This document shows positions 1 through 64,000 of a DNA stretch of 64,000 bases, one piece after another. Made by a program: the position numbers and the translations under genes. The stretch is from Prolixibacteraceae bacterium. GTDB taxonomy: Bacteria; Bacteroidota; Bacteroidia; Bacteroidales; Prolixibacteraceae. The DNA is taken from NCBI GenBank assembly GCA_019459485.1, contig JAIBEZ010000073.1, positions 1-64,000 on the forward strand. The letters run 5' to 3'. Numbering within the stretch: the stretch's first letter is position 1; each line of letters begins with the position of its first letter. Below the pieces are notes generated by a model. That model did not search any database. It worked only from the letters and a program-made list of their open reading frames with translations, and was not told the DNA's origin.

Positions 1-818
1 ATCACCTGAATTATATGGTATCCGAAATCACTTTTTACGACATTCGAAATTTTATCGCCCTTGAGGTTAAAAGCAGCCGCAGCATAAGCCGGATCGAGGT
101 TTCCGCGTCCCATGTAATCGAGTTCGCCACCGGTACGGGCAGCTCCGTCTTCCGAATAAATAACTGCCATTGGGCCAAAACTGCTTTCGCCACTTTCGAT
201 ACGGCGTTTCAATTCACGAAGTGTTGATTTTATCCTGTCTTCTTCTTCCAGACTGATTACAGGTAGCACAGTTATTTGTGCATATTCCAGCTTGGCATCA
301 ATTTGCGGAATTTCGGCTGGCGGTAAATTTCTGAAGTGAAGGCGCACTTCGGCAGGTGTTACAGTAACCTGATCAAGAATTTTCCCCTGCATCTGCTGAG
401 TCATCTGCTGGTTTTTAATGACGTCCTGCATGTCAGCTTTCAGTTCCATGATCGACTTTTTAAAGTAGGCTTCTACCTCTTTCTCTGAACCCAGATGCGA
501 AATAAAATACTGGATTCTTTGTTCAAGATTTTGATTGATCTGATTGTCGCTAACTATAATGGTGGTGTCCATTTCTGCTTCTGCAAGCAATAGCTTTTCG
601 ACCAGAAAATTTTCCAGTATCTCACATTTCATGTCGCCTTCTGTGGTGATTCCCTGCGCCTGTTGCTGCTGAAACATGCTTTCAATGTCCGATTTCAGGA
701 TAATATTTTTGCCAACTACAGACACGATCTGGTCAACAACTTTATCCTGTGCAACGGCTTGATTGCCTGAGGCCACAAATCCGGCGAGGATAAATAAACC
801 AATTATTTTTCTGATCAT
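1..818 (-). CDS. SurA-like periplasmic peptidyl-prolyl isomerase (partial, C-terminus off the left edge)
   Basis: Translating the minus strand from the ATG at 818 gives an open frame of 272 codons to the window edge. It begins with a signal peptide (MIRKIIGLFILAGFVASG..AVAQ), then a SurA N-domain-like helical region starting DQIVSVVGKNIILKSDIE, then a parvulin domain ending in GYHIIQV at the edge. SurA-type chaperones escort outer-membrane proteins through the periplasm, and Bacteroidota with many SusC barrels depend on such factors (family knowledge). The start overlaps the stop of the upstream lipoprotein gene (ATGA), so the two are translationally coupled. A second parvulin domain may lie outside the window. 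Confidence 0.85.
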   Translation of the reverse strand, partial: MIRKIIGLFILAGFVASGNQAVAQDKVVDQIVSVVGKNIILKSDIESMFQQQQAQGITTEGDMKCEILENFLVEKLLLAEAEMDTTIIVSDNQINQNLEQRIQYFISHLGSEKEVEAYFKKSIMELKADMQDVIKNQQMTQQMQGKILDQVTVTPAEVRLHFRNLPPAEIPQIDAKLEYAQITVLPVISLEEEDRIKSTLRELKRRIESGESSFGPMAVIYSEDGAARTGGELDYMGRGNLDPAYAAAAFNLKGDKISNVVKSDFGYHIIQV

Positions 819-1678
819 AAACGATTATTTTTTGTTTTAAAATATTTTACTTTTTTATTATCAATTCCGTCCTTATAAACATCTTTTTCTATTTGTTTCA
901 GAAACTGCATTTTTTGTTTGCTTAAAATCAAACTTCTGATGTCGTTATATACGTAGTCAATGGGAGAAGCCTTACCGGAAAGTCGATAATCACGAATGCA
1001 GACAAGATAGTAATAATTCATATCGCTGCTTTCCACAAACCGGTTTCTTTCCAAAAAGTGCTGCTGATTGCTTATTTCAACCGGTGTATTTTTCAACACC
1101 ATGTCAGCGGCAACCCACTGATCATTAAAGCGATCATAAATTTTTGCATAACTCACACAGTACTCGTTCAGTTTGGCCAGCTGCTCCGGATCATCACTTA
1201 CGCAGAGGTCTTTCAGGTTTTCAGGGTTCGAAACCTCCACCGGGACTTTGATATAAATGGCTTTCACAATATTCCGGTTCAGAATAAAACTCTCACGGTT
1301 TTCATTGAAATATTTCAGAATATCGGCTTCATTGACAGCGGTATCCATTTTTTGTTTCATCAACTCGTTTTTGTACCTGTAAACAATCAAAGAGTTTCGG
1401 TATTCATCGAGTTCCTTGCTTACATCCTTCATGTCAGCTTTCAAGTTTTCTTCCGCTTTCATCAACAGCAGTTCGCTTTGAATCCATCGCTTGATGTAAT
1501 CGTCGGCCCACAACGAACTATCGGTTTCATCGAGATAATCAGGAATGTTCTTCGACAACTCTTCCATGGTCAATATATGTTTGCCAACCTGAGCGATTGG
1601 CTCGCCCTTATCTACAAACAGGTTACAGGCTGTCAGAAACAACGCGAGAATAAGAGTATAGACGCCTGATTTATTCAT
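815..1678 (-). CDS. SurA-N-like lipoprotein of the PPIase operon
   Basis: This is a 287-residue protein with a lipoprotein signal ending LFLTAC, so Cys18 is the probable acylated residue. After it come VGKHILTMEELSKNIPDYL and long charged helices resembling the N-terminal chaperone region of SurA/PpiC proteins. I see no parvulin catalytic domain. It sits between two parvulin genes, overlapping the upstream gene by TAATG and the downstream one by ATGA, so all three are probably made together. It is likely a membrane-anchored periplasmic chaperone without isomerase activity. That role is inferred from context; the fold assignment is moderate. Confidence 0.75.
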   Translation of the reverse strand: MNKSGVYTLILALFLTACNLFVDKGEPIAQVGKHILTMEELSKNIPDYLDETDSSLWADDYIKRWIQSELLLMKAEENLKADMKDVSKELDEYRNSLIVYRYKNELMKQKMDTAVNEADILKYFNENRESFILNRNIVKAIYIKVPVEVSNPENLKDLCVSDDPEQLAKLNEYCVSYAKIYDRFNDQWVAADMVLKNTPVEISNQQHFLERNRFVESSDMNYYYLVCIRDYRLSGKASPIDYVYNDIRSLILSKQKMQFLKQIEKDVYKDGIDNKKVKYFKTKNNRL

Positions 1679-3624
1679 TAAACTGCTGGAATTTTATTGA
1701 GCACTTTCTTGTTAATTTTAACCGGATATTTCTTTTTCAACGAATCAATCCATTCTTTTTCAACTTGTTCCTGAAAGTCGGATGAATACAAACCCCAGGC
1801 GTCTTTCAGCATTTTCTGTTCGTTATTGGTAATTTTTCCGTGCACAAAGGTAGTTGTTTCATCAAAACCTTCAGGTTTTGGTCCGCTCCAAATGTAATAA
1901 TCAACCACCGGATTGTCGCCCTTCTCAACAGCAACGTCCGTAATCTGTATATTATTTTCTGTTGGAGTGTTAAAAACATCGGTTAATTCCTGTTTGGCAA
2001 CTTCGTTCTGATCCAGCAAAGATTCAACTTTGGTGCGGGTTTCACCGTCTTTTACCTGAATGAGCCAACCTTTGTAACGTTCGCCATAGTAATATTTTTT
2101 GCTGGTGGTTTCGTAGAATTTTTGAAGGCGAACACTATCGGTCGAAGCCACATCCCATATTTTATCTTTTGAAATATTGAAAAGCAGAATGCCATCGTGG
2201 TATTCCTTTATTATCCGTCCAAATTCAGGATGTTTTTTATCAAGCTGTGTATCTTCAAAGTCGAGCAATTGCTGATTAATGAATTTATGCAGCATCGTTT
2301 TTAACACTACATCTGGATTGTTTACTTCAGCCGAAAATTTCTGATCCTGAAGGTACTTGATAAAATCACCTGTGGCAACAGCCTTTTTCGCAAACTGAAA
2401 CAGCACATCGTTTTTCAGTGAATTGGCTGAGTTAGGCCAATCTTTTCGCAGAATGGTATCGGTTGCAACCGCAATCAACTTATTCAGATTTCCATCATTT
2501 GTTTTCAGCTGATATTCTGCCCTCAGTTTGCGGTCGAACGATTCATCGCTGTATTTGCTGATTGCAGGATTTTGCTTGATTTTTGTTTCCAGTTCGGCAC
2601 GTATTTTTTCAAGTGGTTGTGTAGTCCTCAGTTCGAGGCGTTTGATGATGTGCCAGCCGAATGGAGTGCGGATCACAGGAGAAATATCTCCATCGTTTTT
2701 CAGGAAAAATGCTGCTTCGGCAAACGCCGGAACCATGTTGGTTGGTGTAAAAAAGGGCATTACACCACCTTCAACTGCAGATTGTTTGTCGTCGGAATAT
2801 TTTTTTGCCAGTTCAGCAAAATCGGCACCGGATGCAACTTTTGATAAAATACTATCGGCCGACAGTTTCAAACTGGCAATGGTTTCTTCGGAAGCCTGCT
2901 GTGGAAACATTTTCATGATATGGGCAACTTTTATTTCTCCGGGAGTCAGACGCTCATCGTGAACTTTAAGAATATGATATCCAAAACGCGTCCTGATAAT
3001 TTCAGAAACCTGCCCCACAGGTGTACGGTAAGCAGCGTCTTCAAACGGATAGACCATCTGGAAAGCACTGAAATAGCCAAGCAATCCTTTATTTTCCTTT
3101 GCCGAAGGATCTTCAGAATGTTGCAATGCGATTTCGTTAAAATCGGCACCGGAAACTATCTGGTTACGCAAGTCGTTGATTTTGCTCCAGGCTGCAAGTG
3201 TATCGGCAGGCGAAGCTTCCGGAGTTACCATAACAAGCAGATGGCTGGCTTTGCGTTCGTATTTCGTTCTTTGGTAAGCTGTTTGCACCATTTCCTCGTT
3301 GAACGAAACATCGGTAAGGTAAGGTCGCGCCAGCTCTTTGCGATAACCTTTTAATTCGTCGATGAACGACTGAATGGTATCATAACCAAGATTTTGTGCT
3401 TCCATTACCTTTAATCTGAAATTAACATACAAATCGAGGTATTCGGCAGGTGTTTTTTTGTCCTTTTCGTCCAGAATATTGGTATTGTTTTTCTGGTAAT
3501 TCAAAGTAAACTCTTCTTTTGAAACAGGAAGTTTACCAATGGTCATCACAGTTTGGTCTTTCTTCTGTGCCGAAAGCGTGAGGGTAATTAAAGTAAGAAC
3601 TGCGAAGTGAAAAAATCTGATCAT
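1678..3624 (-). CDS. PpiC-type peptidyl-prolyl isomerase with two parvulin domains
   Basis: The 648-residue protein has a signal peptide (MIRFFHFAVLTLITLTLSAQ) and a helical N-domain. Two parvulin domains follow: the first from about residue 125 (RKASHLLVMV) to FGYHILKV, the second from about 230 (KVAHIMKMF) to FGWHIIKRL. A roughly 300-residue C-terminal region has no motif I recognise. It is expected to isomerise prolyl bonds and chaperone unfolded envelope proteins in the periplasm. It is the first gene of a tightly overlapping three-gene set and lies 79 bp downstream of guaB on the same strand. Two parvulin domains fit the SurA/PpiC family. Confidence 0.88.
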   Translation of the reverse strand: MIRFFHFAVLTLITLTLSAQKKDQTVMTIGKLPVSKEEFTLNYQKNNTNILDEKDKKTPAEYLDLYVNFRLKVMEAQNLGYDTIQSFIDELKGYRKELARPYLTDVSFNEEMVQTAYQRTKYERKASHLLVMVTPEASPADTLAAWSKINDLRNQIVSGADFNEIALQHSEDPSAKENKGLLGYFSAFQMVYPFEDAAYRTPVGQVSEIIRTRFGYHILKVHDERLTPGEIKVAHIMKMFPQQASEETIASLKLSADSILSKVASGADFAELAKKYSDDKQSAVEGGVMPFFTPTNMVPAFAEAAFFLKNDGDISPVIRTPFGWHIIKRLELRTTQPLEKIRAELETKIKQNPAISKYSDESFDRKLRAEYQLKTNDGNLNKLIAVATDTILRKDWPNSANSLKNDVLFQFAKKAVATGDFIKYLQDQKFSAEVNNPDVVLKTMLHKFINQQLLDFEDTQLDKKHPEFGRIIKEYHDGILLFNISKDKIWDVASTDSVRLQKFYETTSKKYYYGERYKGWLIQVKDGETRTKVESLLDQNEVAKQELTDVFNTPTENNIQITDVAVEKGDNPVVDYYIWSGPKPEGFDETTTFVHGKITNNEQKMLKDAWGLYSSDFQEQVEKEWIDSLKKKYPVKINKKVLNKIPAV

Positions 3625-3703
3625 GGTTATAATATTACTTAAAAAGTAGTTGCTAAATTATTGGCAGATGGGTTATTTATTACCGCTGTGGAACAGCGTT
3701 TGA

Positions 3704-5185
3704 TTATTGCCATTCGCGCGAACTGTAATTGGGTGATTCACTTGTAATACTTACATCGTGGGGGTGGCTTTCCTGAATTCCGGAATTGGTGATCCGGGTA
3801 AATTTAGCATGTTGAAGCATTTCTACATTTTTGGCTCCGCAGTATCCCATTCCCGAGCGAATTCCACCTGTTAGCTGGTGGAGAACTTCGTAGAGCGAAC
3901 CTTTGTATGGAACCCTGGCAACAATTCCTTCGGGAACCAGCTTTTTTATGTCATCTTCCATGTCCTGAAAATAGCGATCTTTTGAACCTGTCTGCATCGC
4001 TTCAACCGAACCCATTCCCCTGTAAGTTTTAAATTTCCGTCCCTGGAAAATAATGGTATCGCCCGGAGATTCATCAACACCGGCAAAAAGCGAACCTGCC
4101 ATTATTGAATGGGCACCAGCTGCGATGGCTTTTACAATATCGCCTGAATACCGGATTCCACCATCGCCAATTACAGGTACACCGGTTTTTTTGATGGCCT
4201 TGCTCACATTGTAAATAGCCGAAAGCTGGGGAATTCCTACTCCGGCAATGACTCGTGTTGTGCAAATCGAACCCGGTCCGATTCCAACTTTTACAGCATC
4301 GGCACCAGCAAGCACCAAATCGGTGGCAGCTTCAGCAGTGGCAATATTTCCGGCAACAAAATCAATTTCAGGATACTTGTTTTTGGCTTTTTTGAGCATT
4401 TCCAAAACATACATCGAATGACCGTGGGCAGTATCAATTACAATGGCATCAACCTGGGCTTTTACCAGTTCGTCAATGCGATCCATGGTATCGCCGGCAA
4501 TTCCAACTGCAGCAGCAACCCGCAGCCGTCCCTTTTGATCTTTGGAAGCCAGTGGTTTGTCTTTTGCTTTGGTGATATCTTTATAAGTTACCAATGCAAT
4601 CAGCTTGTTGTTTTTATCAACCACCGGCAACTTTTCAATTTTATATCTCTGAAGTATTTCTGAAGCCATTTCGAGCGAAGTAGAAACATTGGTCGTTACC
4701 AGATTGTCTTTGGTCATCACCTCCGAAACCAGTTTGTTCATGTCGTATTCGAACCGAAGGTCGCGGTTGGTTACAATACCAACCAAACATCCCTGTTCGT
4801 CGATTACCGGAATTCCTCCAATTTTAAAAGTTTTCATCAGGCCGATGGCGTCACGAACTGTTTTTTCTTTCGAGATGGTAACAGGATCATAAATCATCCC
4901 GTTCTCCGCACGTTTTACACTTGTAACCTGTTTGGCTTGCTGGGCAATGCCCATATTTTTGTGGATCACGCCAATACCACCTTCGCGCGCAATGGCAATT
5001 GCCATCAGCGAATCGGTTACTGTATCCATGGCAGCAGTAACAACTGGTGTGTTCAACCTGATATTACGGGTAAACCACGAAGATAAATCAACCTCGCGCG
5101 GTAAAACTTCTGAATAAGAGGGTATTAACAATACGTCGTCAAAAGTTAAACCTTCGGATACAATTTTATCGGCAAAAAACGACAT
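3704..5185 (-). CDS. guaB: IMP dehydrogenase
   Basis: The 493-residue length is typical of the family. It converts IMP to XMP with NAD+, the committed step of GMP synthesis in the cytoplasm. The TIM-barrel start ([18 protein letters not shown]) is interrupted by two CBS domains between about residues 95 and 210. The catalytic-cysteine loop [13 protein letters not shown] lies near residue 310, and the flap has [16 protein letters not shown]. It is encoded upstream of the PPIase operon with a 79-bp gap and may be co-transcribed. A TAnnTTTG element 32 bp upstream gives a short leader. Nothing unusual is seen. Confidence 0.97.
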
Positions 5186-5216
5186 TTATGTGTATTTTTA
5201 GATTCTGGTTGAAAGG

Positions 5217-5224
5217 CAAAACTA
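5217..5224 (-). promoter_or_regulatory. Putative guaB promoter -7 element
   Basis: The minus strand reads TAGTTTTG, matching the Bacteroidota consensus TAnnTTTG. The predicted start near 5210 leaves about a 25-nt leader to the guaB ATG. The same octamer lies ahead of recF. No good -33 TTG was found at the usual spacing. Confidence 0.55.
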
Positions 5225-5226
5225 CG

Positions 5227-5257
5227 AAAAAATCAGGTACAAATGTCCTGATTTTTT
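5227..5257 (-). terminator. Terminator-like hairpin upstream of guaB
   Basis: An 11-bp perfect stem (AAAAAATCAGG at 5227-5237 with CCTGATTTTTT at 5247-5257) has a 9-nt loop and T-runs in both directions. It lies between the divergent genes guaB and recQ, where neither needs a terminator. It may end a minus-strand RNA coming from 5260-5560 or shield the guaB promoter. Confidence 0.6.
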
Positions 5258-5319
5258 TAGAGGCTTCATCCCTATAAACTTTAATGTTCATTAAAAATTG
5301 TTAAGCAGAATAGCGAAAA

Positions 5320-5530
5320 AGAATCACCACAGATTTCACAGATTTACACAGATACGTTTTTTTGATTGAAATACTGATTTTAAGATAACTATCAGCCAAG
5401 ATGGAATCCTGAAAGGATTTAATTTGAATAACCGCGGGTGAAGTGAAACGGAACCCGCGGAAGACGAATGAAACAAAGGAAAAGGCGCATTCGGAAATGA
5501 TATTTGAAAAGGAAAGTTGTATGCGCCGCA
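5320..5530. repeat. Probable dispersed intergenic repeat with two hairpins
   Basis: The guaB-recQ gap (5186-5577) has no convincing gene. It holds a CACAGATTT/CACAGATTTA/CACAGAT near-tandem (about 5327-5352) of a kind I recall as scattered through Bacteroidota genomes. It also holds a perfect inverted repeat CCGCGGGT/ACCCGCGG (about 5432-5461) and GGCGCAT/ATGCGCC (5484-5490 with 5521-5527). The small minus-strand frames here look like read-through of repeat DNA, not genes. The dispersed nature is inferred from memory of similar sequence and needs a genome search. Confidence 0.45.
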
Positions 5531-5577
5531 AAAAAAAAACCACTTAATTGGAATAACGAAAAAAAGAGAACCAAACA

Positions 5578-7491
5578 TTGAGCGAATTCACACAAATACT
5601 GACCAAATATTGGGGCTATGCGGCGTTTCGCCCTTTGCAGGAAGAGATCATCGAGTCGGTGGCAAGTGGCAAAGATACACTCGGGCTGATGCCGACCGGT
5701 GGTGGCAAGTCGGTGACTTATCAGGTATATTCGCTTTCGAAACCGGGTATCTGCCTGGTAATTACACCTTTGATTGCCCTTATGAAAGATCAGGTGGAAA
5801 ACCTGAACGAGCGTGGAATCAAAGCCTTGGCCATTTATTCAGGAATGAGCGCACAGGAAATAAAAATTGCAATGGATCATGCTGCCTGGGGAAACTACAA
5901 ATTTTTATACCTTTCTCCTGAACGAATTTCAACTGAACGTTTCCGTGAACGCCTCAATCAATTGGACGTGAACCTGATTGCTGTTGACGAAGCGCATTGC
6001 ATTTCGCAATGGGGCTACGATTTCAGGCCATCGTACATAAAAATTTCTGAGCTGCGTGACTTGTTGCCCGATGTCCCAATTCTGGCAGTTACTGCAACTG
6101 CAACTGCCCGGGTAATAGACGATATTCAGGAGCAACTAAAATTCAGGACAAAAAATGTACTCCGCACAAGTTATTACCGAAGTAACCTGATTTACCTTGT
6201 CCGAAACGAAGAAGACAAAGTGAATTACCTTTTGAAGGCGGTTCAAAAAGCCAAAGGAACCGGAATCGTTTATGTCAGAAGTCGCAAGCAAACCCGCGAA
6301 ATCAGTGAACTTTTCATAAAAAACAAAATTTCGGCAGATTATTACCATGCCGGATTACCATCCAAAATCCGGTCGTCCAAACAGGAAAACTGGAAAAGCG
6401 GCAAGTGCAGAGTGATTGTCTCGACCAACGCATTCGGGATGGGAATTGACAAGGCTGACGTGCGGTTTGTGATTCATCTGGAATCGCCTGATTCGGTTGA
6501 AGCCTATTTTCAGGAGGCCGGAAGAGGCGGACGTGATGGGAAAACGGCCTATTCGGTGTTGCTTTTCAATAACAGCGACAAGCTAAAATTGCAGAAAAAT
6601 GTAGCCAAATCGTTTCCTGAACCAGATGTAATCAGGAGGATTTATGAAGCAATCTGTAATTTTTTCCAACTGGCGGTTGGCTTCGGAAAAGACCAGATTT
6701 TTGAATTCAGCATGGGAATGTTTGCATCCAAATTTTCGTTTCAAATTACCGAAGTTTATAACAGCCTGAAAATATTGCAACGCGAAGGTTACCTGGAATT
6801 GACCGATGAACTTGACAATCCGTCGAAAGTTTATTTTCAGGTGGGACGGGATGATTTGTATAAATTTCAGGTGGCCAACTCTGATTTCGATGGATTTATC
6901 AAGTTGCTTTTGCGATCGTACACCGGTTTATTTACCAATTATGTTTCAATTGATGAGCAATTGCTTGCGAAACGTGCCAATATTTCTCCTGAATTGGTTT
7001 ATGAGTTTTTAACCCGACTAAGAACCCAGAAAGTAATAGATTTCATTCCGCAGAAAAAAACACCATTCATCATTTTTGCCAAGGAACGAATTGATCCTGA
7101 ACGCATAAGAATAAGCAAGGAAAACTACGAAGACCGCAAACGCGATTACCTGAACCGGATTGAGGCCATGATTCATTATGCATCGTCGGGACACAAATGC
7201 CGCAGCCAGTTATTGCTTCAGTATTTCGGCGAAACCGAGTCGGTTAGATGCGGCAAATGCGATGTTTGCATGGCACGAAACGAGTTGAATGTGAGTAAGT
7301 ATGAATTTGATAACATCAGCGAACAGATCAAAAAAGTGATGGCTCAACCCTGCTTTTATGAAGAACTTTTAACCAAAATTGAAGGAAATTCGGACAATGT
7401 AGTAAAGATCGTTCGTTGGCTACTTGAAAATGAAAAATTAGTTTACAGGGTTGATAACCGGATGGAATGGAGAAAAGGGCAAATGAATTAA
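5578..7491 (+). CDS. recQ: RecQ-type ATP-dependent DNA helicase
   Basis: The 637-residue protein starts at TTG; no ATG lies in frame before the conserved KYWGYAAFRPLQEEII motif 0. It unwinds DNA 3'-5' during repair and replication-fork processing. Visible motifs are Walker A PTGGGKS (39-45), DEAH in VDEAHCISQWGYDFRPSY, TATAT, and QEAGRGGRDG (motif VI). A zinc-binding module has KCRSQLLLQYFGE..CGKCDVC near residues 540-565, followed by an RQC-like winged helix. There is no C-terminal HRDC domain, so this is a short RecQ. It may be transcribed with the next genes: a DUF5063 protein, exonuclease and methyltransferase follow on the same strand. Confidence 0.93.
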   Translation: MSEFTQILTKYWGYAAFRPLQEEIIESVASGKDTLGLMPTGGGKSVTYQVYSLSKPGICLVITPLIALMKDQVENLNERGIKALAIYSGMSAQEIKIAMDHAAWGNYKFLYLSPERISTERFRERLNQLDVNLIAVDEAHCISQWGYDFRPSYIKISELRDLLPDVPILAVTATATARVIDDIQEQLKFRTKNVLRTSYYRSNLIYLVRNEEDKVNYLLKAVQKAKGTGIVYVRSRKQTREISELFIKNKISADYYHAGLPSKIRSSKQENWKSGKCRVIVSTNAFGMGIDKADVRFVIHLESPDSVEAYFQEAGRGGRDGKTAYSVLLFNNSDKLKLQKNVAKSFPEPDVIRRIYEAICNFFQLAVGFGKDQIFEFSMGMFASKFSFQITEVYNSLKILQREGYLELTDELDNPSKVYFQVGRDDLYKFQVANSDFDGFIKLLLRSYTGLFTNYVSIDEQLLAKRANISPELVYEFLTRLRTQKVIDFIPQKKTPFIIFAKERIDPERIRISKENYEDRKRDYLNRIEAMIHYASSGHKCRSQLLLQYFGETESVRCGKCDVCMARNELNVSKYEFDNISEQIKKVMAQPCFYEELLTKIEGNSDNVVKIVRWLLENEKLVYRVDNRMEWRKGQMN

Positions 7492-7500
7492 AAATCTTTG

Positions 7501-7508
7501 TACTTTTG
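7501..7508 (+). promoter_or_regulatory. Putative -7 promoter element before the DUF5063 gene
   Basis: TACTTTTG matches TAnnTTTG. A start near 7515 would leave about 19 nt to the ATG at 7534. It allows expression independent of recQ. Confidence 0.5.
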
Positions 7509-7533
7509 TGGCATATTTTATAGAATACTTTTC

Positions 7534-8160
7534 ATGAGAGAAGAAGAACTGAACAGCATTGCCTACTCAAAAAATGTAATTGAATTCATTACCGTCGCCA
7601 ACGAATTCTGTAGCTTTCTGGAACGATCGGAAAGCCTTGAAACTCCCGATTTTCTTAGTCGTTTACAAAAAATACTTCCACTTTTATATTTAAAAGCCAG
7701 CATGTTGCCCGAGTTTGAATTCGAAGCTGAAGACGACCTGGAGAAATTTGTATCTGAAATGGATTACAACCAGATTCAGCAGAAAATACTTCGTCATACA
7801 GGTGCAAACGATGATTACCAGGAAGTTTTTCTATCGGGAATGCAGTTCAGCGAATCGGCACTTACCGCCAGCATTTCTGAAAATGTGGCCGATATTTATC
7901 AGGAAATGAAAGATTTGGTAATGTCGTTTCGGATGCTGAACGATGAAGTAATGGAACAGGCGGTCTGGGAATGTAAAAATAACTTTTCGCAACTGTGGGG
8001 TCAATCGCTGGTGAATTGCCTGCGTGCGATACACAACCTTATTTATGCTGAAAACACACAGGATGAACAGAATACAACAAAAAGCCAAAAATCAGAATTA
8101 AAAAATACAAACCGAAAACCTGATTGGCTGAACGACCGGTTTTCGAATCAGGGAGAATAA
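7534..8160 (+). CDS. DUF5063 family protein
   Basis: The frame opens at 7498, but the ATG at 7534 (MREEELNSIAYSKNVIEFITVANEFC) is the likelier start, just after a TAnnTTTG promoter. It gives 208 residues. The acidic, mostly helical protein matches my recollection of DUF5063, a Bacteroidota family often found next to a 3'-5' exonuclease and an SAM methyltransferase, as here. No signal peptide or membrane segment is visible, so it should be cytoplasmic. Function is unknown. The next gene starts 2 bp after its stop, implying co-translation. Confidence 0.75.
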   Translation: MREEELNSIAYSKNVIEFITVANEFCSFLERSESLETPDFLSRLQKILPLLYLKASMLPEFEFEAEDDLEKFVSEMDYNQIQQKILRHTGANDDYQEVFLSGMQFSESALTASISENVADIYQEMKDLVMSFRMLNDEVMEQAVWECKNNFSQLWGQSLVNCLRAIHNLIYAENTQDEQNTTKSQKSELKNTNRKPDWLNDRFSNQGE

Positions 8161-8162
8161 GA

Positions 8163-8735
8163 ATGATTTACAAAGAAAGCATTGATAAGGAAGAATTGGC
8201 CGAATTGCCACTGATTCAGTTTGAAGGTGAAATAATGTTGGTTGAGACCAAAGAAGCCTATTTGACATCGATTGAATATTTGGCTCAACAAAAGGTGCTG
8301 GGTTTTGATACCGAAACCAAACCAGCTTTTAAAAAAGGAGTTGTTTACGAAGTTGCCTTGCTGCAACTGGCTACCAAAGACCGCGCTTTCTTATTCAGGT
8401 TAAATAAAATTGGGTTGCCAAATGGCCTCAAAAATATACTTTCAAATCCTGAAATCGAGAAAATTGGTGTCGCTATCCGCGACGATATCAAAGGATTACA
8501 GAAGATGAACCATTTTAAACCCGGTGGTTTTATCGAATTGCAGGACAGGGTAAAAGACTACGGCATTCAGGATTTTAGCCTGAAAAAAATATCCGCCATT
8601 GTTTTGGGGTGTCGAATATCCAAAGCTCAGCGGGTTACCAACTGGGAAGCGCTGGAACTTTCAGAAGCACAGCAGATTTACGCTGCAACCGATGCATGGG
8701 TTTCACACCGCATTTACGAATCACTCAATCAATAA
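8163..8735 (+). CDS. DEDD-type 3'-5' exonuclease (RNase D-like)
   Basis: The start is taken at ATG 8163, two bases after the previous stop, giving 190 residues. The ribonuclease D/DnaQ-like fold is shown by FDTET (about residue 47, motif I with Asp and Glu), GVAIRDDIKGL (motif II), and YAATDAWVSHRIY (motif III, DEDDy-type Tyr and Asp). It should digest RNA or DNA from the 3' end using two metal ions. It lacks HRDC domains and is a single catalytic domain. It lies between DUF5063 and the methyltransferase. The specific substrate cannot be read from sequence. Confidence 0.88.
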   Translation: MIYKESIDKEELAELPLIQFEGEIMLVETKEAYLTSIEYLAQQKVLGFDTETKPAFKKGVVYEVALLQLATKDRAFLFRLNKIGLPNGLKNILSNPEIEKIGVAIRDDIKGLQKMNHFKPGGFIELQDRVKDYGIQDFSLKKISAIVLGCRISKAQRVTNWEALELSEAQQIYAATDAWVSHRIYESLNQ

Positions 8736-8739
8736 AAAC

Positions 8740-9930
8740 ATGACAAAAACATACAGCCAGGTTGTACTGAAATCAGGTAAGGAACAATCGCTGCAACGCT
8801 TTCATCCGTGGATATTTTCAGGAGCTATTCATGAAATCATCGGCCGGGTTGAAGAAGGCGATGTGGTTGAAGTTGTTTCAAACAAGAACGAATTTCTTGC
8901 AATGGGTCATTGCCAGATTGGTTCAATAGCTGTCCGCATTTTTTCGTTCGATAAAGTTGAACCCGATTTTGATTTCTGGAAAGGCAAGCTTGACCGGGCT
9001 TTGGATGTCAGGAAAAAACTCGGTTTGGTTGACAATGATAAGACCAACGTGTATCGTTTGGTGCACGGCGAAGGCGATGGTATGCCCGGTCTGATTGTTG
9101 ATTTTTATAACGGAACTGCCGTGATTCAAGCACATTCAGCCGGAATGTTTCTGATTCGGGAAACGCTGGCAAAAGCCCTAAAAGAAGTGATGGGCGATCG
9201 ATTGGTTGCTGTTTACGATAAAAGTGAAAAGACTGTGCCTTTTAAAGCTGATCTGGAACCAAAAGATGGCTATTTGTTGGGTGAGTCGAAAGTATTTGAA
9301 GTTCAGGAATACGGAAACAGGTTTAATGTGGATTGGGTAGAAGGCCAGAAAACCGGTTTTTTTGTCGATCAGCGCGAAAACCGCCGTTTGGTTCAGGAAT
9401 ATTCGAAAGACCGTAAAGTGTTGAATATGTTTTGCTATTCGGGCGGATTTTCGTTTTATGCCATGCGTGGTGGTGCAAAAGTTGTTCATTCGGTCGATTC
9501 ATCGGCCAAAGCCATTGATCTGACCAACGAAAATGTGAAACTGAATTTCCCCGAAGATACCCGCCACGAAGCTTTTGTGGCTGACTGTTTCGATTATATG
9601 GACAAAAATCAGGGAAAATACGACCTGATAATTCTCGATCCTCCCGCTTTTGCCAAACACCGCGGGGCTTTACCGCAGGCATTAAAAGGATACAAACGCC
9701 TTAACCTGAAAGCTTTTCAGCAGATTGCTCCGGGTGGAATCGTGTTTACTTTCAGTTGTTCGCAGGTGGTTACTAAAGATAAATTTCGCGAAGCTGTATT
9801 TTCGGCTGCTGCTATTTCAGGAAGAAAAGTCCGCATACTGAACCAACTTGTTCAGCCTGCGGACCATCCTGTAGATATCTACCATCCTGAAGGAGAATAT
9901 TTGAAAGGATTGGTACTCTATGTAGAATAG
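8740..9930 (+). CDS. Class I SAM-dependent rRNA methyltransferase, RlmI-like
   Basis: The open frame begins at 8599 inside the exonuclease gene, but ATG 8740 (MTKTYSQVVLKSGKEQSLQRFHPW) starts the recognisable protein (396 residues). An N-terminal PUA domain (about 1-75; HPWIFSGAI) is followed by the EEHUD-like middle and a Rossmann methyltransferase. The latter has NMFCYSGGFSFYAMRGGA (SAM site) and LIILDPPAFAKH (catalytic DPP motif), with a Cys in FSCSQVV. RlmI makes m5C in 23S rRNA in E. coli, and this is the same architecture. It probably belongs to the operon starting at recQ or the DUF5063 gene. Confidence 0.9.
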   Translation: MTKTYSQVVLKSGKEQSLQRFHPWIFSGAIHEIIGRVEEGDVVEVVSNKNEFLAMGHCQIGSIAVRIFSFDKVEPDFDFWKGKLDRALDVRKKLGLVDNDKTNVYRLVHGEGDGMPGLIVDFYNGTAVIQAHSAGMFLIRETLAKALKEVMGDRLVAVYDKSEKTVPFKADLEPKDGYLLGESKVFEVQEYGNRFNVDWVEGQKTGFFVDQRENRRLVQEYSKDRKVLNMFCYSGGFSFYAMRGGAKVVHSVDSSAKAIDLTNENVKLNFPEDTRHEAFVADCFDYMDKNQGKYDLIILDPPAFAKHRGALPQALKGYKRLNLKAFQQIAPGGIVFTFSCSQVVTKDKFREAVFSAAAISGRKVRILNQLVQPADHPVDIYHPEGEYLKGLVLYVE

Positions 9931-9951
9931 AATACCTTAATTTTTTCGGAA

Positions 9952-10347
9952 CTATTGTTTTGCCGTGACAATCCCTTTTATCAGCAATACTACCTGTGCA
10001 TTTTTTGCATTTGAATTAACAGTGACTGTTTTATTAAATGCACCCACAAGATTGGTATTGTAGGCTACTTTAATGGTGCCGGTTTCGCCAGGTGCAACTG
10101 GGGTACGAGTCCAATCAGGACTGGTACAGCCGCACGATGCTTTTACATTGTTTAAAATGATTGGCGCTTTTCCCTTGTTGACAAACTTAAATTCGCAATT
10201 GCCATCACTGCCTTGAACAACGGTGCCATAATCGTGTGCCATTTTATTAAAAACTATAGAATCCTGCGCGCTTGTAGGATTTACTTGTGCCTGCATACTT
10301 AAAGAAGCAAAAAGCACCAGAACCAGAACTAACAATGAATTTTTCAT
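9952..10347 (-). CDS. DUF1573 secreted protein
   Basis: The 131-residue protein has a signal peptide (MKNSLLVLVLVLFASLSMQAQ) and one Ig-like DUF1573 domain. Landmarks are FNKMAHDYGTVVQGSDGNCEFKFVNKG, SCGCTSPDW and VAPGETGTIKVAYN. The CGC motif is characteristic. These small beta-sandwich proteins are abundant in Bacteroidota envelopes and have no established function. It stands alone, convergent with the methyltransferase gene 21 bp away. Confidence 0.88.
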   Translation of the reverse strand: MKNSLLVLVLVLFASLSMQAQVNPTSAQDSIVFNKMAHDYGTVVQGSDGNCEFKFVNKGKAPIILNNVKASCGCTSPDWTRTPVAPGETGTIKVAYNTNLVGAFNKTVTVNSNAKNAQVVLLIKGIVTAKQ

Positions 10348-10437
10348 TTTGTAAAATTTATTTAATTTGTTGTGTTTACAATTTTCGAGCCATCAATTTT
10401 CGGGCGAAAAGTATATTTTTTTTTGTCTGTTATTCTC

Positions 10438-10728
10438 TTATCTGAAAACAATCGTTTTAATCAGTTCTTCGCCCACCACTTCATTCAGGCGAACGCGAAT
10501 ATCTTCCCTCATCATCAGTAATTCGTTCCGCACAATGGGCGAGGTTGTTTCTACAAACAAGGTACTATTCTGTATGTAAAGATTTCCGGTATAACGGGCC
10601 ACTGTTTTGCCCATCACCGTCTCCCACGATTTAATAAGATCCAACTCGTTGAGTTTACGGTCCAATTTATTTTCCCGGGTATAACTCCTCAGAACATCGC
10701 TGATACTTTGGGTATTGTTTTTTCTCAT
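10438..10728 (-). CDS. DUF721/DciA-like protein
   Basis: The 96-residue protein (ISDVLRSYTRENKLDRKLNELDLIKSWETVMGKTVARYT...NSTLFVETTSPIVRNELLMM) has the DUF721 pattern. In other bacteria this family includes DciA, which helps load the replicative helicase DnaB. It lies 6 bp downstream of recF on the same strand, a conserved Bacteroidota pairing that supports a DNA replication or repair role. No odd features are seen. Confidence 0.82.
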   Translation of the reverse strand: MRKNNTQSISDVLRSYTRENKLDRKLNELDLIKSWETVMGKTVARYTGNLYIQNSTLFVETTSPIVRNELLMMREDIRVRLNEVVGEELIKTIVFR

Positions 10729-10734
10729 TGTATG

Positions 10735-11835
10735 CTAATTTTTAACTTGACCATCGTTAATGGTAAAAATACGCGATTCTGTATCCAACCGTGAAATCAT
10801 TACATCGAGGTGCTCGCGATTGGTATCGGTAATAAAAATTTGGCCAAAATGATCGTCGGCCACCAGTTTCACTATTTGCTCTACCCTGTTTTTATCAAGT
10901 TTATCGAAAATGTCATCAAGCAACAGAATGGGAGTTAATCCGGAAATTTCTTTCATGAAATCGAACTGAGCCAATTTCAATGCTACCAAATATGTTTTTT
11001 TTTGTCCCTGAGAGCCAAATTTTTTGATGGGATAACCGGCCAGTTCAAATTCAAAATCATCTTTATGTATTCCGGTCGTGGTATATTGCAGCATCCGGTC
11101 ACGACCAATGCTACCCTTTAAAAGCTGGTCAAAATCATTGGTCAGTAATTCTGACTGCAATTTTAAACCAACCAGTTCCTTGCCTCCTGAAATTAACTGA
11201 TAATATTGCTGAAAAACCGGCTGAAGTTTGTCGATGAAAATCATCCGTTCTGCATGAATTTGTTGCCCGTATTTGACAAGCTGATCGTCCCATATTTCAA
11301 TCGTTTCCGACTGAAAGGTATTTCTTCCGGCGAACTGTTTAAGCAAATTATTACGCTGCAGCAATGCCCGGTTGTATCTGATCAGATTTTCGAGATAAAC
11401 GGCGTTATACTGCGAAATCACCGTATCAACAAACCTGCGGCGTTCGTCACTCCCACCCGAAATAAGGTTGGTATCCAAAGGAGTTACTATAATTAATGGA
11501 ATAAGTCCGATGTGTTCCGATAATTTCCGGTAGTCTTTCTGGTTCCGTTTAAAGATTTTTTTTTGGGTACGTTTCAGGCCGCAATATATGGTTTCTTCCG
11601 AATCGAGCCGTGAGTATTTCCCCTGAATCATAAAAAAATCCTGGTCAAACCGTATATTCTGAGCATCGACTGAATTCAAAAAACTTTTACAAAACGACAA
11701 ATAATAAATTGCATCCATCAGGTTGGTCTTACCTGCACCATTATTGCCAATGAAACAATTTAAGCCATCGGTAAACTTGAATTCCGAATGTTCAAAGTTT
11801 TTAAAATTTACCAGCGATAATTCTTGAATAAACAT
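10735..11835 (-). CDS. recF: DNA replication and repair protein RecF
   Basis: The 366-residue protein is a typical RecF. It is an SMC-like ATPase that binds gapped DNA and helps load RecA. Walker A is GNNGAGKTN (about residues 30-38). The ABC-type signature is SQGQKKTYLVALKLAQF, and Walker B is LLLDDIFDKLD. It begins MFIQELSLVNFKNFEHSEF, the usual RecF N-terminus. It is followed on the same strand by the DciA-like gene. A TAnnTTTG element at 11859-11866 would give a 17-nt leader. Confidence 0.96.
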   Translation of the reverse strand: MFIQELSLVNFKNFEHSEFKFTDGLNCFIGNNGAGKTNLMDAIYYLSFCKSFLNSVDAQNIRFDQDFFMIQGKYSRLDSEETIYCGLKRTQKKIFKRNQKDYRKLSEHIGLIPLIIVTPLDTNLISGGSDERRRFVDTVISQYNAVYLENLIRYNRALLQRNNLLKQFAGRNTFQSETIEIWDDQLVKYGQQIHAERMIFIDKLQPVFQQYYQLISGGKELVGLKLQSELLTNDFDQLLKGSIGRDRMLQYTTTGIHKDDFEFELAGYPIKKFGSQGQKKTYLVALKLAQFDFMKEISGLTPILLLDDIFDKLDKNRVEQIVKLVADDHFGQIFITDTNREHLDVMISRLDTESRIFTINDGQVKN

Positions 11836-11858
11836 ATTTCAGGACCATTTTGACGACA

Positions 11859-11866
11859 CAAAACTA
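11859..11866 (-). promoter_or_regulatory. Putative recF promoter -7 element
   Basis: The minus strand reads TAGTTTTG, identical to the octamer ahead of guaB. A start near 11852 leaves 17 nt to the recF ATG. Confidence 0.55.
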
Positions 11867-11981
11867 CAAATTTCTGCATCGGAACCGATGAAAATAATCG
11901 TTCAACAGTAGATTAACATCAATGTGTTCATTAATATTCAATTTTAAATCAGAAAACTGCCATTTATTTTTGAAAATAATA

Positions 11982-11989
11982 TATTTTTG
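11982..11989 (+). promoter_or_regulatory. Putative promoter -7 element for the TPR membrane protein
   Basis: TATTTTTG fits TAnnTTTG. A predicted start near 11996 gives a 25-nt leader to ATG 12021. The surroundings are AT-rich, so chance matches are possible. Confidence 0.45.
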
Positions 11990-12020
11990 CCTCACGATTT
12001 TTGAAAATAGACTTTACGAA

Positions 12021-12713
12021 ATGACAAAAGACAAAAAAAACAACCAGGCTGATAATTTAACCGAAGTAGAAAGTGCGTTAACCAAGACCGAGCAATTTCT
12101 CGAATCAAACCAAAAACTGATTTCAATTGTGATTGGTTCAATTGTAATTGTCGTAGTTGGGTACCTTGCATTAAACAAGTTTTACCTCGAACCACGCGAT
12201 CAGGATGCAAAAGATCAAATGTTCGTGGCTCAGAATTACTTTGAAAAAGATTCATTCAATCTTGCGCTCAACGGAGACGGTGGAAACCTTGGATTTCTTG
12301 ATATTATTGATGATTTCGGTTCAACTGATGCCGGCAACCTTGCAAAATATTATGCAGGAATTTCCTATTTGCAAATGGGTCAGTTTGAAGACGCAATTGA
12401 TTATCTGAAAAAATTCAAGACGGATGATTTACTGTTAAAACCTATTTCAATTGGCGCTCAGGGCGATGCTCAGCTTGAACTTGGAAAAACAGACAAAGCG
12501 CTTGACTTATACACCAAAGCATACAAGTTGAATGAAAACGAGCTGACAACTCCGATTTACATGCTTAAAGCCGCCGAGTTGCTCGAAAGCACTGGTAAAA
12601 GTACAGACGCGCTGAAAATTTACGAAACCATCAAACAAAAATTTCCTGAGAGCAACGAAGGAAGAAACATTGACAAATACATTGCCCGCGCAAAAGTTAA
12701 AGCGAACAGCTAA
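12021..12713 (+). CDS. TPR-repeat inner-membrane-anchored protein (YfgM-like)
   Basis: The frame is open from 11922, but ATG 12021 (MTKDKKNNQADN) follows the promoter and gives 230 residues. A cytoplasmic N-terminus leads to one transmembrane helix (about 33-55, LISIVIGSIVIVVVGYLAL). A periplasmic tetratricopeptide region follows (AKYYAGISYLQMGQFEDAIDYLKKF, GDAQLELGKTDKALDLYTKAYKL, KSTDALKIYETIKQKFPES). The layout resembles YfgM, which works with periplasmic chaperones and SecYEG; the exact role here is unknown. A strong terminator follows, so it is probably monocistronic. Confidence 0.85.
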   Translation: MTKDKKNNQADNLTEVESALTKTEQFLESNQKLISIVIGSIVIVVVGYLALNKFYLEPRDQDAKDQMFVAQNYFEKDSFNLALNGDGGNLGFLDIIDDFGSTDAGNLAKYYAGISYLQMGQFEDAIDYLKKFKTDDLLLKPISIGAQGDAQLELGKTDKALDLYTKAYKLNENELTTPIYMLKAAELLESTGKSTDALKIYETIKQKFPESNEGRNIDKYIARAKVKANS

Positions 12714-12745
12714 AAACGATTTTTAAACTGACAATATAAAAAAAG

Positions 12746-12771
12746 TCCCCTCAATGCAGGGGATTTTTTAT
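12746..12771 (+). terminator. Rho-independent terminator after the TPR gene
   Basis: TCCCC (12746-12750), an 8-nt loop and GGGGA (12759-12763) are followed directly by a T-rich run. It separates the TPR gene from ribH. Confidence 0.85.
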
Positions 12772-12797
12772 TTTTACCCAAATTTTAAATTCACAAA

Positions 12798-13286
12798 ATG
12801 GCTACAAAAAATTTATCTGAATATGATTTGTCATCTGTTCCTTCAGCTTCAGAAATGAAGTTCGGGATTGTGGTGGCAGAATGGAACTACGAGGTAACCG
12901 GCGCATTGGCCCAAGGTGCACTTGATACATTGCTAAAACATGGTGCAAAAGAAGAAAATATTGTATTAAAGCATGTTCCCGGAAGTTTTGAACTGACCCT
13001 GGGCGCGCAATATCTTGCAGAATTTACCGGTTCTGATGCCATCATCATTCTTGGCTGTGTAATTCAGGGCGAAACCCGCCATTTTGATTTCATCTGCGAA
13101 GGAGTGACTCAGGGAATTACCAATCTGAATATTAAATACAACAAGCCGTTTATATTCGGTTTACTTACCACCGACAATCAGCAACAGGCACTCGATCGTG
13201 CAGGAGGAAAGCTGGGAAACAAAGGTGACGAAGCGGCTGTTACTGCCATTAAAATGCTGGCATTGAGAGATGATCTGACCAAATAA
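12798..13286 (+). CDS. ribH: 6,7-dimethyl-8-ribityllumazine synthase
   Basis: The 162-residue enzyme condenses 3,4-dihydroxybutanone phosphate with the ribityl-aminouracil to form lumazine, the penultimate step of riboflavin synthesis. Visible family motifs are [58 protein letters not shown] (with the catalytic His), and [21 protein letters not shown]. It is flanked on both sides by terminators, so it stands alone with no other rib gene nearby. No FMN riboswitch is seen in the short 5' region. Confidence 0.97.
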
Positions 13287-13290
13287 AAAA

Positions 13291-13312
13291 AGGGGCTTTC
13301 GCCCCTTTCTCT
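13291..13312 (+). terminator. Terminator after ribH (possibly bidirectional)
   Basis: AGGGGC (13291-13296), loop TTTC, GCCCCT (13301-13306), then TTCTCTCTT. A-rich sequence on the other side could also let it stop the convergent gene ending at 13336. Confidence 0.85.
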
Positions 13313-13335
13313 CTTAAAACCAAACAAATTATTCA

Positions 13336-13809
13336 CTATTGACCCGGACCGCCCTGGCCCCCCATGCGACCCGGACCGTTCCTTCTGCTTTCCGCACGCT
13401 TTTTCAGCATTTCATCGTACAACTTGATCTGGTCAGCCTTCAGAATAGCTTTGATCTCCTTGTCTTTTTCAGCCTGAACCTTGGTCATTTCTGCACGCAT
13501 CGCCGTCCGTTCTTCATCACTTGCATCGCGCATTTTCGACCAATCAACCTTCGATTGCTTTTCCATGTACTTTTTGTTGATCGCAGTCACTTTGGCTTCC
13601 TGATCCTTGGTCAACTTCAGTTGCTCAACCAACTGTTGAGTCTGACGCTGTAACCTTTGTTCCGGAGTCATCTGTTGACGGTCGCCCATTCCTCCGGGCC
13701 TGCCTGGCTGCTGAGTTTTGGATGGACGTTCGCCACCACCACGTTCCTGTGCAAATGTAATTCCTGATAAAACCAGAAACAGTACCATTAATAAGCTTAT
13801 TTTTTTCAT
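13336..13809 (-). CDS. Secreted Spy/DUF4890-like basic protein with Gly-rich ends
   Basis: The 157-residue protein has a signal peptide (MKKISLLMVLFLVLSGITFAQ). A low-complexity segment follows (ERGGGERPSKTQQPGRPGGMGDRQQ), then a charged helical core (MTPEQRLQRQTQQLVEQLKLTKDQEAKVTAINKKYM...ILKADQIKLYDEML). The tail is GPGRMGGQGGPGQ. The core has the LTxxQ-like pattern of periplasmic Spy/CpxP chaperones and the Bacteroidota DUF4890 group. A periplasmic role in stress or folding is inferred only from that likeness. The gene stands alone. Confidence 0.75.
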   Translation of the reverse strand: MKKISLLMVLFLVLSGITFAQERGGGERPSKTQQPGRPGGMGDRQQMTPEQRLQRQTQQLVEQLKLTKDQEAKVTAINKKYMEKQSKVDWSKMRDASDEERTAMRAEMTKVQAEKDKEIKAILKADQIKLYDEMLKKRAESRRNGPGRMGGQGGPGQ

Positions 13810-13969
13810 TTGATTGATTTTTTAATCCTAATTTAATTGTTTACTGAGGGATAGACTGTTTCATACCAAAAAAGTTTAATCCGGAAATTCATAAAATTTG
13901 CACGATTAGCGGAAATCGACTATCACAAAAAAATATCAAACAGAAACCTGATAGAATGATCAATATGTC

Positions 13970-13977
13970 TATTTTTG
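13970..13977 (+). promoter_or_regulatory. Putative promoter -7 element for the nucleotidyltransferase
   Basis: TATTTTTG fits TAnnTTTG. A start near 13984 leaves about 16 nt to the TTG start codon at 14000. Confidence 0.45.
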
Positions 13978-13999
13978 AAAAATATCAAAACCAGCTATA

Positions 14000-14722
14000 T
14001 TGAAAGCACTCATTTTTGCGGCAGGGTTGGGAACCCGCCTGAAAGAACATACCAGCGATAAACCAAAAGCAATGGTTCAACTTGCCGGAAAACCATTGCT
14101 GCAACATGCCATTGAGAAACTGATATCACATCAAATCACAGATATTACTGTTAATGTATTTCATTTTGCCGATCAGGTTATTACTTTTTTGGAAAACCAA
14201 CACTTTCCCGGGGTTCAGATTCACGTTTCGGACGAGCGCGAAGAATTGCTCGATACCGGTGGTGGGTTAAAAAAGGCAGAACCATTTTTAACAGGCAGCG
14301 AATCAATCCTGATTTATAATGTAGATGTGATCAGCAATCTCGATTTGAATTTGCTCGAAAGTCATCATTTAACTTCGAATTCGCTGGCAACTTTAGTGGT
14401 AAGGCAAAGAGATACTTCCAGATATTTATTGTTCGACCAGCATCTTCAGCTTGCCGGATGGAAAAACTTCAGCAATGGAGAAACGAAAATAAGCCGTGAA
14501 GATAAATTTGCAGAGTCCACTCCCTATGCATTTAGCGGAATCCAAATCGTTCAACCCGAAATATTCGAACTGATTACAGAAACCGGTAAATTCCCGATTA
14601 TGGATCTGTATCTGAGACTGGCTCAAACCGAAGCTATTCACGGCTTTGTGGATACCTCAACCATCTGGATGGATCTGGGCAAACCGGATCAACTGAAAAT
14701 GGCTGAAACGCTCTTCAGTTAA
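14000..14722 (+). CDS. Sugar-phosphate nucleotidyltransferase (MurU/RmlA-like)
   Basis: The 240-residue protein starts at TTG, directly before the conserved KALIFAAGLGTRL nucleotide-binding loop, with no ATG alternative upstream. The fold is NTP_transferase: SDKPKAMVQLAGKPLLQHAIEKL, LLDTGGGLKKAEPFL, and the metal-binding Asp in YNVDVISNLD. It would join a sugar phosphate to UDP or GDP. The short form resembles MurU of the MurNAc-recycling route or mannose-1-phosphate guanylyltransferases. The usual kinase partner is not next to it in this window, so the sugar cannot be assigned. Confidence 0.85.
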   Translation: MKALIFAAGLGTRLKEHTSDKPKAMVQLAGKPLLQHAIEKLISHQITDITVNVFHFADQVITFLENQHFPGVQIHVSDEREELLDTGGGLKKAEPFLTGSESILIYNVDVISNLDLNLLESHHLTSNSLATLVVRQRDTSRYLLFDQHLQLAGWKNFSNGETKISREDKFAESTPYAFSGIQIVQPEIFELITETGKFPIMDLYLRLAQTEAIHGFVDTSTIWMDLGKPDQLKMAETLFS

Positions 14723-14830
14723 ATTGCCGAAATGATATGATTAGTGAATTTTACTACAATGTCAAAACAGTCTTGGAAAAAAGGAATTTAGAATAACCAA
14801 TATTGAATATCCAAAACCTTCGCGCCCCCT

Positions 14831-14861
14831 GACCTGGAACCTGGAACGTTGAACTTTGAAC
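14831..14861. repeat. Degenerate 7-8 bp tandem repeat
   Basis: Successive CTGGAAC, CTGGAAC, GTTGAAC, TTTGAAC units abut the 3' end of the HAD phosphatase gene. Such GTTGAAC-type short tandems occur in Bacteroidota intergenic DNA from memory. The rest of 14723-14830 shows no feature. Confidence 0.4.
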
Positions 14862-15700
14862 TACAAATGCTCTCCGACCGCACGGGCAAAAGCGCTTTCC
14901 TCGTTCGACCGGGCAGGCAAAAACAATTGTTTTAGTTCCTGCGGTCCGTTTTCAACGATGTATGAAAAGTTAGTGAATTCAAGCAAATCCATATCGTTGA
15001 AATCATTTCCGATGCCCAGAGTATATTCATGTCCGATATTCAGCCAGTCGCACAAAAATCTCACACCATTCCCTTTCGAAACCGAATGGTGAAATATTTC
15101 CATCCATATGTAATCAGTCTCAAGCGGCGAACTGGTTCTGACTACTTTTACTTCAGGAAAATTTTTCTGAATCTCGTTTTTCAACGAATGGAAACGTTCA
15201 GGATCATTTGGAAAAACAACTAAAAACTGACATGCTTCCGAATCAATATTTTGATTGGTTAAAAGTGCTTCAGAGTGAGACTGATGATAGTCGAAATATC
15301 TTTCAAATTCGGAACAGGGAACACTTCCACGGAAATACCAGCATTTAAAATTCTCCGGAACAGGTTTGAAAAGGTGAAAATTCAGGTCGCGGGCAACCAG
15401 ATAATCCGACAATTGCCGAACAACAGACTTGTTTAAATTCTGATAAAACAGTAGCTTCTTGTTTTTCCAATCGTACACCCCGGCTCCAGATGAAAAAACA
15501 ATGTAATCGAACGGAACATGGTTTGCAATTACTTCCTGCGTTTTCTGCAAGTTCCTGCCAGTGGCCACTACCCGCAGAATTCCTTTTTCTCCCAGGGATT
15601 TCAGTGTATCCAGATTCTCTTTCGAAATCGACTTGTCGTTCTTCAAAAATGTACCATCCAGATCGGTTGCGACAAGTTTTAACTTTTTTTCACTCCCCAT
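14861..15700 (-). CDS. HAD-superfamily (Cof-type) phosphatase
   Basis: The 279-residue cytoplasmic protein has the DxD nucleophile motif TDLDGTFLKND (Asp13 and Asp15). Other motifs are LRVVATGR (motif II), SKGNGVRFLCDWL (motif III Lys), and GIGNDFNDMDLLEF (motif IV). The long cap domain between motifs II and III marks the Cof/C2B group, which dephosphorylates sugar phosphates and other small metabolites. The substrate is not predictable. It stands alone, and the stop overlaps the end of a short tandem repeat. Confidence 0.9.
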   Translation of the reverse strand: MGSEKKLKLVATDLDGTFLKNDKSISKENLDTLKSLGEKGILRVVATGRNLQKTQEVIANHVPFDYIVFSSGAGVYDWKNKKLLFYQNLNKSVVRQLSDYLVARDLNFHLFKPVPENFKCWYFRGSVPCSEFERYFDYHQSHSEALLTNQNIDSEACQFLVVFPNDPERFHSLKNEIQKNFPEVKVVRTSSPLETDYIWMEIFHHSVSKGNGVRFLCDWLNIGHEYTLGIGNDFNDMDLLEFTNFSYIVENGPQELKQLFLPARSNEESAFARAVGEHL

Positions 15701-15915
15701 TTTGTTTCAATTTTAGAAAATAACAGACGTATAGCTTGATTTGTTGGAAAAGCCAACGTTTACGCTACAAATTTACTGATAAAAGTTCATGCCCAATGGC
15801 TCGCTGAATAGAAACATCTAAAGCCTTGGATTTCATTTTTATTGTCGAATAAGGTGTGTTGGCTGAAATAGTAGAGATTACTTCAGCAGGTATCTCTATA
15901 TTAGGGTTGATTTTA

Positions 15916-15923
15916 TATCTTTG
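15916..15923 (+). promoter_or_regulatory. Putative dapB operon promoter -7 element
   Basis: TATCTTTG matches TAnnTTTG. A start near 15930 leaves 22 nt to dapB. It would drive the dapB-lepB-lapA-like-wbqC set. The rest of 15701-15915 shows no confident feature. Confidence 0.55.
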
Positions 15924-15951
15924 CTGACCAAAATTTAAGAACATTAAGCAC

Positions 15952-16668
15952 ATGAAAATTGCAATCATAGGTTATGGGAAAATGGGCAAAGAGATTGAAA
16001 AAATCGCTGTTGACCGCGGACACGAAATAGTATTGAAAATTGACATTACCAACCCGGAAGACCTTTCCATACAAAACCTTCAGAAAGCAGATGTGGCCAT
16101 CGAATTTACCATTCCCTCATTGGCAGTAAATAACTACAAGATTTGTTTCGAAGCCGGAATCCCTGTAATTTCGGGAACAACAGGCTGGCTCGACCGAAAA
16201 CCGGAAGTTCTTGAAAATTGCAAAAAGCTGAACGGAACATTTTTCTATGCCTCAAATTTCAGTTTAGGAGTAAATATTTTCTTTTCACTGAACAAAAAGC
16301 TGGCAGCTTTGATGGCCAACTTCGATGGATATAAAATTGAAATGACCGAAATACATCATACCCAGAAACTGGATGCACCCAGTGGTACAGCTATTACTTT
16401 AGCCGAAGGAATCATTGAAAATATTCCATCGAAAACCAAATGGGTAAATCAGGAAACTGAAAATGCTGCTGAAATCGGAATTATTTCGGAACGTGTCGGT
16501 GAAGTTCCGGGAACCCATACCATTAAATACGATTCGGAAGTTGACTTTATTGAAATTACACACTGCGTAAAAAAACGGAAAGGCCTGGCCTATGGAGCCG
16601 TTTTAGCTGCCGAATTTTCAAACGGAAAAAAGGGAGTTTTGACCATGAATGATTTGCTAAACATTTAA
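15952..16668 (+). CDS. dapB: 4-hydroxy-tetrahydrodipicolinate reductase
   Basis: The 238-residue enzyme reduces hydroxy-tetrahydrodipicolinate with NAD(P)H in the lysine/diaminopimelate pathway. The Rossmann start is MKIAIIGYGKMGKEIEKI. The substrate-binding and catalytic segment is EIHHTQKLDAPSGTAITLAEGI (with His and Lys). The C-terminal part has YDSEVDFIEITHCVKKRKGLAYGAVLAAEF. It is slightly shorter than proteobacterial DapB, as usual in Bacteroidota. It starts an apparent operon; lepB follows after 14 bp. Confidence 0.95.
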   Translation: MKIAIIGYGKMGKEIEKIAVDRGHEIVLKIDITNPEDLSIQNLQKADVAIEFTIPSLAVNNYKICFEAGIPVISGTTGWLDRKPEVLENCKKLNGTFFYASNFSLGVNIFFSLNKKLAALMANFDGYKIEMTEIHHTQKLDAPSGTAITLAEGIIENIPSKTKWVNQETENAAEIGIISERVGEVPGTHTIKYDSEVDFIEITHCVKKRKGLAYGAVLAAEFSNGKKGVLTMNDLLNI

Positions 16669-16682
16669 AATCCACGATAAAA

Positions 16683-18023
16683 ATGAAAGAATTATTGACC
16701 AATAAATGGTTCAAATTTGGCATTGCCGGACTGATTTACTTCTTATGGGTACTGTGGCTGCAAAATTTCTGGTGGCTGATTGGCCTTGGAGTTATTTTCG
16801 ACATGTATATTACCAAGAAAGTTCACTGGTCATTCTGGAAAAAGAAAAATGCGCCGGATGGCCAGCAAACCAAAGTGGTTGAATGGGTCGATGCTATTAT
16901 TTTTGCAGTGATTGCAGCGACCTTCATCCGCATGTTTTTTATCGAAGCATACACAATTCCAACTTCATCGATGGAAAAATCAATGCTCATCGGCGATTAC
17001 CTGTTTGTAAGCAAAACTTCATACGGACCAAAACTACCCAACACACCGCTGTCGTTCCCATTTGTGCATCATACCATGCCATTGTCGAAAACTAAAAAAT
17101 CGTATGTTGAGTGGATTAAAAAGCCTTACAAACGTATTGCAGGTTTTGGAAAAGTAAAAAACAACGATGTAGTTGTTTTCAATTTTCCTGAAGGAGATAC
17201 CGTTGCAGTGAATGTTCAAAACCAAAGCTACTACCAGTTGGTGCGGAGCTATGGACGCGATCGAGTATGGCAGGAAAAAGAAACTTTCGGTGAAATTATT
17301 GCCCGCCCGGTTGACAAGCGCGAAAACTACATTAAACGTTGCGTGGGTATTGCCGGCGACGTTCTGGAATATAAGAACGGCCAACTTTTCGTTAACGGAA
17401 AAGAGCAGAAACATTTCCCCGGAATGCAGTACGACAACGTTGTAACAACCGATGGAACAGGAATCAACAAACGCATGCTTGATGAAATGAAAATTGCGGA
17501 AGACGATCGCCACATGGCTTCCAACACCCAATATTTTTTCCCATTGACTCAGGAAAATGAAGAAAAACTGAAGGCAATGAAAAATGTAACTTCGGTTCAA
17601 AGAACTTTGATACCTGCCGCAAACTGGGACCAAAATATTTTCCCATACAGCAGCAATTATCCCTGGAATGTTGACAATTTTGGTCCACTTGAAATTCCGA
17701 AGAAAGGACAGACCGTAAAGCTCACAGCTGAAAACCTCCCCATCTATGAGCGCATTATCGACTTGTATGAAGCCAACGACCTGAAAGTAACTGACGGCAT
17801 CATCTACATTAACGGTGCAGTTGCCGACAGCTATACCTTCAAAATGGACTATTACTGGATGATGGGCGACAACCGCCACAACTCGGCCGATTCAAGGTAC
17901 TGGGGGTTTGTTCCAGAAGACCATATTGTCGGAAAAGCTGTATTCATCTGGCTTTCGATGGACAAAGATCAGCCATTCTATAACAAAGTTCGCTGGAGCA
18001 GATTGTTCTCATTTGTGCATTAA
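16683..18023 (+). CDS. lepB: Signal peptidase I
   Basis: The 446-residue enzyme cleaves signal peptides from exported proteins at the inner membrane. N-terminal hydrophobic segments lie at about 10-42 and 69-90. The Ser/Lys dyad motifs are YTIPTSSMEKSMLIGDYL (Ser96) and ENYIKRCVGIAGDVLEY (Lys near 219), followed by YWMMGDNRHNSADSRYWG. An insertion of about 150 residues between the Lys box and the GDNRHNSADSR box makes it much longer than E. coli-type cores. Long forms are common in Bacteroidota. It lies within the dapB operon, 9 bp ahead of the next gene. Confidence 0.95.
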   Translation: MKELLTNKWFKFGIAGLIYFLWVLWLQNFWWLIGLGVIFDMYITKKVHWSFWKKKNAPDGQQTKVVEWVDAIIFAVIAATFIRMFFIEAYTIPTSSMEKSMLIGDYLFVSKTSYGPKLPNTPLSFPFVHHTMPLSKTKKSYVEWIKKPYKRIAGFGKVKNNDVVVFNFPEGDTVAVNVQNQSYYQLVRSYGRDRVWQEKETFGEIIARPVDKRENYIKRCVGIAGDVLEYKNGQLFVNGKEQKHFPGMQYDNVVTTDGTGINKRMLDEMKIAEDDRHMASNTQYFFPLTQENEEKLKAMKNVTSVQRTLIPAANWDQNIFPYSSNYPWNVDNFGPLEIPKKGQTVKLTAENLPIYERIIDLYEANDLKVTDGIIYINGAVADSYTFKMDYYWMMGDNRHNSADSRYWGFVPEDHIVGKAVFIWLSMDKDQPFYNKVRWSRLFSFVH

Positions 18024-18032
18024 AAAACAAGC

Positions 18033-18359
18033 ATGTCAGGTAAAGTAATTGTATTCTTTATTCTTTCAGCACTTCTGATCATTTTCACCATTCAGAACCA
18101 CCTGCTGATCAACATCCGTTTTTTCCATTGGGAAATAATTGATGTTCCGTTGGTGCTGGTTCTGATTGTTGGATTGATTTTCGGATTTTTACTGGCCCTG
18201 ATGATGCAACTTCCGCGAATCATGAAGCTAAAGAGAGAATTGAAAAAAGTAATCAATGAACTTGAAAATGACCATGCAGTTGCTGATAAAGATGACGATA
18301 TCACTTCTGAAGGAATAAAAATGGGAAGCGACTACAAAGGCGGATTTTTTAACGAATAA
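18033..18359 (+). CDS. LapA-like (DUF1049) small membrane protein
   Basis: The 108-residue protein has two transmembrane helices (about 4-22 and 37-60: VIVFFILSALLIIFTIQNH, VPLVLVLIVGLIFGFLLALMMQLP). A coiled-coil basic stretch and an acidic C-terminal tail follow. The pattern fits LapA/DUF1049, small inner-membrane proteins linked in E. coli to lipopolysaccharide assembly control. It is encoded between lepB and wbqC with gaps under 10 bp, so it should be co-expressed. Confidence 0.8.
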   Translation: MSGKVIVFFILSALLIIFTIQNHLLINIRFFHWEIIDVPLVLVLIVGLIFGFLLALMMQLPRIMKLKRELKKVINELENDHAVADKDDDITSEGIKMGSDYKGGFFNE

Positions 18360-18362
18360 AAC

Positions 18363-19007
18363 ATGTCACAATACAATGGGATACTGCTGAGCACCGCCTA
18401 TTTTGCACCTGTCAGGTATTTTTCGAAACTGGCAGTTTATCCCGAAATTTATATTGAGCAGCACGAACATTTCATCAAACAAACTTACCGAAACAGAGCG
18501 GTAATTCTGGGAGCAAATGGACCCATTTCTCTCATCGTACCAGTTGAAAAAGGCAGGGAACAAAAAATAAAAATCAAAGATTTACGCATCGCTTACGACG
18601 AAGAATGGCAGCGAAACCATTGGCGAACCATTTTCTCAGCCTATAACTCCTCCCCTTTCTTTGAATATTATGCCGATGATCTGGAACCTTTCTTCCGAAG
18701 AAAATCAGTATTCCTGTTCGATTTCAATCAGCAGATTACCGAAACCATTCTCGAAATTCTGGAAATCCCAGCACAATTAATCCACACAGAATCATTCGAA
18801 CAAATACCGGATAACTGTGCAAATTTCAGGGAAAAGATCAGTCCGAAAGCACACCGGAACGTAGAAGATCCGCAGTTTACAGCGCAATCCTACACACAGG
18901 TTTTTTCCGAAAAATTCGGGTTCGTTCCTGATTTAAGTATTCTGGATTTACTTTTTAATGAAGGGCCATCGGCGCATTCGGTATTGATGGATTGCTTTCA
19001 GGAATAA
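18363..19007 (+). CDS. WbqC family protein
   Basis: The 214-residue cytoplasmic protein begins GILLSTAYFAPVRYFSKL and contains IEQHEHFIKQTYRNRAVILGANGPISLIVPVEKG, the signature of the WbqC-like family. Members are found in O-antigen and other glycan loci and are thought to relate to amino-sugar modification. The reaction is not established. It is the last gene of the dapB-lepB cluster and is followed by a strong hairpin. Confidence 0.82.
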   Translation: MSQYNGILLSTAYFAPVRYFSKLAVYPEIYIEQHEHFIKQTYRNRAVILGANGPISLIVPVEKGREQKIKIKDLRIAYDEEWQRNHWRTIFSAYNSSPFFEYYADDLEPFFRRKSVFLFDFNQQITETILEILEIPAQLIHTESFEQIPDNCANFREKISPKAHRNVEDPQFTAQSYTQVFSEKFGFVPDLSILDLLFNEGPSAHSVLMDCFQE

Positions 19008-19020
19008 ATAGGAGGAGAAT

Positions 19021-19071
19021 AAAACAACAAAATCCATTACAGAATTAATTTGCATTGGATTTTGTTGTTTT
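19021..19071. terminator. Long bidirectional terminator hairpin after wbqC
   Basis: A perfect 16-bp stem (19021-19036 with 19056-19071) has a 19-nt loop. The right arm carries TTTTGTTGTTTT on the plus strand, ending the dapB-wbqC operon. The left arm and loop encode the final residues of the truncated minus-strand sigma factor. Confidence 0.8.
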
Positions 19072-19492
19072 GTCGGGGTGGCAAATTGCTTACTATGGTT
19101 TCAAGAAGTTCCAGAAGAGATTGGTAATCTGTTCTCTCATCAAGATTATTATCTTGATCTAATGAATGTAAAATGACTTCATGCCGGTAAATCTGTTCCT
19201 GAGCAAGTTTACGAAAGACCTCAATGATGCGATGATATGCGATTTTAAAAACATAAGCTTTAAACGATAATTCAGGGTTCAGTGATTTTCGGTTCTCCCA
19301 GATTTTATAAAATACCTCCTGAACTATTTCTTCAGCCTCGTGTTTTGATTTTAAGTATCCCATAGAAAAATAGAACAAACGTTTAGCGTATTGCCCAAAA
19401 AGCTTATTAAATGCTTCTGCATCATCTTCTTTAAGAGCTACAACCCAATCGCAAACTAAGTCTTCGCTATTAATTTTCATAAAAATTAACAT
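19037..19492 (-). pseudogene. ECF sigma factor truncated before region 4
   Basis: The 151-codon frame has a complete sigma region 2 (DAEAFNKLFGQYAKRLFYFSMGYLKSKHEAEEIVQEVFYKIWENRKSL). It continues to LETIVSNLPPRQ, the point where region 4 normally begins. The sequence then switches to NNKIQCKLIL and stops. Those last codons are the arm and loop of the wbqC terminator, so a deletion seems to have fused the gene to that hairpin. The intact sigma genes in this window have about 50 more residues with a helix-turn-helix. No FecR, SusC or SusD neighbour remains. It is probably non-functional for -35 recognition. Confidence 0.75.
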
Positions 19493-19625
19493 GTAATTAA
19501 TGCAATGATAGGAAATAAAATAGAAGTTTCAATAGGTATATTTTAAGTTGGATTTAAGGAGCAATTCCAACTCACTGTAAATCCAAAAACTAACAATTTA
19601 ATTTATCAATATATTTTAATTCTAA

Positions 19626-20549
19626 CTATCGCTTTCTTTGCCCCTTTCTCCTACCTTTAAGTAATTGCTTTTTATTCCTGAAATAATTTTTATCCGAATA
19701 GTTTGGAATCAACCGAAGTAAATCAGCCAGTAATCTGTAATTTCCCTGATGATACTCTTTTGAATCAATTAAATATTGACCTCTTGCAAGCTCAATCCTT
19801 TCAGCTTCCCCTTTCGATTGATAAAACCTAGGTCTTTCCTGAAAATCTGACATCTTAATCGGATGCCGGATCGGATTGCCATTTTCATCTGTTACAAATA
19901 CCAAATGCCCTTTCTGAACCTGCCGAATTTCAATATGAAACAGCTTCAGGGCATCGTTATACATTTGCTTGTTGGCAATAAAATCCATGCGATTGAGCTC
20001 GGAGAACAGGTTTTCAAGGTTCTGTTTCAGGTTCTTGCTATATGCCGTAAATTTCAGATTGATTTTTTCCTTTGGCTCATCATTTTTTAACTTGTAGGTT
20101 TGTTCCAGCTCCTTGATGAACTTCTGTACTTTTTCCTTCTCAAAATTGTCTTTGATCTTTTTGCCGCTTTGCTTGTCAATCCTGGTGGAAACAATGTGGA
20201 AATGTAACCGGTCAATATCGGCATGTCGGTAAACCAGGTAGGGCTGATTTCCATATCCGAGTTGTTTCATCAGATTATCAAGCTCAGTTCGTATTCCCTT
20301 TTCGCCCATCCGGATCATATCATTCATTATTGGATTGAAAGAGATGTGAAGTCCTTTATTCTTAACACGTGTATTTGAATCTTCAATGCGCTTGAATATT
20401 TGATGACGATGTTGAGCGGAGTAAATAAATGGATTCGCCGAAGGTGTATTTCGGCTGTGGTAAAAGGAGGCTTTACCTTCTTTTGCCTTTCGCTCATTGT
20501 AGAAAAAAGCATTAGCAGTGCTTGATGCCTGATGGATGACAATAACCAT
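19626..20549 (-). CDS. MobB-type relaxase/mobilization nuclease
   Basis: The 307-residue protein begins MVIVIHQASSTANAFFYNERK, the usual N-terminus of Bacteroidota MobB relaxases. It carries the metal-binding motif HADIDRLHFHIV (His109, Asp111, His116, His118) typical of HUH-like relaxases. A Tyr nucleophile is probably among the N-terminal tyrosines (FFYNERK or FYHSRN). It would nick oriT and pilot single-stranded DNA during conjugal mobilization. The C-terminal half is basic and ends KGRRKGQRKR. It lies 24 bp downstream of the MobC-like gene. The length is near normal, so it may be intact. Confidence 0.88.
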   Translation of the reverse strand: MVIVIHQASSTANAFFYNERKAKEGKASFYHSRNTPSANPFIYSAQHRHQIFKRIEDSNTRVKNKGLHISFNPIMNDMIRMGEKGIRTELDNLMKQLGYGNQPYLVYRHADIDRLHFHIVSTRIDKQSGKKIKDNFEKEKVQKFIKELEQTYKLKNDEPKEKINLKFTAYSKNLKQNLENLFSELNRMDFIANKQMYNDALKLFHIEIRQVQKGHLVFVTDENGNPIRHPIKMSDFQERPRFYQSKGEAERIELARGQYLIDSKEYHQGNYRLLADLLRLIPNYSDKNYFRNKKQLLKGRRKGQRKR

Positions 20550-20573
20550 TTCTTTGGTTTTTCTGGTTATTCA

Positions 20574-20951
20574 TTATGGAATATGATCCATATATTTTTG
20601 CAAAAGAACAAAACACTTTTTGAGCGTTTCATAAGCGTTATTCAGGGTTCGCTTGTCTTGTGAATCAAGCTGGTATCCTAAATAGGTATTCAGTTTTTTA
20701 GCGATCTGGTTCAGGTTAACACCAATCTTGTTGAGTTCAAAATCCATTTGGCCCATTAATTCCGAAAATTCCTTGCTGGCTTCAATTTTGCGGATCTCCC
20801 GTTTCCGTAATAGTTTTGCCCTGCCAAAATCAATCAAGGTTTTATAGCCTTCCTTCCGGCAGCGCTCAGACAACAGTTCCTTTTCCCGGTTGGTCAGACG
20901 AACCCGGATTCCTTCACCTAGCTTTTTTTCTTTCGGGGTTGGAGGCCTCAT
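20574..20951 (-). CDS. MobC-like relaxosome accessory protein
   Basis: The 125-residue basic protein has a ribbon-helix-helix-like N-terminus (GEGIRVRLTNREKELLSERCRKEGYKTLIDFGRAKLL). A conserved LNKIGVNLNQIAKKLN segment follows, diagnostic of MobC/MobA-type accessory proteins. It would bind oriT DNA and recruit the relaxase encoded just downstream. An oriT-like inverted repeat lies about 90 bp upstream. The codons look like those of the adjacent relaxase. Confidence 0.88.
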   Translation of the reverse strand: MRPPTPKEKKLGEGIRVRLTNREKELLSERCRKEGYKTLIDFGRAKLLRKREIRKIEASKEFSELMGQMDFELNKIGVNLNQIAKKLNTYLGYQLDSQDKRTLNNAYETLKKCFVLLQKYMDHIP

Positions 20952-21037
20952 TTTTTTTCCTTCCGGATTACCTGGATTTTAACTTTGAACTTGCTTTTTG
21001 AAAGAGGGGAATCATTATCATCGACCTTTAAGGGAAT

Positions 21038-21107
21038 GAGGGGAATGCTCCGTAGGACAGTTTTGTAAATGTTTTTGTGGAACAAAAACGCATCTTGCAT
21101 TCCCCTC
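21038..21107. other. Candidate oriT: nested inverted repeats upstream of mobC
   Basis: GAGGGGAATGC (21038-21048) pairs perfectly with GCATTCCCCTC (21097-21107). Inside the 48-nt loop is a second hairpin, GTTTTTGT/ACAAAAAC (21071-21078 with 21082-21089). A related GAGGGGAAT copy lies at about 21004. Inverted repeats upstream of mob genes are the usual place for oriT. No nic site is assigned. Confidence 0.5.
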
Positions 21108-21178
21108 TTTTATTAGATTCCTCTCCCATCTTTCGACTTCCTTTTCAACCAAAAAGGCAGGATTTTGCCTCCCTATTT

Positions 21179-21535
21179 TCAGAACTTGATCTGGGTTTCA
21201 ACTTCCCTGATCCGTTCATCCAAAGTCGTTTTGATTTCTTCCATCAAAGCGGATACTACGGGAGTGTTGGAGGTTTTAAACTCTTTTCCTGATGCGTCCC
21301 GAAGGAATACTGTTGCACCCAAGCCGTCAGCTCCCAGTGAGAAAGGTTGCAGGTTTCGGCGAATTTCGGTCAGCTTGCGCCACTTCTCAATGAGCATGCT
21401 CAAATCTTCTACCTTCTGAATCCGATGCTCCAAAGAAGGAATCTCTGGAGCTTTTTCTTCGTTCTTTACTACTGCCAATGAGGTTTTGGCTTGTTCTTCA
21501 CCTTCCGCATTGAGTTTTTTAGGCGTATTATTCAT
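21179..21535 (-). CDS. Small protein associated with mobilization genes, unknown function
   Basis: The 118-residue protein is not one I can name. A polar N-terminus is followed by a coiled-coil-like helix (LEHRIQKVEDLSMLIEKWRKLTEIRRNL), a short beta-rich part (LGATVFLRDASGKEFKTSNTP) and a C-terminal helix (VVSALMEEIKTTLDERIREVETQIKF). I recall similar proteins next to mob genes in Bacteroidota mobile elements, but without a function. It shares the strand with mobC and mobB and is separated from mobC by the oriT-like region. Confidence 0.6.
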   Translation of the reverse strand: MNNTPKKLNAEGEEQAKTSLAVVKNEEKAPEIPSLEHRIQKVEDLSMLIEKWRKLTEIRRNLQPFSLGADGLGATVFLRDASGKEFKTSNTPVVSALMEEIKTTLDERIREVETQIKF

Positions 21536-21575
21536 AGCTATTTGCCGTTGCCCTACGGTCTTATTTTGGCATCAG

Positions 21576-21731
21576 GCACCCCGGTTAAAATTTCGGCGGA
21601 CCGGACATTGAGCTGTCACGGATAAGGTCAACGGGGTGCATGTCATTCCGGTGGAACCGGAATGAACGCATCCGAAGGATTCCGATTTATCGGAACCCCT
21701 TTACCGTTCTGTGAAGCGTGAATATCTTTGC
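21576..21731. repeat. Structured element copy A (hairpin block ending near an att-like TATCTTTGC)
   Basis: An outer stem GCACCCCG(g)TT/AACGGGGTGC (21576-21586, 21630-21639) precedes the shared core. The core runs CATGTCA, hairpin 1 (21644-21652 with 21656-21664), AACGCATCCGAAGGA (21665-21679), hairpin 2 TTCCGA/TCGGAA (21680-21685 with 21690-21695), and a fixed tail from 21696 (CCCCTTTACCGTTC) to TATCTTTGC at 21723-21731. Copy B at 49138-49250 has the same fixed blocks with different hairpin sequences. It lies at the right end of the mob region. TAnnTTTGC also resembles the target of CTnDOT-type integrases. Confidence 0.7.
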
Positions 21732-21756
21732 ATGCAATTTAAAATGGAGTGCAAGT

Positions 21757-22704
21757 TCATTGGGTTACATTTTTAAATATAAGTGAAGCCGCGCCGAGAC
21801 TTCCGGCCATGTTGCCCAAAACAGCGGCAACCACATCTGTATTGGCTGCACAATCGGGCATAGCGTATTGAAACGTGTATTTTTTAATCAAATCGATGTA
21901 GAATTGGCCGGCTTCGGAAATCCCACCGCCAATTACTACCTTTTGCGGAGCAAACGAATTGACAAAACCAGCAATAGCGTGCCCCAGATAGTCGGTGTGA
22001 TCTTCCATACATTTCACCGCTGCATCCTCGCCTTCCTTAAACTTTTGTACAAAGTAGAATCCATCGAGTTCGTTTACATTTTTACCGCTGGCTTCAGCAT
22101 ACTGAGTCAAAAGTGCCACGGTTGAGGCATAAGCTTCCAAACAGCCACGTCCGCCACAATTGCAGGCAATCCCTTTGTGGTCGATCGTCACATGTCCCAT
22201 TTCCGTTCCGCGGTTTTTGTAACCACCGTAAAGTTTCCCGTCGGCCACAATGGCTCCTCCAATTCCTGTTCCAACCGTCAGGAAAATCACATCGGTGCAA
22301 TCTTTGGCCGCCCCGTAAACGGCTTCGCCAAGCCCCATCACGTTTGCATCGTTGTCGAGCAACACCGGCAGATTAAATTCCGAAGAAAACATTTCCGACA
22401 GGTGTACCTCAACCCAACCGTTCAGGTTATCGGCGCCGCCAACTACAATTCCGTCGCAGCAAAGCCCCGGCGAACCAATTCCAATTCCGGCTACCTGAAG
22501 ATTCTTTTCTTTTGCTTGCTTCAGCGAAAGTTGAATGGCTTTACGAATGGTTGCCAGAATATCATCGCGCGATGCCTCCTTCCCAATGGATAATTTACTG
22601 TTGTATAAGACTTCTCCTGATTCGGCGACCAAGGCGAATTTGATGAATGTTCCACCCAGGTCGATGCCAATAGCATTTCTATTACCAATTTTATCTTGTG
22701 TCAT
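21757..22704 (-). CDS. ROK-family sugar kinase
   Basis: The 315-residue cytoplasmic kinase has the N-terminal ATP loop AIGIDLGGTFIKFALV, catalytic Asp119 in NDANVMGLGEAVYG, and FLTVGTGIGGAIV. The ROK zinc motif is GHVTIDHKGIACNCGGRGCLEAYAS (His171, Cys181, Cys183, Cys188). It phosphorylates glucose, GlcNAc, glucosamine or a related sugar. It is the last gene of PUL1, 68 bp after an exo-glucosaminidase-like GH2, so the liberated amino sugar is a reasonable substrate (inference). The transposon-like right end lies only 26 bp beyond its stop. Confidence 0.9.
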   Translation of the reverse strand: MTQDKIGNRNAIGIDLGGTFIKFALVAESGEVLYNSKLSIGKEASRDDILATIRKAIQLSLKQAKEKNLQVAGIGIGSPGLCCDGIVVGGADNLNGWVEVHLSEMFSSEFNLPVLLDNDANVMGLGEAVYGAAKDCTDVIFLTVGTGIGGAIVADGKLYGGYKNRGTEMGHVTIDHKGIACNCGGRGCLEAYASTVALLTQYAEASGKNVNELDGFYFVQKFKEGEDAAVKCMEDHTDYLGHAIAGFVNSFAPQKVVIGGGISEAGQFYIDLIKKYTFQYAMPDCAANTDVVAAVLGNMAGSLGAASLIFKNVTQ

Positions 22705-22772
22705 AAGTTGCTTTTATTTCAAATTTCAGTAGAATAAAACCAGAAAGCTGTTCCTTCACAGAACTCACATTT

Positions 22773-25421
22773 CTATTCAATCAGGTTTATCCCTGTAATT
22801 TTAACAGAAGGTTGACCTCCTTTTATATCCGATGTGTAGCAATATCCTTTAATATTCCGTTTTTCTCCGGGCAAGAGCGAAAAGTAATTATCATCCAAAA
22901 AAACCGGAGCAATAAAATTTCCTGTTTCTTTGTCCAGCATCATAATTTCTGTTGACAAAGCGATGTTTTCAGTTGGATTTTCTACGATTATTTCGAACTG
23001 CGTTTTATCCTGATCAGCAACACTATTCAGCTGGTAATCAAGTTTAACTTTAGGAAGTTTGTTGATCTCTTGCAGGTTTTGATGTTTTTTTGTGGGGGTA
23101 TGTGCAAAATAGGTTTCATCCCAGTTAAATTCGTGCTTTGTTTTTGTCAACAGATACTGATTAATGGCTAATGTTTCCTGGTTCGAACCAAAAATTCTTA
23201 AATCAAGAAAATAAGTTGAATCCAATCCCGCTATCACATCCGGAATTTCGTGAACCTGCACGTACTGATCCTCCTGAATTTCTAAAGGAACGTTTACTGC
23301 AAGCAACTCTTCCATATCCAGATTTAATACTTTGACCGAAACGGTTAATCCGGAGTAATTAGTAAAGGATGAATTGGACACAACTATATTGTTTTTGCCA
23401 TAATCATAAATTACCTGTAACGGCTCCAATGCTTTCTTTGTACCATAAAATGCTCCGTTTGGCAATAGGTCAAAACCATACAGTTGCCAGATTAACTTTG
23501 GCCACGATGAATTTAACATCCACTGAATGATTCCTGTGGCATGATTCCGATTAACGGTAAACGCTTCGAACATTGGCCTGATTGATTCGTAGTTAAGAAG
23601 CTGAGCTTTTTTACAATACTCTTCAAGGTTAGCTGGTTCCCCGAACCGCGCGTTCATGGCCCGGTTATATCGCTCCAGTGTCTGAAATTCGTTGCGCCCG
23701 CAATGATATTCCCAAACATCGTTAATCGGCCAAAGTGATTCTGAAGGAATCATATTGTAGATGGATTGAATAGGTGGAACCTGCGCCCCGGGGCCTGTTT
23801 CGGTATTAAAGCCGTATGCTCCTCCGTAAACCGTATCGGTGTACCAGTAAACAGGCGGAACATATTCGTAAGGGCCTTCCATTTTCATCCCTGACCAGCC
23901 GGAGATTGTACTTTTTTTCATGGCAGCCGAAGTAACCATCGGCCGGGTTGGATCTTCCTGCTCTAAAATAGCCAGATATTTATGTTCAAGTTCAGGAAGT
24001 GGCAACATATCGCTTCCCGTCATCCACATAAATATGCTGGGATGGTTGCGGAGCCATTTGATCATGTCTTTCCAGGATTCAGCAATCAATTCTATTTCTT
24101 CCTCGGTTTGAATACATCCATAGATATCGCTACATTCTTCGGGCGACTTTCCGCAATAGTTTGACCATTCCCACTGACAACTCCACCCCGTCATAATTAA
24201 AATTCCTTCCCTGTCGCAGATATCGTATAAATCCTGGTTATTTCCCCAAAAACCTTCCGGACGGATCGTATTCAGGTTCATATGTTTCACATATTCGAGC
24301 TGCCGTTCAAGCTTTAGCGAATCGGGCATTAGAAATAACTGGTCAACCCAACCGCCACCTTTAATAAGAATTTTCTTCCCATTCAGTTTATACCCTTTAT
24401 GCTCTCTTCCATATTTGTTGTATGAATACTCCTGAATATCACGGATACCGAATTGTGTTTCCGTTCGATCACTGATTTGTTTGTCGGTATAAAAGGCAAG
24501 TTTCAAATCATATAATTCAGGTTTTCCCAGATCGTGTGTCCACCAAATGCGGGGATTATCAATTTTTAGTGACGAAAATTCTTCCGGCGAAAACCGGATA
24601 AGTTTTTTCTCGTTTGGCAACAAATTCACTTCCTTTCGAATTTTAATATCACCAATTTGGGCTTCCAGATATCCGCTGGCATCAGTGCTTGAATTATTTT
24701 CCACTTCGGTTGAAATTTGCAATTCGGCATATTTTAAAGTGGCTGTATCTATGTGAGTTTGAACAAACGGCGCCTTCAAAGAAACATCGCCCGACGAACA
24801 AAGACGTACCTCTCGCCAGATTCCCATTCCGCGATCGGGAGACTCAGGATTCCAGTCTACAAATCCAACTGTAAAATCACCCGCAGCAGGCGGAAAAACT
24901 TCTACTGCCAAAATGTTCTCCCCACTTTTTTTGACCAGTTTGCTGATGTTAAAAGCGAATTGACGGAAAGGCCCGGCAAGCGTATCAGCCGAAGCAATCC
25001 GCTTCCCGTTTAACCATATATTTGCCCGGTAAATAATACCATCGAACTCCAGATGGTATGTTGAGGCATTTTTGTTTTTAACTTCAAAAACCTTTCGATA
25101 CCACCAGGAGCCTTGAAATTGCTCTTTGTCAACTTCTTCAAAGTTTTCCCCCATGAATATATCAGGATAAACACCATTTTTCACAAGCGTACCAAGTACA
25201 GTTGAAGGAACAGTTGCATTATGCCAGCCGGCCATTTCGCCTTCTGAGCTTGTGAGTTTCTCTCCCCTTTCAGTCACTTGCTGCGACGATTGTATTTGCC
25301 ATCCATTGTCAAGCGGCAACACAGAAGAAACATCATTTTTCATTGAACAGGAAACAAATAACGCGAGTATGAAAATTAAAACGGCATTCCTCATTCGATG
25401 ATCGAACAAATTATAATTCAT
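22773..25421 (-). CDS. GH2 exo-beta-D-glucosaminidase-like lipoprotein
   Basis: The 882-residue protein has a lipoprotein signal (LFVSCS), so it is probably anchored in the envelope. GH2 architecture is visible: sugar-binding domain (SWWYRKVFEV...IWLNGKRIA), Ig domain, then a TIM barrel. The acid/base motif is MTGSDML with Asp471, where classical beta-galactosidases have NE. The putative nucleophile is Glu541 in GFNTETGPG. As I recall, Asp and Glu at these positions define the chitosan exo-glucosaminidase (CsxA) subfamily. The downstream ROK kinase and upstream phosphatase suggest release and use of (phospho)glucosamine. Beta-mannosidase-like activity is the main alternative. Confidence 0.8.
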   Translation of the reverse strand: MNYNLFDHRMRNAVLIFILALFVSCSMKNDVSSVLPLDNGWQIQSSQQVTERGEKLTSSEGEMAGWHNATVPSTVLGTLVKNGVYPDIFMGENFEEVDKEQFQGSWWYRKVFEVKNKNASTYHLEFDGIIYRANIWLNGKRIASADTLAGPFRQFAFNISKLVKKSGENILAVEVFPPAAGDFTVGFVDWNPESPDRGMGIWREVRLCSSGDVSLKAPFVQTHIDTATLKYAELQISTEVENNSSTDASGYLEAQIGDIKIRKEVNLLPNEKKLIRFSPEEFSSLKIDNPRIWWTHDLGKPELYDLKLAFYTDKQISDRTETQFGIRDIQEYSYNKYGREHKGYKLNGKKILIKGGGWVDQLFLMPDSLKLERQLEYVKHMNLNTIRPEGFWGNNQDLYDICDREGILIMTGWSCQWEWSNYCGKSPEECSDIYGCIQTEEEIELIAESWKDMIKWLRNHPSIFMWMTGSDMLPLPELEHKYLAILEQEDPTRPMVTSAAMKKSTISGWSGMKMEGPYEYVPPVYWYTDTVYGGAYGFNTETGPGAQVPPIQSIYNMIPSESLWPINDVWEYHCGRNEFQTLERYNRAMNARFGEPANLEEYCKKAQLLNYESIRPMFEAFTVNRNHATGIIQWMLNSSWPKLIWQLYGFDLLPNGAFYGTKKALEPLQVIYDYGKNNIVVSNSSFTNYSGLTVSVKVLNLDMEELLAVNVPLEIQEDQYVQVHEIPDVIAGLDSTYFLDLRIFGSNQETLAINQYLLTKTKHEFNWDETYFAHTPTKKHQNLQEINKLPKVKLDYQLNSVADQDKTQFEIIVENPTENIALSTEIMMLDKETGNFIAPVFLDDNYFSLLPGEKRNIKGYCYTSDIKGGQPSVKITGINLIE

Positions 25422-25432
25422 GGGTTTTTATT

Positions 25433-26572
25433 TTATGGATTTAACCTTAGTACCTTAATAAATTTTTGAAAAAACGATGTGTTTTCACCAATGCCCGTAA
25501 ACATTTCTGCACCAGGGCCATACGCAAACACCGGAACCATTATCCCTGTATGTCCGCCGGTTGTGAAACGCCCGGTAACTTCTCCTGTTTCCATATTTCC
25601 ATTAACCAGTGTCAAACCTCCGGTTTCGTGATCGGCTGTTATCACAACCAAGGTTTCACCGTCTTTGGCCGCGAACTCAAGAACTTTTCCGATGGTTTGG
25701 TCGAAATCAAGCATTTCTTCAACGGTATATTGCATGTCGTTGTCGTGTCCGCCTCCGTCTATTTCAGAAGCTTCTACCATCAGGAAAAAGCCGTTTTTAT
25801 GATCATCCAAGATGTCAAGGGCAACTGCTGTTGTTCTTTCCAGTTGGTCTCCCCGCTGGCTGATTCTTCCTTCTCTAAGGAAACCGGCTAATTTTCCGCT
25901 TTTTATTTTTGTAACCTCAGTAATGGTATCGCACACTTGGTATCCTTTTTCGGTAAGTTCGGCGAGTAGGTCGCGCCCGTCCTCCCGATTTTGAAAATGC
26001 TCAATTCCTCCACCGATAAATACCTCTAGATCCGAAGCAACAAACGCTTTTGCAATTTCAGGCATCATTTTCCGGCTTGGTACATGCGCTACAAAATCGG
26101 CCGGTGTTGCGTCAAGCAAGCTTGTTGTTACAACAATACCGGTTGCCAGGTTATTTTTTTGTGCTACTGTAATTATAGAGGGAACCGGATTCCCGTTGCT
26201 ATCAACACCAACAGACGAATTGTTTGCTTTATGGCCTACAGCAATAGCTGTACCTCCTGCACCCGAATCGGTTACATAGCGATTGGCCGATTGTGTTCTT
26301 GAGTACCCGAGGTGTTTGAAATTATTCAAATAAAGTTGCCCGCGGTTTGCGGTTGCTCCGGCAAAAACCTGGGCAACTCCCATTCCGTCACCAATCATTA
26401 ATATTACATTCTTTGGTTTTTTCGCTTTAAACTTTTGCGGAAAATCTTTGACTTCGTAAAAAGTTTGATTTTGATAGACGGATTCAGTCCCTTCGAATGT
26501 TTTGCTTTGTGCATGAACTGACTGAAAGGATAAAACAAGTAACAAGGACGTTAAAATGCTAATAATTTTCAT
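25433..26572 (-). CDS. Alkaline phosphatase (PhoA family), AP1
   Basis: The 379-residue secreted enzyme has the signal MKIISILTSLLLVLSFQSVHAQ. The metal site begins NVILMIGDGMGVAQ (Asp62). The nucleophile motif is VTDSGAGGTAIA (Ser103). Further metal ligands lie in EASEIDGGGHDNDM and VITADHETGGLT. It hydrolyses phosphomonoesters in the periplasm. It lies 11 bp upstream of the GH2 gene, so they act together. It is much closer in sequence to AP3 at 39.8-40.9 kb than to AP2 at 30.6-32.0 kb. Pairing with a glucosaminidase suggests glycan dephosphorylation more than general phosphate scavenging. Confidence 0.9.
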   Translation of the reverse strand: MKIISILTSLLLVLSFQSVHAQSKTFEGTESVYQNQTFYEVKDFPQKFKAKKPKNVILMIGDGMGVAQVFAGATANRGQLYLNNFKHLGYSRTQSANRYVTDSGAGGTAIAVGHKANNSSVGVDSNGNPVPSIITVAQKNNLATGIVVTTSLLDATPADFVAHVPSRKMMPEIAKAFVASDLEVFIGGGIEHFQNREDGRDLLAELTEKGYQVCDTITEVTKIKSGKLAGFLREGRISQRGDQLERTTAVALDILDDHKNGFFLMVEASEIDGGGHDNDMQYTVEEMLDFDQTIGKVLEFAAKDGETLVVITADHETGGLTLVNGNMETGEVTGRFTTGGHTGIMVPVFAYGPGAEMFTGIGENTSFFQKFIKVLRLNP

Positions 26573-26575
26573 GAG

Positions 26576-26938
26576 TTAAAATTTTAAATTTAAAGGTGTC
26601 CAAAAAGTCTGGTTATGTTGACCTACTCGACATTTAAAAGGAGTGGTTTGATGCCACTGATTGGCAACATATTTCCTATAATGCAGATATTTCAAGAGGT
26701 TATTCTTGAGAGAACTGCGTATCGTCACCAAACGCTCTTCTCCATTCTTAGTATTGCCCCATGTTCCCACTCGCAGTACATTCCTCTCCAAATCAATATA
26801 ATTTCTTAATAGTATGTCAAAAAAATGTGTTTGAAAAATGATGATAAATTTTAAACGCGAAAAAATAACTAAACTAAAGAGGTTCTCCATTTTTTGAGGC
26901 ATTCGTGAATGCAATATTTGAGCTATTGGATTTGACAT
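26576..26938 (-). pseudogene. Probable tyrosine-recombinase fragment
   Basis: A 120-codon frame fills the gap between two PUL genes. Its middle (YIDLERNVLRVGTWGNTKNGEERLVTI, then SLKNNLLKYLHYRKYV) resembles the first strands and helix of a tyrosine-integrase catalytic domain. The usual pattern there is DIDLE...TKNGKERxVPIxxxLxxxLxxY. The rest is not recognisable and the catalytic Arg/His/Tyr residues are missing. I treat it as a scrap of integrase. A chance short gene is possible. Confidence 0.45.
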
Positions 26939-29900
26939 TACCTGCTATACGTATATAACTCTATTGCAGACAGGCTAAATTTTTTTGAGGCATATGCTGT
27001 ATCAATGCCACTGACACTTTGCCCACTGACACCCCCTGAACTTAGTCGGCCAGTCATTCCCACCGCCGGAGATTCATTCAGCAAACCCCTCGGCGTAATT
27101 CTTACATATCGTCCATTGGCTTGCGTGGGCAGGACAATATTTGTCATGACCGAACCCGATTCGCGATTGTCATACTCGGCAACCACCGTGTAATCCGTGT
27201 TGTTGTTGCTTACCTCAACCCTGACATGGTCCGGACGGCCTCTCAAATTGTTCATACTATTCCACCGGAGCATGATTCGATCGAAATTCTGCGAGGTTTC
27301 CAGATCCACCACAAACGAAACTTCCTCAGGAGTCAGGGTGGCAAAAGAGTTCATGTCAGAGTCAATAAATGTTTTGCCATTCATGGCTGCTAAAAGTCCG
27401 TTTTGGGATACGGTGGTGATATTTGCCGGATTGGTACCCCCGATGACCGTTTTCCCTCTTGCGATATTATTGGTCCCGTTATCGGGTATCGCACTGTAGA
27501 TGTTGGTCGCCGCCCGCTTGTCGGATCCCTTGATTATGTTGTTGTAACAACTGACGGCCACAAAAGCATCACCTATCAAATCCGATTTGTTATACGATAT
27601 TTCGATGTCACGTACCTCTCCGGGGAACAGGGTAAAGAGATTGTCGTCATAAAAGACCGGAGCCACGAGCATTTTCCTGTCACTGCCGGTGTAGGCCTTC
27701 AATTCAACCGCATATGCGATTGAACCGGAAGGGTTTTCAACCCTGAAGGTCACTATATTCTTGTTGACAACGCTCTTCTTACCTGCGGGAGAGAGTTTCA
27801 AATCCACTTCAGGGAGATGGTTCAACTGCGTCAAGTCGCCCACCTGGAAGGCTCCCGACCTGTTCCACGAGTGGCTGGCGCGGGCTACGTCGTTCCGGGT
27901 TGGCACGGCATACGAATTGATGCTGAGCACCTTGCCTGCCGCATCTTTTAACTCAAGACGGATAAAATATACATCCGATGTGGGTTTGGTCAGAGAAGCC
28001 TGAATGGCATCATGGTCCCAAAGATCAATTACGCCATAAGCATCGGTAATCTTTCCGTAGTAATTGATTTTGAACGGCTCATTCTCCCCCGATTGGTTTT
28101 TCACCAACCCAACGGTCATTGCTCCTTTCCGATTATTTCCTGATACGGAGTATTCAACGGCGGCAGGGGCCCCGTCGGGTTCAATATTGATCATCTTCTC
28201 AAGAGGATTGCTGATGGGATTCCCTTCGATGTCGTAAACCGACATGGTGGCCACGGCTCCGGGATATGCGGTAAAAGTATTGTTGACCACATGAACGGAT
28301 TTCTGATAACCGTTATACATGATGTGGACGGGCTCATTTCCCTTTCTGGCGCCGTAGGTAGTTCCGTTGGGATTCAGATAATGGTCAAACTGGTTCCAGA
28401 ACATAATCGGCCAGGCGTTGTTCAGCATCCAGTTGATGAAACCGCTGGTGTTTTTATATCGGCTAACATTTAGGGCCTCAAACTGTGCCCTTTGCAGCTC
28501 GTACTGGAATACCTGTGCCCGTGTGACAAACTCGTCAAACGTGGCTGAGGGTCCGTAAGAACCATCAATAAACAAGGTGTGATGGCCCAAATTATTGAAG
28601 CTTCCCCGGCTGGTGTGGTAATTCCAGATGTTATAATTTTCAGATGAATTGTACGGCCACAGATTTGCTTCAGGCAACATTCTCCGGATGGTTTCCTGGA
28701 CAGGAATGCTTCCACCGCCTCCGCCTTCCGAAATGAACCCGTAAAGCCCCTTTGGCTCTGCGTAGTACCAGGTGGGCGACTGGCTGTCGTAGGTGGCATC
28801 CATGTGCATACCTCCGGTTATTCCTGTCAGGGTGGCAACCTTGGCCGATCCGTTGTTGCAATTCACGCCTATGTCAAGCCACCTGAGGTCAGACTGTATT
28901 TCTAGGTATTTCTGTTCCACATTCTGGCCATTGACTCCCTGACGGGCAATGCTTGGCGGCTCGTCGCTGCCATTAAACCAAAGGAACATGGATGCATACT
29001 TTCTGGCATTGCGCAGCTGGGCATACAGCGATTCAAAAGCCACAAAGCGCTCGGCCTTTGAATACTCGCCAGGACTTTGCCAACGGTCGCAACAGCACCA
29101 GCCTGTCATGAGCATGATCCCGTTCTCATCCATGAGTTCGAGCAAATGGTTGTCGAAGAACTTGCCTTCATCGCGGATCATGTTCATGCCCATATATTTC
29201 ACATATTCCACTACAGCCTCATTGGCTCTCTGGTCGTGACGCAAGAGTAGATCCGTCGGACAATAACCACCCCCTTTGAGAATTACCGGCCTGTGATTCA
29301 CATAAATCTGAAGCATGTTCGAAAGGTGGTTGGTGGCTATGGTATCGGCAAAATTATTGGCATACGGCGATACATTCACTTCGGCGGTTACTTCGCGGAT
29401 CCCAAAACGATGATGGAGCCTGTCGCTCACCACCCCGTCGGTCGAGAATTCATAGTCGACCTTATACAGCGGCTGATCGCCCGAAAGATATGGCCACCAG
29501 AGCCGGGGATTCGTCAGGTTCAGCTCAGGATGGTCAGCCGCATATAAGGCAATCTCCCGGTTGTAGGCGTTTGCCGGAACCTCAACATTCTCTTTGGTTA
29601 CAGTGGCAACAATATTCCCTTCGGGGTCATTAATGACAGCCTTCAGGGTTCCCTTTTCGCCCGTTGAAGTAAAATTGCTTGCATCCACAAACAGGTTCAA
29701 TTGGGCGCTCGTGTGATCAATGCTCACTTTTGATGCAACGGCCGGATTGGCCAACCGGGTGCTGCCCGAAATATGCACTAAGACTTCGCCGGTCAGACCC
29801 ATCATGGCATCGGCCGGCTGGGGGTTCCAATCCACCCAATAGTAGGTCAGATCATCACGGTATACGGGTTTAGTAACCTTCAGCTTGATGTTATTCTTTG

Positions 29901-30585
29901 CGCTGCCTGTCTTTATCAGGTCTGTAACGTCAAGATCATAGGTACGCATCGAGCCAATAAACAGCGACTTCAACATTTCGAAGTCCGAAACACCCTTCAG
30001 GCTACCGGCACCCTCCGATTCATAATCGGCACCCTCGGCGTCGGGGTCTATAAGCGTAGGACCGTTTTTGAGATAATCCTCATCGGTGATGTTGTTATAG
30101 GTATTGACTACCTCCGTGCCGTTTACGAATATGGCTCCGGCATAACTGATTCCCTTGAAAGTCAGCGTTATCCGTTTTCCGGCCGCCCTGGCGGGAAGGG
30201 TAAATTCGGTGCTGTACCACCACTGGTGATCAAAATCTTCGGCAGGGATTTTCGACAAGTTATCATGAAAGTACACGTTTTTCACTCCATCGTTGTCGGG
30301 CTCGAACAAGTCATCGTATATGCCATTGTCGACCAGATTCCCCAGGACCGTTCCGGGCACGGTAGCCATTATCCATCCCGATGTGGGATAATCCGCGTCG
30401 GCCACCTGTTCATCGGCATCGGTCACAGCCAGGGCCATCAAACCGGGTGTCACTGCCGCTGTGGACGGAGCAATCCTCCATTCCTTCAATTTCTGGCTGG
30501 TTGTTTCCTCTTTACCTGCAAAACCTGTCATCAACATGGCTGACAATAAAATAGTCATACTAATCGTAAATTGCCTTTTGATCAT
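26938..30585 (-). CDS. GH2 exo-beta-D-glucosaminidase-like enzyme with C-terminal F5/8 (CBM32-like) domain
   Basis: The 1215-residue secreted protein (signal MIKRQFTISMTILLSAMLMTGFAG) shares the architecture of the 22.8-25.4 kb GH2. It has the motifs FLWFNGSDEPPS (Asp541) and YGFISEGGGGG (Glu620). An extra C-terminal discoidin-like domain (about 1045-1215; FATLTPEEVSFVVDL, VRVEVSNNNTDYTVVAEY, GRYVRITPRG) probably binds carbohydrate. It lies 54 bp after AP2, repeating the phosphatase-GH2 pairing. Its DNA looks visibly richer in G and C than its neighbours, suggesting separate acquisition. Substrate is probably a GlcN-containing or related polymer. Confidence 0.8.
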   Translation of the reverse strand: MIKRQFTISMTILLSAMLMTGFAGKEETTSQKLKEWRIAPSTAAVTPGLMALAVTDADEQVADADYPTSGWIMATVPGTVLGNLVDNGIYDDLFEPDNDGVKNVYFHDNLSKIPAEDFDHQWWYSTEFTLPARAAGKRITLTFKGISYAGAIFVNGTEVVNTYNNITDEDYLKNGPTLIDPDAEGADYESEGAGSLKGVSDFEMLKSLFIGSMRTYDLDVTDLIKTGSAKNNIKLKVTKPVYRDDLTYYWVDWNPQPADAMMGLTGEVLVHISGSTRLANPAVASKVSIDHTSAQLNLFVDASNFTSTGEKGTLKAVINDPEGNIVATVTKENVEVPANAYNREIALYAADHPELNLTNPRLWWPYLSGDQPLYKVDYEFSTDGVVSDRLHHRFGIREVTAEVNVSPYANNFADTIATNHLSNMLQIYVNHRPVILKGGGYCPTDLLLRHDQRANEAVVEYVKYMGMNMIRDEGKFFDNHLLELMDENGIMLMTGWCCCDRWQSPGEYSKAERFVAFESLYAQLRNARKYASMFLWFNGSDEPPSIARQGVNGQNVEQKYLEIQSDLRWLDIGVNCNNGSAKVATLTGITGGMHMDATYDSQSPTWYYAEPKGLYGFISEGGGGGSIPVQETIRRMLPEANLWPYNSSENYNIWNYHTSRGSFNNLGHHTLFIDGSYGPSATFDEFVTRAQVFQYELQRAQFEALNVSRYKNTSGFINWMLNNAWPIMFWNQFDHYLNPNGTTYGARKGNEPVHIMYNGYQKSVHVVNNTFTAYPGAVATMSVYDIEGNPISNPLEKMINIEPDGAPAAVEYSVSGNNRKGAMTVGLVKNQSGENEPFKINYYGKITDAYGVIDLWDHDAIQASLTKPTSDVYFIRLELKDAAGKVLSINSYAVPTRNDVARASHSWNRSGAFQVGDLTQLNHLPEVDLKLSPAGKKSVVNKNIVTFRVENPSGSIAYAVELKAYTGSDRKMLVAPVFYDDNLFTLFPGEVRDIEISYNKSDLIGDAFVAVSCYNNIIKGSDKRAATNIYSAIPDNGTNNIARGKTVIGGTNPANITTVSQNGLLAAMNGKTFIDSDMNSFATLTPEEVSFVVDLETSQNFDRIMLRWNSMNNLRGRPDHVRVEVSNNNTDYTVVAEYDNRESGSVMTNIVLPTQANGRYVRITPRGLLNESPAVGMTGRLSSGGVSGQSVSGIDTAYASKKFSLSAIELYTYSR

Positions 30586-30639
30586 AGTGCTTCATATTTT
30601 TTCAATCCCCGTGGTATCCTTATAATTCCCTCTTCAACA

Positions 30640-32043
30640 TCAGAAGTCTGCCACTTCCAATATTTTTTTCGGGAGTTGTGTGTTATCCATTAAATTGTTA
30701 AAAGATTCCGCCCCAACTCCTATTGCAAAAACAGGTACAAGCCCGGCGGAATGACCGCTACTCATCCAGCCCACATTGGCTTTTTTGTTTATTATCTTGT
30801 TTGCGGCAACGCTGATTTTTTCATCTTTTTGATAAAGTGTTTCCACTTTCGATGTATCTCCTTCCACAAAGGAAATTTTATACGCCTCACGAATTTGTTC
30901 TTCCTCAGCTTCACTCAGCATAACTTTATCCCAAAAGCCCATGGTTTCGGAAAGCAAAGCTTTTATGTCTTCCCATGAAACATTATTCTTTTTCTGTTCC
31001 CGTAACTCGACAATTTTCGATGACAAAACCGCTTGAGACATTTTCTGGTGCTGAAGAACCTGTAAGTTTAACCGGCTGCTTCCCGTTCCCAGAACCATTC
31101 CACCGGTTTCATGGTCAGCAGTAACAATGATCAAGGTCTCTTCAGGGTGTCTCTGATAAAAATCATAAGCAATTTTTACAGATTCATCCAAGTCAATAAT
31201 TTCGGTAAAAGTAGTTGCTGCATCATTGGCATGGCATGCCATATCAATTGTTCCTCCTTCAACCATTAGAAAAAAACCATCCTGATTATCTCTGCTAAGG
31301 TGTTCAACAGCTGCTTCAGTCAGCTGGGCCAGACTTAAATCGGTTTCCTGTCGGTCAATCGCATATACAAGATCCAACAATTTCTTCTCCTTTCTTTCCA
31401 TCAGGATTATTCTGTCGGCATCTGGAGATTTCTCCTTGTATTCGTCAAAACCATAAGCTAAAACATAACCTTCTTCTTCCATTTGTATATAGACATTAGC
31501 CCCCAATGAACCATCAGCCCGGGTATAAGGCTTTGTAAATGTTGCACCACCGAAGAAATCAAACCTTGATGTAAATGCATCGATTGCAATTTCGTATTGC
31601 ATATTTCGTTTCGTCTGATGGGCATAAAATGCAGCAGGCGTGGCATCATCGAGACCGCAACTCGTCAGTATCCCAACCTTCTTGCCGGCATTTCTTGCGT
31701 TAACGGCGATACTGTATACAGGATTGGATAAGGTACTGTCAAGGCCAACTGTACCGTTTTTTGTTTTTGATCCCGTTGCCAGGGCAGTCCCTGCAGCGGC
31801 AGAATCGGTCACCCCGTTGGAGGCAGAATGGGTACGAAGCAGGCCTGCATTTGGAAACTGTGTGAAAAGTAAAGGTTTAAATCCAATATTCCCTTCCAGT
31901 TCAGCCAGATACATTTCAGTCCCATTTATCTGATTCAGTCCCATTCCATCACCTATAATCAAAAACACATATTTAGCCTTTCCCTGGGAAAAAAGCGTCA
32001 AAAAGACAACCAGTATGGTGAGTAAAAGAAATTTATTTTTCAT
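30640..32043 (-). CDS. Alkaline phosphatase (PhoA family), AP2
   Basis: The frame opens at 32049, but the second Met (32043; MKNKFLLLTILVVFLTLF) makes the better signal peptide. The phosphatase core is KYVFLIIGDGMGLNQ, the nucleophile motif is GVTDSAAAGTALATG, and further ligands lie in VEGGTIDMACHANDA and VTADHETGG. At about 467 residues it is longer than AP1 and AP3 and is a distinct subfamily. It has an insertion before the final GWMSSGHSAGLVPVFAIG segment, where a His metal ligand lies. It follows SusD after a 134-bp gap containing a hairpin, and precedes the second GH2 by 54 bp. Confidence 0.9.
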   Translation of the reverse strand: MKNKFLLLTILVVFLTLFSQGKAKYVFLIIGDGMGLNQINGTEMYLAELEGNIGFKPLLFTQFPNAGLLRTHSASNGVTDSAAAGTALATGSKTKNGTVGLDSTLSNPVYSIAVNARNAGKKVGILTSCGLDDATPAAFYAHQTKRNMQYEIAIDAFTSRFDFFGGATFTKPYTRADGSLGANVYIQMEEEGYVLAYGFDEYKEKSPDADRIILMERKEKKLLDLVYAIDRQETDLSLAQLTEAAVEHLSRDNQDGFFLMVEGGTIDMACHANDAATTFTEIIDLDESVKIAYDFYQRHPEETLIIVTADHETGGMVLGTGSSRLNLQVLQHQKMSQAVLSSKIVELREQKKNNVSWEDIKALLSETMGFWDKVMLSEAEEEQIREAYKISFVEGDTSKVETLYQKDEKISVAANKIINKKANVGWMSSGHSAGLVPVFAIGVGAESFNNLMDNTQLPKKILEVADF

Positions 32044-32119
32044 AACCAAAAGATAAACTTAATGAAACTTCCTGACAATTATTTGATGATTTTATTGCCA
32101 GCAAATTATTTATTTTTAA

Positions 32120-32159
32120 AAGTGGTAGTAGAAAAAAGTAATTTTTCATACTACCACTT
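32120..32159. terminator. Hairpin between susD and phosphatase AP2 (PUL1)
   Basis: AAGTGGTAGTA (32120-32130) pairs with TACTACCACTT (32149-32159). An inner GAAAAA/TTTTTC extension has one bulged base. The minus-strand side has only a short T stretch. A comparable hairpin is at the same place in PUL2, so it may cap susCD mRNA and attenuate read-through. Confidence 0.6.
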
Positions 32160-32182
32160 CATTCTAAAACATTTTCAGAATT

Positions 32183-33859
32183 CTACAATCCAGTAAATTC
32201 TACATCAGAAGTACCCCAGCCGGCGTTTTGTTTTAAAACGCTGTTAGAAAGCAAGATCTGAGATTGAGGTATGGGCCAGAAACCCCGGGTTGCACGATAA
32301 CGAGCGCCAAACCCAATTTGATGTGTTATTTCCGAGTCCAAATTGGTCGTTTTCACAGGAATCCCAAGTTGTGCTTCCAAAAGTGCTTCGGCATCTCCCC
32401 ATCTCCTGATATCGTTGTAGCGGGTATTTTCAAAGCAAAGCTCGAAGCGGCGCTCCTGTTTAAGTGCAGTCAAAGAGTAGCTGACCGGTGCTAATCCGGC
32501 ACGGCTGCGCACCCTGTTGATACCGGTATTGGTTTCGGTCAGCTCCGAATGCATCAACAAGACATCGGCAAAACGTATGTGAACCGCATCCTGGGTAAAT
32601 GCACCGGTAGAAGTCGCTGACGAAACAGATAAACCATACATGGGCACATTATAGGAGTGTTGATAAACACCCTCTGCAGTTTTAGAGGCTATACCCATAT
32701 ATTTCTTTTGCCAGAATCCGGTTTCTTCTGCCTGATTATCTCCACCCCACTGGTATTGGCCAGGATATTCATCGGCATGCCAAATAGAGGCCAAAAGGCG
32801 CATATCGTTAGGCTCGAGCTGTTTCCATTGTTCAACCATGACCGGACTGACAGGTCCACCGCCATATCCCCTGGTAAACGGGAACGGGAAATAAGTTTCG
32901 CCATGGGGGCGACGCACCGTGAAAGCCAGGCATAAACCATTTCTGAAACCTGAACCATTTGCACCTTTTGTCGCAAAAACAACTTCCTTGTTGCTTTCAC
33001 CAGCCCACCTCAGACCCTGGCCTTTGGTGTAATGATAGTGTTCAACCGTATATTGGTTTGTATAAGGCCACAGATTCCTGTAATCCGAAACCAAATCGTG
33101 ACCGCTGTTTGCAATACAGTCTTCGAGCCATGAAACGACCTGGGCCTTGGTTATGGATCCACCTCCGGCCACCGGCATTTCGTTCTTCTTATAAAATCCC
33201 GTATAAAAAAGGAACATCCGGGCCATCATGGATTGGGCTGCCCATTTAGTGACCCTCCCCTTTTCAACTGAATGGTAAGGATCGCCAGGCATCAATTCAA
33301 TGGCTCTTTTCAGGTCGAAAGCAGCCTGGGCATAAACATCATCCACGGGAGCCTGGGGAGCATTGCCAGAGAGAGATTCGGTTAACAACGGCACATTTTC
33401 GAAAAACTGCACCAGGGTGAAATAATAATATCCGCGGAAGAAATGGACTTCACCGTAGGCAGTATTTTTCTGTTTGTCATTTGCCCATGGAATATTCTCA
33501 AATTTCTCCAATGCCACATTCGCACGGAATATGCCCTGGTAACGGTTTTGCCAATAGCCAAGTGTCAAATCCGGGCCGAAATTCAATAATTTACTGATGG
33601 CTTGCCAGTTGAAATTATCTGTTCCACCACCGCCGAATCGTTCGTCGGAAGCCAATTCATTAAAGAAAAATGCTGCCTTGCCATAATCACTGATTTCTTC
33701 GTTGAGCGTATTGTACACACCCACAATCAGCTGGTTTGCTTCCCCAACAGTCAGGGGAAAACTGTTATCATCCTGTTTGGTGAAATTTTTGGTATCCATA
33801 AAATCCTCACAACCCACGAATAACAGACCAATTGCAATTGATAATATTATCTTTTTCAT
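32183..33859 (-). CDS. SusD/RagB-family glycan-binding lipoprotein (PUL1)
   Basis: Met4 of the open frame (33859; MKKIILSIAIGLLFVGCEDF) starts a clear lipoprotein signal with lipobox VGC, giving about 558 residues. SusD-like TPR-rich architecture follows: ANQLIVGVYNTLNEEI, HFFRGYYYFTLVQFFENVPLL, the RFADVLLMHSELTETNTGINRVRSRAGL block, and C-terminal FWPIPQSQILLSNSVLKQNAGWG. It forms the lid over the partner SusC on the cell surface and gives substrate specificity. It lies 3 bp after SusC. The glycan is not predictable from sequence; downstream genes suggest an amino-sugar polymer. Confidence 0.92.
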   Translation of the reverse strand: MKKIILSIAIGLLFVGCEDFMDTKNFTKQDDNSFPLTVGEANQLIVGVYNTLNEEISDYGKAAFFFNELASDERFGGGGTDNFNWQAISKLLNFGPDLTLGYWQNRYQGIFRANVALEKFENIPWANDKQKNTAYGEVHFFRGYYYFTLVQFFENVPLLTESLSGNAPQAPVDDVYAQAAFDLKRAIELMPGDPYHSVEKGRVTKWAAQSMMARMFLFYTGFYKKNEMPVAGGGSITKAQVVSWLEDCIANSGHDLVSDYRNLWPYTNQYTVEHYHYTKGQGLRWAGESNKEVVFATKGANGSGFRNGLCLAFTVRRPHGETYFPFPFTRGYGGGPVSPVMVEQWKQLEPNDMRLLASIWHADEYPGQYQWGGDNQAEETGFWQKKYMGIASKTAEGVYQHSYNVPMYGLSVSSATSTGAFTQDAVHIRFADVLLMHSELTETNTGINRVRSRAGLAPVSYSLTALKQERRFELCFENTRYNDIRRWGDAEALLEAQLGIPVKTTNLDSEITHQIGFGARYRATRGFWPIPQSQILLSNSVLKQNAGWGTSDVEFTGL

Positions 33860-33871
33860 ACCTTCCATAAA

Positions 33872-36800
33872 TTAAAATTCAACATTAAGACCGACAAGAA
33901 AAGTCTTGGCACTCGGATAATATCCAATATCTATCCCTGAAGCCCAGCCTGTTTGTCCGTAACCTACTTCAGGATCCAAACCTGAATATCCGGTGATGGT
34001 GAAAAAATTCTGTGCCGACATGTACACTTGCATTTGGGAGAATTTCCCGGCAGGCATTAATCGTGCGAAATCATATCCCAATGTGATGTTCTGTATCTTT
34101 ACATAATCTGCATTTTCAATATATAAATCAGATATGTAATTACGGTTGGGATGGGGATTAAAAGTCAGCCTGGGTACCCGGTTCGTTGAGCCAGGTCCCG
34201 TCCAGCGGTCATATGCGTCGAGGGTAAAGTTCTCTTCCGGACGGTCAGCCCAGCGGCGGTATGTCTTAATAACCTGATGGCCAAAAGCGCCGGTAGTTGT
34301 GACTCCCAGATTAAAGCCTTTATAAGACGCATTAAAGCTTAATCCAGTTGTAAAATCCGGATTCGGATTTCCAATCATGGTCTTATCCAGGTTGTCAATT
34401 TTTTTGTCGTCATTACTGTCAACAAAAATGACATCACCGGGTTGTGCATTACTCAATTTGGCCTGGGTGGCATCCACTTCCTGCTGGGTTTGGAAAATAC
34501 CGGCTGTTTCGTAGCCATAAAAGTAACCAATGGGATAACCTACTTGAACACGGTTTATCAGGTCAGTTGTAGCCATCAAAACACCAGATTCGCCATTAAT
34601 GATTCCTTCGGTGTTGGCGATATGGGTTACTTCGTTCTTATTATACGTTACATTGAAATTCACGTCATACCTGAAATCCCTTTTTTTATTGTCATTCCAG
34701 TTTAATCCCAGTTCAACGCCCGTGTTTTTGATATTGCCACCATTGATATACGGTGCACCCGTTCCTATCGATGCCAGTATCGGAGCCTGCACCAGCCAGT
34801 CTTTGGTCATCTTGTTGTACCAGTCAAGCGCAACCGATAAACGACGGTTCAAAAACTGGGCATCAAGACCAATGTTCAACTGTTCAGATGTTTCCCACCT
34901 GATGTCAGGATTGGGTATTACATCCTTATAGGCACCGGTTGTCCTGACGGTTTTTGTATCCCCGAAATAATAGTGCTTGTTCTGGCTGAATGTTCCCACG
35001 TATTGGAAGTTGCTCACACGGTTATTACCGTTTTGACCCCAACTGGCCCTGAGTTTCAAATACTGGACAATCGACGAGGCTGAGCTCATAAAATCCTCAT
35101 TTGAAACAATCCATCCGGCTGATACCGATGGGAAATAACCCCACCTGTTTCCCCTTGCGAACGTAGATGAACCGTCAGCACGCATGATCACGGTAGCCAG
35201 GTATTTTTCGTTGAAGTTGTAATTGACACGACCAAAAAAGGATTGCATCATCAACAATTCATAAGGCGCACCGCTAACGGATGTATTAACTGTTGTAGCC
35301 GCTGTATTCGACAGCCAGGCATAATCCCACAATCCGGGAAAAGAGGAAGTACGGTTGTTGGCACTCATGCTTTGTCCAATTCCCGATTTCTCGAGCGAAG
35401 TACCCAGCAGGAAATCCACATTATGGTCACTGTCGAAGATTGTCGAATAACTGACGGTGTTTTCCCAGGTCCAGCCATGTTGTGAACTTGCACCTTGTTC
35501 CACATTGTCAATCAACCGGATATCGGAAGCGACATTGATGGTTGGCTGATAGGAACGATCGGAACCTGAACGAAAATCATACCCAAACATGCTTTTATAA
35601 ACCAGGTTCTTGATTGGCTGGACTTCCATAAAGGCATTGAACCTTAGATTAAATCTTTGGGATAGATCATTTCCACGCACATACGCCATGGTGGCAATCG
35701 GGTTTCCTGCCGGACCATAATGGTTCCATTTGTCGGCAACTTTATCCGCTTCGAGATACATTCCTCCCTGACTATTGTACATTGGCAGCAATGGCGTAAC
35801 AGTCAACACGTTACGTATGTCGTTTGAATATTGGTCACCAATACCGATACCTTGGTTTTCGCGATAGCTGAATGAAAGGTTCTCCCCAATCCTTAATACT
35901 TCCAGATCACCATTCCTTATTGCGACATGAGAGGAGTTAACCCTCACTGTATATCTTTCGTCTTTCAGTGGAACAGGTTTACCCAGCACCCCTTCCTGCT
36001 TTGAATAACTTACACCCATGGTGTAACGGGAATTATTGTTTCCGCCTGAAGCATTAATGGCATGGTTCTGGACAGGCGCATTGGAATTTACCGTTTCGTC
36101 AAACCAATTGGAACCGGTCCAGGTTCCATTCATGATTGACTGATATTGCGCCGGTATTCTTTGTTCCCAATTGTAAGGTGTCAGGCCACTGCCAATTCGC
36201 GACTCGTCGTTCAGCTCCATATACTGTTTGGCATTGGCCAATTCTGGCTTTTTCTGTACATTTTGAAAACCAATATAACCATTGTATGATATTACTGTCT
36301 TTCCTTCACCGCCCTGGCGTGTCGTAACAAGAATTACCCCGTTGGCGGCACGTGATCCGTAAATTGCTGCAGATGCGGCATCTTTTAAAACGTCAATGGA
36401 TTGAATGTCGGCCGGATTGATTGTCGAGAGATTGCCTCCGGGCACCCCGTCAATTACATACAAGGGATTGTATGAATTAATGGTTCCCATACCACGAATC
36501 ACGACGTTATAACCTGATCCCGGCATCCCTGAGTTTTGCGAAATGCTCACGCCCGGCAAATATCCCTGTAAGGCATTCAACACATCGGTCCTGTTTTGCC
36601 TCACCACATTCTCTCCGCTTAAATGGGCTGTGGCTCCGGTAATGACCGCCTTTTTCATGGTTCCATATCCAACAGCCACAACCTCATCAATTCCAATCGC
36701 GTCCTCTGTCATCGTCACATTAATACTAGATTTTCCCACAACCGCAATTTCCTGCGTCCTCATCCCCACAAACGAAAACACCAAGGTCGCATCGCCTTGA

Positions 36801-37330
36801 ACATTTGGAAGCGAATAATTTCCTTCTCCATCGGTTGTAGTCCCTTGGGTTGTACCTTTGATAACAACTGTAACACCGGGGAGGGGAGAGGCGGAGGTGT
36901 CAGTAACCTTACCAGAAACAGATTTTTGCTGTTGGATAATAGATTCGTTACCTGCCTCTGACATGCGATTGTTTATCAATAGAATCTGACGATCTTTGAT
37001 TAAATAAGAAATATCCGTATTTGCAAATATCTTATTCAATACTTCATTGACATTTTTCTCTTCAACTTGAATATCGATTTTTCTGTCAACATTAATCATA
37101 TTCTTGTTATACATAAAAAAGAATTCCGAGTTCTTTTCTATTCTATCAAGAACATCTTCTATTCTTACATTTCTCATATCTAAACTAAGTTTAGTTTGTT
37201 GAGAATAGGAGTTCACCGCAAATGTTTGCGATAAAGAAAGAAATAAGATAAAAATGGTAAAACGCATCATCTTAATCATTTTTAACAGGCCGACTTTATC
37301 CAGCAGCCCATAAGTTCTGTTTTTTTTCAT
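33872..37330 (-). CDS. SusC/RagA TonB-linked outer-membrane transporter with STN domain (PUL1)
   Basis: The 1152-residue protein has an N-terminal signal region ending near SYSQQ and an STN domain (about 50-120; LDMRNVRIEDVLDRIEKNSEFFFMYN). A carboxypeptidase-regulatory-like beta-sandwich follows (about 137-215; VSGKVTDTSASPLPGVTVVIKGTTQGT). Then come the TonB plug (DEVVAVGYGTMKKAVITGA, IDVLKDAASAAIYGSRAANGVILVTT) and a 22-strand barrel ending LVGLNVEF. It imports oligosaccharides using TonB energy. The STN domain contacts a FecR anti-sigma, matching the FecR gene upstream. A candidate antisense RNA starts at its start codon. Confidence 0.95.
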   Translation of the reverse strand: MKKNRTYGLLDKVGLLKMIKMMRFTIFILFLSLSQTFAVNSYSQQTKLSLDMRNVRIEDVLDRIEKNSEFFFMYNKNMINVDRKIDIQVEEKNVNEVLNKIFANTDISYLIKDRQILLINNRMSEAGNESIIQQQKSVSGKVTDTSASPLPGVTVVIKGTTQGTTTDGEGNYSLPNVQGDATLVFSFVGMRTQEIAVVGKSSINVTMTEDAIGIDEVVAVGYGTMKKAVITGATAHLSGENVVRQNRTDVLNALQGYLPGVSISQNSGMPGSGYNVVIRGMGTINSYNPLYVIDGVPGGNLSTINPADIQSIDVLKDAASAAIYGSRAANGVILVTTRQGGEGKTVISYNGYIGFQNVQKKPELANAKQYMELNDESRIGSGLTPYNWEQRIPAQYQSIMNGTWTGSNWFDETVNSNAPVQNHAINASGGNNNSRYTMGVSYSKQEGVLGKPVPLKDERYTVRVNSSHVAIRNGDLEVLRIGENLSFSYRENQGIGIGDQYSNDIRNVLTVTPLLPMYNSQGGMYLEADKVADKWNHYGPAGNPIATMAYVRGNDLSQRFNLRFNAFMEVQPIKNLVYKSMFGYDFRSGSDRSYQPTINVASDIRLIDNVEQGASSQHGWTWENTVSYSTIFDSDHNVDFLLGTSLEKSGIGQSMSANNRTSSFPGLWDYAWLSNTAATTVNTSVSGAPYELLMMQSFFGRVNYNFNEKYLATVIMRADGSSTFARGNRWGYFPSVSAGWIVSNEDFMSSASSIVQYLKLRASWGQNGNNRVSNFQYVGTFSQNKHYYFGDTKTVRTTGAYKDVIPNPDIRWETSEQLNIGLDAQFLNRRLSVALDWYNKMTKDWLVQAPILASIGTGAPYINGGNIKNTGVELGLNWNDNKKRDFRYDVNFNVTYNKNEVTHIANTEGIINGESGVLMATTDLINRVQVGYPIGYFYGYETAGIFQTQQEVDATQAKLSNAQPGDVIFVDSNDDKKIDNLDKTMIGNPNPDFTTGLSFNASYKGFNLGVTTTGAFGHQVIKTYRRWADRPEENFTLDAYDRWTGPGSTNRVPRLTFNPHPNRNYISDLYIENADYVKIQNITLGYDFARLMPAGKFSQMQVYMSAQNFFTITGYSGLDPEVGYGQTGWASGIDIGYYPSAKTFLVGLNVEF

Positions 37331-37337
37331 AAATTTG
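37330..37337 (+). promoter_or_regulatory. Putative antisense promoter -7 element over the susC start codon (PUL1)
   Basis: On the plus strand TAAATTTG follows TTTTTTTTCA and overlaps the complement of the susC ATG. It fits TAnnTTTG with a start near 37344. PUL2 has the identical octamer at the identical place. The AT-rich leader makes chance similarity possible. Confidence 0.4.
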
Positions 37338-37343
37338 TAATTA

Positions 37344-37417
37344 GTGGATTTACTAGTTCTCTAAGTTTAATTCTACTGGTTAACAGGGTAGGTACAGCGA
37401 ATACCTCCCTGTTTTTT
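37344..37417 (+). ncRNA. Candidate DonS-like antisense sRNA (PUL1)
   Basis: A plus-strand RNA of about 74 nt is predicted from the TAAATTTG element to a terminator. The terminator is AACAGGG-t-AGGTA (37382-37394) paired with TACCTCCCTGTT (37402-37413), then TTTT. It would be antisense to the susC 5' leader and stop before the fecR 3' end. Size and place resemble DonS-family sRNAs reported for Bacteroides fragilis PULs (from memory). No other plus-strand gene explains the terminator. Confidence 0.45.
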
Positions 37418-37438
37418 CATTAAATCATCATAGGCAAT

Positions 37439-38482
37439 CTATTTTAGGTTAATATCACTCTTCAACCACATCTCCACTTTCCCTTTTGCAAAAGTATTGT
37501 CAGGTTGTTTTATTCTTTTTTGTATTTTATATTTTATGGGGGCTACCGTTGATAGCATTTTGCAGATCTCATCCAGGTTTTCGTCCTGGAATGTAGCCCT
37601 GAATATGGACGATTTTAATGAATCGCCATGCAGAATTATTTCGGTATTGTATCTGCGTTCCAACCTTCTGGCAAGTTCAGACATGGGGACATTCTTAAAT
37701 ATCAGTAATCCATCCTTCCAGCTTGAATAATCCTTAGAGTCAATGCTTGTTTTGATGATTTTTTTTGTTGACTTATTATAGATTAGCTGTTGGTCGGGGG
37801 TCAATTCTTCCTTCAACTCTTGATCCTTTCCGAATACAACAACTTTTCCTCTCTCAAGGATGATTTCTGCCGTTGTTTCATCGTTATAAGCAATGACATT
37901 AAACTGAGTGCCTAATACTTTTACATCAAAATATGGAGTAATCACCCAAAATTCTTCAGATTTAAGATGAACCACATCGAACCATGCTTCTCCCGAAATC
38001 TCAACATTGCGATGTTTAATGAAATTGATTGGATACTTAATTGAAGAACCGCCGTTTAACCAACCTTGTGTACCATCGGGCAACTGGAATTTCGTCCTTG
38101 ATCCAACCGGTGAATGAATTTCAGCCCATGATTCAGCTCTTTCAGGAGAATGAATGGCTAAATAAGATAAAACTGCAATGGTAATTAAGGCTGGAATAAT
38201 TAAGACAACTGCAACCTTTGAAAAAGCTTGGTAAAAAATTTGAAATACATTTGCTTTCTGACTGCTGATCATATTTATCTGAGAATGCAAGTTGTCGAGT
38301 ATCTGTGACAGGCGTTCCTGGTTATTGTTGGTATTATCAGTTTCATTCCACTCCGACTCCATGCTTTGCTTCAGCACTTCATTATTCTCCTCATTCCTGA
38401 AATAGGAGGATACGGACAAATAATCATTGAATGAAAATTTACCGGAAGTAAAACGTCTTATTTTTTCTTTGTTAGTATCCAT
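37439..38482 (-). CDS. FecR-family anti-sigma factor (PUL1)
   Basis: The frame begins at 38500, but Met7 (38482; MDTNKEKIRRFTSGKFS) is the usual kind of start, giving 347 residues. A cytoplasmic sigma-binding N-domain precedes one membrane helix (about 90-112; VAVVLIIPALITIAVLSYLAI). The FecR domain (SPVGSRTKFQLPDGTQGWLNGGSSIKYP) and C-terminal DUF4974 (FKNVPMSELARRLERRYNTEI) are periplasmic. It should hold the adjacent ECF sigma inactive until the SusC STN domain reports ligand. It lies 95 bp downstream of sigma and 108 bp upstream of susC. Confidence 0.92.
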   Translation of the reverse strand: MDTNKEKIRRFTSGKFSFNDYLSVSSYFRNEENNEVLKQSMESEWNETDNTNNNQERLSQILDNLHSQINMISSQKANVFQIFYQAFSKVAVVLIIPALITIAVLSYLAIHSPERAESWAEIHSPVGSRTKFQLPDGTQGWLNGGSSIKYPINFIKHRNVEISGEAWFDVVHLKSEEFWVITPYFDVKVLGTQFNVIAYNDETTAEIILERGKVVVFGKDQELKEELTPDQQLIYNKSTKKIIKTSIDSKDYSSWKDGLLIFKNVPMSELARRLERRYNTEIILHGDSLKSSIFRATFQDENLDEICKMLSTVAPIKYKIQKRIKQPDNTFAKGKVEMWLKSDINLK

Positions 38483-38595
38483 GATACCTATAATGTCCAT
38501 TTAAGACCAATATCCACTATCCGAAATCAAAAAAAAATGAAATATTTTTTCAGACGATCCATATAGCGCTATCTATCAGTAAAATAAATGAACGA

Positions 38596-39195
38596 TCAAA
38601 TAGAAATAAAAAGCATAAAGAAAATCAACCCTGCTAATTTTTCTTTCTTAAGTTCATTTAGGATCTGCTTCTGGGCAGAAGCAAGTTGGTTTTCTACAGT
38701 ATTGGGTGAGATACCAAGTTCATCAGCAATTTGTTTGACCGATAATCCCTCATACTTCCTTTTTATTAAAATTTCTTTACGCCTGTTTGGTAAGGAATTA
38801 ATTATTAATTCAACTTTTTCAAGCAGAAACTTATAGTCAATAGTCTGATCCAGATTATTCTCTTGTTGCAGAAGAATGTAAATCAAATCATCCTTATAAG
38901 CATTATCCCTAGACTTTTTTATAAAGTACTTTTTTATAATGTTATAGGCGATTGTGAAAATATATGCGTTAAAAGAGTTGTCAGGCTTCAAGCCATCTCT
39001 TTTGTCCCAAATATATAGAAACACCTCCTGTACAACCTCTTCGGCTTCTTCTGCAGACTTTAGGTATTTGACTGAAAAGTTATACAAACGCGCAGAATAC
39101 TTATTAAACAAATCATCAAATGCTTTTACATCTCCTTGTTTCAGGTTTTTCACAGCAAGATTGTCAATATGTTTAGAAATTGAAGTCATAGCCAA
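38596..39195 (-). CDS. ECF-type RNA polymerase sigma factor (PUL1)
   Basis: The 199-residue protein has sigma region 2 (VKAFDDLFNKYSARLYNFSVKYLKSAEEAEEVVQEVFLYIWDKRDGL). Region 4 follows with the helix-turn-helix LPNRRKEILIKRKYEGLSVKQIADELGISPNTVENQLASAQKQIL. A hydrophobic C-terminal end (LAGLIFFMLFISI) is common in Bacteroidota ECF factors. It activates PUL1 when released by the FecR protein encoded downstream. A TAnnTTTG element 29-36 bp upstream suggests housekeeping transcription of the regulator itself. Confidence 0.93.
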   Translation of the reverse strand: MAMTSISKHIDNLAVKNLKQGDVKAFDDLFNKYSARLYNFSVKYLKSAEEAEEVVQEVFLYIWDKRDGLKPDNSFNAYIFTIAYNIIKKYFIKKSRDNAYKDDLIYILLQQENNLDQTIDYKFLLEKVELIINSLPNRRKEILIKRKYEGLSVKQIADELGISPNTVENQLASAQKQILNELKKEKLAGLIFFMLFISI

Positions 39196-39223
39196 GGTTG
39201 ATATTTGATCCTAACGGAAGTCT

Positions 39224-39231
39224 CAAAGATA
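39224..39231 (-). promoter_or_regulatory. Putative PUL1 sigma-gene promoter -7 element
   Basis: The minus strand reads TATCTTTG, fitting TAnnTTTG. A start near 39217 gives a 22-nt leader to the sigma ATG. Confidence 0.5.
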
Positions 39232-39243
39232 AAATAAAAAATA

Positions 39244-39741
39244 TTACGCAAGTTTTGATTTTACCTGATTCATTTCTTCCGATATTTTTGAATCAACGAT
39301 CCTCATATAAATTTGAGTAATCTAAAGTGACGTATGTCCCAACATTTTTGTTCATCAGGCTCAAGGAAGCCCATTTCTACTCTTTTGAACTTGATATGAT
39401 AATTCCTGAAAGAGTCGATTTTTAACCAATCCAGTTTTTGAGCCAGACCGACCACTTTTCTGAACCGTTTAATTATCTTGCATGTTTTTTGGTGATCAAC
39501 TGGTTTTCTGTTCCGAAGAAAATACTCAAAATCAACAATAAATTTGTAGTTAATTGTTCGCAAATAGATATCTGTTGTTTAAACTACTCTTCAAGAAATT
39601 CTTTTACGCATTTTTCCGTCGTAGAGTAATGCTGAAGTGTATGTTGGAAAGATCTCCTCGTGCAATCTTTTTATGACAATCGAATGCGTTAAGGATGAAC
39701 TTACCATGTTCCACGATACCTAAAAAACGATTCTTTTCCAT
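39244..39741 (-). pseudogene. Tyrosine integrase pseudogene (arm and core-binding domains plus C-terminal box)
   Basis: Reading the minus strand, an arm-binding-like start (MEKNRFLGIVEHGKFILNAF...HKKIARGDLS) shifts frame into HTLQHYSTTEKCVKEFLEE. It then continues in the intact SAM-like core-binding domain (YKFIVDFEYFLRNRKPVDHQKTCKII...FLEPDEQ). There the sequence jumps, with a frame change, to KMLGHTSL-stop-ITQIYMRIVDSKISEEM, the C-terminal catalytic box, ending at TAA 39244. Most of the catalytic domain is missing. Frameshifts, an internal stop and a large deletion make it non-functional. It borders PUL1 and PUL2. Confidence 0.8.
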
Positions 39742-39773
39742 TGTAACACCTTTTATTCCCTTTGAATAAAGCT

Positions 39774-40931
39774 CTATTCGTTTAGCTTTAGTTCCTTAAT
39801 GAATTTATCGAAAAAGGATGTATTTTCATTTATACCTGTAAACAATTCGGCGCCGGGGCCATAAGCAAATACCGGAACCATTACACCAGTATGGCCACCT
39901 GTAGAAAATTTGGCCTTTACTATGCCTGCTTTCATATCTCCGCCAACTAATGTCAACCCTCCCGTCTCATGATCGGCAGTAACGACAACCAGCGTTTCTC
40001 CATTTTGTGAAGCAAATTCAAGCGCTTTACCAACTGTTTTATCAAAGTCAAGCATTTCTTCCACAATATATTGGATGTTATTGTCGTGTCCTCCATCGTC
40101 AATTTTAGATCCTTCTACCATCAGAAAGAAACCTTTTGGGTTCTGTTTTAATATATTTAGTGCTACGTCAGTTGTTCTAGCCAGCTGATCGCCTCTTATA
40201 CCAACCCTTTGTTCTGTTAATAATCCAACGATTTTGCCCTCTTTTATATTCTCAGTTTCGGTTATGGTATCGCAAACCTGGTAGCCTTTTGAAGTTAGTT
40301 CAGTCAATAGGTTTCTTCCGTCTTTCCGATCAGTAAAGTGTTTTTTACCTGCGCCAATAAATACATCAATATCCGATTTTAAAAATGCATCAGCTATTTC
40401 CTCAGACATGTCTCTTAATGGAACATGAGCAATAAAATCTGCTGGTGTTGCGTCCGTAATATCTGTTGTGACAACAATTCCTGTGGACAAACCATTTTTT
40501 TTTGCAACTTCAATGATACTTGGAACAGGCTGACTTTCCGAGTCAACTCCTACCGCTGAATTATTGGCTTTTTTACCTGTAGCAATTGCAGTACCTCCGG
40601 CTCCGGAATCGGTAACATATTTATTCGCAGATTGTGTTTTTGAGAAACCTACATGTTTGAAGTTATCCAGAAATAAATGACCTCCGTTTGCTGTCAAGCC
40701 AGCAAAAATCTGGGTAACACCCATACCATCACCTATCAGTAATATAATATTTTTTGGATTTTTGGACTTAAACTTTTGAGGAAAAGTTTTTACTTCATAA
40801 AACGATTGACTTTGATAGGAATATTTTCCTTCTTCAGCGATTGTTTCTTTATTTGGTTCCTGACCTCTTATCGGCAAAACAAACAAGAGGGAAACGATAA
40901 CAGATAAATATATTTTTACAGCTATTTTCAT
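39774..40931 (-). CDS. Alkaline phosphatase (PhoA family), AP3
   Basis: The 385-residue secreted enzyme has the signal MKIAVKIYLSVIVSLLFVLPIRG. Metal-binding IILLIGDGMGVTQ, nucleophile motif VTDSGAGGTAIATG (Ser109), VEGSKIDDGGHDNNI and VVTADHETGGLT are all present. Its sequence closely parallels AP1 over the full length (for example the shared LDFD, TADHETGG and VPVFAYGPGAE blocks), so the two are recent paralogs. It follows the PUL2 SusD after a 207-bp gap with a long hairpin. No glycosidase follows it, so in PUL2 the phosphatase is the only enzyme. Confidence 0.92.
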   Translation of the reverse strand: MKIAVKIYLSVIVSLLFVLPIRGQEPNKETIAEEGKYSYQSQSFYEVKTFPQKFKSKNPKNIILLIGDGMGVTQIFAGLTANGGHLFLDNFKHVGFSKTQSANKYVTDSGAGGTAIATGKKANNSAVGVDSESQPVPSIIEVAKKNGLSTGIVVTTDITDATPADFIAHVPLRDMSEEIADAFLKSDIDVFIGAGKKHFTDRKDGRNLLTELTSKGYQVCDTITETENIKEGKIVGLLTEQRVGIRGDQLARTTDVALNILKQNPKGFFLMVEGSKIDDGGHDNNIQYIVEEMLDFDKTVGKALEFASQNGETLVVVTADHETGGLTLVGGDMKAGIVKAKFSTGGHTGVMVPVFAYGPGAELFTGINENTSFFDKFIKELKLNE

Positions 40932-41003
40932 TCTTGGAATTTTAGTTAAATTATTATTATAAGTAAATATTTGCTATGCTTATATCACATAGTATTGACT
41001 GAT

Positions 41004-41043
41004 TTATGATATAAGGTGGTAAATCTACCACCTTATATCATAA
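41004..41043. terminator. 18-bp perfect hairpin between susD and phosphatase AP3 (PUL2)
   Basis: Positions 41004-41021 and 41026-41043 are perfect complements with loop AATC. It occupies the same place as the hairpin in PUL1 and shares a GGTGGTA core. No strong T-run follows, so it may protect the susCD mRNA end or attenuate, not fully terminate. The rest of 40932-41138 is AT-rich with nothing seen. Confidence 0.65.
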
Positions 41044-41138
41044 TGAATATAAATAACTGAAGGAAAAATATTGGTTGTAATCCTATTTATATTTTGACCA
41101 TTCGAGTTGTTGTGATTATGAATAGGATTAAAATATTA

Positions 41139-42947
41139 TCACTCCCATCCCGGGTTTTGAGTAAGAGTTACACCCATATCTTTGTACATTGTTATTTGGT
41201 CAATTGGGACTGATCTCAAGTATTGACGTTCAAAAAATGACTGCCCCTTTACCCAATCTCGTTGCTGTGTTACATCATATAGAACAAGAATATAACCCTT
41301 TCCCTGATCAGAAGGATCAGGATAGTAAAGACGAATATCCTTATTTTTCAATAAAGTTTTCCATTTTACTAATTTTGTTACGCGGGGATAATCAAGTGTA
41401 TCAATGTATGCACCAATTGCAAGGTCTGTTGGAACTCCTCCGTTTTTTACCTGGTTTGTCAGTAAATATTCAAACTTACCCCACCTCCACAAATCATCTT
41501 TGCGAAATCCTTCAAACATTAACTCAACACGCCTTTCACGGCGAATCTCCCATATTAGTGAAGAAACAGATGCATCATGGTCAGGATCATTCAAAACAAT
41601 GCCATTTACGGATAGATTTGATCCATTCAATTGCATAGAAGGCAGTTTAGGTGCAACAGCTCCCGTGCCCTTCCCATTGTACCGGATACTTCTGTTGTGC
41701 AAAACATTAATTGTTTTATCCAAATCAGCTTGAGTAATAGTTCCTAATTCACCTACAGCTTCAATATAGTTAAGCAAAACTTCGCCATATCGAAGGATTG
41801 GGCAATCAGTAACATTAAATGAACTTGTAAACTTTGTTTCAGTGGTAATAACTTCAGGTAAAAACTTCCATGAAGATATTCCGGTTGTAGATGGTGCTGC
41901 ATCAACCTTATTTAATCTTAAAGAATCGACAATAGTTCCATATAGTCGGGGGTCCCGGTTTTTATAGGCATCCCTGAAATTTCGTCTACCATTATCTATT
42001 GCATAATTATATAATGGGGATTGCTTAATTGGAAATCCATCTGAAGCCAAGTAAGTATCAAATGCATTTTTTGTCAAGCCTGTTTGTCCTTCAGTATTAT
42101 TATATGATAAGATCGCATGTGTAACTTTTGCGGCTTCATATTCACGATAAAAAATTACTTCCTTATTTGTAGAAAGATCTTCACTCGTAAATAATCCTCG
42201 GTAATTATCTGATATGGAATAATTTCCTGAACTGATGATCTGATTAGCTGCCCAAGCAGCTTTTTGAAGTAGTGTCTTTGATAATTCCTGATCTCCGTTA
42301 TGATATTTTAGGTATGTACCAAAATAAAGCAATTTACGCGACATAAATCCAAGAACAACATAACGGTTTATTTGGCCAGCTTCGTCTTTAAGCCTTACAT
42401 TTTCTGCAGCAAATTCAAAATCTGAAAGAATATTCGCTAATACTGATGCTAAAGGATCTCTCGGCTTGTATAAGTCTTCTAAATCGGTTGTTAGTAACTC
42501 TTTATCATACCAAGGCACATCGCCAAAACGACTGCATAAACTGGAATATTCCAACGCTCTAAAAAAACGACCAATTCCTTTCCAATGATTTTTTGCCTCT
42601 TCGCCTATTGGCGCTATATCAGTGCGAGCAATCAAAATATTATGACTTCTTACATTGGTGAAAGACCAACCATTCCCTGAAGTTGCCACATTACTTTCCC
42701 ATTGAGAAGACGAAACCTGATCATCCGCCCATTCAGCCCATGAAAATACCGGGCCGTAAGTAAAAAGCTGACCATATCCAGAGAAATAAGTTGGATAAAA
42801 TTGCTGTGCATATAATCGAAGGTTTATTTCTGATTTCCAAAAGTTATCAGAAGTAAAAGTATCAAGGTTTTCTCTATTTAGATAATCAGTGCAACTGGAA
42901 AACAATCCAGTCATTATGATTACAATAATAAATTTTATCTTTTTCAT
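41139..42947 (-). CDS. SusD/RagB-family lipoprotein (PUL2)
   Basis: The 602-residue protein has a lipoprotein signal (FIIVIIMTGLFSSCTDYLNRENLDT). Family features are FWKSEINLRLYAQQFYPTYF, HWKGIGRFFRALEYSSLCSRFGDVPWYDKEL, ILRYGEVLLNYIEAVGELG, IRRERRVELMFEGFRKDDLWRWG, and the C-terminal ITMYKDMGVTLTQNPGWE. It is the surface glycan-binding partner of the SusC encoded 12 bp upstream. It is unlike the PUL1 SusD in its details, so the substrate probably differs. Confidence 0.92.
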   Translation of the reverse strand: MKKIKFIIVIIMTGLFSSCTDYLNRENLDTFTSDNFWKSEINLRLYAQQFYPTYFSGYGQLFTYGPVFSWAEWADDQVSSSQWESNVATSGNGWSFTNVRSHNILIARTDIAPIGEEAKNHWKGIGRFFRALEYSSLCSRFGDVPWYDKELLTTDLEDLYKPRDPLASVLANILSDFEFAAENVRLKDEAGQINRYVVLGFMSRKLLYFGTYLKYHNGDQELSKTLLQKAAWAANQIISSGNYSISDNYRGLFTSEDLSTNKEVIFYREYEAAKVTHAILSYNNTEGQTGLTKNAFDTYLASDGFPIKQSPLYNYAIDNGRRNFRDAYKNRDPRLYGTIVDSLRLNKVDAAPSTTGISSWKFLPEVITTETKFTSSFNVTDCPILRYGEVLLNYIEAVGELGTITQADLDKTINVLHNRSIRYNGKGTGAVAPKLPSMQLNGSNLSVNGIVLNDPDHDASVSSLIWEIRRERRVELMFEGFRKDDLWRWGKFEYLLTNQVKNGGVPTDLAIGAYIDTLDYPRVTKLVKWKTLLKNKDIRLYYPDPSDQGKGYILVLYDVTQQRDWVKGQSFFERQYLRSVPIDQITMYKDMGVTLTQNPGWE

Positions 42948-42959
42948 GATTTAGAATTA

Positions 42960-45900
42960 TTAAAATGTGAGTTGCATTCCTAATGACAAGGTCCTAACAT
43001 AAGGATAACTGCGACCATAGGATCTGCTATCTATGCTTGTTTTTGATGTATAATTAATTTCAGGATCTAATTGAATGTCCCCTAAGTGATCGAATTCAAA
43101 TAGATTTTCACCACTAACGTAAAGTCTTAATTTACTAATATTGATCTTATTCATCCATTTATCAGGCATGGTATATCCAACATTAATATTTTTGCACCTC
43201 AAATAGGCAAGGTTTAGCAAATACCTTGTTTGAACCTGATAGTTCCATTTTGCGCTTTGGCCATAATCAATAGGTCTTGGGTAAAAGGCATTGATATTTT
43301 CAGGAGTCCAATAATCTAAGGTATAAGCAAAATTTGTCTCAGTGGCAGTATAGCCAGGTAAAATCATATTACCGGTAGCCCATAAAGAGCGCTTTCCAAC
43401 ACCTTGAATAAAAGCACTAAAATCGAATCCCTTCCATGATGCATTAAGACGAAATCCATACTCAAAGCGGGGTTGAGTATTCCCGATAACTTTCAAGTCA
43501 CCATGATTACTGACTGTGTTTGTTCCATAATCAATAACTCCATCGTGATTCAGATCTTTAAATTTTATATCACCGGGACTAAACAAAAAATTACTCGATT
43601 CAAGTACATATTGGGTAGGAATTCCCTCTACATAGGTATTTTTTACCTGACCACTTGGCAAGGTGATTTTAACAATATTTCCATCAGCACCGTAAACAAA
43701 ATCTCCTTGTTGAAAAAGTCTGTCAGATTCGTAACCCCAAATCTCCCCAATGGCCTTCCCTTCGTAATTACTAGAAATTAAAGGGTCAGTTGCAGAAGCA
43801 AACTTTGTAATTTTTGTCAGATAATCAGAAAACTGTCCGGTAACTGAAAATCTTAAACCATTTGCAAATGCATGATTAAACGTAACTTCTAATTCAACAC
43901 CCTTTGTTGTGAGTTCACCATAATTTCGCAACGGGGCGTTTGTACCCAATGAAGAAGGAACTGCCACACCAGCCGACAACATATTACTAGTTGCACGCTG
44001 ATACCAATCAAAATTAAAAGTTATTTTATCTTTTAACGCACTACCGTCCAATCCAATATCGAGTGTCGAAACATTTTCCCAAGTCAGATCAGGAGAAACT
44101 AAACCTGGTACACTAACTTGATTTGGATACTGTCCACTTATTAACCAGTTTGAAAGTGATGAACTCATGGTTGAAATGAATCTATTTGTGCCAACATCCT
44201 GATTACCAACACTACCCCAAGAGCCTCTCAGTTTTAAGGAACTAAATACAGGCTGAATGACCTTTGCAAAAGGTTCCTCAGTTATTCGCCAGGCCACAGA
44301 GGTTGAAGGGAAAAATCCCCAACGGGAATTTGAAGGAAATCTTGAAGACCCATCATATCGACCATTTAACTCTATGTAGTATTTATTAAGATATCCATAA
44401 TTGATTCGGCCAAAAAAACCGGCCACAGACCACCAACTATGACTCGAATTGGCAGTCATATCTCCTGATGCTAAATTGATTTCTGGTTTCTCATAATCAA
44501 TTATTTTCATTTTTTTTGCAATTAAAGATACTGTTTCAGAACCTTCTATATTTGAACCACCCATTAATTTTAATGAATGATTGCCCATTACCTTCTCATA
44601 AGTCGCAAAGCCGTTGAACGTGTTTCTTTCTTCTTTGATTGATTCCCTTTGAACATAGTCATATGCTCCGCCTGGAGGCTGTAGATATCCAAGTACACCT
44701 TCAAATTTTTTAGATGATGTTACACTTCTATTCATTATCCCATATTCAACTCCTCCATTCACATCATTGGCCCTTATTGCGGTAGAATAGGTATAATCTA
44801 AGTCGATAGACAGGCCCTTTAAAGGATTCAACGTTGAACCAATCGTATATTGATTATAGTAATAACGGTCCGTATTGGTATTTGCTGATTTCAATTGATT
44901 AATTGAATTATCCATTTCATATTCTTGTCCTTTAACTTTGTATGTTCCATATGGAAATGTGGGTTGCCACCGATACAGATAATACATCGCATCGTACCCA
45001 ACATTGGAGTAATATACATATGGATAGTCAGTTTGTGTTTTTGAAAGCATTGATTTTGCACGTACAGTCATCCAGCCATTAACTTTCCCACTAATAAATG
45101 CTGAGATATTTTGTCTGGAATAGTTGTCGTCAAATTGTTTTAATATTCCGGATTGGTTCATTAATTCAGCAGAAATATTATAAGAAATCTTTTCAGTTCC
45201 TCCATTTACTGAAAAATTGTGATTTTGAAAAGGAGTATATTTTTTGAAGTATATCTTATTGATATCCCAAGGCCTGTAATAATAAGCTCCACTGCCTGTC
45301 CGATAATCAAAATCCCGCCCTTCAACCATCTCACGCCCAAGTCCATCACCGTCTCCATAGGTATCAATCCATTGTTTGACTTTTGCAACAGTTTCATCAC
45401 CCCAATAAACTCCGGCAGCATTCATTTCAGTTGCCGTTCTGTTCCATCTGTACTGTGCTAAAGAATAGGCCAATCCTAAGTCAGCCCGAGAGGATTTTGG
45501 AATAACTGTTGGTGTTGAAACCGAGAAATTATTTGAGTAATTTACCAAAACAGCACCATCTTTTAATCCTTTCTTTGAAGTTATTAGGATCGCGCCAAAA
45601 GCAGCCCTTGATCCATAAATTGCAGTTGCAGCGGCATCTTTCAGTGTTGAAATACTTTCAATCATATCTGGATTAACTAAATTTAAGTTTGGTATTTCAA
45701 CATTATCGAGTAAGATTAGTGGATTACCGCCAGAACCATTCAGAGATCCGGTATATGCGCGAACACGTATTGTTGGCGTAGTTCCAAGTTCTCCACTGGT
45801 TGTGGTAACCTGTAATCCGGGAGAGCTTCCCTGCAAAGCATTTCCCACACCGGTAATTGGCCGGCTTTCCAGTGTCTTTGAGACATCTATTGTACTTACA

Positions 45901-46616
45901 GCACTTGTAATACTTTCTCTTTTTTGAGTTCCATAGCCAACCACAATTACTTCATCAACGCTGACTATTTCTGGTTCCATTTCTATTTTAAACGTAGTTT
46001 TTCCTGAAATCGCAATTTCTTGTGATTGCATTCCCACAAACGAAAAAACCAAAATCTTGGCATCAGAAGGTGCAAGAACCGTAAATTCCCCTTCAGAATT
46101 TGTAATTGTTCCGATCGTTGTTCCTTTTATTACTACTGTAACACCTGGTAATGTTGCTCCTGAAGCGTCAGTGACTTTTCCAGAGATGGATTTGGGCTGC
46201 AGGGCTTGAACAGAAGGAACCCTTAGCTGGTTGATTGTACTTAATGGACTATCCTTTTTATACAATAAAACCTGACGATCATCAATAGAGTAATTTACAT
46301 CCGTGCCTTCAAGCAACTCTGATAAAATAACATCAATAGTTTGTCTTTTTACGGAAATCGTCCGTTTTAGAGACTTGTCAATTGTGCCACTTTCATAAAT
46401 AAAAATAAACTTACTGCTGTTCTCAATTTCCAGCAGTACTTGTTCAATAGTGGCATTTTCCAGCGAAAGATCCAACTTCGTATTCTGAGAATACGTTCCC
46501 GCTGAAACTGTCAAGGTCAGCACTAATGTTAATACGATAGTTAGTCTCATAATTAACATGATTTTTTGGATGCCCCGATTAAATTGGGAGACATCATTTT
46601 CCCATTTTTTTTTCAT
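42960..46616 (-). CDS. SusC/RagA TonB-linked outer-membrane transporter with STN domain (PUL2)
   Basis: The 1218-residue protein has a signal region ending near TVSAGTYSQ and an STN domain (about 50-120; LDLSLENATIEQVLLEIENSSKFIFIYES). A carboxypeptidase-regulatory-like domain follows (ISGKVTDASGATLPGVTVVIKGTTIGT). The TonB plug has VDEVIVVGYGTQKRESITSAVS and STLKDAAATAIYGSRAAFGAILITSKKG. A beta-barrel ends RTLSLGMQLTF. It imports a glycan fragment with SusD2 and signals through FecR2. The DNA looks more AT-rich than the PUL1 susC. A candidate antisense RNA starts at its start codon. Confidence 0.95.
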   Translation of the reverse strand: MKKKWENDVSQFNRGIQKIMLIMRLTIVLTLVLTLTVSAGTYSQNTKLDLSLENATIEQVLLEIENSSKFIFIYESGTIDKSLKRTISVKRQTIDVILSELLEGTDVNYSIDDRQVLLYKKDSPLSTINQLRVPSVQALQPKSISGKVTDASGATLPGVTVVIKGTTIGTITNSEGEFTVLAPSDAKILVFSFVGMQSQEIAISGKTTFKIEMEPEIVSVDEVIVVGYGTQKRESITSAVSTIDVSKTLESRPITGVGNALQGSSPGLQVTTTSGELGTTPTIRVRAYTGSLNGSGGNPLILLDNVEIPNLNLVNPDMIESISTLKDAAATAIYGSRAAFGAILITSKKGLKDGAVLVNYSNNFSVSTPTVIPKSSRADLGLAYSLAQYRWNRTATEMNAAGVYWGDETVAKVKQWIDTYGDGDGLGREMVEGRDFDYRTGSGAYYYRPWDINKIYFKKYTPFQNHNFSVNGGTEKISYNISAELMNQSGILKQFDDNYSRQNISAFISGKVNGWMTVRAKSMLSKTQTDYPYVYYSNVGYDAMYYLYRWQPTFPYGTYKVKGQEYEMDNSINQLKSANTNTDRYYYNQYTIGSTLNPLKGLSIDLDYTYSTAIRANDVNGGVEYGIMNRSVTSSKKFEGVLGYLQPPGGAYDYVQRESIKEERNTFNGFATYEKVMGNHSLKLMGGSNIEGSETVSLIAKKMKIIDYEKPEINLASGDMTANSSHSWWSVAGFFGRINYGYLNKYYIELNGRYDGSSRFPSNSRWGFFPSTSVAWRITEEPFAKVIQPVFSSLKLRGSWGSVGNQDVGTNRFISTMSSSLSNWLISGQYPNQVSVPGLVSPDLTWENVSTLDIGLDGSALKDKITFNFDWYQRATSNMLSAGVAVPSSLGTNAPLRNYGELTTKGVELEVTFNHAFANGLRFSVTGQFSDYLTKITKFASATDPLISSNYEGKAIGEIWGYESDRLFQQGDFVYGADGNIVKITLPSGQVKNTYVEGIPTQYVLESSNFLFSPGDIKFKDLNHDGVIDYGTNTVSNHGDLKVIGNTQPRFEYGFRLNASWKGFDFSAFIQGVGKRSLWATGNMILPGYTATETNFAYTLDYWTPENINAFYPRPIDYGQSAKWNYQVQTRYLLNLAYLRCKNINVGYTMPDKWMNKINISKLRLYVSGENLFEFDHLGDIQLDPEINYTSKTSIDSRSYGRSYPYVRTLSLGMQLTF

Positions 46617-46623
46617 AAATTTG
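46616..46623 (+). promoter_or_regulatory. Putative antisense promoter -7 element over the susC start codon (PUL2)
   Basis: TAAATTTG on the plus strand overlaps the complement of the susC ATG, preceded by TTTTTTTTCA exactly as in PUL1. A start near 46630 is predicted. Confidence 0.4.
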
Positions 46624-46629
46624 AAGCGT

Positions 46630-46713
46630 TAATAGTTTAAATTTGACAATAGAAGGTCATGTTTAACTCTTGAAGCTGGTTATGGTTGGCACTTTTAACC
46701 AGCTTCTTTTTTA
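46630..46713 (+). ncRNA. Candidate DonS-like antisense sRNA (PUL2)
   Basis: A plus-strand RNA of about 84 nt is predicted from the TAAATTTG element to a textbook terminator. The stem is GAAGCTGGTTA (46672-46682) with TAACCAGCTTC (46696-46706), followed by a 6-T run. There is no plus-strand gene for this terminator to serve. The RNA would be antisense to the susC leader. The layout matches PUL1. Confidence 0.5.
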
Positions 46714-46739
46714 TTTCATTCTTGCTTTTATCTCCTTTC

Positions 46740-47942
46740 TTAGTTTAATCTAAAGTATATTATCCCATCTTTTTTAGCATAATTGCCATCCGAAATCAAT
46801 GCCAGAGCATTCAACACACGTTGGTAATCGTCTTTCAGGTCGAGCTTTCCCGATATTTTCCGGTTTTCGGCATCATTTATCCATTTAATTTCGAGGTTGT
46901 AATATCTTGAAATCCTCATCAGTACCGAAGCTAAAGGTTCGTCTTTAAATACAAAAAGCCCCTCAATCCATGAAGTGTAATCATGCACATTAACTTTTGA
47001 AATAGTATAAGTATTATCCGAACTGGCTGCAACTAAACGCTGTTCGGGTATAAGCAGGATGTCTTTCCCCAGAATCTTTTTGCCCAGATTGAGGCTAATA
47101 GAACCTTCGACCAGAACGGTTTCTTCCATTGTTTCATCAGGATAAGATTTCACGTTAAAACTCGTCCCCAGCACTTTGATGTTCGAATTGTTTGTTTCTA
47201 CAACAAACGGCTTCGATTTATCTTTGCGAACCTTAAAGAATGCTTCACCTTGTAATTGTACTTTACGCTTATCTCCATCGAACTCTGTTGGATAAACCAG
47301 GCGGGATCCTGCGTTAAGCCAAACTTCGGTTTGGTCAGCCAGTACTATTTTCGATTGTTTGCCAAAAGGAACAATTAGCTGGTTCATCGTGGCACTTTTT
47401 GTTCCATTGATTTGCTGCACAAGTTCATCATTAACCTTCACTTGCCCACTGCCCTGATCGTAAACGATTTCAGACTTGTCATCCTTGATACTTATTTCTT
47501 TTCCATTGTCCAACACAAGCCTTGTTTCAGTAAAATCCTGCCTGTTGTATGCAGAAACGAAGTTTTTTTCGGTGGTGGTAGAAATGAAATAATAGGAAAG
47601 CGAACCAATTGTAACCAACAATGCAATGGTAGCAGCATAGCGGAAAAGTAACTTGTAATTTTTCAACGAATTACTCTGATTGCGATATATTTTGTTTATC
47701 TCCTCCCATATTTGTAGTTTGCGCGTCAGGTTGGTTTTCAGATTTTCATCATCGAATAGTTTAACCAATTTATACGCCTTTTGAAACGTCTCCTTTTGTG
47801 CTGGGTATTTGGCTAACAGGTGCAGATAGTAGTCATCCATATCTGGCCGCTCTAATCTTGCCCAGCTACAAAAATCGGGATCGTCCAAAAAATCTTCCAA
47901 CGTATATTTTTTAAATTTTTCTTCCATGTTATGGTGTTTCAT
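46740..47942 (-). CDS. FecR-family anti-sigma factor (PUL2)
   Basis: The 400-residue protein has a cytoplasmic N-domain (EKFKKYTLEDFLDDPDFCSWARL) and one membrane helix (about 103-123; YAATIALLVTIGSLSYYF). The FecR domain (VPFGKQSKIVLADQTEVWLNAGSRLVYPTEF, VLGTSFNVKSYPDETMEETVLVEGSI) and a C-terminal DUF4974 (FKDEPLASVLMRISRYYNLEIKWIN) are periplasmic. It would restrain the sigma factor encoded 105 bp upstream and respond to the STN domain of SusC2. Confidence 0.93.
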   Translation of the reverse strand: MKHHNMEEKFKKYTLEDFLDDPDFCSWARLERPDMDDYYLHLLAKYPAQKETFQKAYKLVKLFDDENLKTNLTRKLQIWEEINKIYRNQSNSLKNYKLLFRYAATIALLVTIGSLSYYFISTTTEKNFVSAYNRQDFTETRLVLDNGKEISIKDDKSEIVYDQGSGQVKVNDELVQQINGTKSATMNQLIVPFGKQSKIVLADQTEVWLNAGSRLVYPTEFDGDKRKVQLQGEAFFKVRKDKSKPFVVETNNSNIKVLGTSFNVKSYPDETMEETVLVEGSISLNLGKKILGKDILLIPEQRLVAASSDNTYTISKVNVHDYTSWIEGLFVFKDEPLASVLMRISRYYNLEIKWINDAENRKISGKLDLKDDYQRVLNALALISDGNYAKKDGIIYFRLN

Positions 47943-48047
47943 TATTAAGTAGCATTAGAATGAAATATATAGACAGAAATTTTGAAAAAAATGCAGAAAA
48001 TAAAACAAAGTCATCTAAACACTTAGCTACGAGCCTATTCGCCTGTT

Positions 48048-48662
48048 CTAAAGTGAACGGAAGAAACTAAATAAAATAAGATTAGAATAGTAGTCGGTAC
48101 CAAATGTGTCTTTTAGTGATTTAAGTGTCCGGTAAACCATGGTTCGCGTTGACTCCACGCTAATTTGCATCAGTTCGGAAATCTGGATGTAATCGAAACC
48201 GCAATTAAATTTCAGATATAAGGCTTCCTTTTGTCGGGCTGTAAGATCTTTTATTACCATTTGCAAAAACCTGGACCGCATCTCATCGGTTTCACTGGCA
48301 ATCAAAGACTTTTCAACAGAATAACTAATCCTGAAATCTGCTTCACTTGGTTGATCAATCGGTATTAGTTTTTGTGTTTTCCTTTTTTCGGACGCCATTT
48401 GGTTTCGCAGCGCTTTCATCAGGTAAAACCTGATGTTTTCGACATGCTTTTGTTTTTGCCGGTTTTTCAACAAATCGACAAATAGATTTTGGATACAATC
48501 TTCTACAAAAGTTCGATCACAAGAATATTTCATTCCGAAATTGAGGAGCAAATCGAAAAACTCAAAATAAATGGAAGAAAGGGCATCATCATCACCTTCC
48601 ATAAATTTCTGCCAAATATTATGGTATAGTTCAGTTTTTTCGTTGTCTGCCATGCTCGACAT
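48048..48662 (-). CDS. ECF-type RNA polymerase sigma factor (PUL2)
   Basis: The 204-residue protein has region 2 (DALSSIYFEFFDLLLNFGMKYSCDRTFVEDCIQNLFVDLLKNRQ). Region 4 is LTARQKEALYLKFNCGFDYIQISELMQISVESTRTMVYRTLKSLKD. It activates PUL2 in partnership with FecR2. Its region 2 differs clearly from the PUL1 sigma, so cross-talk is unlikely. Upstream lies mobile-element debris, not another gene; I found no good TAnnTTTG site. Confidence 0.92.
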   Translation of the reverse strand: MSSMADNEKTELYHNIWQKFMEGDDDALSSIYFEFFDLLLNFGMKYSCDRTFVEDCIQNLFVDLLKNRQKQKHVENIRFYLMKALRNQMASEKRKTQKLIPIDQPSEADFRISYSVEKSLIASETDEMRSRFLQMVIKDLTARQKEALYLKFNCGFDYIQISELMQISVESTRTMVYRTLKSLKDTFGTDYYSNLILFSFFRSL

Positions 48663-48787
48663 GATATTTGATTTATCGGCGACAAATTAAACAATTTTAT
48701 TCGGATACAATTTAAACAGGATAAAGTACTGTTGAGTTTTTGACTATGGAGCCAATCGACACACCGATATTATTTTGCATTACCTTT

Positions 48788-48940
48788 TTAAACTTCCAAT
48801 TTATATTGTAATTGGAGCATATCCATGGAAATCTTTGAATCTAAAATCATCGCATATATTTGGGAAATATTTAATGACGTATGTCCCAACATTTTTGAAA
48901 CGGTTTCTGGCGGAACTCCGTTTGTTAGGGTAACTGTCCA
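48788..48940 (-). pseudogene. Tyrosine integrase C-terminal fragment
   Basis: The minus strand encodes WTVTLTNGVPPETVSKMLGH followed by TSLNISQIYAMILDSKISMD to a stop at 48788. This is the box II/III end of a Bacteroidota tyrosine integrase, with the catalytic His in MLGHTS and Tyr in QIYAM. A stop codon lies directly before it and nothing homologous continues upstream, so the gene is cut at its 5' side. A 23-bp stretch (48875-48897) is identical to the pseudogene at 39328-39350. Confidence 0.8.
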
Positions 48941-49137
48941 TCAGGCCAACCAGTTATTCTCCTGATGATTGCCTAAAACCTGTCCCGAGTTCATACGAAA
49001 TAAGTGGACCACACTCGGTCTTTCGGTAACCGATGGTAAAAGGGAACTCTATTTTCCTAAAAAATGCTTCCACTTCGTGGTTAAGTGGGTACCTCCAATA
49101 ACAATTTCCATAAAATTGCCACAGAAAGTTTCAATCA

Positions 49138-49250
49138 CATGTCAGTTTCATGCCCGAAATAGGCAATCCATGAAACTGAACGCATCCGAAGGACGTCCCG
49201 GGTTTGCAGGGACGCCCCTTTACCGTTCCGTGAAGCGTAAATAACTTTGC
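49138..49250. repeat. Structured element copy B
   Basis: The fixed blocks of copy A recur: CATGTCA (49138-49144), AACGCATCCGAAGGA (49179-49193), and the tail from 49215 to TAACTTTGC (49242-49250). Hairpin 1 is CAGTTTCATG/CATGAAACTG (49143-49152 with 49169-49178). Hairpin 2 is CGTCCC/GGGACG (49194-49199 with 49209-49214). Both hairpin sequences differ entirely from copy A, yet pairing is perfect. It lies close to an integrase fragment. The stretch 48941-49137 between them has no gene I trust. Confidence 0.7.
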
Positions 49251-49338
49251 CGGGAATTTGAGTGGATATGGGCAACTATACTTGATGATAAAGAAAAACG
49301 ACAAAAATTTCTTATATTCACAATTCATTTAATTAAAT

Positions 49339-49377
49339 ACTTACGTTTCGCACTTAACTAAAGTGCGAAACGTAAGT
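49339..49377. terminator. 17-bp perfect palindrome downstream of the beta-galactosidase gene
   Basis: Positions 49339-49355 and 49361-49377 are perfect complements with a 5-nt loop (AACTA). It lies 104 bp after the last gene of the minus-strand glycosidase cluster and probably ends its mRNA. No clear T-run follows, so an operator or mobile-element end is also possible. Confidence 0.5.
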
Positions 49378-49481
49378 AAATTAATTCTGGTTGGTTTAAT
49401 TATTTGAAAAAAGTGGCTGCAAATCAATACAGACCACCTTTTTTATGAAAAAAATTCTCGCGCAAAACGCTGTTCTGGGGA

Positions 49482-52742
<3,261 letters not shown>

Positions 52743-52774
52743 TTACATTCTAAAAGTTATTTGCATGATGCAAG

Positions 52775-54811
52775 TTATTCGGTGATGAGTTCGAGTTCTG
52801 CAATTCCAAGTGACTTATGTCCGTCGGAAATCGTGGTGGTTTCCAGTTTCAGAAATCGGGCCTGTAACGGTTTTGATGTGCGGATGGTTTGTCTAATGGG
52901 ATTGTTCCGGATGTTGGAGAATTCGCCTTTTGACACGTTTTCCCAGCTGTGCCCATCGTTGCTAACAGAAATCAGGTAGTTCAGCGCAATGCCATAGTTT
53001 CCGCGCGATTGATCGGGCAGATAGGTAATTCCATGAAATTGGGTGATAGCACTCAAATCTATTACAAGGCTTTTTACACCATTTATGCTCGTCCAGGTCG
53101 ATCCGGGATTACCATCAAAAAGTGCAGGATTCGTTTTGGTTTCGCCAACAATTTTCCATCCTGATTTTGACCCGGAAAATTTTTGCATGGTAGTTTCACC
53201 CTGATTATCGGTACCGTTACAAATCATTGCTTTAACGGTTACTGGTCCATCGAGCAGGAAGGGCTGGCTGTATCGGGTAGCTATTCGGGTAGGCTGATTT
53301 CCATCAGTCGTGTAATAAATTTCTCCCGCCTTGTCGGGAGAAAGAATGGTGATTTTGCCCGACTGATCGCGCCGGATTTCGGGCTGAGCCAACAAAACAG
53401 GTGCATTGTACACGGCCACTGTCGAAATCATTGGCGGGGCCAGCGCTTCGTCAATGCGGATGCGCAGCTTTTCAGTTTTGACCGGCAAAAACCTCAAAAT
53501 ACGTTTATAGCCAATGGTGGTTGCTTTGGTCAGCTCAATCCATTTGTCTTCTTTCCAGAATTCGACGCTGAAGGATTTCACTTTCTGTCCATCAGGAATA
53601 TATTCCTGAAGCAGCAATCGGTTACAGGTAATTTCGATTCCAAAATCTACTTCCAGATAACCGGAATTGTCTTTGGCTTGCCAATAGGTGTTGAAATTAT
53701 TGTCGAAGGCATTTTTTAGGTTTTTAGGTTCTCCGGACGAGAACTTACAGTTTTTGCTGATCAGGTTTTCCCGAAAGTCGAGATCAAGCTGGCGCTTCCA
53801 TTCCAGTAGCCTTGTGGAATCAATCGGATGAACCAGTCCGCGCTTATCCGGGCTGAGGTTGAGTAGCAGCAGGCTATTTCTTCCGACACTTTCGTAATAA
53901 ATATTCATTAGTTTGGGCAAGGTTTTTACTTTGTGGTCTTCGAACGCATGATAATACCAGCCAGGACGCACCGATACATCGGTTTCGGAAGGCAACCACC
54001 GCGTTCCGTTTTCGTGCCCCGTGTTCAACTGCTGCGGGTGGCTTTTGTCCTTTTCGAACTGATCGTTTGGGCGAAGGGCGCTCCAGTGGGTTTCAGCGGC
54101 GTGTCCTTCTTCATTGCCTACCCAGCGAATATCTGGTAGACCTCCGCCGTGAACAATGCACTTGGGTTGAAGCTTATGTACCAATCCAACAAAGCCTTTC
54201 CAGTCGTAATAATCTGCCGTAATACTGCGGTTGTGCAGCGAGTCGGTTCCATAATAGCCGCGCCCGCCGTTTGCCCCGTCGAACCAGATTTCAAATAGTT
54301 CTCCGTAATTGGTCAGTAATTCGGTCAGCTGTTTCTTGAAATACTCATTATAAGCAGGTTTTCCGTAATCGGGGTGGTTACAATCCCAGGGTGAAAGGTA
54401 CAATCCCATTTTCAGACCATATTCTTTGCATGCATCCGAAAATTCGCGGACCACATCGCCCTGTCCGTTTTTCCAGGGTGAATTTTTTACACTGTGCCCG
54501 GTGTATTTCGAAGGCCACAGGCAAAAACCATCATGATGCTTAGCCGTGAGAATAATGCCTTTCATCCCAGCATCTTTGCAGATTTTCACCCATTGCCGGC
54601 AATCGAGTTGTGAAGGATTGAAAAGAGACGGGGATTCGTTGCCATAGCCCCATTCCATGTCGGTAAAGGTGTTGATGCTGAAGTGAACAAAGGCGATATT
54701 TTCGAGCTTTTGCCATTCCATTTGCAAAGGGGTTGGTTTGGGCAGTTTGTCAGTAGCCCGAACACCAACCAAACCGAATGTTGATAATAAGAAAATCAAT
54801 AAATACTTCAT
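52775..54811 (-). CDS. GH29 alpha-L-fucosidase with C-terminal F5/8-type domain
   Basis: The 678-residue secreted enzyme (signal MKYLLIFLLSTFGLVGVRA) has the GH29 barrel: IAFVHFSINTFTDMEWGYGNE, GIILTAKHHDGFCLWPSKYT, LYLSPWDCNHPDYG, and nucleophile Asp178 in FEIWFDGANGG. The C-terminal half holds a discoidin-like domain (AFDNNFNTYWQAKDNSGYLEVDFG), a chitobiase-C-like segment (GEIYYTTDGNQPTRIATRYSQPF), and a second discoidin-like end. It removes alpha-fucose from side chains. The start lies 16 bp after the sulfatase stop, so they are co-expressed. Confidence 0.92.
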   Translation of the reverse strand: MKYLLIFLLSTFGLVGVRATDKLPKPTPLQMEWQKLENIAFVHFSINTFTDMEWGYGNESPSLFNPSQLDCRQWVKICKDAGMKGIILTAKHHDGFCLWPSKYTGHSVKNSPWKNGQGDVVREFSDACKEYGLKMGLYLSPWDCNHPDYGKPAYNEYFKKQLTELLTNYGELFEIWFDGANGGRGYYGTDSLHNRSITADYYDWKGFVGLVHKLQPKCIVHGGGLPDIRWVGNEEGHAAETHWSALRPNDQFEKDKSHPQQLNTGHENGTRWLPSETDVSVRPGWYYHAFEDHKVKTLPKLMNIYYESVGRNSLLLLNLSPDKRGLVHPIDSTRLLEWKRQLDLDFRENLISKNCKFSSGEPKNLKNAFDNNFNTYWQAKDNSGYLEVDFGIEITCNRLLLQEYIPDGQKVKSFSVEFWKEDKWIELTKATTIGYKRILRFLPVKTEKLRIRIDEALAPPMISTVAVYNAPVLLAQPEIRRDQSGKITILSPDKAGEIYYTTDGNQPTRIATRYSQPFLLDGPVTVKAMICNGTDNQGETTMQKFSGSKSGWKIVGETKTNPALFDGNPGSTWTSINGVKSLVIDLSAITQFHGITYLPDQSRGNYGIALNYLISVSNDGHSWENVSKGEFSNIRNNPIRQTIRTSKPLQARFLKLETTTISDGHKSLGIAELELITE

Positions 54812-54827
54812 GATCAGTTTTGTTGAA

Positions 54828-56378
54828 TTAATTGTTGATAATTGGATCGTTGTATTTTTCCTGAAGATGTTTGAGCTGAAATTTCAAGTGTTCGATAAGC
54901 TGTTTGTATTTCGGATCATCGTAAATATTTTTCATTTCTGATGGGTCTTTTTTTAAATCGAAAAGTTCCCAGATGTCGCAATCGTTGTAAAAATGAATGA
55001 GCTTGTAACGGTCAGTGCGGATGCCGTAATGACGTCGTACCGCGTGCTCGCCGGGAAATTCATAGAAATGGTAATACAATGATTTTCGCCAGCTGGCCGG
55101 CTTTTCACCTTTGAGCAACGGGAGCAGTGATTCTCCCTGAATATCGGAGGGAACCTGAATTCCGGCCAATTCCAGAAAAGTTGGGGCATAATCAATGTTC
55201 TGAACCAGCTGGCTGATCTTTCCATGAGCATGATAAGCTTTCGGAAGGCGCATCAGCAAAGGAGTGCGGAACGATTCTTCATACATAAACCGTTTATCGA
55301 ACCAGCCGTGCTCGCCCATGTAAAACCCCTGATCGGAAGTATAAACCACGACAGTGTTTTCGGCCAGACCGCTTTCATCGAGGTATTTCAGTAACCGGCC
55401 AACATTGTCATCAAGAGACCTGACACTGGCCAGATAATCCTGCATATATCGGTTATATTTCCACTCGGCCAGTTCCTTCCCTTCAAGTTTAGCTTCAAGA
55501 AAATGACGGATAATCGGGTCGTAAACTTCATCCCATGCTTTGCGCTGGGTATTGGTCATGCGAGCGTATTCACCATTCTTATAGGCATTCCGATAAGGAG
55601 TTTGAATGGTACCTTCCTTGTCGAGCATTTTTAGATCGTAAACCAGATCCATGTCTTTGATGATGCTCATTTCCTGTTTCCCGGCAGCAGTTCTTCCGGC
55701 GTAATCGTCGTAAAAATTAGACGGCAACGGGAATTTCTGATCCTTAAAGAGCCTGAGGTATGGCGTGTCGGGCATCCAGATGCGGTGAACAGCTTTGTGA
55801 TGCAGGAGAAGGCAGAAAGGTTTCGATGCATCGCGCTGTTTCATCCAGCCGATACTGAAATCGGTTATCAGATTGGTGACATAACCTTCGTGACGCTTTT
55901 TCCCATCTTTGCTGATGAAATCGGGATTGTAATAATTTCCCTGATCCGGAAGAATACTCCAGTAGTCAAATCCTGTCGGATCACTTTTCAGATGCCATTT
56001 TCCAATGATGGCTGTCTGGTACCCGGCCTGCTGTAAAAGTTTGGGGAAGGTTTGCTGCGATCCGTCAAACTGATCACGATTATCACGAAAGCCATTTGTA
56101 TGACTATGTTTTCCGGTTAACATGCAGGCACGGCTTGGCCCGCAAATGGAATTAGCCACAAAACTGTTGGTAAAAGTGACTCCTTCTTTGGCAATGCGGT
56201 CTAGCCCCGGTGTCTGGATAAACCGATTATCATAGGTACTCAGTGTTTGAAACGAATGATCATCGGTCATGATAAAAATAATGTTCGGACGATCAGGCTT
56301 TTCTTCTTTTGGAGCCGAAGAGGTACATCCGGCAGCTAAAGAGGCCAAACCAGCCACTATTAATAGATTACGCTTCAT
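54828..56378 (-). CDS. Type I sulfatase lipoprotein
   Basis: The 516-residue protein has lipobox AAGC (Cys18) and the sulfatase fold: RPNIIFIMTDDHSFQTLSTYD (metal Asp39, Asp40) and SICGPSRACMLTGK. Cys79 in C-G-P-S-R should be converted to formylglycine by an anaerobic-type or FGE maturase encoded elsewhere. AIIGKWHLKSD and VVYTSDQGFYMGEHGWFDKRFMYEE complete the active site. Overall it resembles the sulfatase group that includes GlcNAc-6-sulfatases, but the subfamily is uncertain. It shares an operon with fucosidase and beta-galactosidase. Confidence 0.9.
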   Translation of the reverse strand: MKRNLLIVAGLASLAAGCTSSAPKEEKPDRPNIIFIMTDDHSFQTLSTYDNRFIQTPGLDRIAKEGVTFTNSFVANSICGPSRACMLTGKHSHTNGFRDNRDQFDGSQQTFPKLLQQAGYQTAIIGKWHLKSDPTGFDYWSILPDQGNYYNPDFISKDGKKRHEGYVTNLITDFSIGWMKQRDASKPFCLLLHHKAVHRIWMPDTPYLRLFKDQKFPLPSNFYDDYAGRTAAGKQEMSIIKDMDLVYDLKMLDKEGTIQTPYRNAYKNGEYARMTNTQRKAWDEVYDPIIRHFLEAKLEGKELAEWKYNRYMQDYLASVRSLDDNVGRLLKYLDESGLAENTVVVYTSDQGFYMGEHGWFDKRFMYEESFRTPLLMRLPKAYHAHGKISQLVQNIDYAPTFLELAGIQVPSDIQGESLLPLLKGEKPASWRKSLYYHFYEFPGEHAVRRHYGIRTDRYKLIHFYNDCDIWELFDLKKDPSEMKNIYDDPKYKQLIEHLKFQLKHLQEKYNDPIINN

Positions 56379-56545
56379 ACTATTTACGCTTTAGTTCATC
56401 ATTTATTTAAAATGATATATTACAACTGAATACAGAACATAACCTTCCTTTCAATTAAAACCATGTAAAACCAAGTTTAAAATAGTTAAATTTATTCGTA
56501 GGGGTATAAAAATCACATCGGGATTTTATGCTTATGAGATTTTTT

Positions 56546-57721
56546 TTACAAAGCAACAACACGTACCCAGTCTACCCACATTTCACCAGGCAGATCCTGG
56601 TCGAATATTTGTCCAGGCCAGGTATTAGCCCCACCCAACGAGAAATTTAAAATAATATCATAGTTCCAGTTGTTGAACGGATATTTTTCTACTACACCCT
56701 CGTTCAGATAACGCATCGTTTGAACACCGTCGACAAAGAAGGTTACTGCTTCGTTGGTCCGTTCAACGGCATAGGTATGCCATTCGGTAACGCCAAATAC
56801 AGGTGCAACTCCAGCTGTATTATCTGGATTGTCGTATTTATAGTGCAGCGTTTGGTAAATCATATCTGGTGTTCCCTGTATCCACTCCATGAGGTCGATT
56901 TCACCTGCCGTTGGCCAGGACGTTCCGTTAATTGGCATTTGCCAGATAGCCGGAAAACCACCACGCACTTTTTTTGTCAGCCGGGCTTTTAATTCTACAC
57001 GCGAATCTTTTGGGAAACCTTCAAAAGTGCGGATACCGCCATTTTTGTAATCGGCTCCGTCTTTTTTTACAGTTAGTTTCAGGTAACCGTCTTCAACTTT
57101 TACTGTCTCGTATCCTTCGACCGCAGCAAAATAGCGATTCCATATTGGCGTACCAGGGGCACAAAGTTGCCAAACGTCCTGATCTGGAATGGGATCAGCT
57201 GCATTAAAAAGGTCAATAAACAGCGTACCCGGTTCATTTACTTTTGGTTCATCCTCTGTTCCTGAACCATTTTCTTTAGCTACATAATCTTCCAATTTAA
57301 AGGCAATTTTATAGCTTTCATTCTTGGCTGTGGTTATGGTGTAAACTTCTACTTTTTCCCAGTAATCACGCACTTTGAAAACCTTCCCTTCTACTGTCGT
57401 CTGAATACTATCAGTAATTGTTGCGGGAACCGGCGAAATGGTGGCGCCATCAAGAAGCCTGTAGTTTACCGCTTGAATGTTTTCGCTATACTTAATGCCA
57501 TAAAAACGTGCGGTATCAACGCCATTGACCGGCTTTCCATCAACCAAAGCAACGATCTGAACATTGTCTGTTGTTTTAACAGAAATAGCATCAATTGGAA
57601 TTATGCTACCGTCTTCTGTTTTGCGGAAATCACTCATAAGCTCATTACCCGACTCATCGCAACAGACCGTCATGCTTATTGCCAGCAACATCAGCCCTAA
57701 TAAATAATTTTTGTATATCAT
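56546..57721 (-). CDS. GH16 endo-glycosidase with N-terminal accessory domain
   Basis: The 391-residue protein has a probable lipoprotein-like signal (LLAISMTVCCDE). An N-terminal part of about 150 residues (DAISVKTTDNVQIVALVDGKPVNG...) precedes the GH16 beta-jelly-roll (about 165-391). The catalytic signature is AGEIDLMEW with Glu274, Asp276 and Glu279. GH16 enzymes cleave internal beta-1,3/1,4 bonds in glucans, galactans or, in some Bacteroides and Akkermansia members, mucin-type poly-LacNAc chains. With fucosidase, galactosidase, hexosaminidase and sulfatase beside it, an O-glycan- or keratan-like substrate fits better than laminarin (inference). Confidence 0.88.
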   Translation of the reverse strand: MIYKNYLLGLMLLAISMTVCCDESGNELMSDFRKTEDGSIIPIDAISVKTTDNVQIVALVDGKPVNGVDTARFYGIKYSENIQAVNYRLLDGATISPVPATITDSIQTTVEGKVFKVRDYWEKVEVYTITTAKNESYKIAFKLEDYVAKENGSGTEDEPKVNEPGTLFIDLFNAADPIPDQDVWQLCAPGTPIWNRYFAAVEGYETVKVEDGYLKLTVKKDGADYKNGGIRTFEGFPKDSRVELKARLTKKVRGGFPAIWQMPINGTSWPTAGEIDLMEWIQGTPDMIYQTLHYKYDNPDNTAGVAPVFGVTEWHTYAVERTNEAVTFFVDGVQTMRYLNEGVVEKYPFNNWNYDIILNFSLGGANTWPGQIFDQDLPGEMWVDWVRVVAL

Positions 57722-57791
57722 TCTGTGATTGTTTTAATTTTAAATAAACTTCGGGAGATCAAATCCGATCTCCGGAAGATTATTATCCTGT

Positions 57792-57869
57792 TTAGTCTTT
57801 CCAATCCACGTTTGGCGTATACTCAAACCACTCGAAGAAAGTAGAACCATTACTCAGGTTTCCACACAT
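57792..57869 (-). other. Small ORF overlapping the end of the APS kinase gene (possible frameshifted tail)
   Basis: In the +1 frame relative to the kinase, 25 codons begin at ATG 57869 and include NGSTFFEWFEYTPNVDWKD before TAA. It looks protein-like and starts where the kinase ends (VWKPE). A one-base insertion would join it to the kinase as WKP-LSNGST..., so it may be a lost C-terminal extension or a remnant of another gene. Confidence 0.35.
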
Positions 57870-58434
57870 TTTCCCCATGCCGAACCATTTGCCTTTTAAC
57901 AATCAGCAAGCACTTTTCGACCGCTTCCATTACTGTAATATTATCTGTTTCAACGATATGACTATTGAACTCTTCAGGTTCTTCAAAAGGAGAACTTATT
58001 CCTGTAAAATCAGAAATGGTACGATTCCGGGCTTCACGATAATGCCCTTTGACATCTCTTCTAATACATTCCTCAACAGAAGCTTTAATGTAAATCAAAG
58101 AGAGTTTAGCATCCTTGTTAATAGTTAACACCAAGTCTCTTAATTCGATGGTAGGTGTAACAAATGAACATACGACATGATAATTCTTGAGGGAAAAAAT
58201 TCTGGCCAACTCGCATGCTCTTCTTATATTTTCGTAGCGGTCTTCAAGAGAAAACCCTAAATCGCGGTTAATGGTGGCTCTCAGTTCGTCACCATCAAGT
58301 GTAATGACAGGAGTTCCATCAGCCTTTAAACTTTCGGCAAGGCGATTGCTGATGGTTGTTTTACCGGCACAAGGTCTTCCAAAAAGCCAAATTATTTGTC
58401 CATTACCCACTGTATCGGGAAAATAGTTTGCCAT
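57850..58434 (-). CDS. cysC: Adenylyl-sulfate (APS) kinase
   Basis: The 194-residue enzyme phosphorylates APS to PAPS, the universal sulfate donor, with ATP. The P-loop is FGRPCAGKTTIS (residues 18-29). LDGDELRATINRDLGFSLEDRYENIRRACELA carries the DGD and the APS-binding loop; YIKASVEECIRRDVKGHYREAR and FTGISSPFEEPEE are also typical. No ATP sulfurylase gene is in the window, so APS must come from elsewhere. It starts 5 bp after the sulfotransferase stop, which strongly suggests it supplies PAPS to that enzyme. The C-terminal end may be frameshifted. Confidence 0.92.
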   Translation of the reverse strand: MANYFPDTVGNGQIIWLFGRPCAGKTTISNRLAESLKADGTPVITLDGDELRATINRDLGFSLEDRYENIRRACELARIFSLKNYHVVCSFVTPTIELRDLVLTINKDAKLSLIYIKASVEECIRRDVKGHYREARNRTISDFTGISSPFEEPEEFNSHIVETDNITVMEAVEKCLLIVKRQMVRHGENVWKPE

Positions 58435-58439
58435 AAGAT

Positions 58440-59459
58440 TTAAATTATTCGCTTTTTTATATTTTTCATCAGTTCATCCTGCCTAACCCGCAGTTTCATT
58501 CCTTCAGGATCGGCCCATAAATTGGCCTTTTCTTTCAACATTTTGTTTTGAATATCAAATTCAGTCCTAAGCTCCTCGCTAATAACCAATTTTGCTGATT
58601 CTTCAGGAAATTCCAGCTCATATCCTAAAAGTTCAAGTACATCACCTGCAACTGATTCAAAGAGTACAATTTCCTGGTGGGTTAACTCGCCGAGAAATTT
58701 TCTTTTATTATTTGTCATAATCGGTTTCACAACATTGCCCCACATGATCCCTGCGGTTGATGTATTCTTTGATTCTTCGGAATTGTAATAATTCAATATG
58801 GCCTGATCATATTTCACATGAAGGAATTCACTGAGTCGAATCATCTCTTTTTCAGGTGCATCAATCAGATCTTCATAACGTGATTCTATAAATCGCTCAG
58901 CAGCAGTCCTTTTCTTTAATTCAAGACAAGCCAGCTGGTTTTCACGCCAATCTTTGGCAATGTGATAAACATGTTTTTCTCCCACAATCGCTTTTTTAAA
59001 TGAGCAGGCCACATCTCTGCCATCACGGAACAGGTAAATGTATAGCGGCTTAAGTCCTTCCTTTTCCATTTCACTGGCGAAATAAACATTGGTCATGCTT
59101 TTGCACAGCCACATGGAGGCTTGGTGACTGATTGCCATTTTATCATAAACAACCCTGAAAATATCAATTAATGTATTGTTTTTACATTCCTCCTGAATCG
59201 CTTGTCTATCGAAGGCTATTCCATTCCAGGGGACCGGATTTCTTTCAATAAGCCTGCAAACATCCTCAATCAGGGAAGCCATATTTTCCTTGTTTGCGAG
59301 GTCGCCATAAGCGGGAAGGAGCGGAAAAAATCGTTGAAGAATATGGGGAGGATGAGGCGCTACAACTTCTTTGTATTGGTTAAGTAATAGCCTTAACAAG
59401 TTGGAGCCGGAACGCTGAGTTCCTATCATCTGTATGGGTTGAATAAAATTCATTTTCAC
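58440..59459 (-). CDS. PAPS-dependent sulfotransferase family protein
   Basis: The 339-residue cytoplasmic protein has the 5'-phosphosulfate-binding loop IGTQRSGSNLLRLLLNQ (residues 12-28). The 3'-phosphate-binding motif is YIYLFRDGRDVACSFKKAIVG (about 138-158). AAERFIESRYEDLIDAPEKEMIRLSEFL is typical of Sulfotransfer domains. It would move sulfate from PAPS to a hydroxyl or amine on an unknown acceptor. No signal peptide is seen, so the acceptor is made or held in the cytoplasm. It sits between the CHR transporter gene (20 bp) and APS kinase (5 bp), forming a compact three-gene block. Confidence 0.85.
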   Translation of the reverse strand: MKMNFIQPIQMIGTQRSGSNLLRLLLNQYKEVVAPHPPHILQRFFPLLPAYGDLANKENMASLIEDVCRLIERNPVPWNGIAFDRQAIQEECKNNTLIDIFRVVYDKMAISHQASMWLCKSMTNVYFASEMEKEGLKPLYIYLFRDGRDVACSFKKAIVGEKHVYHIAKDWRENQLACLELKKRTAAERFIESRYEDLIDAPEKEMIRLSEFLHVKYDQAILNYYNSEESKNTSTAGIMWGNVVKPIMTNNKRKFLGELTHQEIVLFESVAGDVLELLGYELEFPEESAKLVISEELRTEFDIQNKMLKEKANLWADPEGMKLRVRQDELMKNIKKRII

Positions 59460-59479
59460 TATTTTTTTGTAATCAAATG

Positions 59480-60688
59480 CTAAAACAATAACATACCGGC
59501 AACTCCTGAAGCAGGTATAAGATAGGCAACATTCACTTTATAGCTGATGGATAAAAACAATACTACAATGAAAATAAGCACTGTCTGCCAACCGATATCC
59601 ACCCCTTTCATAATGGTAAAAGAAGCTGAGAATATCATCCCTATGATGGCTGGACGTAAGCCTTTGAATAGAGCAATGATAAACCCTGAAATTTTGATCT
59701 GATCCAGAAATCGCGAACAGAACAACATGAGAAAGCCTGGAGGAAAAAAAATGGCAGCGGTGGCAGTAACGGCACCCGTTACTCCTGCCATTTTATAACC
59801 GATAAAAGTGGCACTGATAAAAATGGGCCCCGGGGTAATTTGCCCCATGGCAATGGCATCCGCAAATTCCTTTATGTTCAACCATTGCAGCCCGTCAACA
59901 ATCACTTGCTGCATGGCTGGAATAATCACATACCCACCGCCAAACAAAGTCAGGCTAAGGCCTGAAAAAGTGAATGCAATTTGCTGAAGGAGTGTGGCTT
60001 TGTCGGCACTTTGCCCATTAAACAGCAATGGCATCAGCCAGAGACCAAAAACCACCGCAAGGATTAAAACACAAAACAACAGGAACTTGCGCAGATTAAA
60101 CATTTGAGAATTAGCTGGTTCACTTTTAATTGGGTTTGCCTTGTTGTGATAAAGCAAATAACCAGCGACTGAACTGATAAAAATAATAGCCAGGGTGGCA
60201 AAAAATGAGCGGATAAAAATCAGGGTAAGGCATGCAAAGACACCAATCATTACCTGACTGTAATCCTTCAACTGTTTCTTGCCCATATTGGCAGCTACAC
60301 TAATAATCACAGCCGAAACAGCAGGTAGTACTCCAAGAAAGAAATGACTCAATGCAGGTATCTGCCCGTAGTTTGAATACACATAAGCCAGGGCTAGAAT
60401 CAGCAAAAAAGAAGGTAAAATAATGGCAACCATACTTACCAATGCGCCTTTCAATCCCCGCAAATGGTAACCTAAATAGGCTACGACATTGAATGCAACA
60501 GGGCCAGGTAAAACCGTGGCCAAAGAAATACCATCAAGGATGATCTCATCTTTAACGATTTTGTTTTTATCAACAAACTCCTTCTGGACCACAGCTATCA
60601 AAGCCATAAAGCCTCCCCACGAAATAGACCCTATTTTTAGGAATGTAAAAAACAGGTATTTTAATGATATTTGGTTGTTCTGTTGCAT
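59480..60688 (-). CDS. CHR (ChrA-like) anion transporter
   Basis: The frame opens at 60718; Met at 60688 (MQQNNQISLKYLFFTFLKIGSISWGGFMALIAVV) is the better start, giving about 402 residues. Two homologous CHR domains are visible. Each begins with a FxKIGSISWGG or FTFSGLSLTLFGGGYVIIP motif and contains LPGPVAFNVVAYLGY or ITPGPIFISATFIGY. Roughly ten membrane helices are expected. The family exports chromate, and links to sulfate transport have been proposed. Next to APS kinase and a sulfotransferase, a sulfate or sulfated-metabolite role is attractive but unproven. Confidence 0.85.
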   Translation of the reverse strand: MQQNNQISLKYLFFTFLKIGSISWGGFMALIAVVQKEFVDKNKIVKDEIILDGISLATVLPGPVAFNVVAYLGYHLRGLKGALVSMVAIILPSFLLILALAYVYSNYGQIPALSHFFLGVLPAVSAVIISVAANMGKKQLKDYSQVMIGVFACLTLIFIRSFFATLAIIFISSVAGYLLYHNKANPIKSEPANSQMFNLRKFLLFCVLILAVVFGLWLMPLLFNGQSADKATLLQQIAFTFSGLSLTLFGGGYVIIPAMQQVIVDGLQWLNIKEFADAIAMGQITPGPIFISATFIGYKMAGVTGAVTATAAIFFPPGFLMLFCSRFLDQIKISGFIIALFKGLRPAIIGMIFSASFTIMKGVDIGWQTVLIFIVVLFLSISYKVNVAYLIPASGVAGMLLF

Positions 60689-60739
60689 AGAAATAATTTT
60701 CGCATGGTTTAGGAACAATTGATTAGCAATGCTATTAAT

Positions 60740-62323
60740 TTATTGTTTGTCATAATAACTAATTCCTTTACGGTTCCAGTATTGTTCGAGTATTGTAAGG
60801 GACTGTTTAAAGCGGTCAAAATCCTTATTGGGCACTTCGGTCCAACCCACTTCGGCATAGGCAGCCAACCTTGGGAAGATTTGTAGCTGCATTGACTGAA
60901 CGGATGGAATCCACTCGCTCCACATCTGGCATCCAAATCCAAGAATTTGTTTTTTATACATCGGTGATAAGTTTTCCGGGGTAGGATTAAAGTTATAAGA
61001 CTTCTCCAAGGGAATTTTGTTAAAGTTATAATCCAAATAAGTAAATTCATGGAAAGAGTTGACAATATCATAGCCCTTTGTGACTGCATCGTCAATGAGC
61101 TTTAGGTCACCCTTCCAGAAATGGACAATGGAGTTTTGGGCCAACTTTTCTGTGGCCACATGCCCGGTTTCGCTGTATTCATGCAAAGGAGTCCCCATAA
61201 TTTCGTTCCAGCCCATCATCCGACGTCCTTTTTGACCGATGTAAATTGAAATTTTATTGGTGAACCAAACCTGTAAATCAGCGTAAGATGCGATGTTGTT
61301 GGCTGTCATGAAGGCATTTACATCGGGAGAGTTTTTCCATTGGTCGTATTTGACTTCGTCACCGCCAATATGGATAACCGGAGAAGGGAACAAGGCAATG
61401 ATTTCGTCCAGGACATCTTTCAGGAAAGATTCAACCTTAGGATCTATAATATTAAACACTTGGTAGTGAACCCCAAATGTTCCCGGGACCTTAATTTGCT
61501 GATTAAAAGATCCCAGCCAAGGATAAGCCGCGATGGCAGCACTGGCATGGCCGGGGATTTCAAATTCAGGAACAATTGTAATATGTCTTTGTGCTGCGTA
61601 ACGGATGATCTCCTTGATCTGTTGTTGGGTATAGAACCCTTGATGTGGAACTCCGTCAAATGTGGTACTTTCCCAACCTCCTGGCCATATACCCATCTGG
61701 GTGGAATCGCGTTTCGAGCCAATTTCAGTAAGCAAGGGATATTTTTTTATTTCAATGCGCCAGCCCTGATCGTCGGTTAAATGCCAATGGAAAATATTCA
61801 GTTTTAATAAGGCCATCTGGTCAAGAAGCTCCTTTACAATTTTTTCGCCCTTAAAATATCTAGCCTCGTCCAGCATAAAGGAACGCCACTTATACATGGG
61901 CTGGTCTGCAATCTGACAGGCAGAGATAAGATAAGCGCCTCCCTCAGTCAGTTTTATTAAATGACGTATCGTTTGAACGGCATAAAAAAGCCCGGTCGTT
62001 GTTGAAGCCTCTACTTCAATCCGATCATTGTTCACCGCAAGGGTGTACGCCTCAGGGCCTAAATGCCTGTTTTGTTGAACGCTTAACCTGCCTTTGGAAT
62101 TTGCTATTACTTTTGTGTTATATTCTTCAGCAAAAATACTTTTAATAATTTCCAATTCTGACATAAACGCATCTGGTAAATCGATTGTCAGTTCAGCTTT
62201 GAATTCAAACGTTCCATTTGCTTTCACCAACTTGTTTGGGAATGGAACCACCGGGTAAGTTCCTTGTGCAAATGCGCCAAGGCTTACAGCCAGCATACTT
62301 AGGAAAACAATTGTTTTTTTCAT
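60740..62323 (-). CDS. GH20 beta-N-acetylhexosaminidase
   Basis: The frame opens at 62404, but MKKTIVFLSMLAVSLGAFAQ at 62323 is a proper signal peptide; this gives about 527 residues. A GH20b-type N-domain (VVPFPNKLVKANGTFEF...) precedes the TIM barrel. Landmarks are WRSFMLDEARYFKGEKIVKELLDQMALLKLNIFHWHLTDDQGWRIEI, FEIPGHASAA, and the catalytic pair in VIHIGGDEVKYDQW (Asp322, Glu323 from this start). It removes terminal beta-GlcNAc or GalNAc by substrate-assisted catalysis. It fits breakdown of LacNAc-type or chitinous chains. The CHR gene starts 51 bp downstream. Confidence 0.93.
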   Translation of the reverse strand: MKKTIVFLSMLAVSLGAFAQGTYPVVPFPNKLVKANGTFEFKAELTIDLPDAFMSELEIIKSIFAEEYNTKVIANSKGRLSVQQNRHLGPEAYTLAVNNDRIEVEASTTTGLFYAVQTIRHLIKLTEGGAYLISACQIADQPMYKWRSFMLDEARYFKGEKIVKELLDQMALLKLNIFHWHLTDDQGWRIEIKKYPLLTEIGSKRDSTQMGIWPGGWESTTFDGVPHQGFYTQQQIKEIIRYAAQRHITIVPEFEIPGHASAAIAAYPWLGSFNQQIKVPGTFGVHYQVFNIIDPKVESFLKDVLDEIIALFPSPVIHIGGDEVKYDQWKNSPDVNAFMTANNIASYADLQVWFTNKISIYIGQKGRRMMGWNEIMGTPLHEYSETGHVATEKLAQNSIVHFWKGDLKLIDDAVTKGYDIVNSFHEFTYLDYNFNKIPLEKSYNFNPTPENLSPMYKKQILGFGCQMWSEWIPSVQSMQLQIFPRLAAYAEVGWTEVPNKDFDRFKQSLTILEQYWNRKGISYYDKQ

Positions 62324-62482
62324 ACTCATGACTTGATAGATAGGTTTAAAATTTATTTTTTTGATTTTTAGCAAAACCGACTCTATTGGGTTTGCTTTTT
62401 TCAATTCCTTGAAAACTGCAGTGATTCAATTGGTTTCTTCACAATCAACACTGGAGCATTTTGGTTATCAAGGCTGCGATCC

Positions 62483-63895
62483 TTAAAGTTCAATTTTTTC
62501 GATTGGATAAGCCCTGTAGAATACATGTGATGAGGAGCAATTCCATACTATCTGGCCGATGGTGTCGGTGATAATCATTGTTTGAGAGACTGAAGAACCA
62601 AACAGATAGTGATCCTGGTCTGTCATATAGACACTTCCTTGTGCTCTGGAAAAATATTCTTCCGGGAATACAATTTCCCGGGTGAGGGTGGAGGTTTTGG
62701 CCGTTACATCGACCGTAAAGCTTAATGCCCGCGATTGTCTTTTAAAGAGACCATTGTCAAAGAACAACAGGCTGCCGTTTTTGTCGCGGTATACCGAATG
62801 CACGCCCTGGGTAATGTACCTGGGATCCATTTCAACATTGCCGTTTAAACCCAGTCGAAAAAGTACCTGCCCATTTTTGCTATCAATCTTCCATACCTGG
62901 TTAAGTTGTTTGAAACACATCAGGAAATTTCCATCCGTATCCACACTGATGGTATTGGCATGTACCCAGTCAAAGACCACGGGATAATTGGCTTCATTGA
63001 TTCCAATTCCAAGAATATTGGGATCCTGGCGGGGGTCGATTTCCCCGAATACATCCCAGGATGAAACTGGTTCTCCGAGGGGGTTATAGATTGTATATCC
63101 ATCACCCCATACCGTCTGGTCTGCTTTGCCACCAACAGCCCCTAGGTCAAATACTTTTGGAACACAATTTATAACAACCAAATTTCCATTTTCAAGTCGC
63201 AAGATGTCATGGTGGAAATAGGGATTATCGAAACTTGTATTGGCACGACGCATCAGGATATTTCCATATAAATCGACTACAATTATTTCGCTGCCTGCAT
63301 ATATTCGATCTGGATTATTGCCCACAATGCAGGCAAAGGTTCCTGATTGGGGATCGAAACTAGAAACATTTACACCGATTCCGAGTTTTTCGTACCACAC
63401 GATTTTGCCTTCGTAGCTGAGTAAAACCAGGTATCCAGCTCCTTCTTTTTGCGCGATATGAATATAGCCTTTGGGCAAGACCTTCAATTTGTTCAGTGTT
63501 ACCTTATATTCCGGCATCCAAGATGGCAATGAGGCCGTTGTAAAACTATATTCTTTGGAACTGGTCCAGGTTTTATCTGTCGTTGCCTTGACGCTGAATT
63601 TATAAGAAGTTTTTTCCTCCAACATCAACAAGGTGATGAGGTGCTTTTGTGAAGAGGGACTAATTTTCGCTGTATGGACATTCTGCGGATCGCTTTCCTT
63701 GTAATACTTCACTTCCACGGTGGCAGCACTTTTTAAATCTATTGTTGCATTTACCCGAAGAATATTGTTTTCACACGGAGTAAGGGTCACTTTTGTAATA
63801 ATAACACCTGCATCCACTTTCCGTTTCTTGTTTTGATCATTACAACCCACAACAAGCACAATGATCAGGCTGTACAACAATAGTTTAATCCTCAT
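62483..63895 (-). CDS. Aryl-sulfate sulfotransferase-like lipoprotein
   Basis: The 470-residue protein has lipobox VVGC (Cys18). A fibronectin-like domain (about 28-120) is followed by a beta-propeller resembling AssT arylsulfotransferases. Conserved His-containing blocks are NPYFHHDILRLENGNLVVI (His228, His229), DWVHANTISVDTDGNFLM (His312) and QGVHSVYRDKNGSLLFFDNG (His366). AssT enzymes move sulfate between phenolic or other organic acceptors without PAPS via a sulfo-histidine, in the periplasm. Which His would be modified here is not certain. It lies at the upstream end of the sulfatase/glycosidase cluster. Confidence 0.78.
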   Translation of the reverse strand: MRIKLLLYSLIIVLVVGCNDQNKKRKVDAGVIITKVTLTPCENNILRVNATIDLKSAATVEVKYYKESDPQNVHTAKISPSSQKHLITLLMLEEKTSYKFSVKATTDKTWTSSKEYSFTTASLPSWMPEYKVTLNKLKVLPKGYIHIAQKEGAGYLVLLSYEGKIVWYEKLGIGVNVSSFDPQSGTFACIVGNNPDRIYAGSEIIVVDLYGNILMRRANTSFDNPYFHHDILRLENGNLVVINCVPKVFDLGAVGGKADQTVWGDGYTIYNPLGEPVSSWDVFGEIDPRQDPNILGIGINEANYPVVFDWVHANTISVDTDGNFLMCFKQLNQVWKIDSKNGQVLFRLGLNGNVEMDPRYITQGVHSVYRDKNGSLLFFDNGLFKRQSRALSFTVDVTAKTSTLTREIVFPEEYFSRAQGSVYMTDQDHYLFGSSVSQTMIITDTIGQIVWNCSSSHVFYRAYPIEKIEL

Positions 63896-63915
63896 AGCGT
63901 TTCCAGTTTATAGGC

Positions 63916-64000
63916 TTATTTGTGATATGAATACTCCACATAGTCAAACAACCCGTAATTATCCTTGGAGGCAGGGGTGTCGCCTATGAATTTAAGATTT
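63916..64000 (-). CDS. C-terminal end of an unidentified protein (partial)
   Basis: An open minus-strand frame enters from the right edge and ends at TAA 63916 with NLKFIGDTPASKDNYGLFDY then VEYSYHK. Only 27 codons are visible. The end resembles beta-sandwich C-termini found in secreted Bacteroidota proteins, but the family cannot be named. It lies 20 bp upstream of the aryl-sulfate sulfotransferase-like gene and is probably co-transcribed. Confidence 0.55.
   Translation of the reverse strand, partial: NLKFIGDTPASKDNYGLFDYVEYSYHK

Follow-up and report, generated by a model that had tools for sequence, protein, structure and literature searches.

A covarying stem-loop in mobile elements of Prolixibacteraceae is probably a Frpo-like single-stranded-DNA promoter

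The window analysed here is a stretch of 64,000 nt from a Prolixibacteraceae bacterium (positions 1 to 64,000 of the forward strand of contig JAIBEZ010000073.1, assembly GCA_019459485.1). It carries two loci, 27 kb apart and both beside mobile-element genes, which share fixed sequence blocks in the same order and enclose two hairpins that differ in sequence from one locus to the other. This raises the question of which function retains the junctions and the pairing while the stems themselves are replaced. A sequence-only reading of this DNA had proposed a selected nucleic-acid structure, which might serve as an element terminus or att site, as an oriT-like single-strand structure, or as a structured RNA. 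Having followed the element through related genomes, we consider it likely that integrative conjugative and mobilizable elements of Bacteroidota use it as a Frpo-like single-stranded-DNA promoter.

The two copies, their shared blocks and their stems were all found where that reading had placed them, and the observation is confirmed as real and far from chance; the window contains the core AACGCATCCGAAGGA-N-CCCCTTTACCGTTC twice, and 100 dinucleotide shuffles never produced it. The positions previously given for copy A are correct but cover only part of the element, the 5' arm of which starts at about 21581 and the 3' arm of which reaches to about 21751.

21581-21751, + strand (the folding strand and predicted transferred strand): copy A, the whole element; ends judged by homology and arm pairing, block order kept in relatives
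49138-49264, + strand: copy B, with stem 1, stem 2, and a 3' arm carrying TTTA (49219-49222) and TAACTTTG (49242-49249); outer 5' arm absent

Copy A is an intact member of the family, matched by the covariance model at 21604-21730 with 125.2 bits. Copy B is a 5'-truncated member: its homology to the other copies begins only at 49138, which shows that the 5' arm is missing, and it is thus predicted to be inactive, a dead fragment. Close to it, about 110 bp of the window (48828-48937) are 70-71% identical to DNA in the vicinity of related elements of the genomes G001 and G014. A comparison of flanks revealed the full unit, which reads GGCnCGCC-GTTAAA..AAATTT-GGCGTACC-..ATTGAGCT-GTCACGGATnAGGTC-AACGG-GGTGC-ATGTC-(stem 1) in its 5' half and, after stem 1, AACGCATCCGAAGGA-(stem 2)-CCCCTTTACCGTTC-CGTGAAGCGATCAA-TAACTTTG-..GGAAATTTGAGTG in its 3' half. 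Past the GGAAATTTGAGTG block, the right flank is mostly different in each copy.

The source genome contains four exact copies of the core, six matches with model R1, and seven with the wider model R2. Two of these matches, about 10 kb past the window on the same contig (G000:C107:73873-75183, L068), are divergent copies which precede a gene of the orf118 family (see below) and a gene with a weak DnaJ match. An exact scan of 84,980 species genomes (one per species) yielded 28 further stretches, most of them in Sunxiuqinia, Mariniphaga, Mangrovibacterium, and other Prolixibacteraceae, and one in a bin labelled Pelotomaculum. Among the loci examined, 81 further distinct copies were found. Strict filters were applied in searches that covered more than 40 genomes; with these, the element was detected in 61 of 140 genomes from the same family (up to 10 matches each) and in 6 of 393 genomes from the order (the source genome and five from other families), while model R2 matched only the source genome among 395 genomes from the phylum. 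As detected, the element family is narrow. Plasmid records showed no DNA match to a 451-base element stretch.

The left and right arms of the element pair as ATTGA/TCAAT, GCT/AGC, TCACGG/CCGTGA (or TCCCGG/CCGGGA), and AACGG/CCGTT. Inside the arms, GGTGC/GCATCC with stem 1 and AAGG/CCTT with stem 2 form a three-way junction; some divergent copies (L076, L077) have only a simple hairpin at the apex. The helices of copy A are listed below, where A1 denotes an alignment of 33 copies, structure-blind and made with MAFFT, from which L016 and window copy B were left out.

21612-21621, + strand: 5' strand of the outer stem P1, GCT.TCACGG, partner 21709-21717; three helix pairs changed on both sides
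21630-21634, + strand: 5' strand of P2, AACGG, partner 21704-21708
21635-21639, + strand: 5' strand of P3, GGTGC, partner 21668-21673; invariant in A1, double changes at four of five pairs in the wider set
21643-21665, + strand: stem 1 hairpin TCATTCCGGT/ACCGGAATGA, covarying
21675-21701, + strand: P4, AAGG/CCTT, capped by the stem 2 hairpin TTCCGA/TCGGAA; stem 2 covarying

Lack of further copies, or further copies with unpaired stems, had been named beforehand as evidence against a selected structure. Further copies were found, and their stems pair. When each arm is kept in its own combination, 5.08 of 6 positions of stem 2 are Watson-Crick pairs, compared to 2.06 when arms are swapped (13 distinct arm pairs); for stem 1 the values are 6.38 of 7 and 4.52 (8 distinct arm pairs). 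Locus L030, which has a different left part, and loci L003 and L004, which duplicate the window copies, were left out of these counts. The pairing had been called perfect, and the stems do differ between copies while still pairing, but in some copies the pairing is imperfect since the commonest stem 2 (AACGAG/CGAGTT) contains two G.A mismatches.

In alignment A1, the 43 named pairs hold in 92.8% of cells. Double changes occur at 14 pairs (7.7 in shuffles), and the covariation score is 0.154, a value reached by none of 500 shuffles (0.068) and well separated from slid controls (at most 0.049); one of the five covariation measures, the number of further pair types, was not above shuffles (31 vs. 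30.2). Sixty more diverse matches, in an alignment which leans towards the model used to make it, gave 90.7% pairing, double changes at 30 pairs (19.4 in shuffles), and a covariation score of 0.273 (0.094 shuffled, at most 0.055 slid). The proposal of a selected nucleic-acid structure is thus supported by stems that are swapped yet pair and by covariation above both kinds of control: the base pairing of the stem-loop is under selection.

Folded as DNA, positions 21590-21756 of copy A adopt the consensus with a z of -3.87, and none of 200 shuffles is as stable; a longer fold of this copy, from GGCACCCC on, departs from the consensus, and so do the minimum-energy folds of several other copies (e.g., L017, L022, L023, L024). 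Folding energies are similar for both strands and do not choose between them. On the hairpin strand, there are 86 GT wobbles to 23 AC mismatches in the model-fitted alignment, and only 13 to 8 in the structure-blind one, which was counted without stem 2 because MAFFT misaligns it.

The 3' arm of the stem-loop carries two boxes in promoter arrangement.

21700-21703, + strand: -33 box TTTA; TTTA, TTGA, or TTGC in 82 of 83 elements
21723-21730, + strand: -7 box TATCTTTG, 19 nt past the -33 box

The housekeeping sigma factor of Bacteroidota is reported to use TAnnTTTG at -7 and TTTG near -33 (PMC7366714). Across the 83 elements, the -33 box is TTTA in 57, TTGA in 18, TTGC in 7, and TTGT in the remaining one, and the spacer measures 18-21 nt in 82. 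The -7 box has TA in 82 elements, TT in all 83, and the final G in 78. All 38 elements with the exact core show TA..TT.G, and most of these were found by a pattern devoid of the -7 box; the other 43, found by models that include this box, have TA in 42 cases and the final G in 38. The suggestion of a Bacteroidota -7 box has therefore held up, with a -33 box at 18-21 nt in 82 of 83 elements. Promoter-like sites are present on the hairpin strand of 73 of 76 elements and on the gene-ward strand of 7, compared to 7.2 in mononucleotide shuffles. From this arrangement, we infer that the sigma-ABfr boxes (TT[T/G][A/C], 18-21 nt, TAnnTTTG) on the 3' arm work as a promoter. In predicted single-strand ensembles (n=79), the pairing probability is 0.34 for the TA of the -7 box, 0.55 for its TTTG, and 0.68 for the spacer; the predicted "open bulge" at -7 is modest.

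As a duplex, this promoter points to the right, a side on which no common gene family was seen. The direction test covered those 73 of the 81 distinct elements that have 300 nt on both sides (eight elements with short flanks were left out), and neither the pattern nor the model contained gene information. An ORF of at least 80 aa starts within 300 nt leftwards in 68 of the 73 elements, and rightwards in 18. Measured from where the model match begins, the gene start is 62-96 nt away in 59 elements, and 0-41 or 120 nt away in the other nine. The 68 left-hand proteins fall into clusters of 23, 15, 15, and 9 plus six singles, so that 62 of them belong to four families. Pfam assigned cluster representatives to ArdcN with a zincin domain, DUF6573, and RadC-like JAB; an N6-methylase (N6_Mtase) comes after ArdC. 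Among the singles there are matches to GP88, YspA-like SLOG, DUF4326, and a response regulator, the last of these encoded behind a copy whose left arm is unusual; matches to DnaJ and phosphoribosyltransferase were weak. SSB and PsiB were absent from the representatives scanned. Promoters of the Frpo type stand before leading genes for antirestriction, SSB, or SOS inhibitors, and the ArdC and N6-methylase genes fit this trait. ArdC of R388 is reported to be required in the recipient, not in the donor (PMC7213743). With the ArdC protein, plasmid records gave 3083 matches, all below 60% identity. At ArdC genes elsewhere in Bacteroidota, an inverted promoter was found at none of eight readable loci; these are the loci, from a total of 19, for which a script recognised the ORF, its crude motif having missed the other 11.

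For copy A, the gene concerned and its leader hairpin are as follows.

21179-21535, - strand: orf118, a gene of a 118-aa family, predicted to be driven by copy A; the family accounts for 15 of the 68 left-hand genes
21545-21558, - strand: hairpin CCGT-AGGGCA-ACGG in the leader RNA of orf118; matched by 73 of 77 leaders

The orf118 protein has no Pfam or NCBIfam match; its family is a candidate for anti-defence or establishment functions. Between the hairpin element and the start codon, unrelated genes share the leader GGCGTGCCAGA-(optional hairpin)-TGCCAAAATAAG-TCCGnAGGGCAnCGG-AAA..ATG. This near-identical leader (window 21536-21590, - strand) is a second structured element: 73 of 77 leaders have a hairpin with the loop A[A/G]GGC[A/T], and the stem covaries (3.6 of 4 pairs in own combination vs. 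2.63 swapped; 25 distinct forms). The hairpin may form a pseudoknot with an upstream TGCC, and our guess is that it controls translation. A match to 6A RNA in one leader (L020 3038-3086; 24.8 bits vs. a cut-off of 41.2) did not recur in L087, L076, or L086 and was taken as chance.

How could a promoter that points away from these genes serve them? If the + strand folds on its own, the 3' arm would be the non-template strand and the 5' arm with its flank the template, and transcription would thus run left into the genes. This predicts that the + strand is the strand transferred during conjugation, which directs attention to the mob genes of the window.

21001-21110, + strand: candidate oriT with an inverted repeat (21001-21012/21099-21110) and a nic-like CATCTTG/CATTCC (the slash marks nic, at 21097/21098); conserved ahead of mobC in related elements
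20574-20951, - strand: mobC (PF05713)
19626-20549, - strand: MobA/MobB-like relaxase (PF03432; match to NF041325 below its cut-off)

Five elements, the window included, share CATCTTG/CATTCC and the inverted repeat (imperfect in one) upstream of mobC. The nic-like motif at 21097/21098 resembles the MOBP nic consensus. The hairpin strand carries CATCTTG/C in the window and at five of nine other relaxases examined, these elements being partly inter-related; for four of the nine the motif is absent from the non-coding strand, and for two a similar motif is on the coding strand. Copy A is about 0.5 kb from the candidate oriT, which is predicted to place it in the leading region, on the transferred strand. 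Relaxase genes enter the recipient last. Among the matches listed in 12 chosen genomes, 31 clusters of elements were distinguished, and for 20 of them a PF03432 relaxase lies no more than 30 kb away. In 18 of these 20 the closest relaxase is on the opposite strand, and in 2 it is on the same strand; the 18 agreeing clusters include the dead copy B, for which the relaxase beside copy A was taken. For one of the exceptions (G001, 4.475 Mb), a second relaxase at a distance of 19 kb agrees and is homologous to the window mob genes.

The window segments 19634-21162 (mobA, mobC, and the candidate oriT) and 21167-21751 (orf118 and copy A) match two places of an element in G001 which are about 16 kb apart and have genes for TraG, TraJ, TraM, DUF4138, and a coupling protein between them. 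Because its two halves are thus separated in G001, window 19634-21751 appears to be a deletion derivative of a conjugative element from which the T4SS segment is missing, so that oriT and the promoter-driven gene are now neighbours. With about 16 kb, including T4SS genes, between candidate oriT and promoters, the promoters of the G001 element would be early rather than first. Type I restriction-modification genes (HsdM N6_Mtase, Methylase_S; L096 7782-11763, G001 497.8-501.8 kb) are cargo between promoters and mob genes.

The mechanism that we propose starts with the + strand of the window, which would enter the recipient as single-stranded DNA. There it would fold into a long stem topped by the three-way junction, using the pairs that covary. 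The 5' arm would make the -33 and -7 boxes of the 3' arm double-stranded, the -7 box only in part. With the 5' arm and then the adjoining unpaired strand as its template, RNA polymerase would transcribe leftwards into the gene on the 5' side; the transcript is predicted to start in the 5' arm, at about AAAATTTAAC, and the mRNA would begin with the common structured leader. The driven gene is mostly ArdC, DUF6573, RadC-like, or of the 118-aa family, and anti-defence functions would thereby be switched on at once upon entry. As soon as the second strand has been synthesised, the promoter, now a duplex, would face away from the genes, and expression would probably be confined, by analogy with F, to a brief burst on entry.

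The tight distance to the start codon and the structured leader shared by unrelated genes would also fit a cis-regulatory structured RNA. In that case the element would belong to the 5' untranslated region of the leftward gene, whose ordinary promoter would lie further right, and it would control transcription or translation. However, no conserved promoter is seen to the right (within 200 nt, a leftward site in 24 of 76 elements and a rightward one in 20), and a leader RNA would offer no obvious explanation for the conserved TAnnTTTG on the opposite strand, at a constant distance from a -33 box. Rfam likewise gave no family for the element (no match in the window, and none up to an E value of 10 in 21500-21800). 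We thus consider a structured RNA unlikely. The folded strand might instead be a single-strand initiation site (ssi) which recruits RNA polymerase or primase to prime the second strand, with gene expression being secondary; Frpo itself, reportedly according to Masai and Arai in 1997, serves both transcription and primer synthesis. However, several copies stand 1-2 kb apart within one element, each before a gene. There are four within 6.1 kb in L087 and three within 3.2 kb in G001, most of these L087 and G001 copies preceding a gene with the fixed leader, which is more than priming needs. Priming as the main role is therefore improbable; as a second role, it is compatible with a single-stranded-DNA promoter.

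The same clustering bears on a recombination or transfer site, be it att, oriT, or a transposon end. The element does sit in mobile elements, and its -7 box resembles a CTnDOT-type core, the TAnnTTTGC end having been likened to the core of CTnDOT-type att sites in the sequence-only reading. An att site of this type would be expected once per element end, whereas the three copies within 3.2 kb lie inside one element, each before a gene; the boxes are at promoter spacing, and TAnnTTTG is explained as a -7 box, so that the terminus or att site was abandoned. As for an oriT-like single-strand structure, the single-strand part was on the right track, but copy A was rejected as oriT itself, since the inverted repeat with its nic-like site beside the relaxosome genes is the separate one at 21001-21110. 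Such a site is, overall, barely credible.

A further reading builds on the single-stranded-DNA promoter, and we regard the chances for and against it as balanced. The element and leader may together be a portable entry-expression cassette that could stand in front of any gene, combining a phylum-specific ssDNA promoter on a three-way DNA junction with a fixed structured leader. The hairpin of this leader, which has the loop A[A/G]GGCA, a covarying stem, and perhaps a pseudoknot to the TGCC that precedes it, would serve as a dedicated translation element. If this is true, the orf118 and DUF6573 families would be anti-defence or establishment proteins. The cassette is also a searchable signature, by which the genes behind it (orf118, DUF6573) become candidates for such functions.

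In the open-licence literature, covered partly by title and abstract, no report of a single-stranded-DNA promoter in Bacteroidota was found, which does not prove absence; one match concerns ArdA proteins. The anti-defence islands described for leading regions (Samuel et al., 2024, PMC11541004) have codirectional antirestriction and orphan-methylase genes with single-strand promoters, an arrangement that the elements studied here would share. The promoters of that study were sought by homology to known Frpo/ssi or by TTGACA/TATAAT, unlike the boxes found here, and "Bacteroid" is absent from its main text.

The element most likely is a Bacteroidota counterpart of the Frpo device known from E. 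coli plasmids. In Frpo of plasmid F, a stem-loop is reported to rebuild the -10 and -35 boxes and to be needed for early expression of leading genes (PMC9849209). In Frpo and Frpo2 of F and in the single-stranded promoter of ColIb-P9, a stem-loop of the transferred strand restores a promoter ahead of leading-region genes; the element resembles them in its stem-loop, which would restore a promoter on the predicted transferred strand, and in its place before candidate leading genes. Plasmid F has two similar copies, and the Bacteroidota elements likewise have more than one per element; on the present reading, both types would work only as single strands. The Bacteroidota element differs from Frpo in having sigma-ABfr instead of sigma-70 boxes, an apex where the stems of a three-way junction or simple hairpin are freely replaced, a common structured mRNA leader, and an occurrence in chromosomal elements. 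Because the promoter boxes are different, sequence homology to Frpo is unlikely. In the literature examined, single-stranded promoters have been proven by experiment on plasmids of enterobacteria, where the boxes are of the sigma-70 type; a version from Bacteroidota that has other boxes and another architecture would suggest that entry expression from ssDNA arose or diverged more than once.
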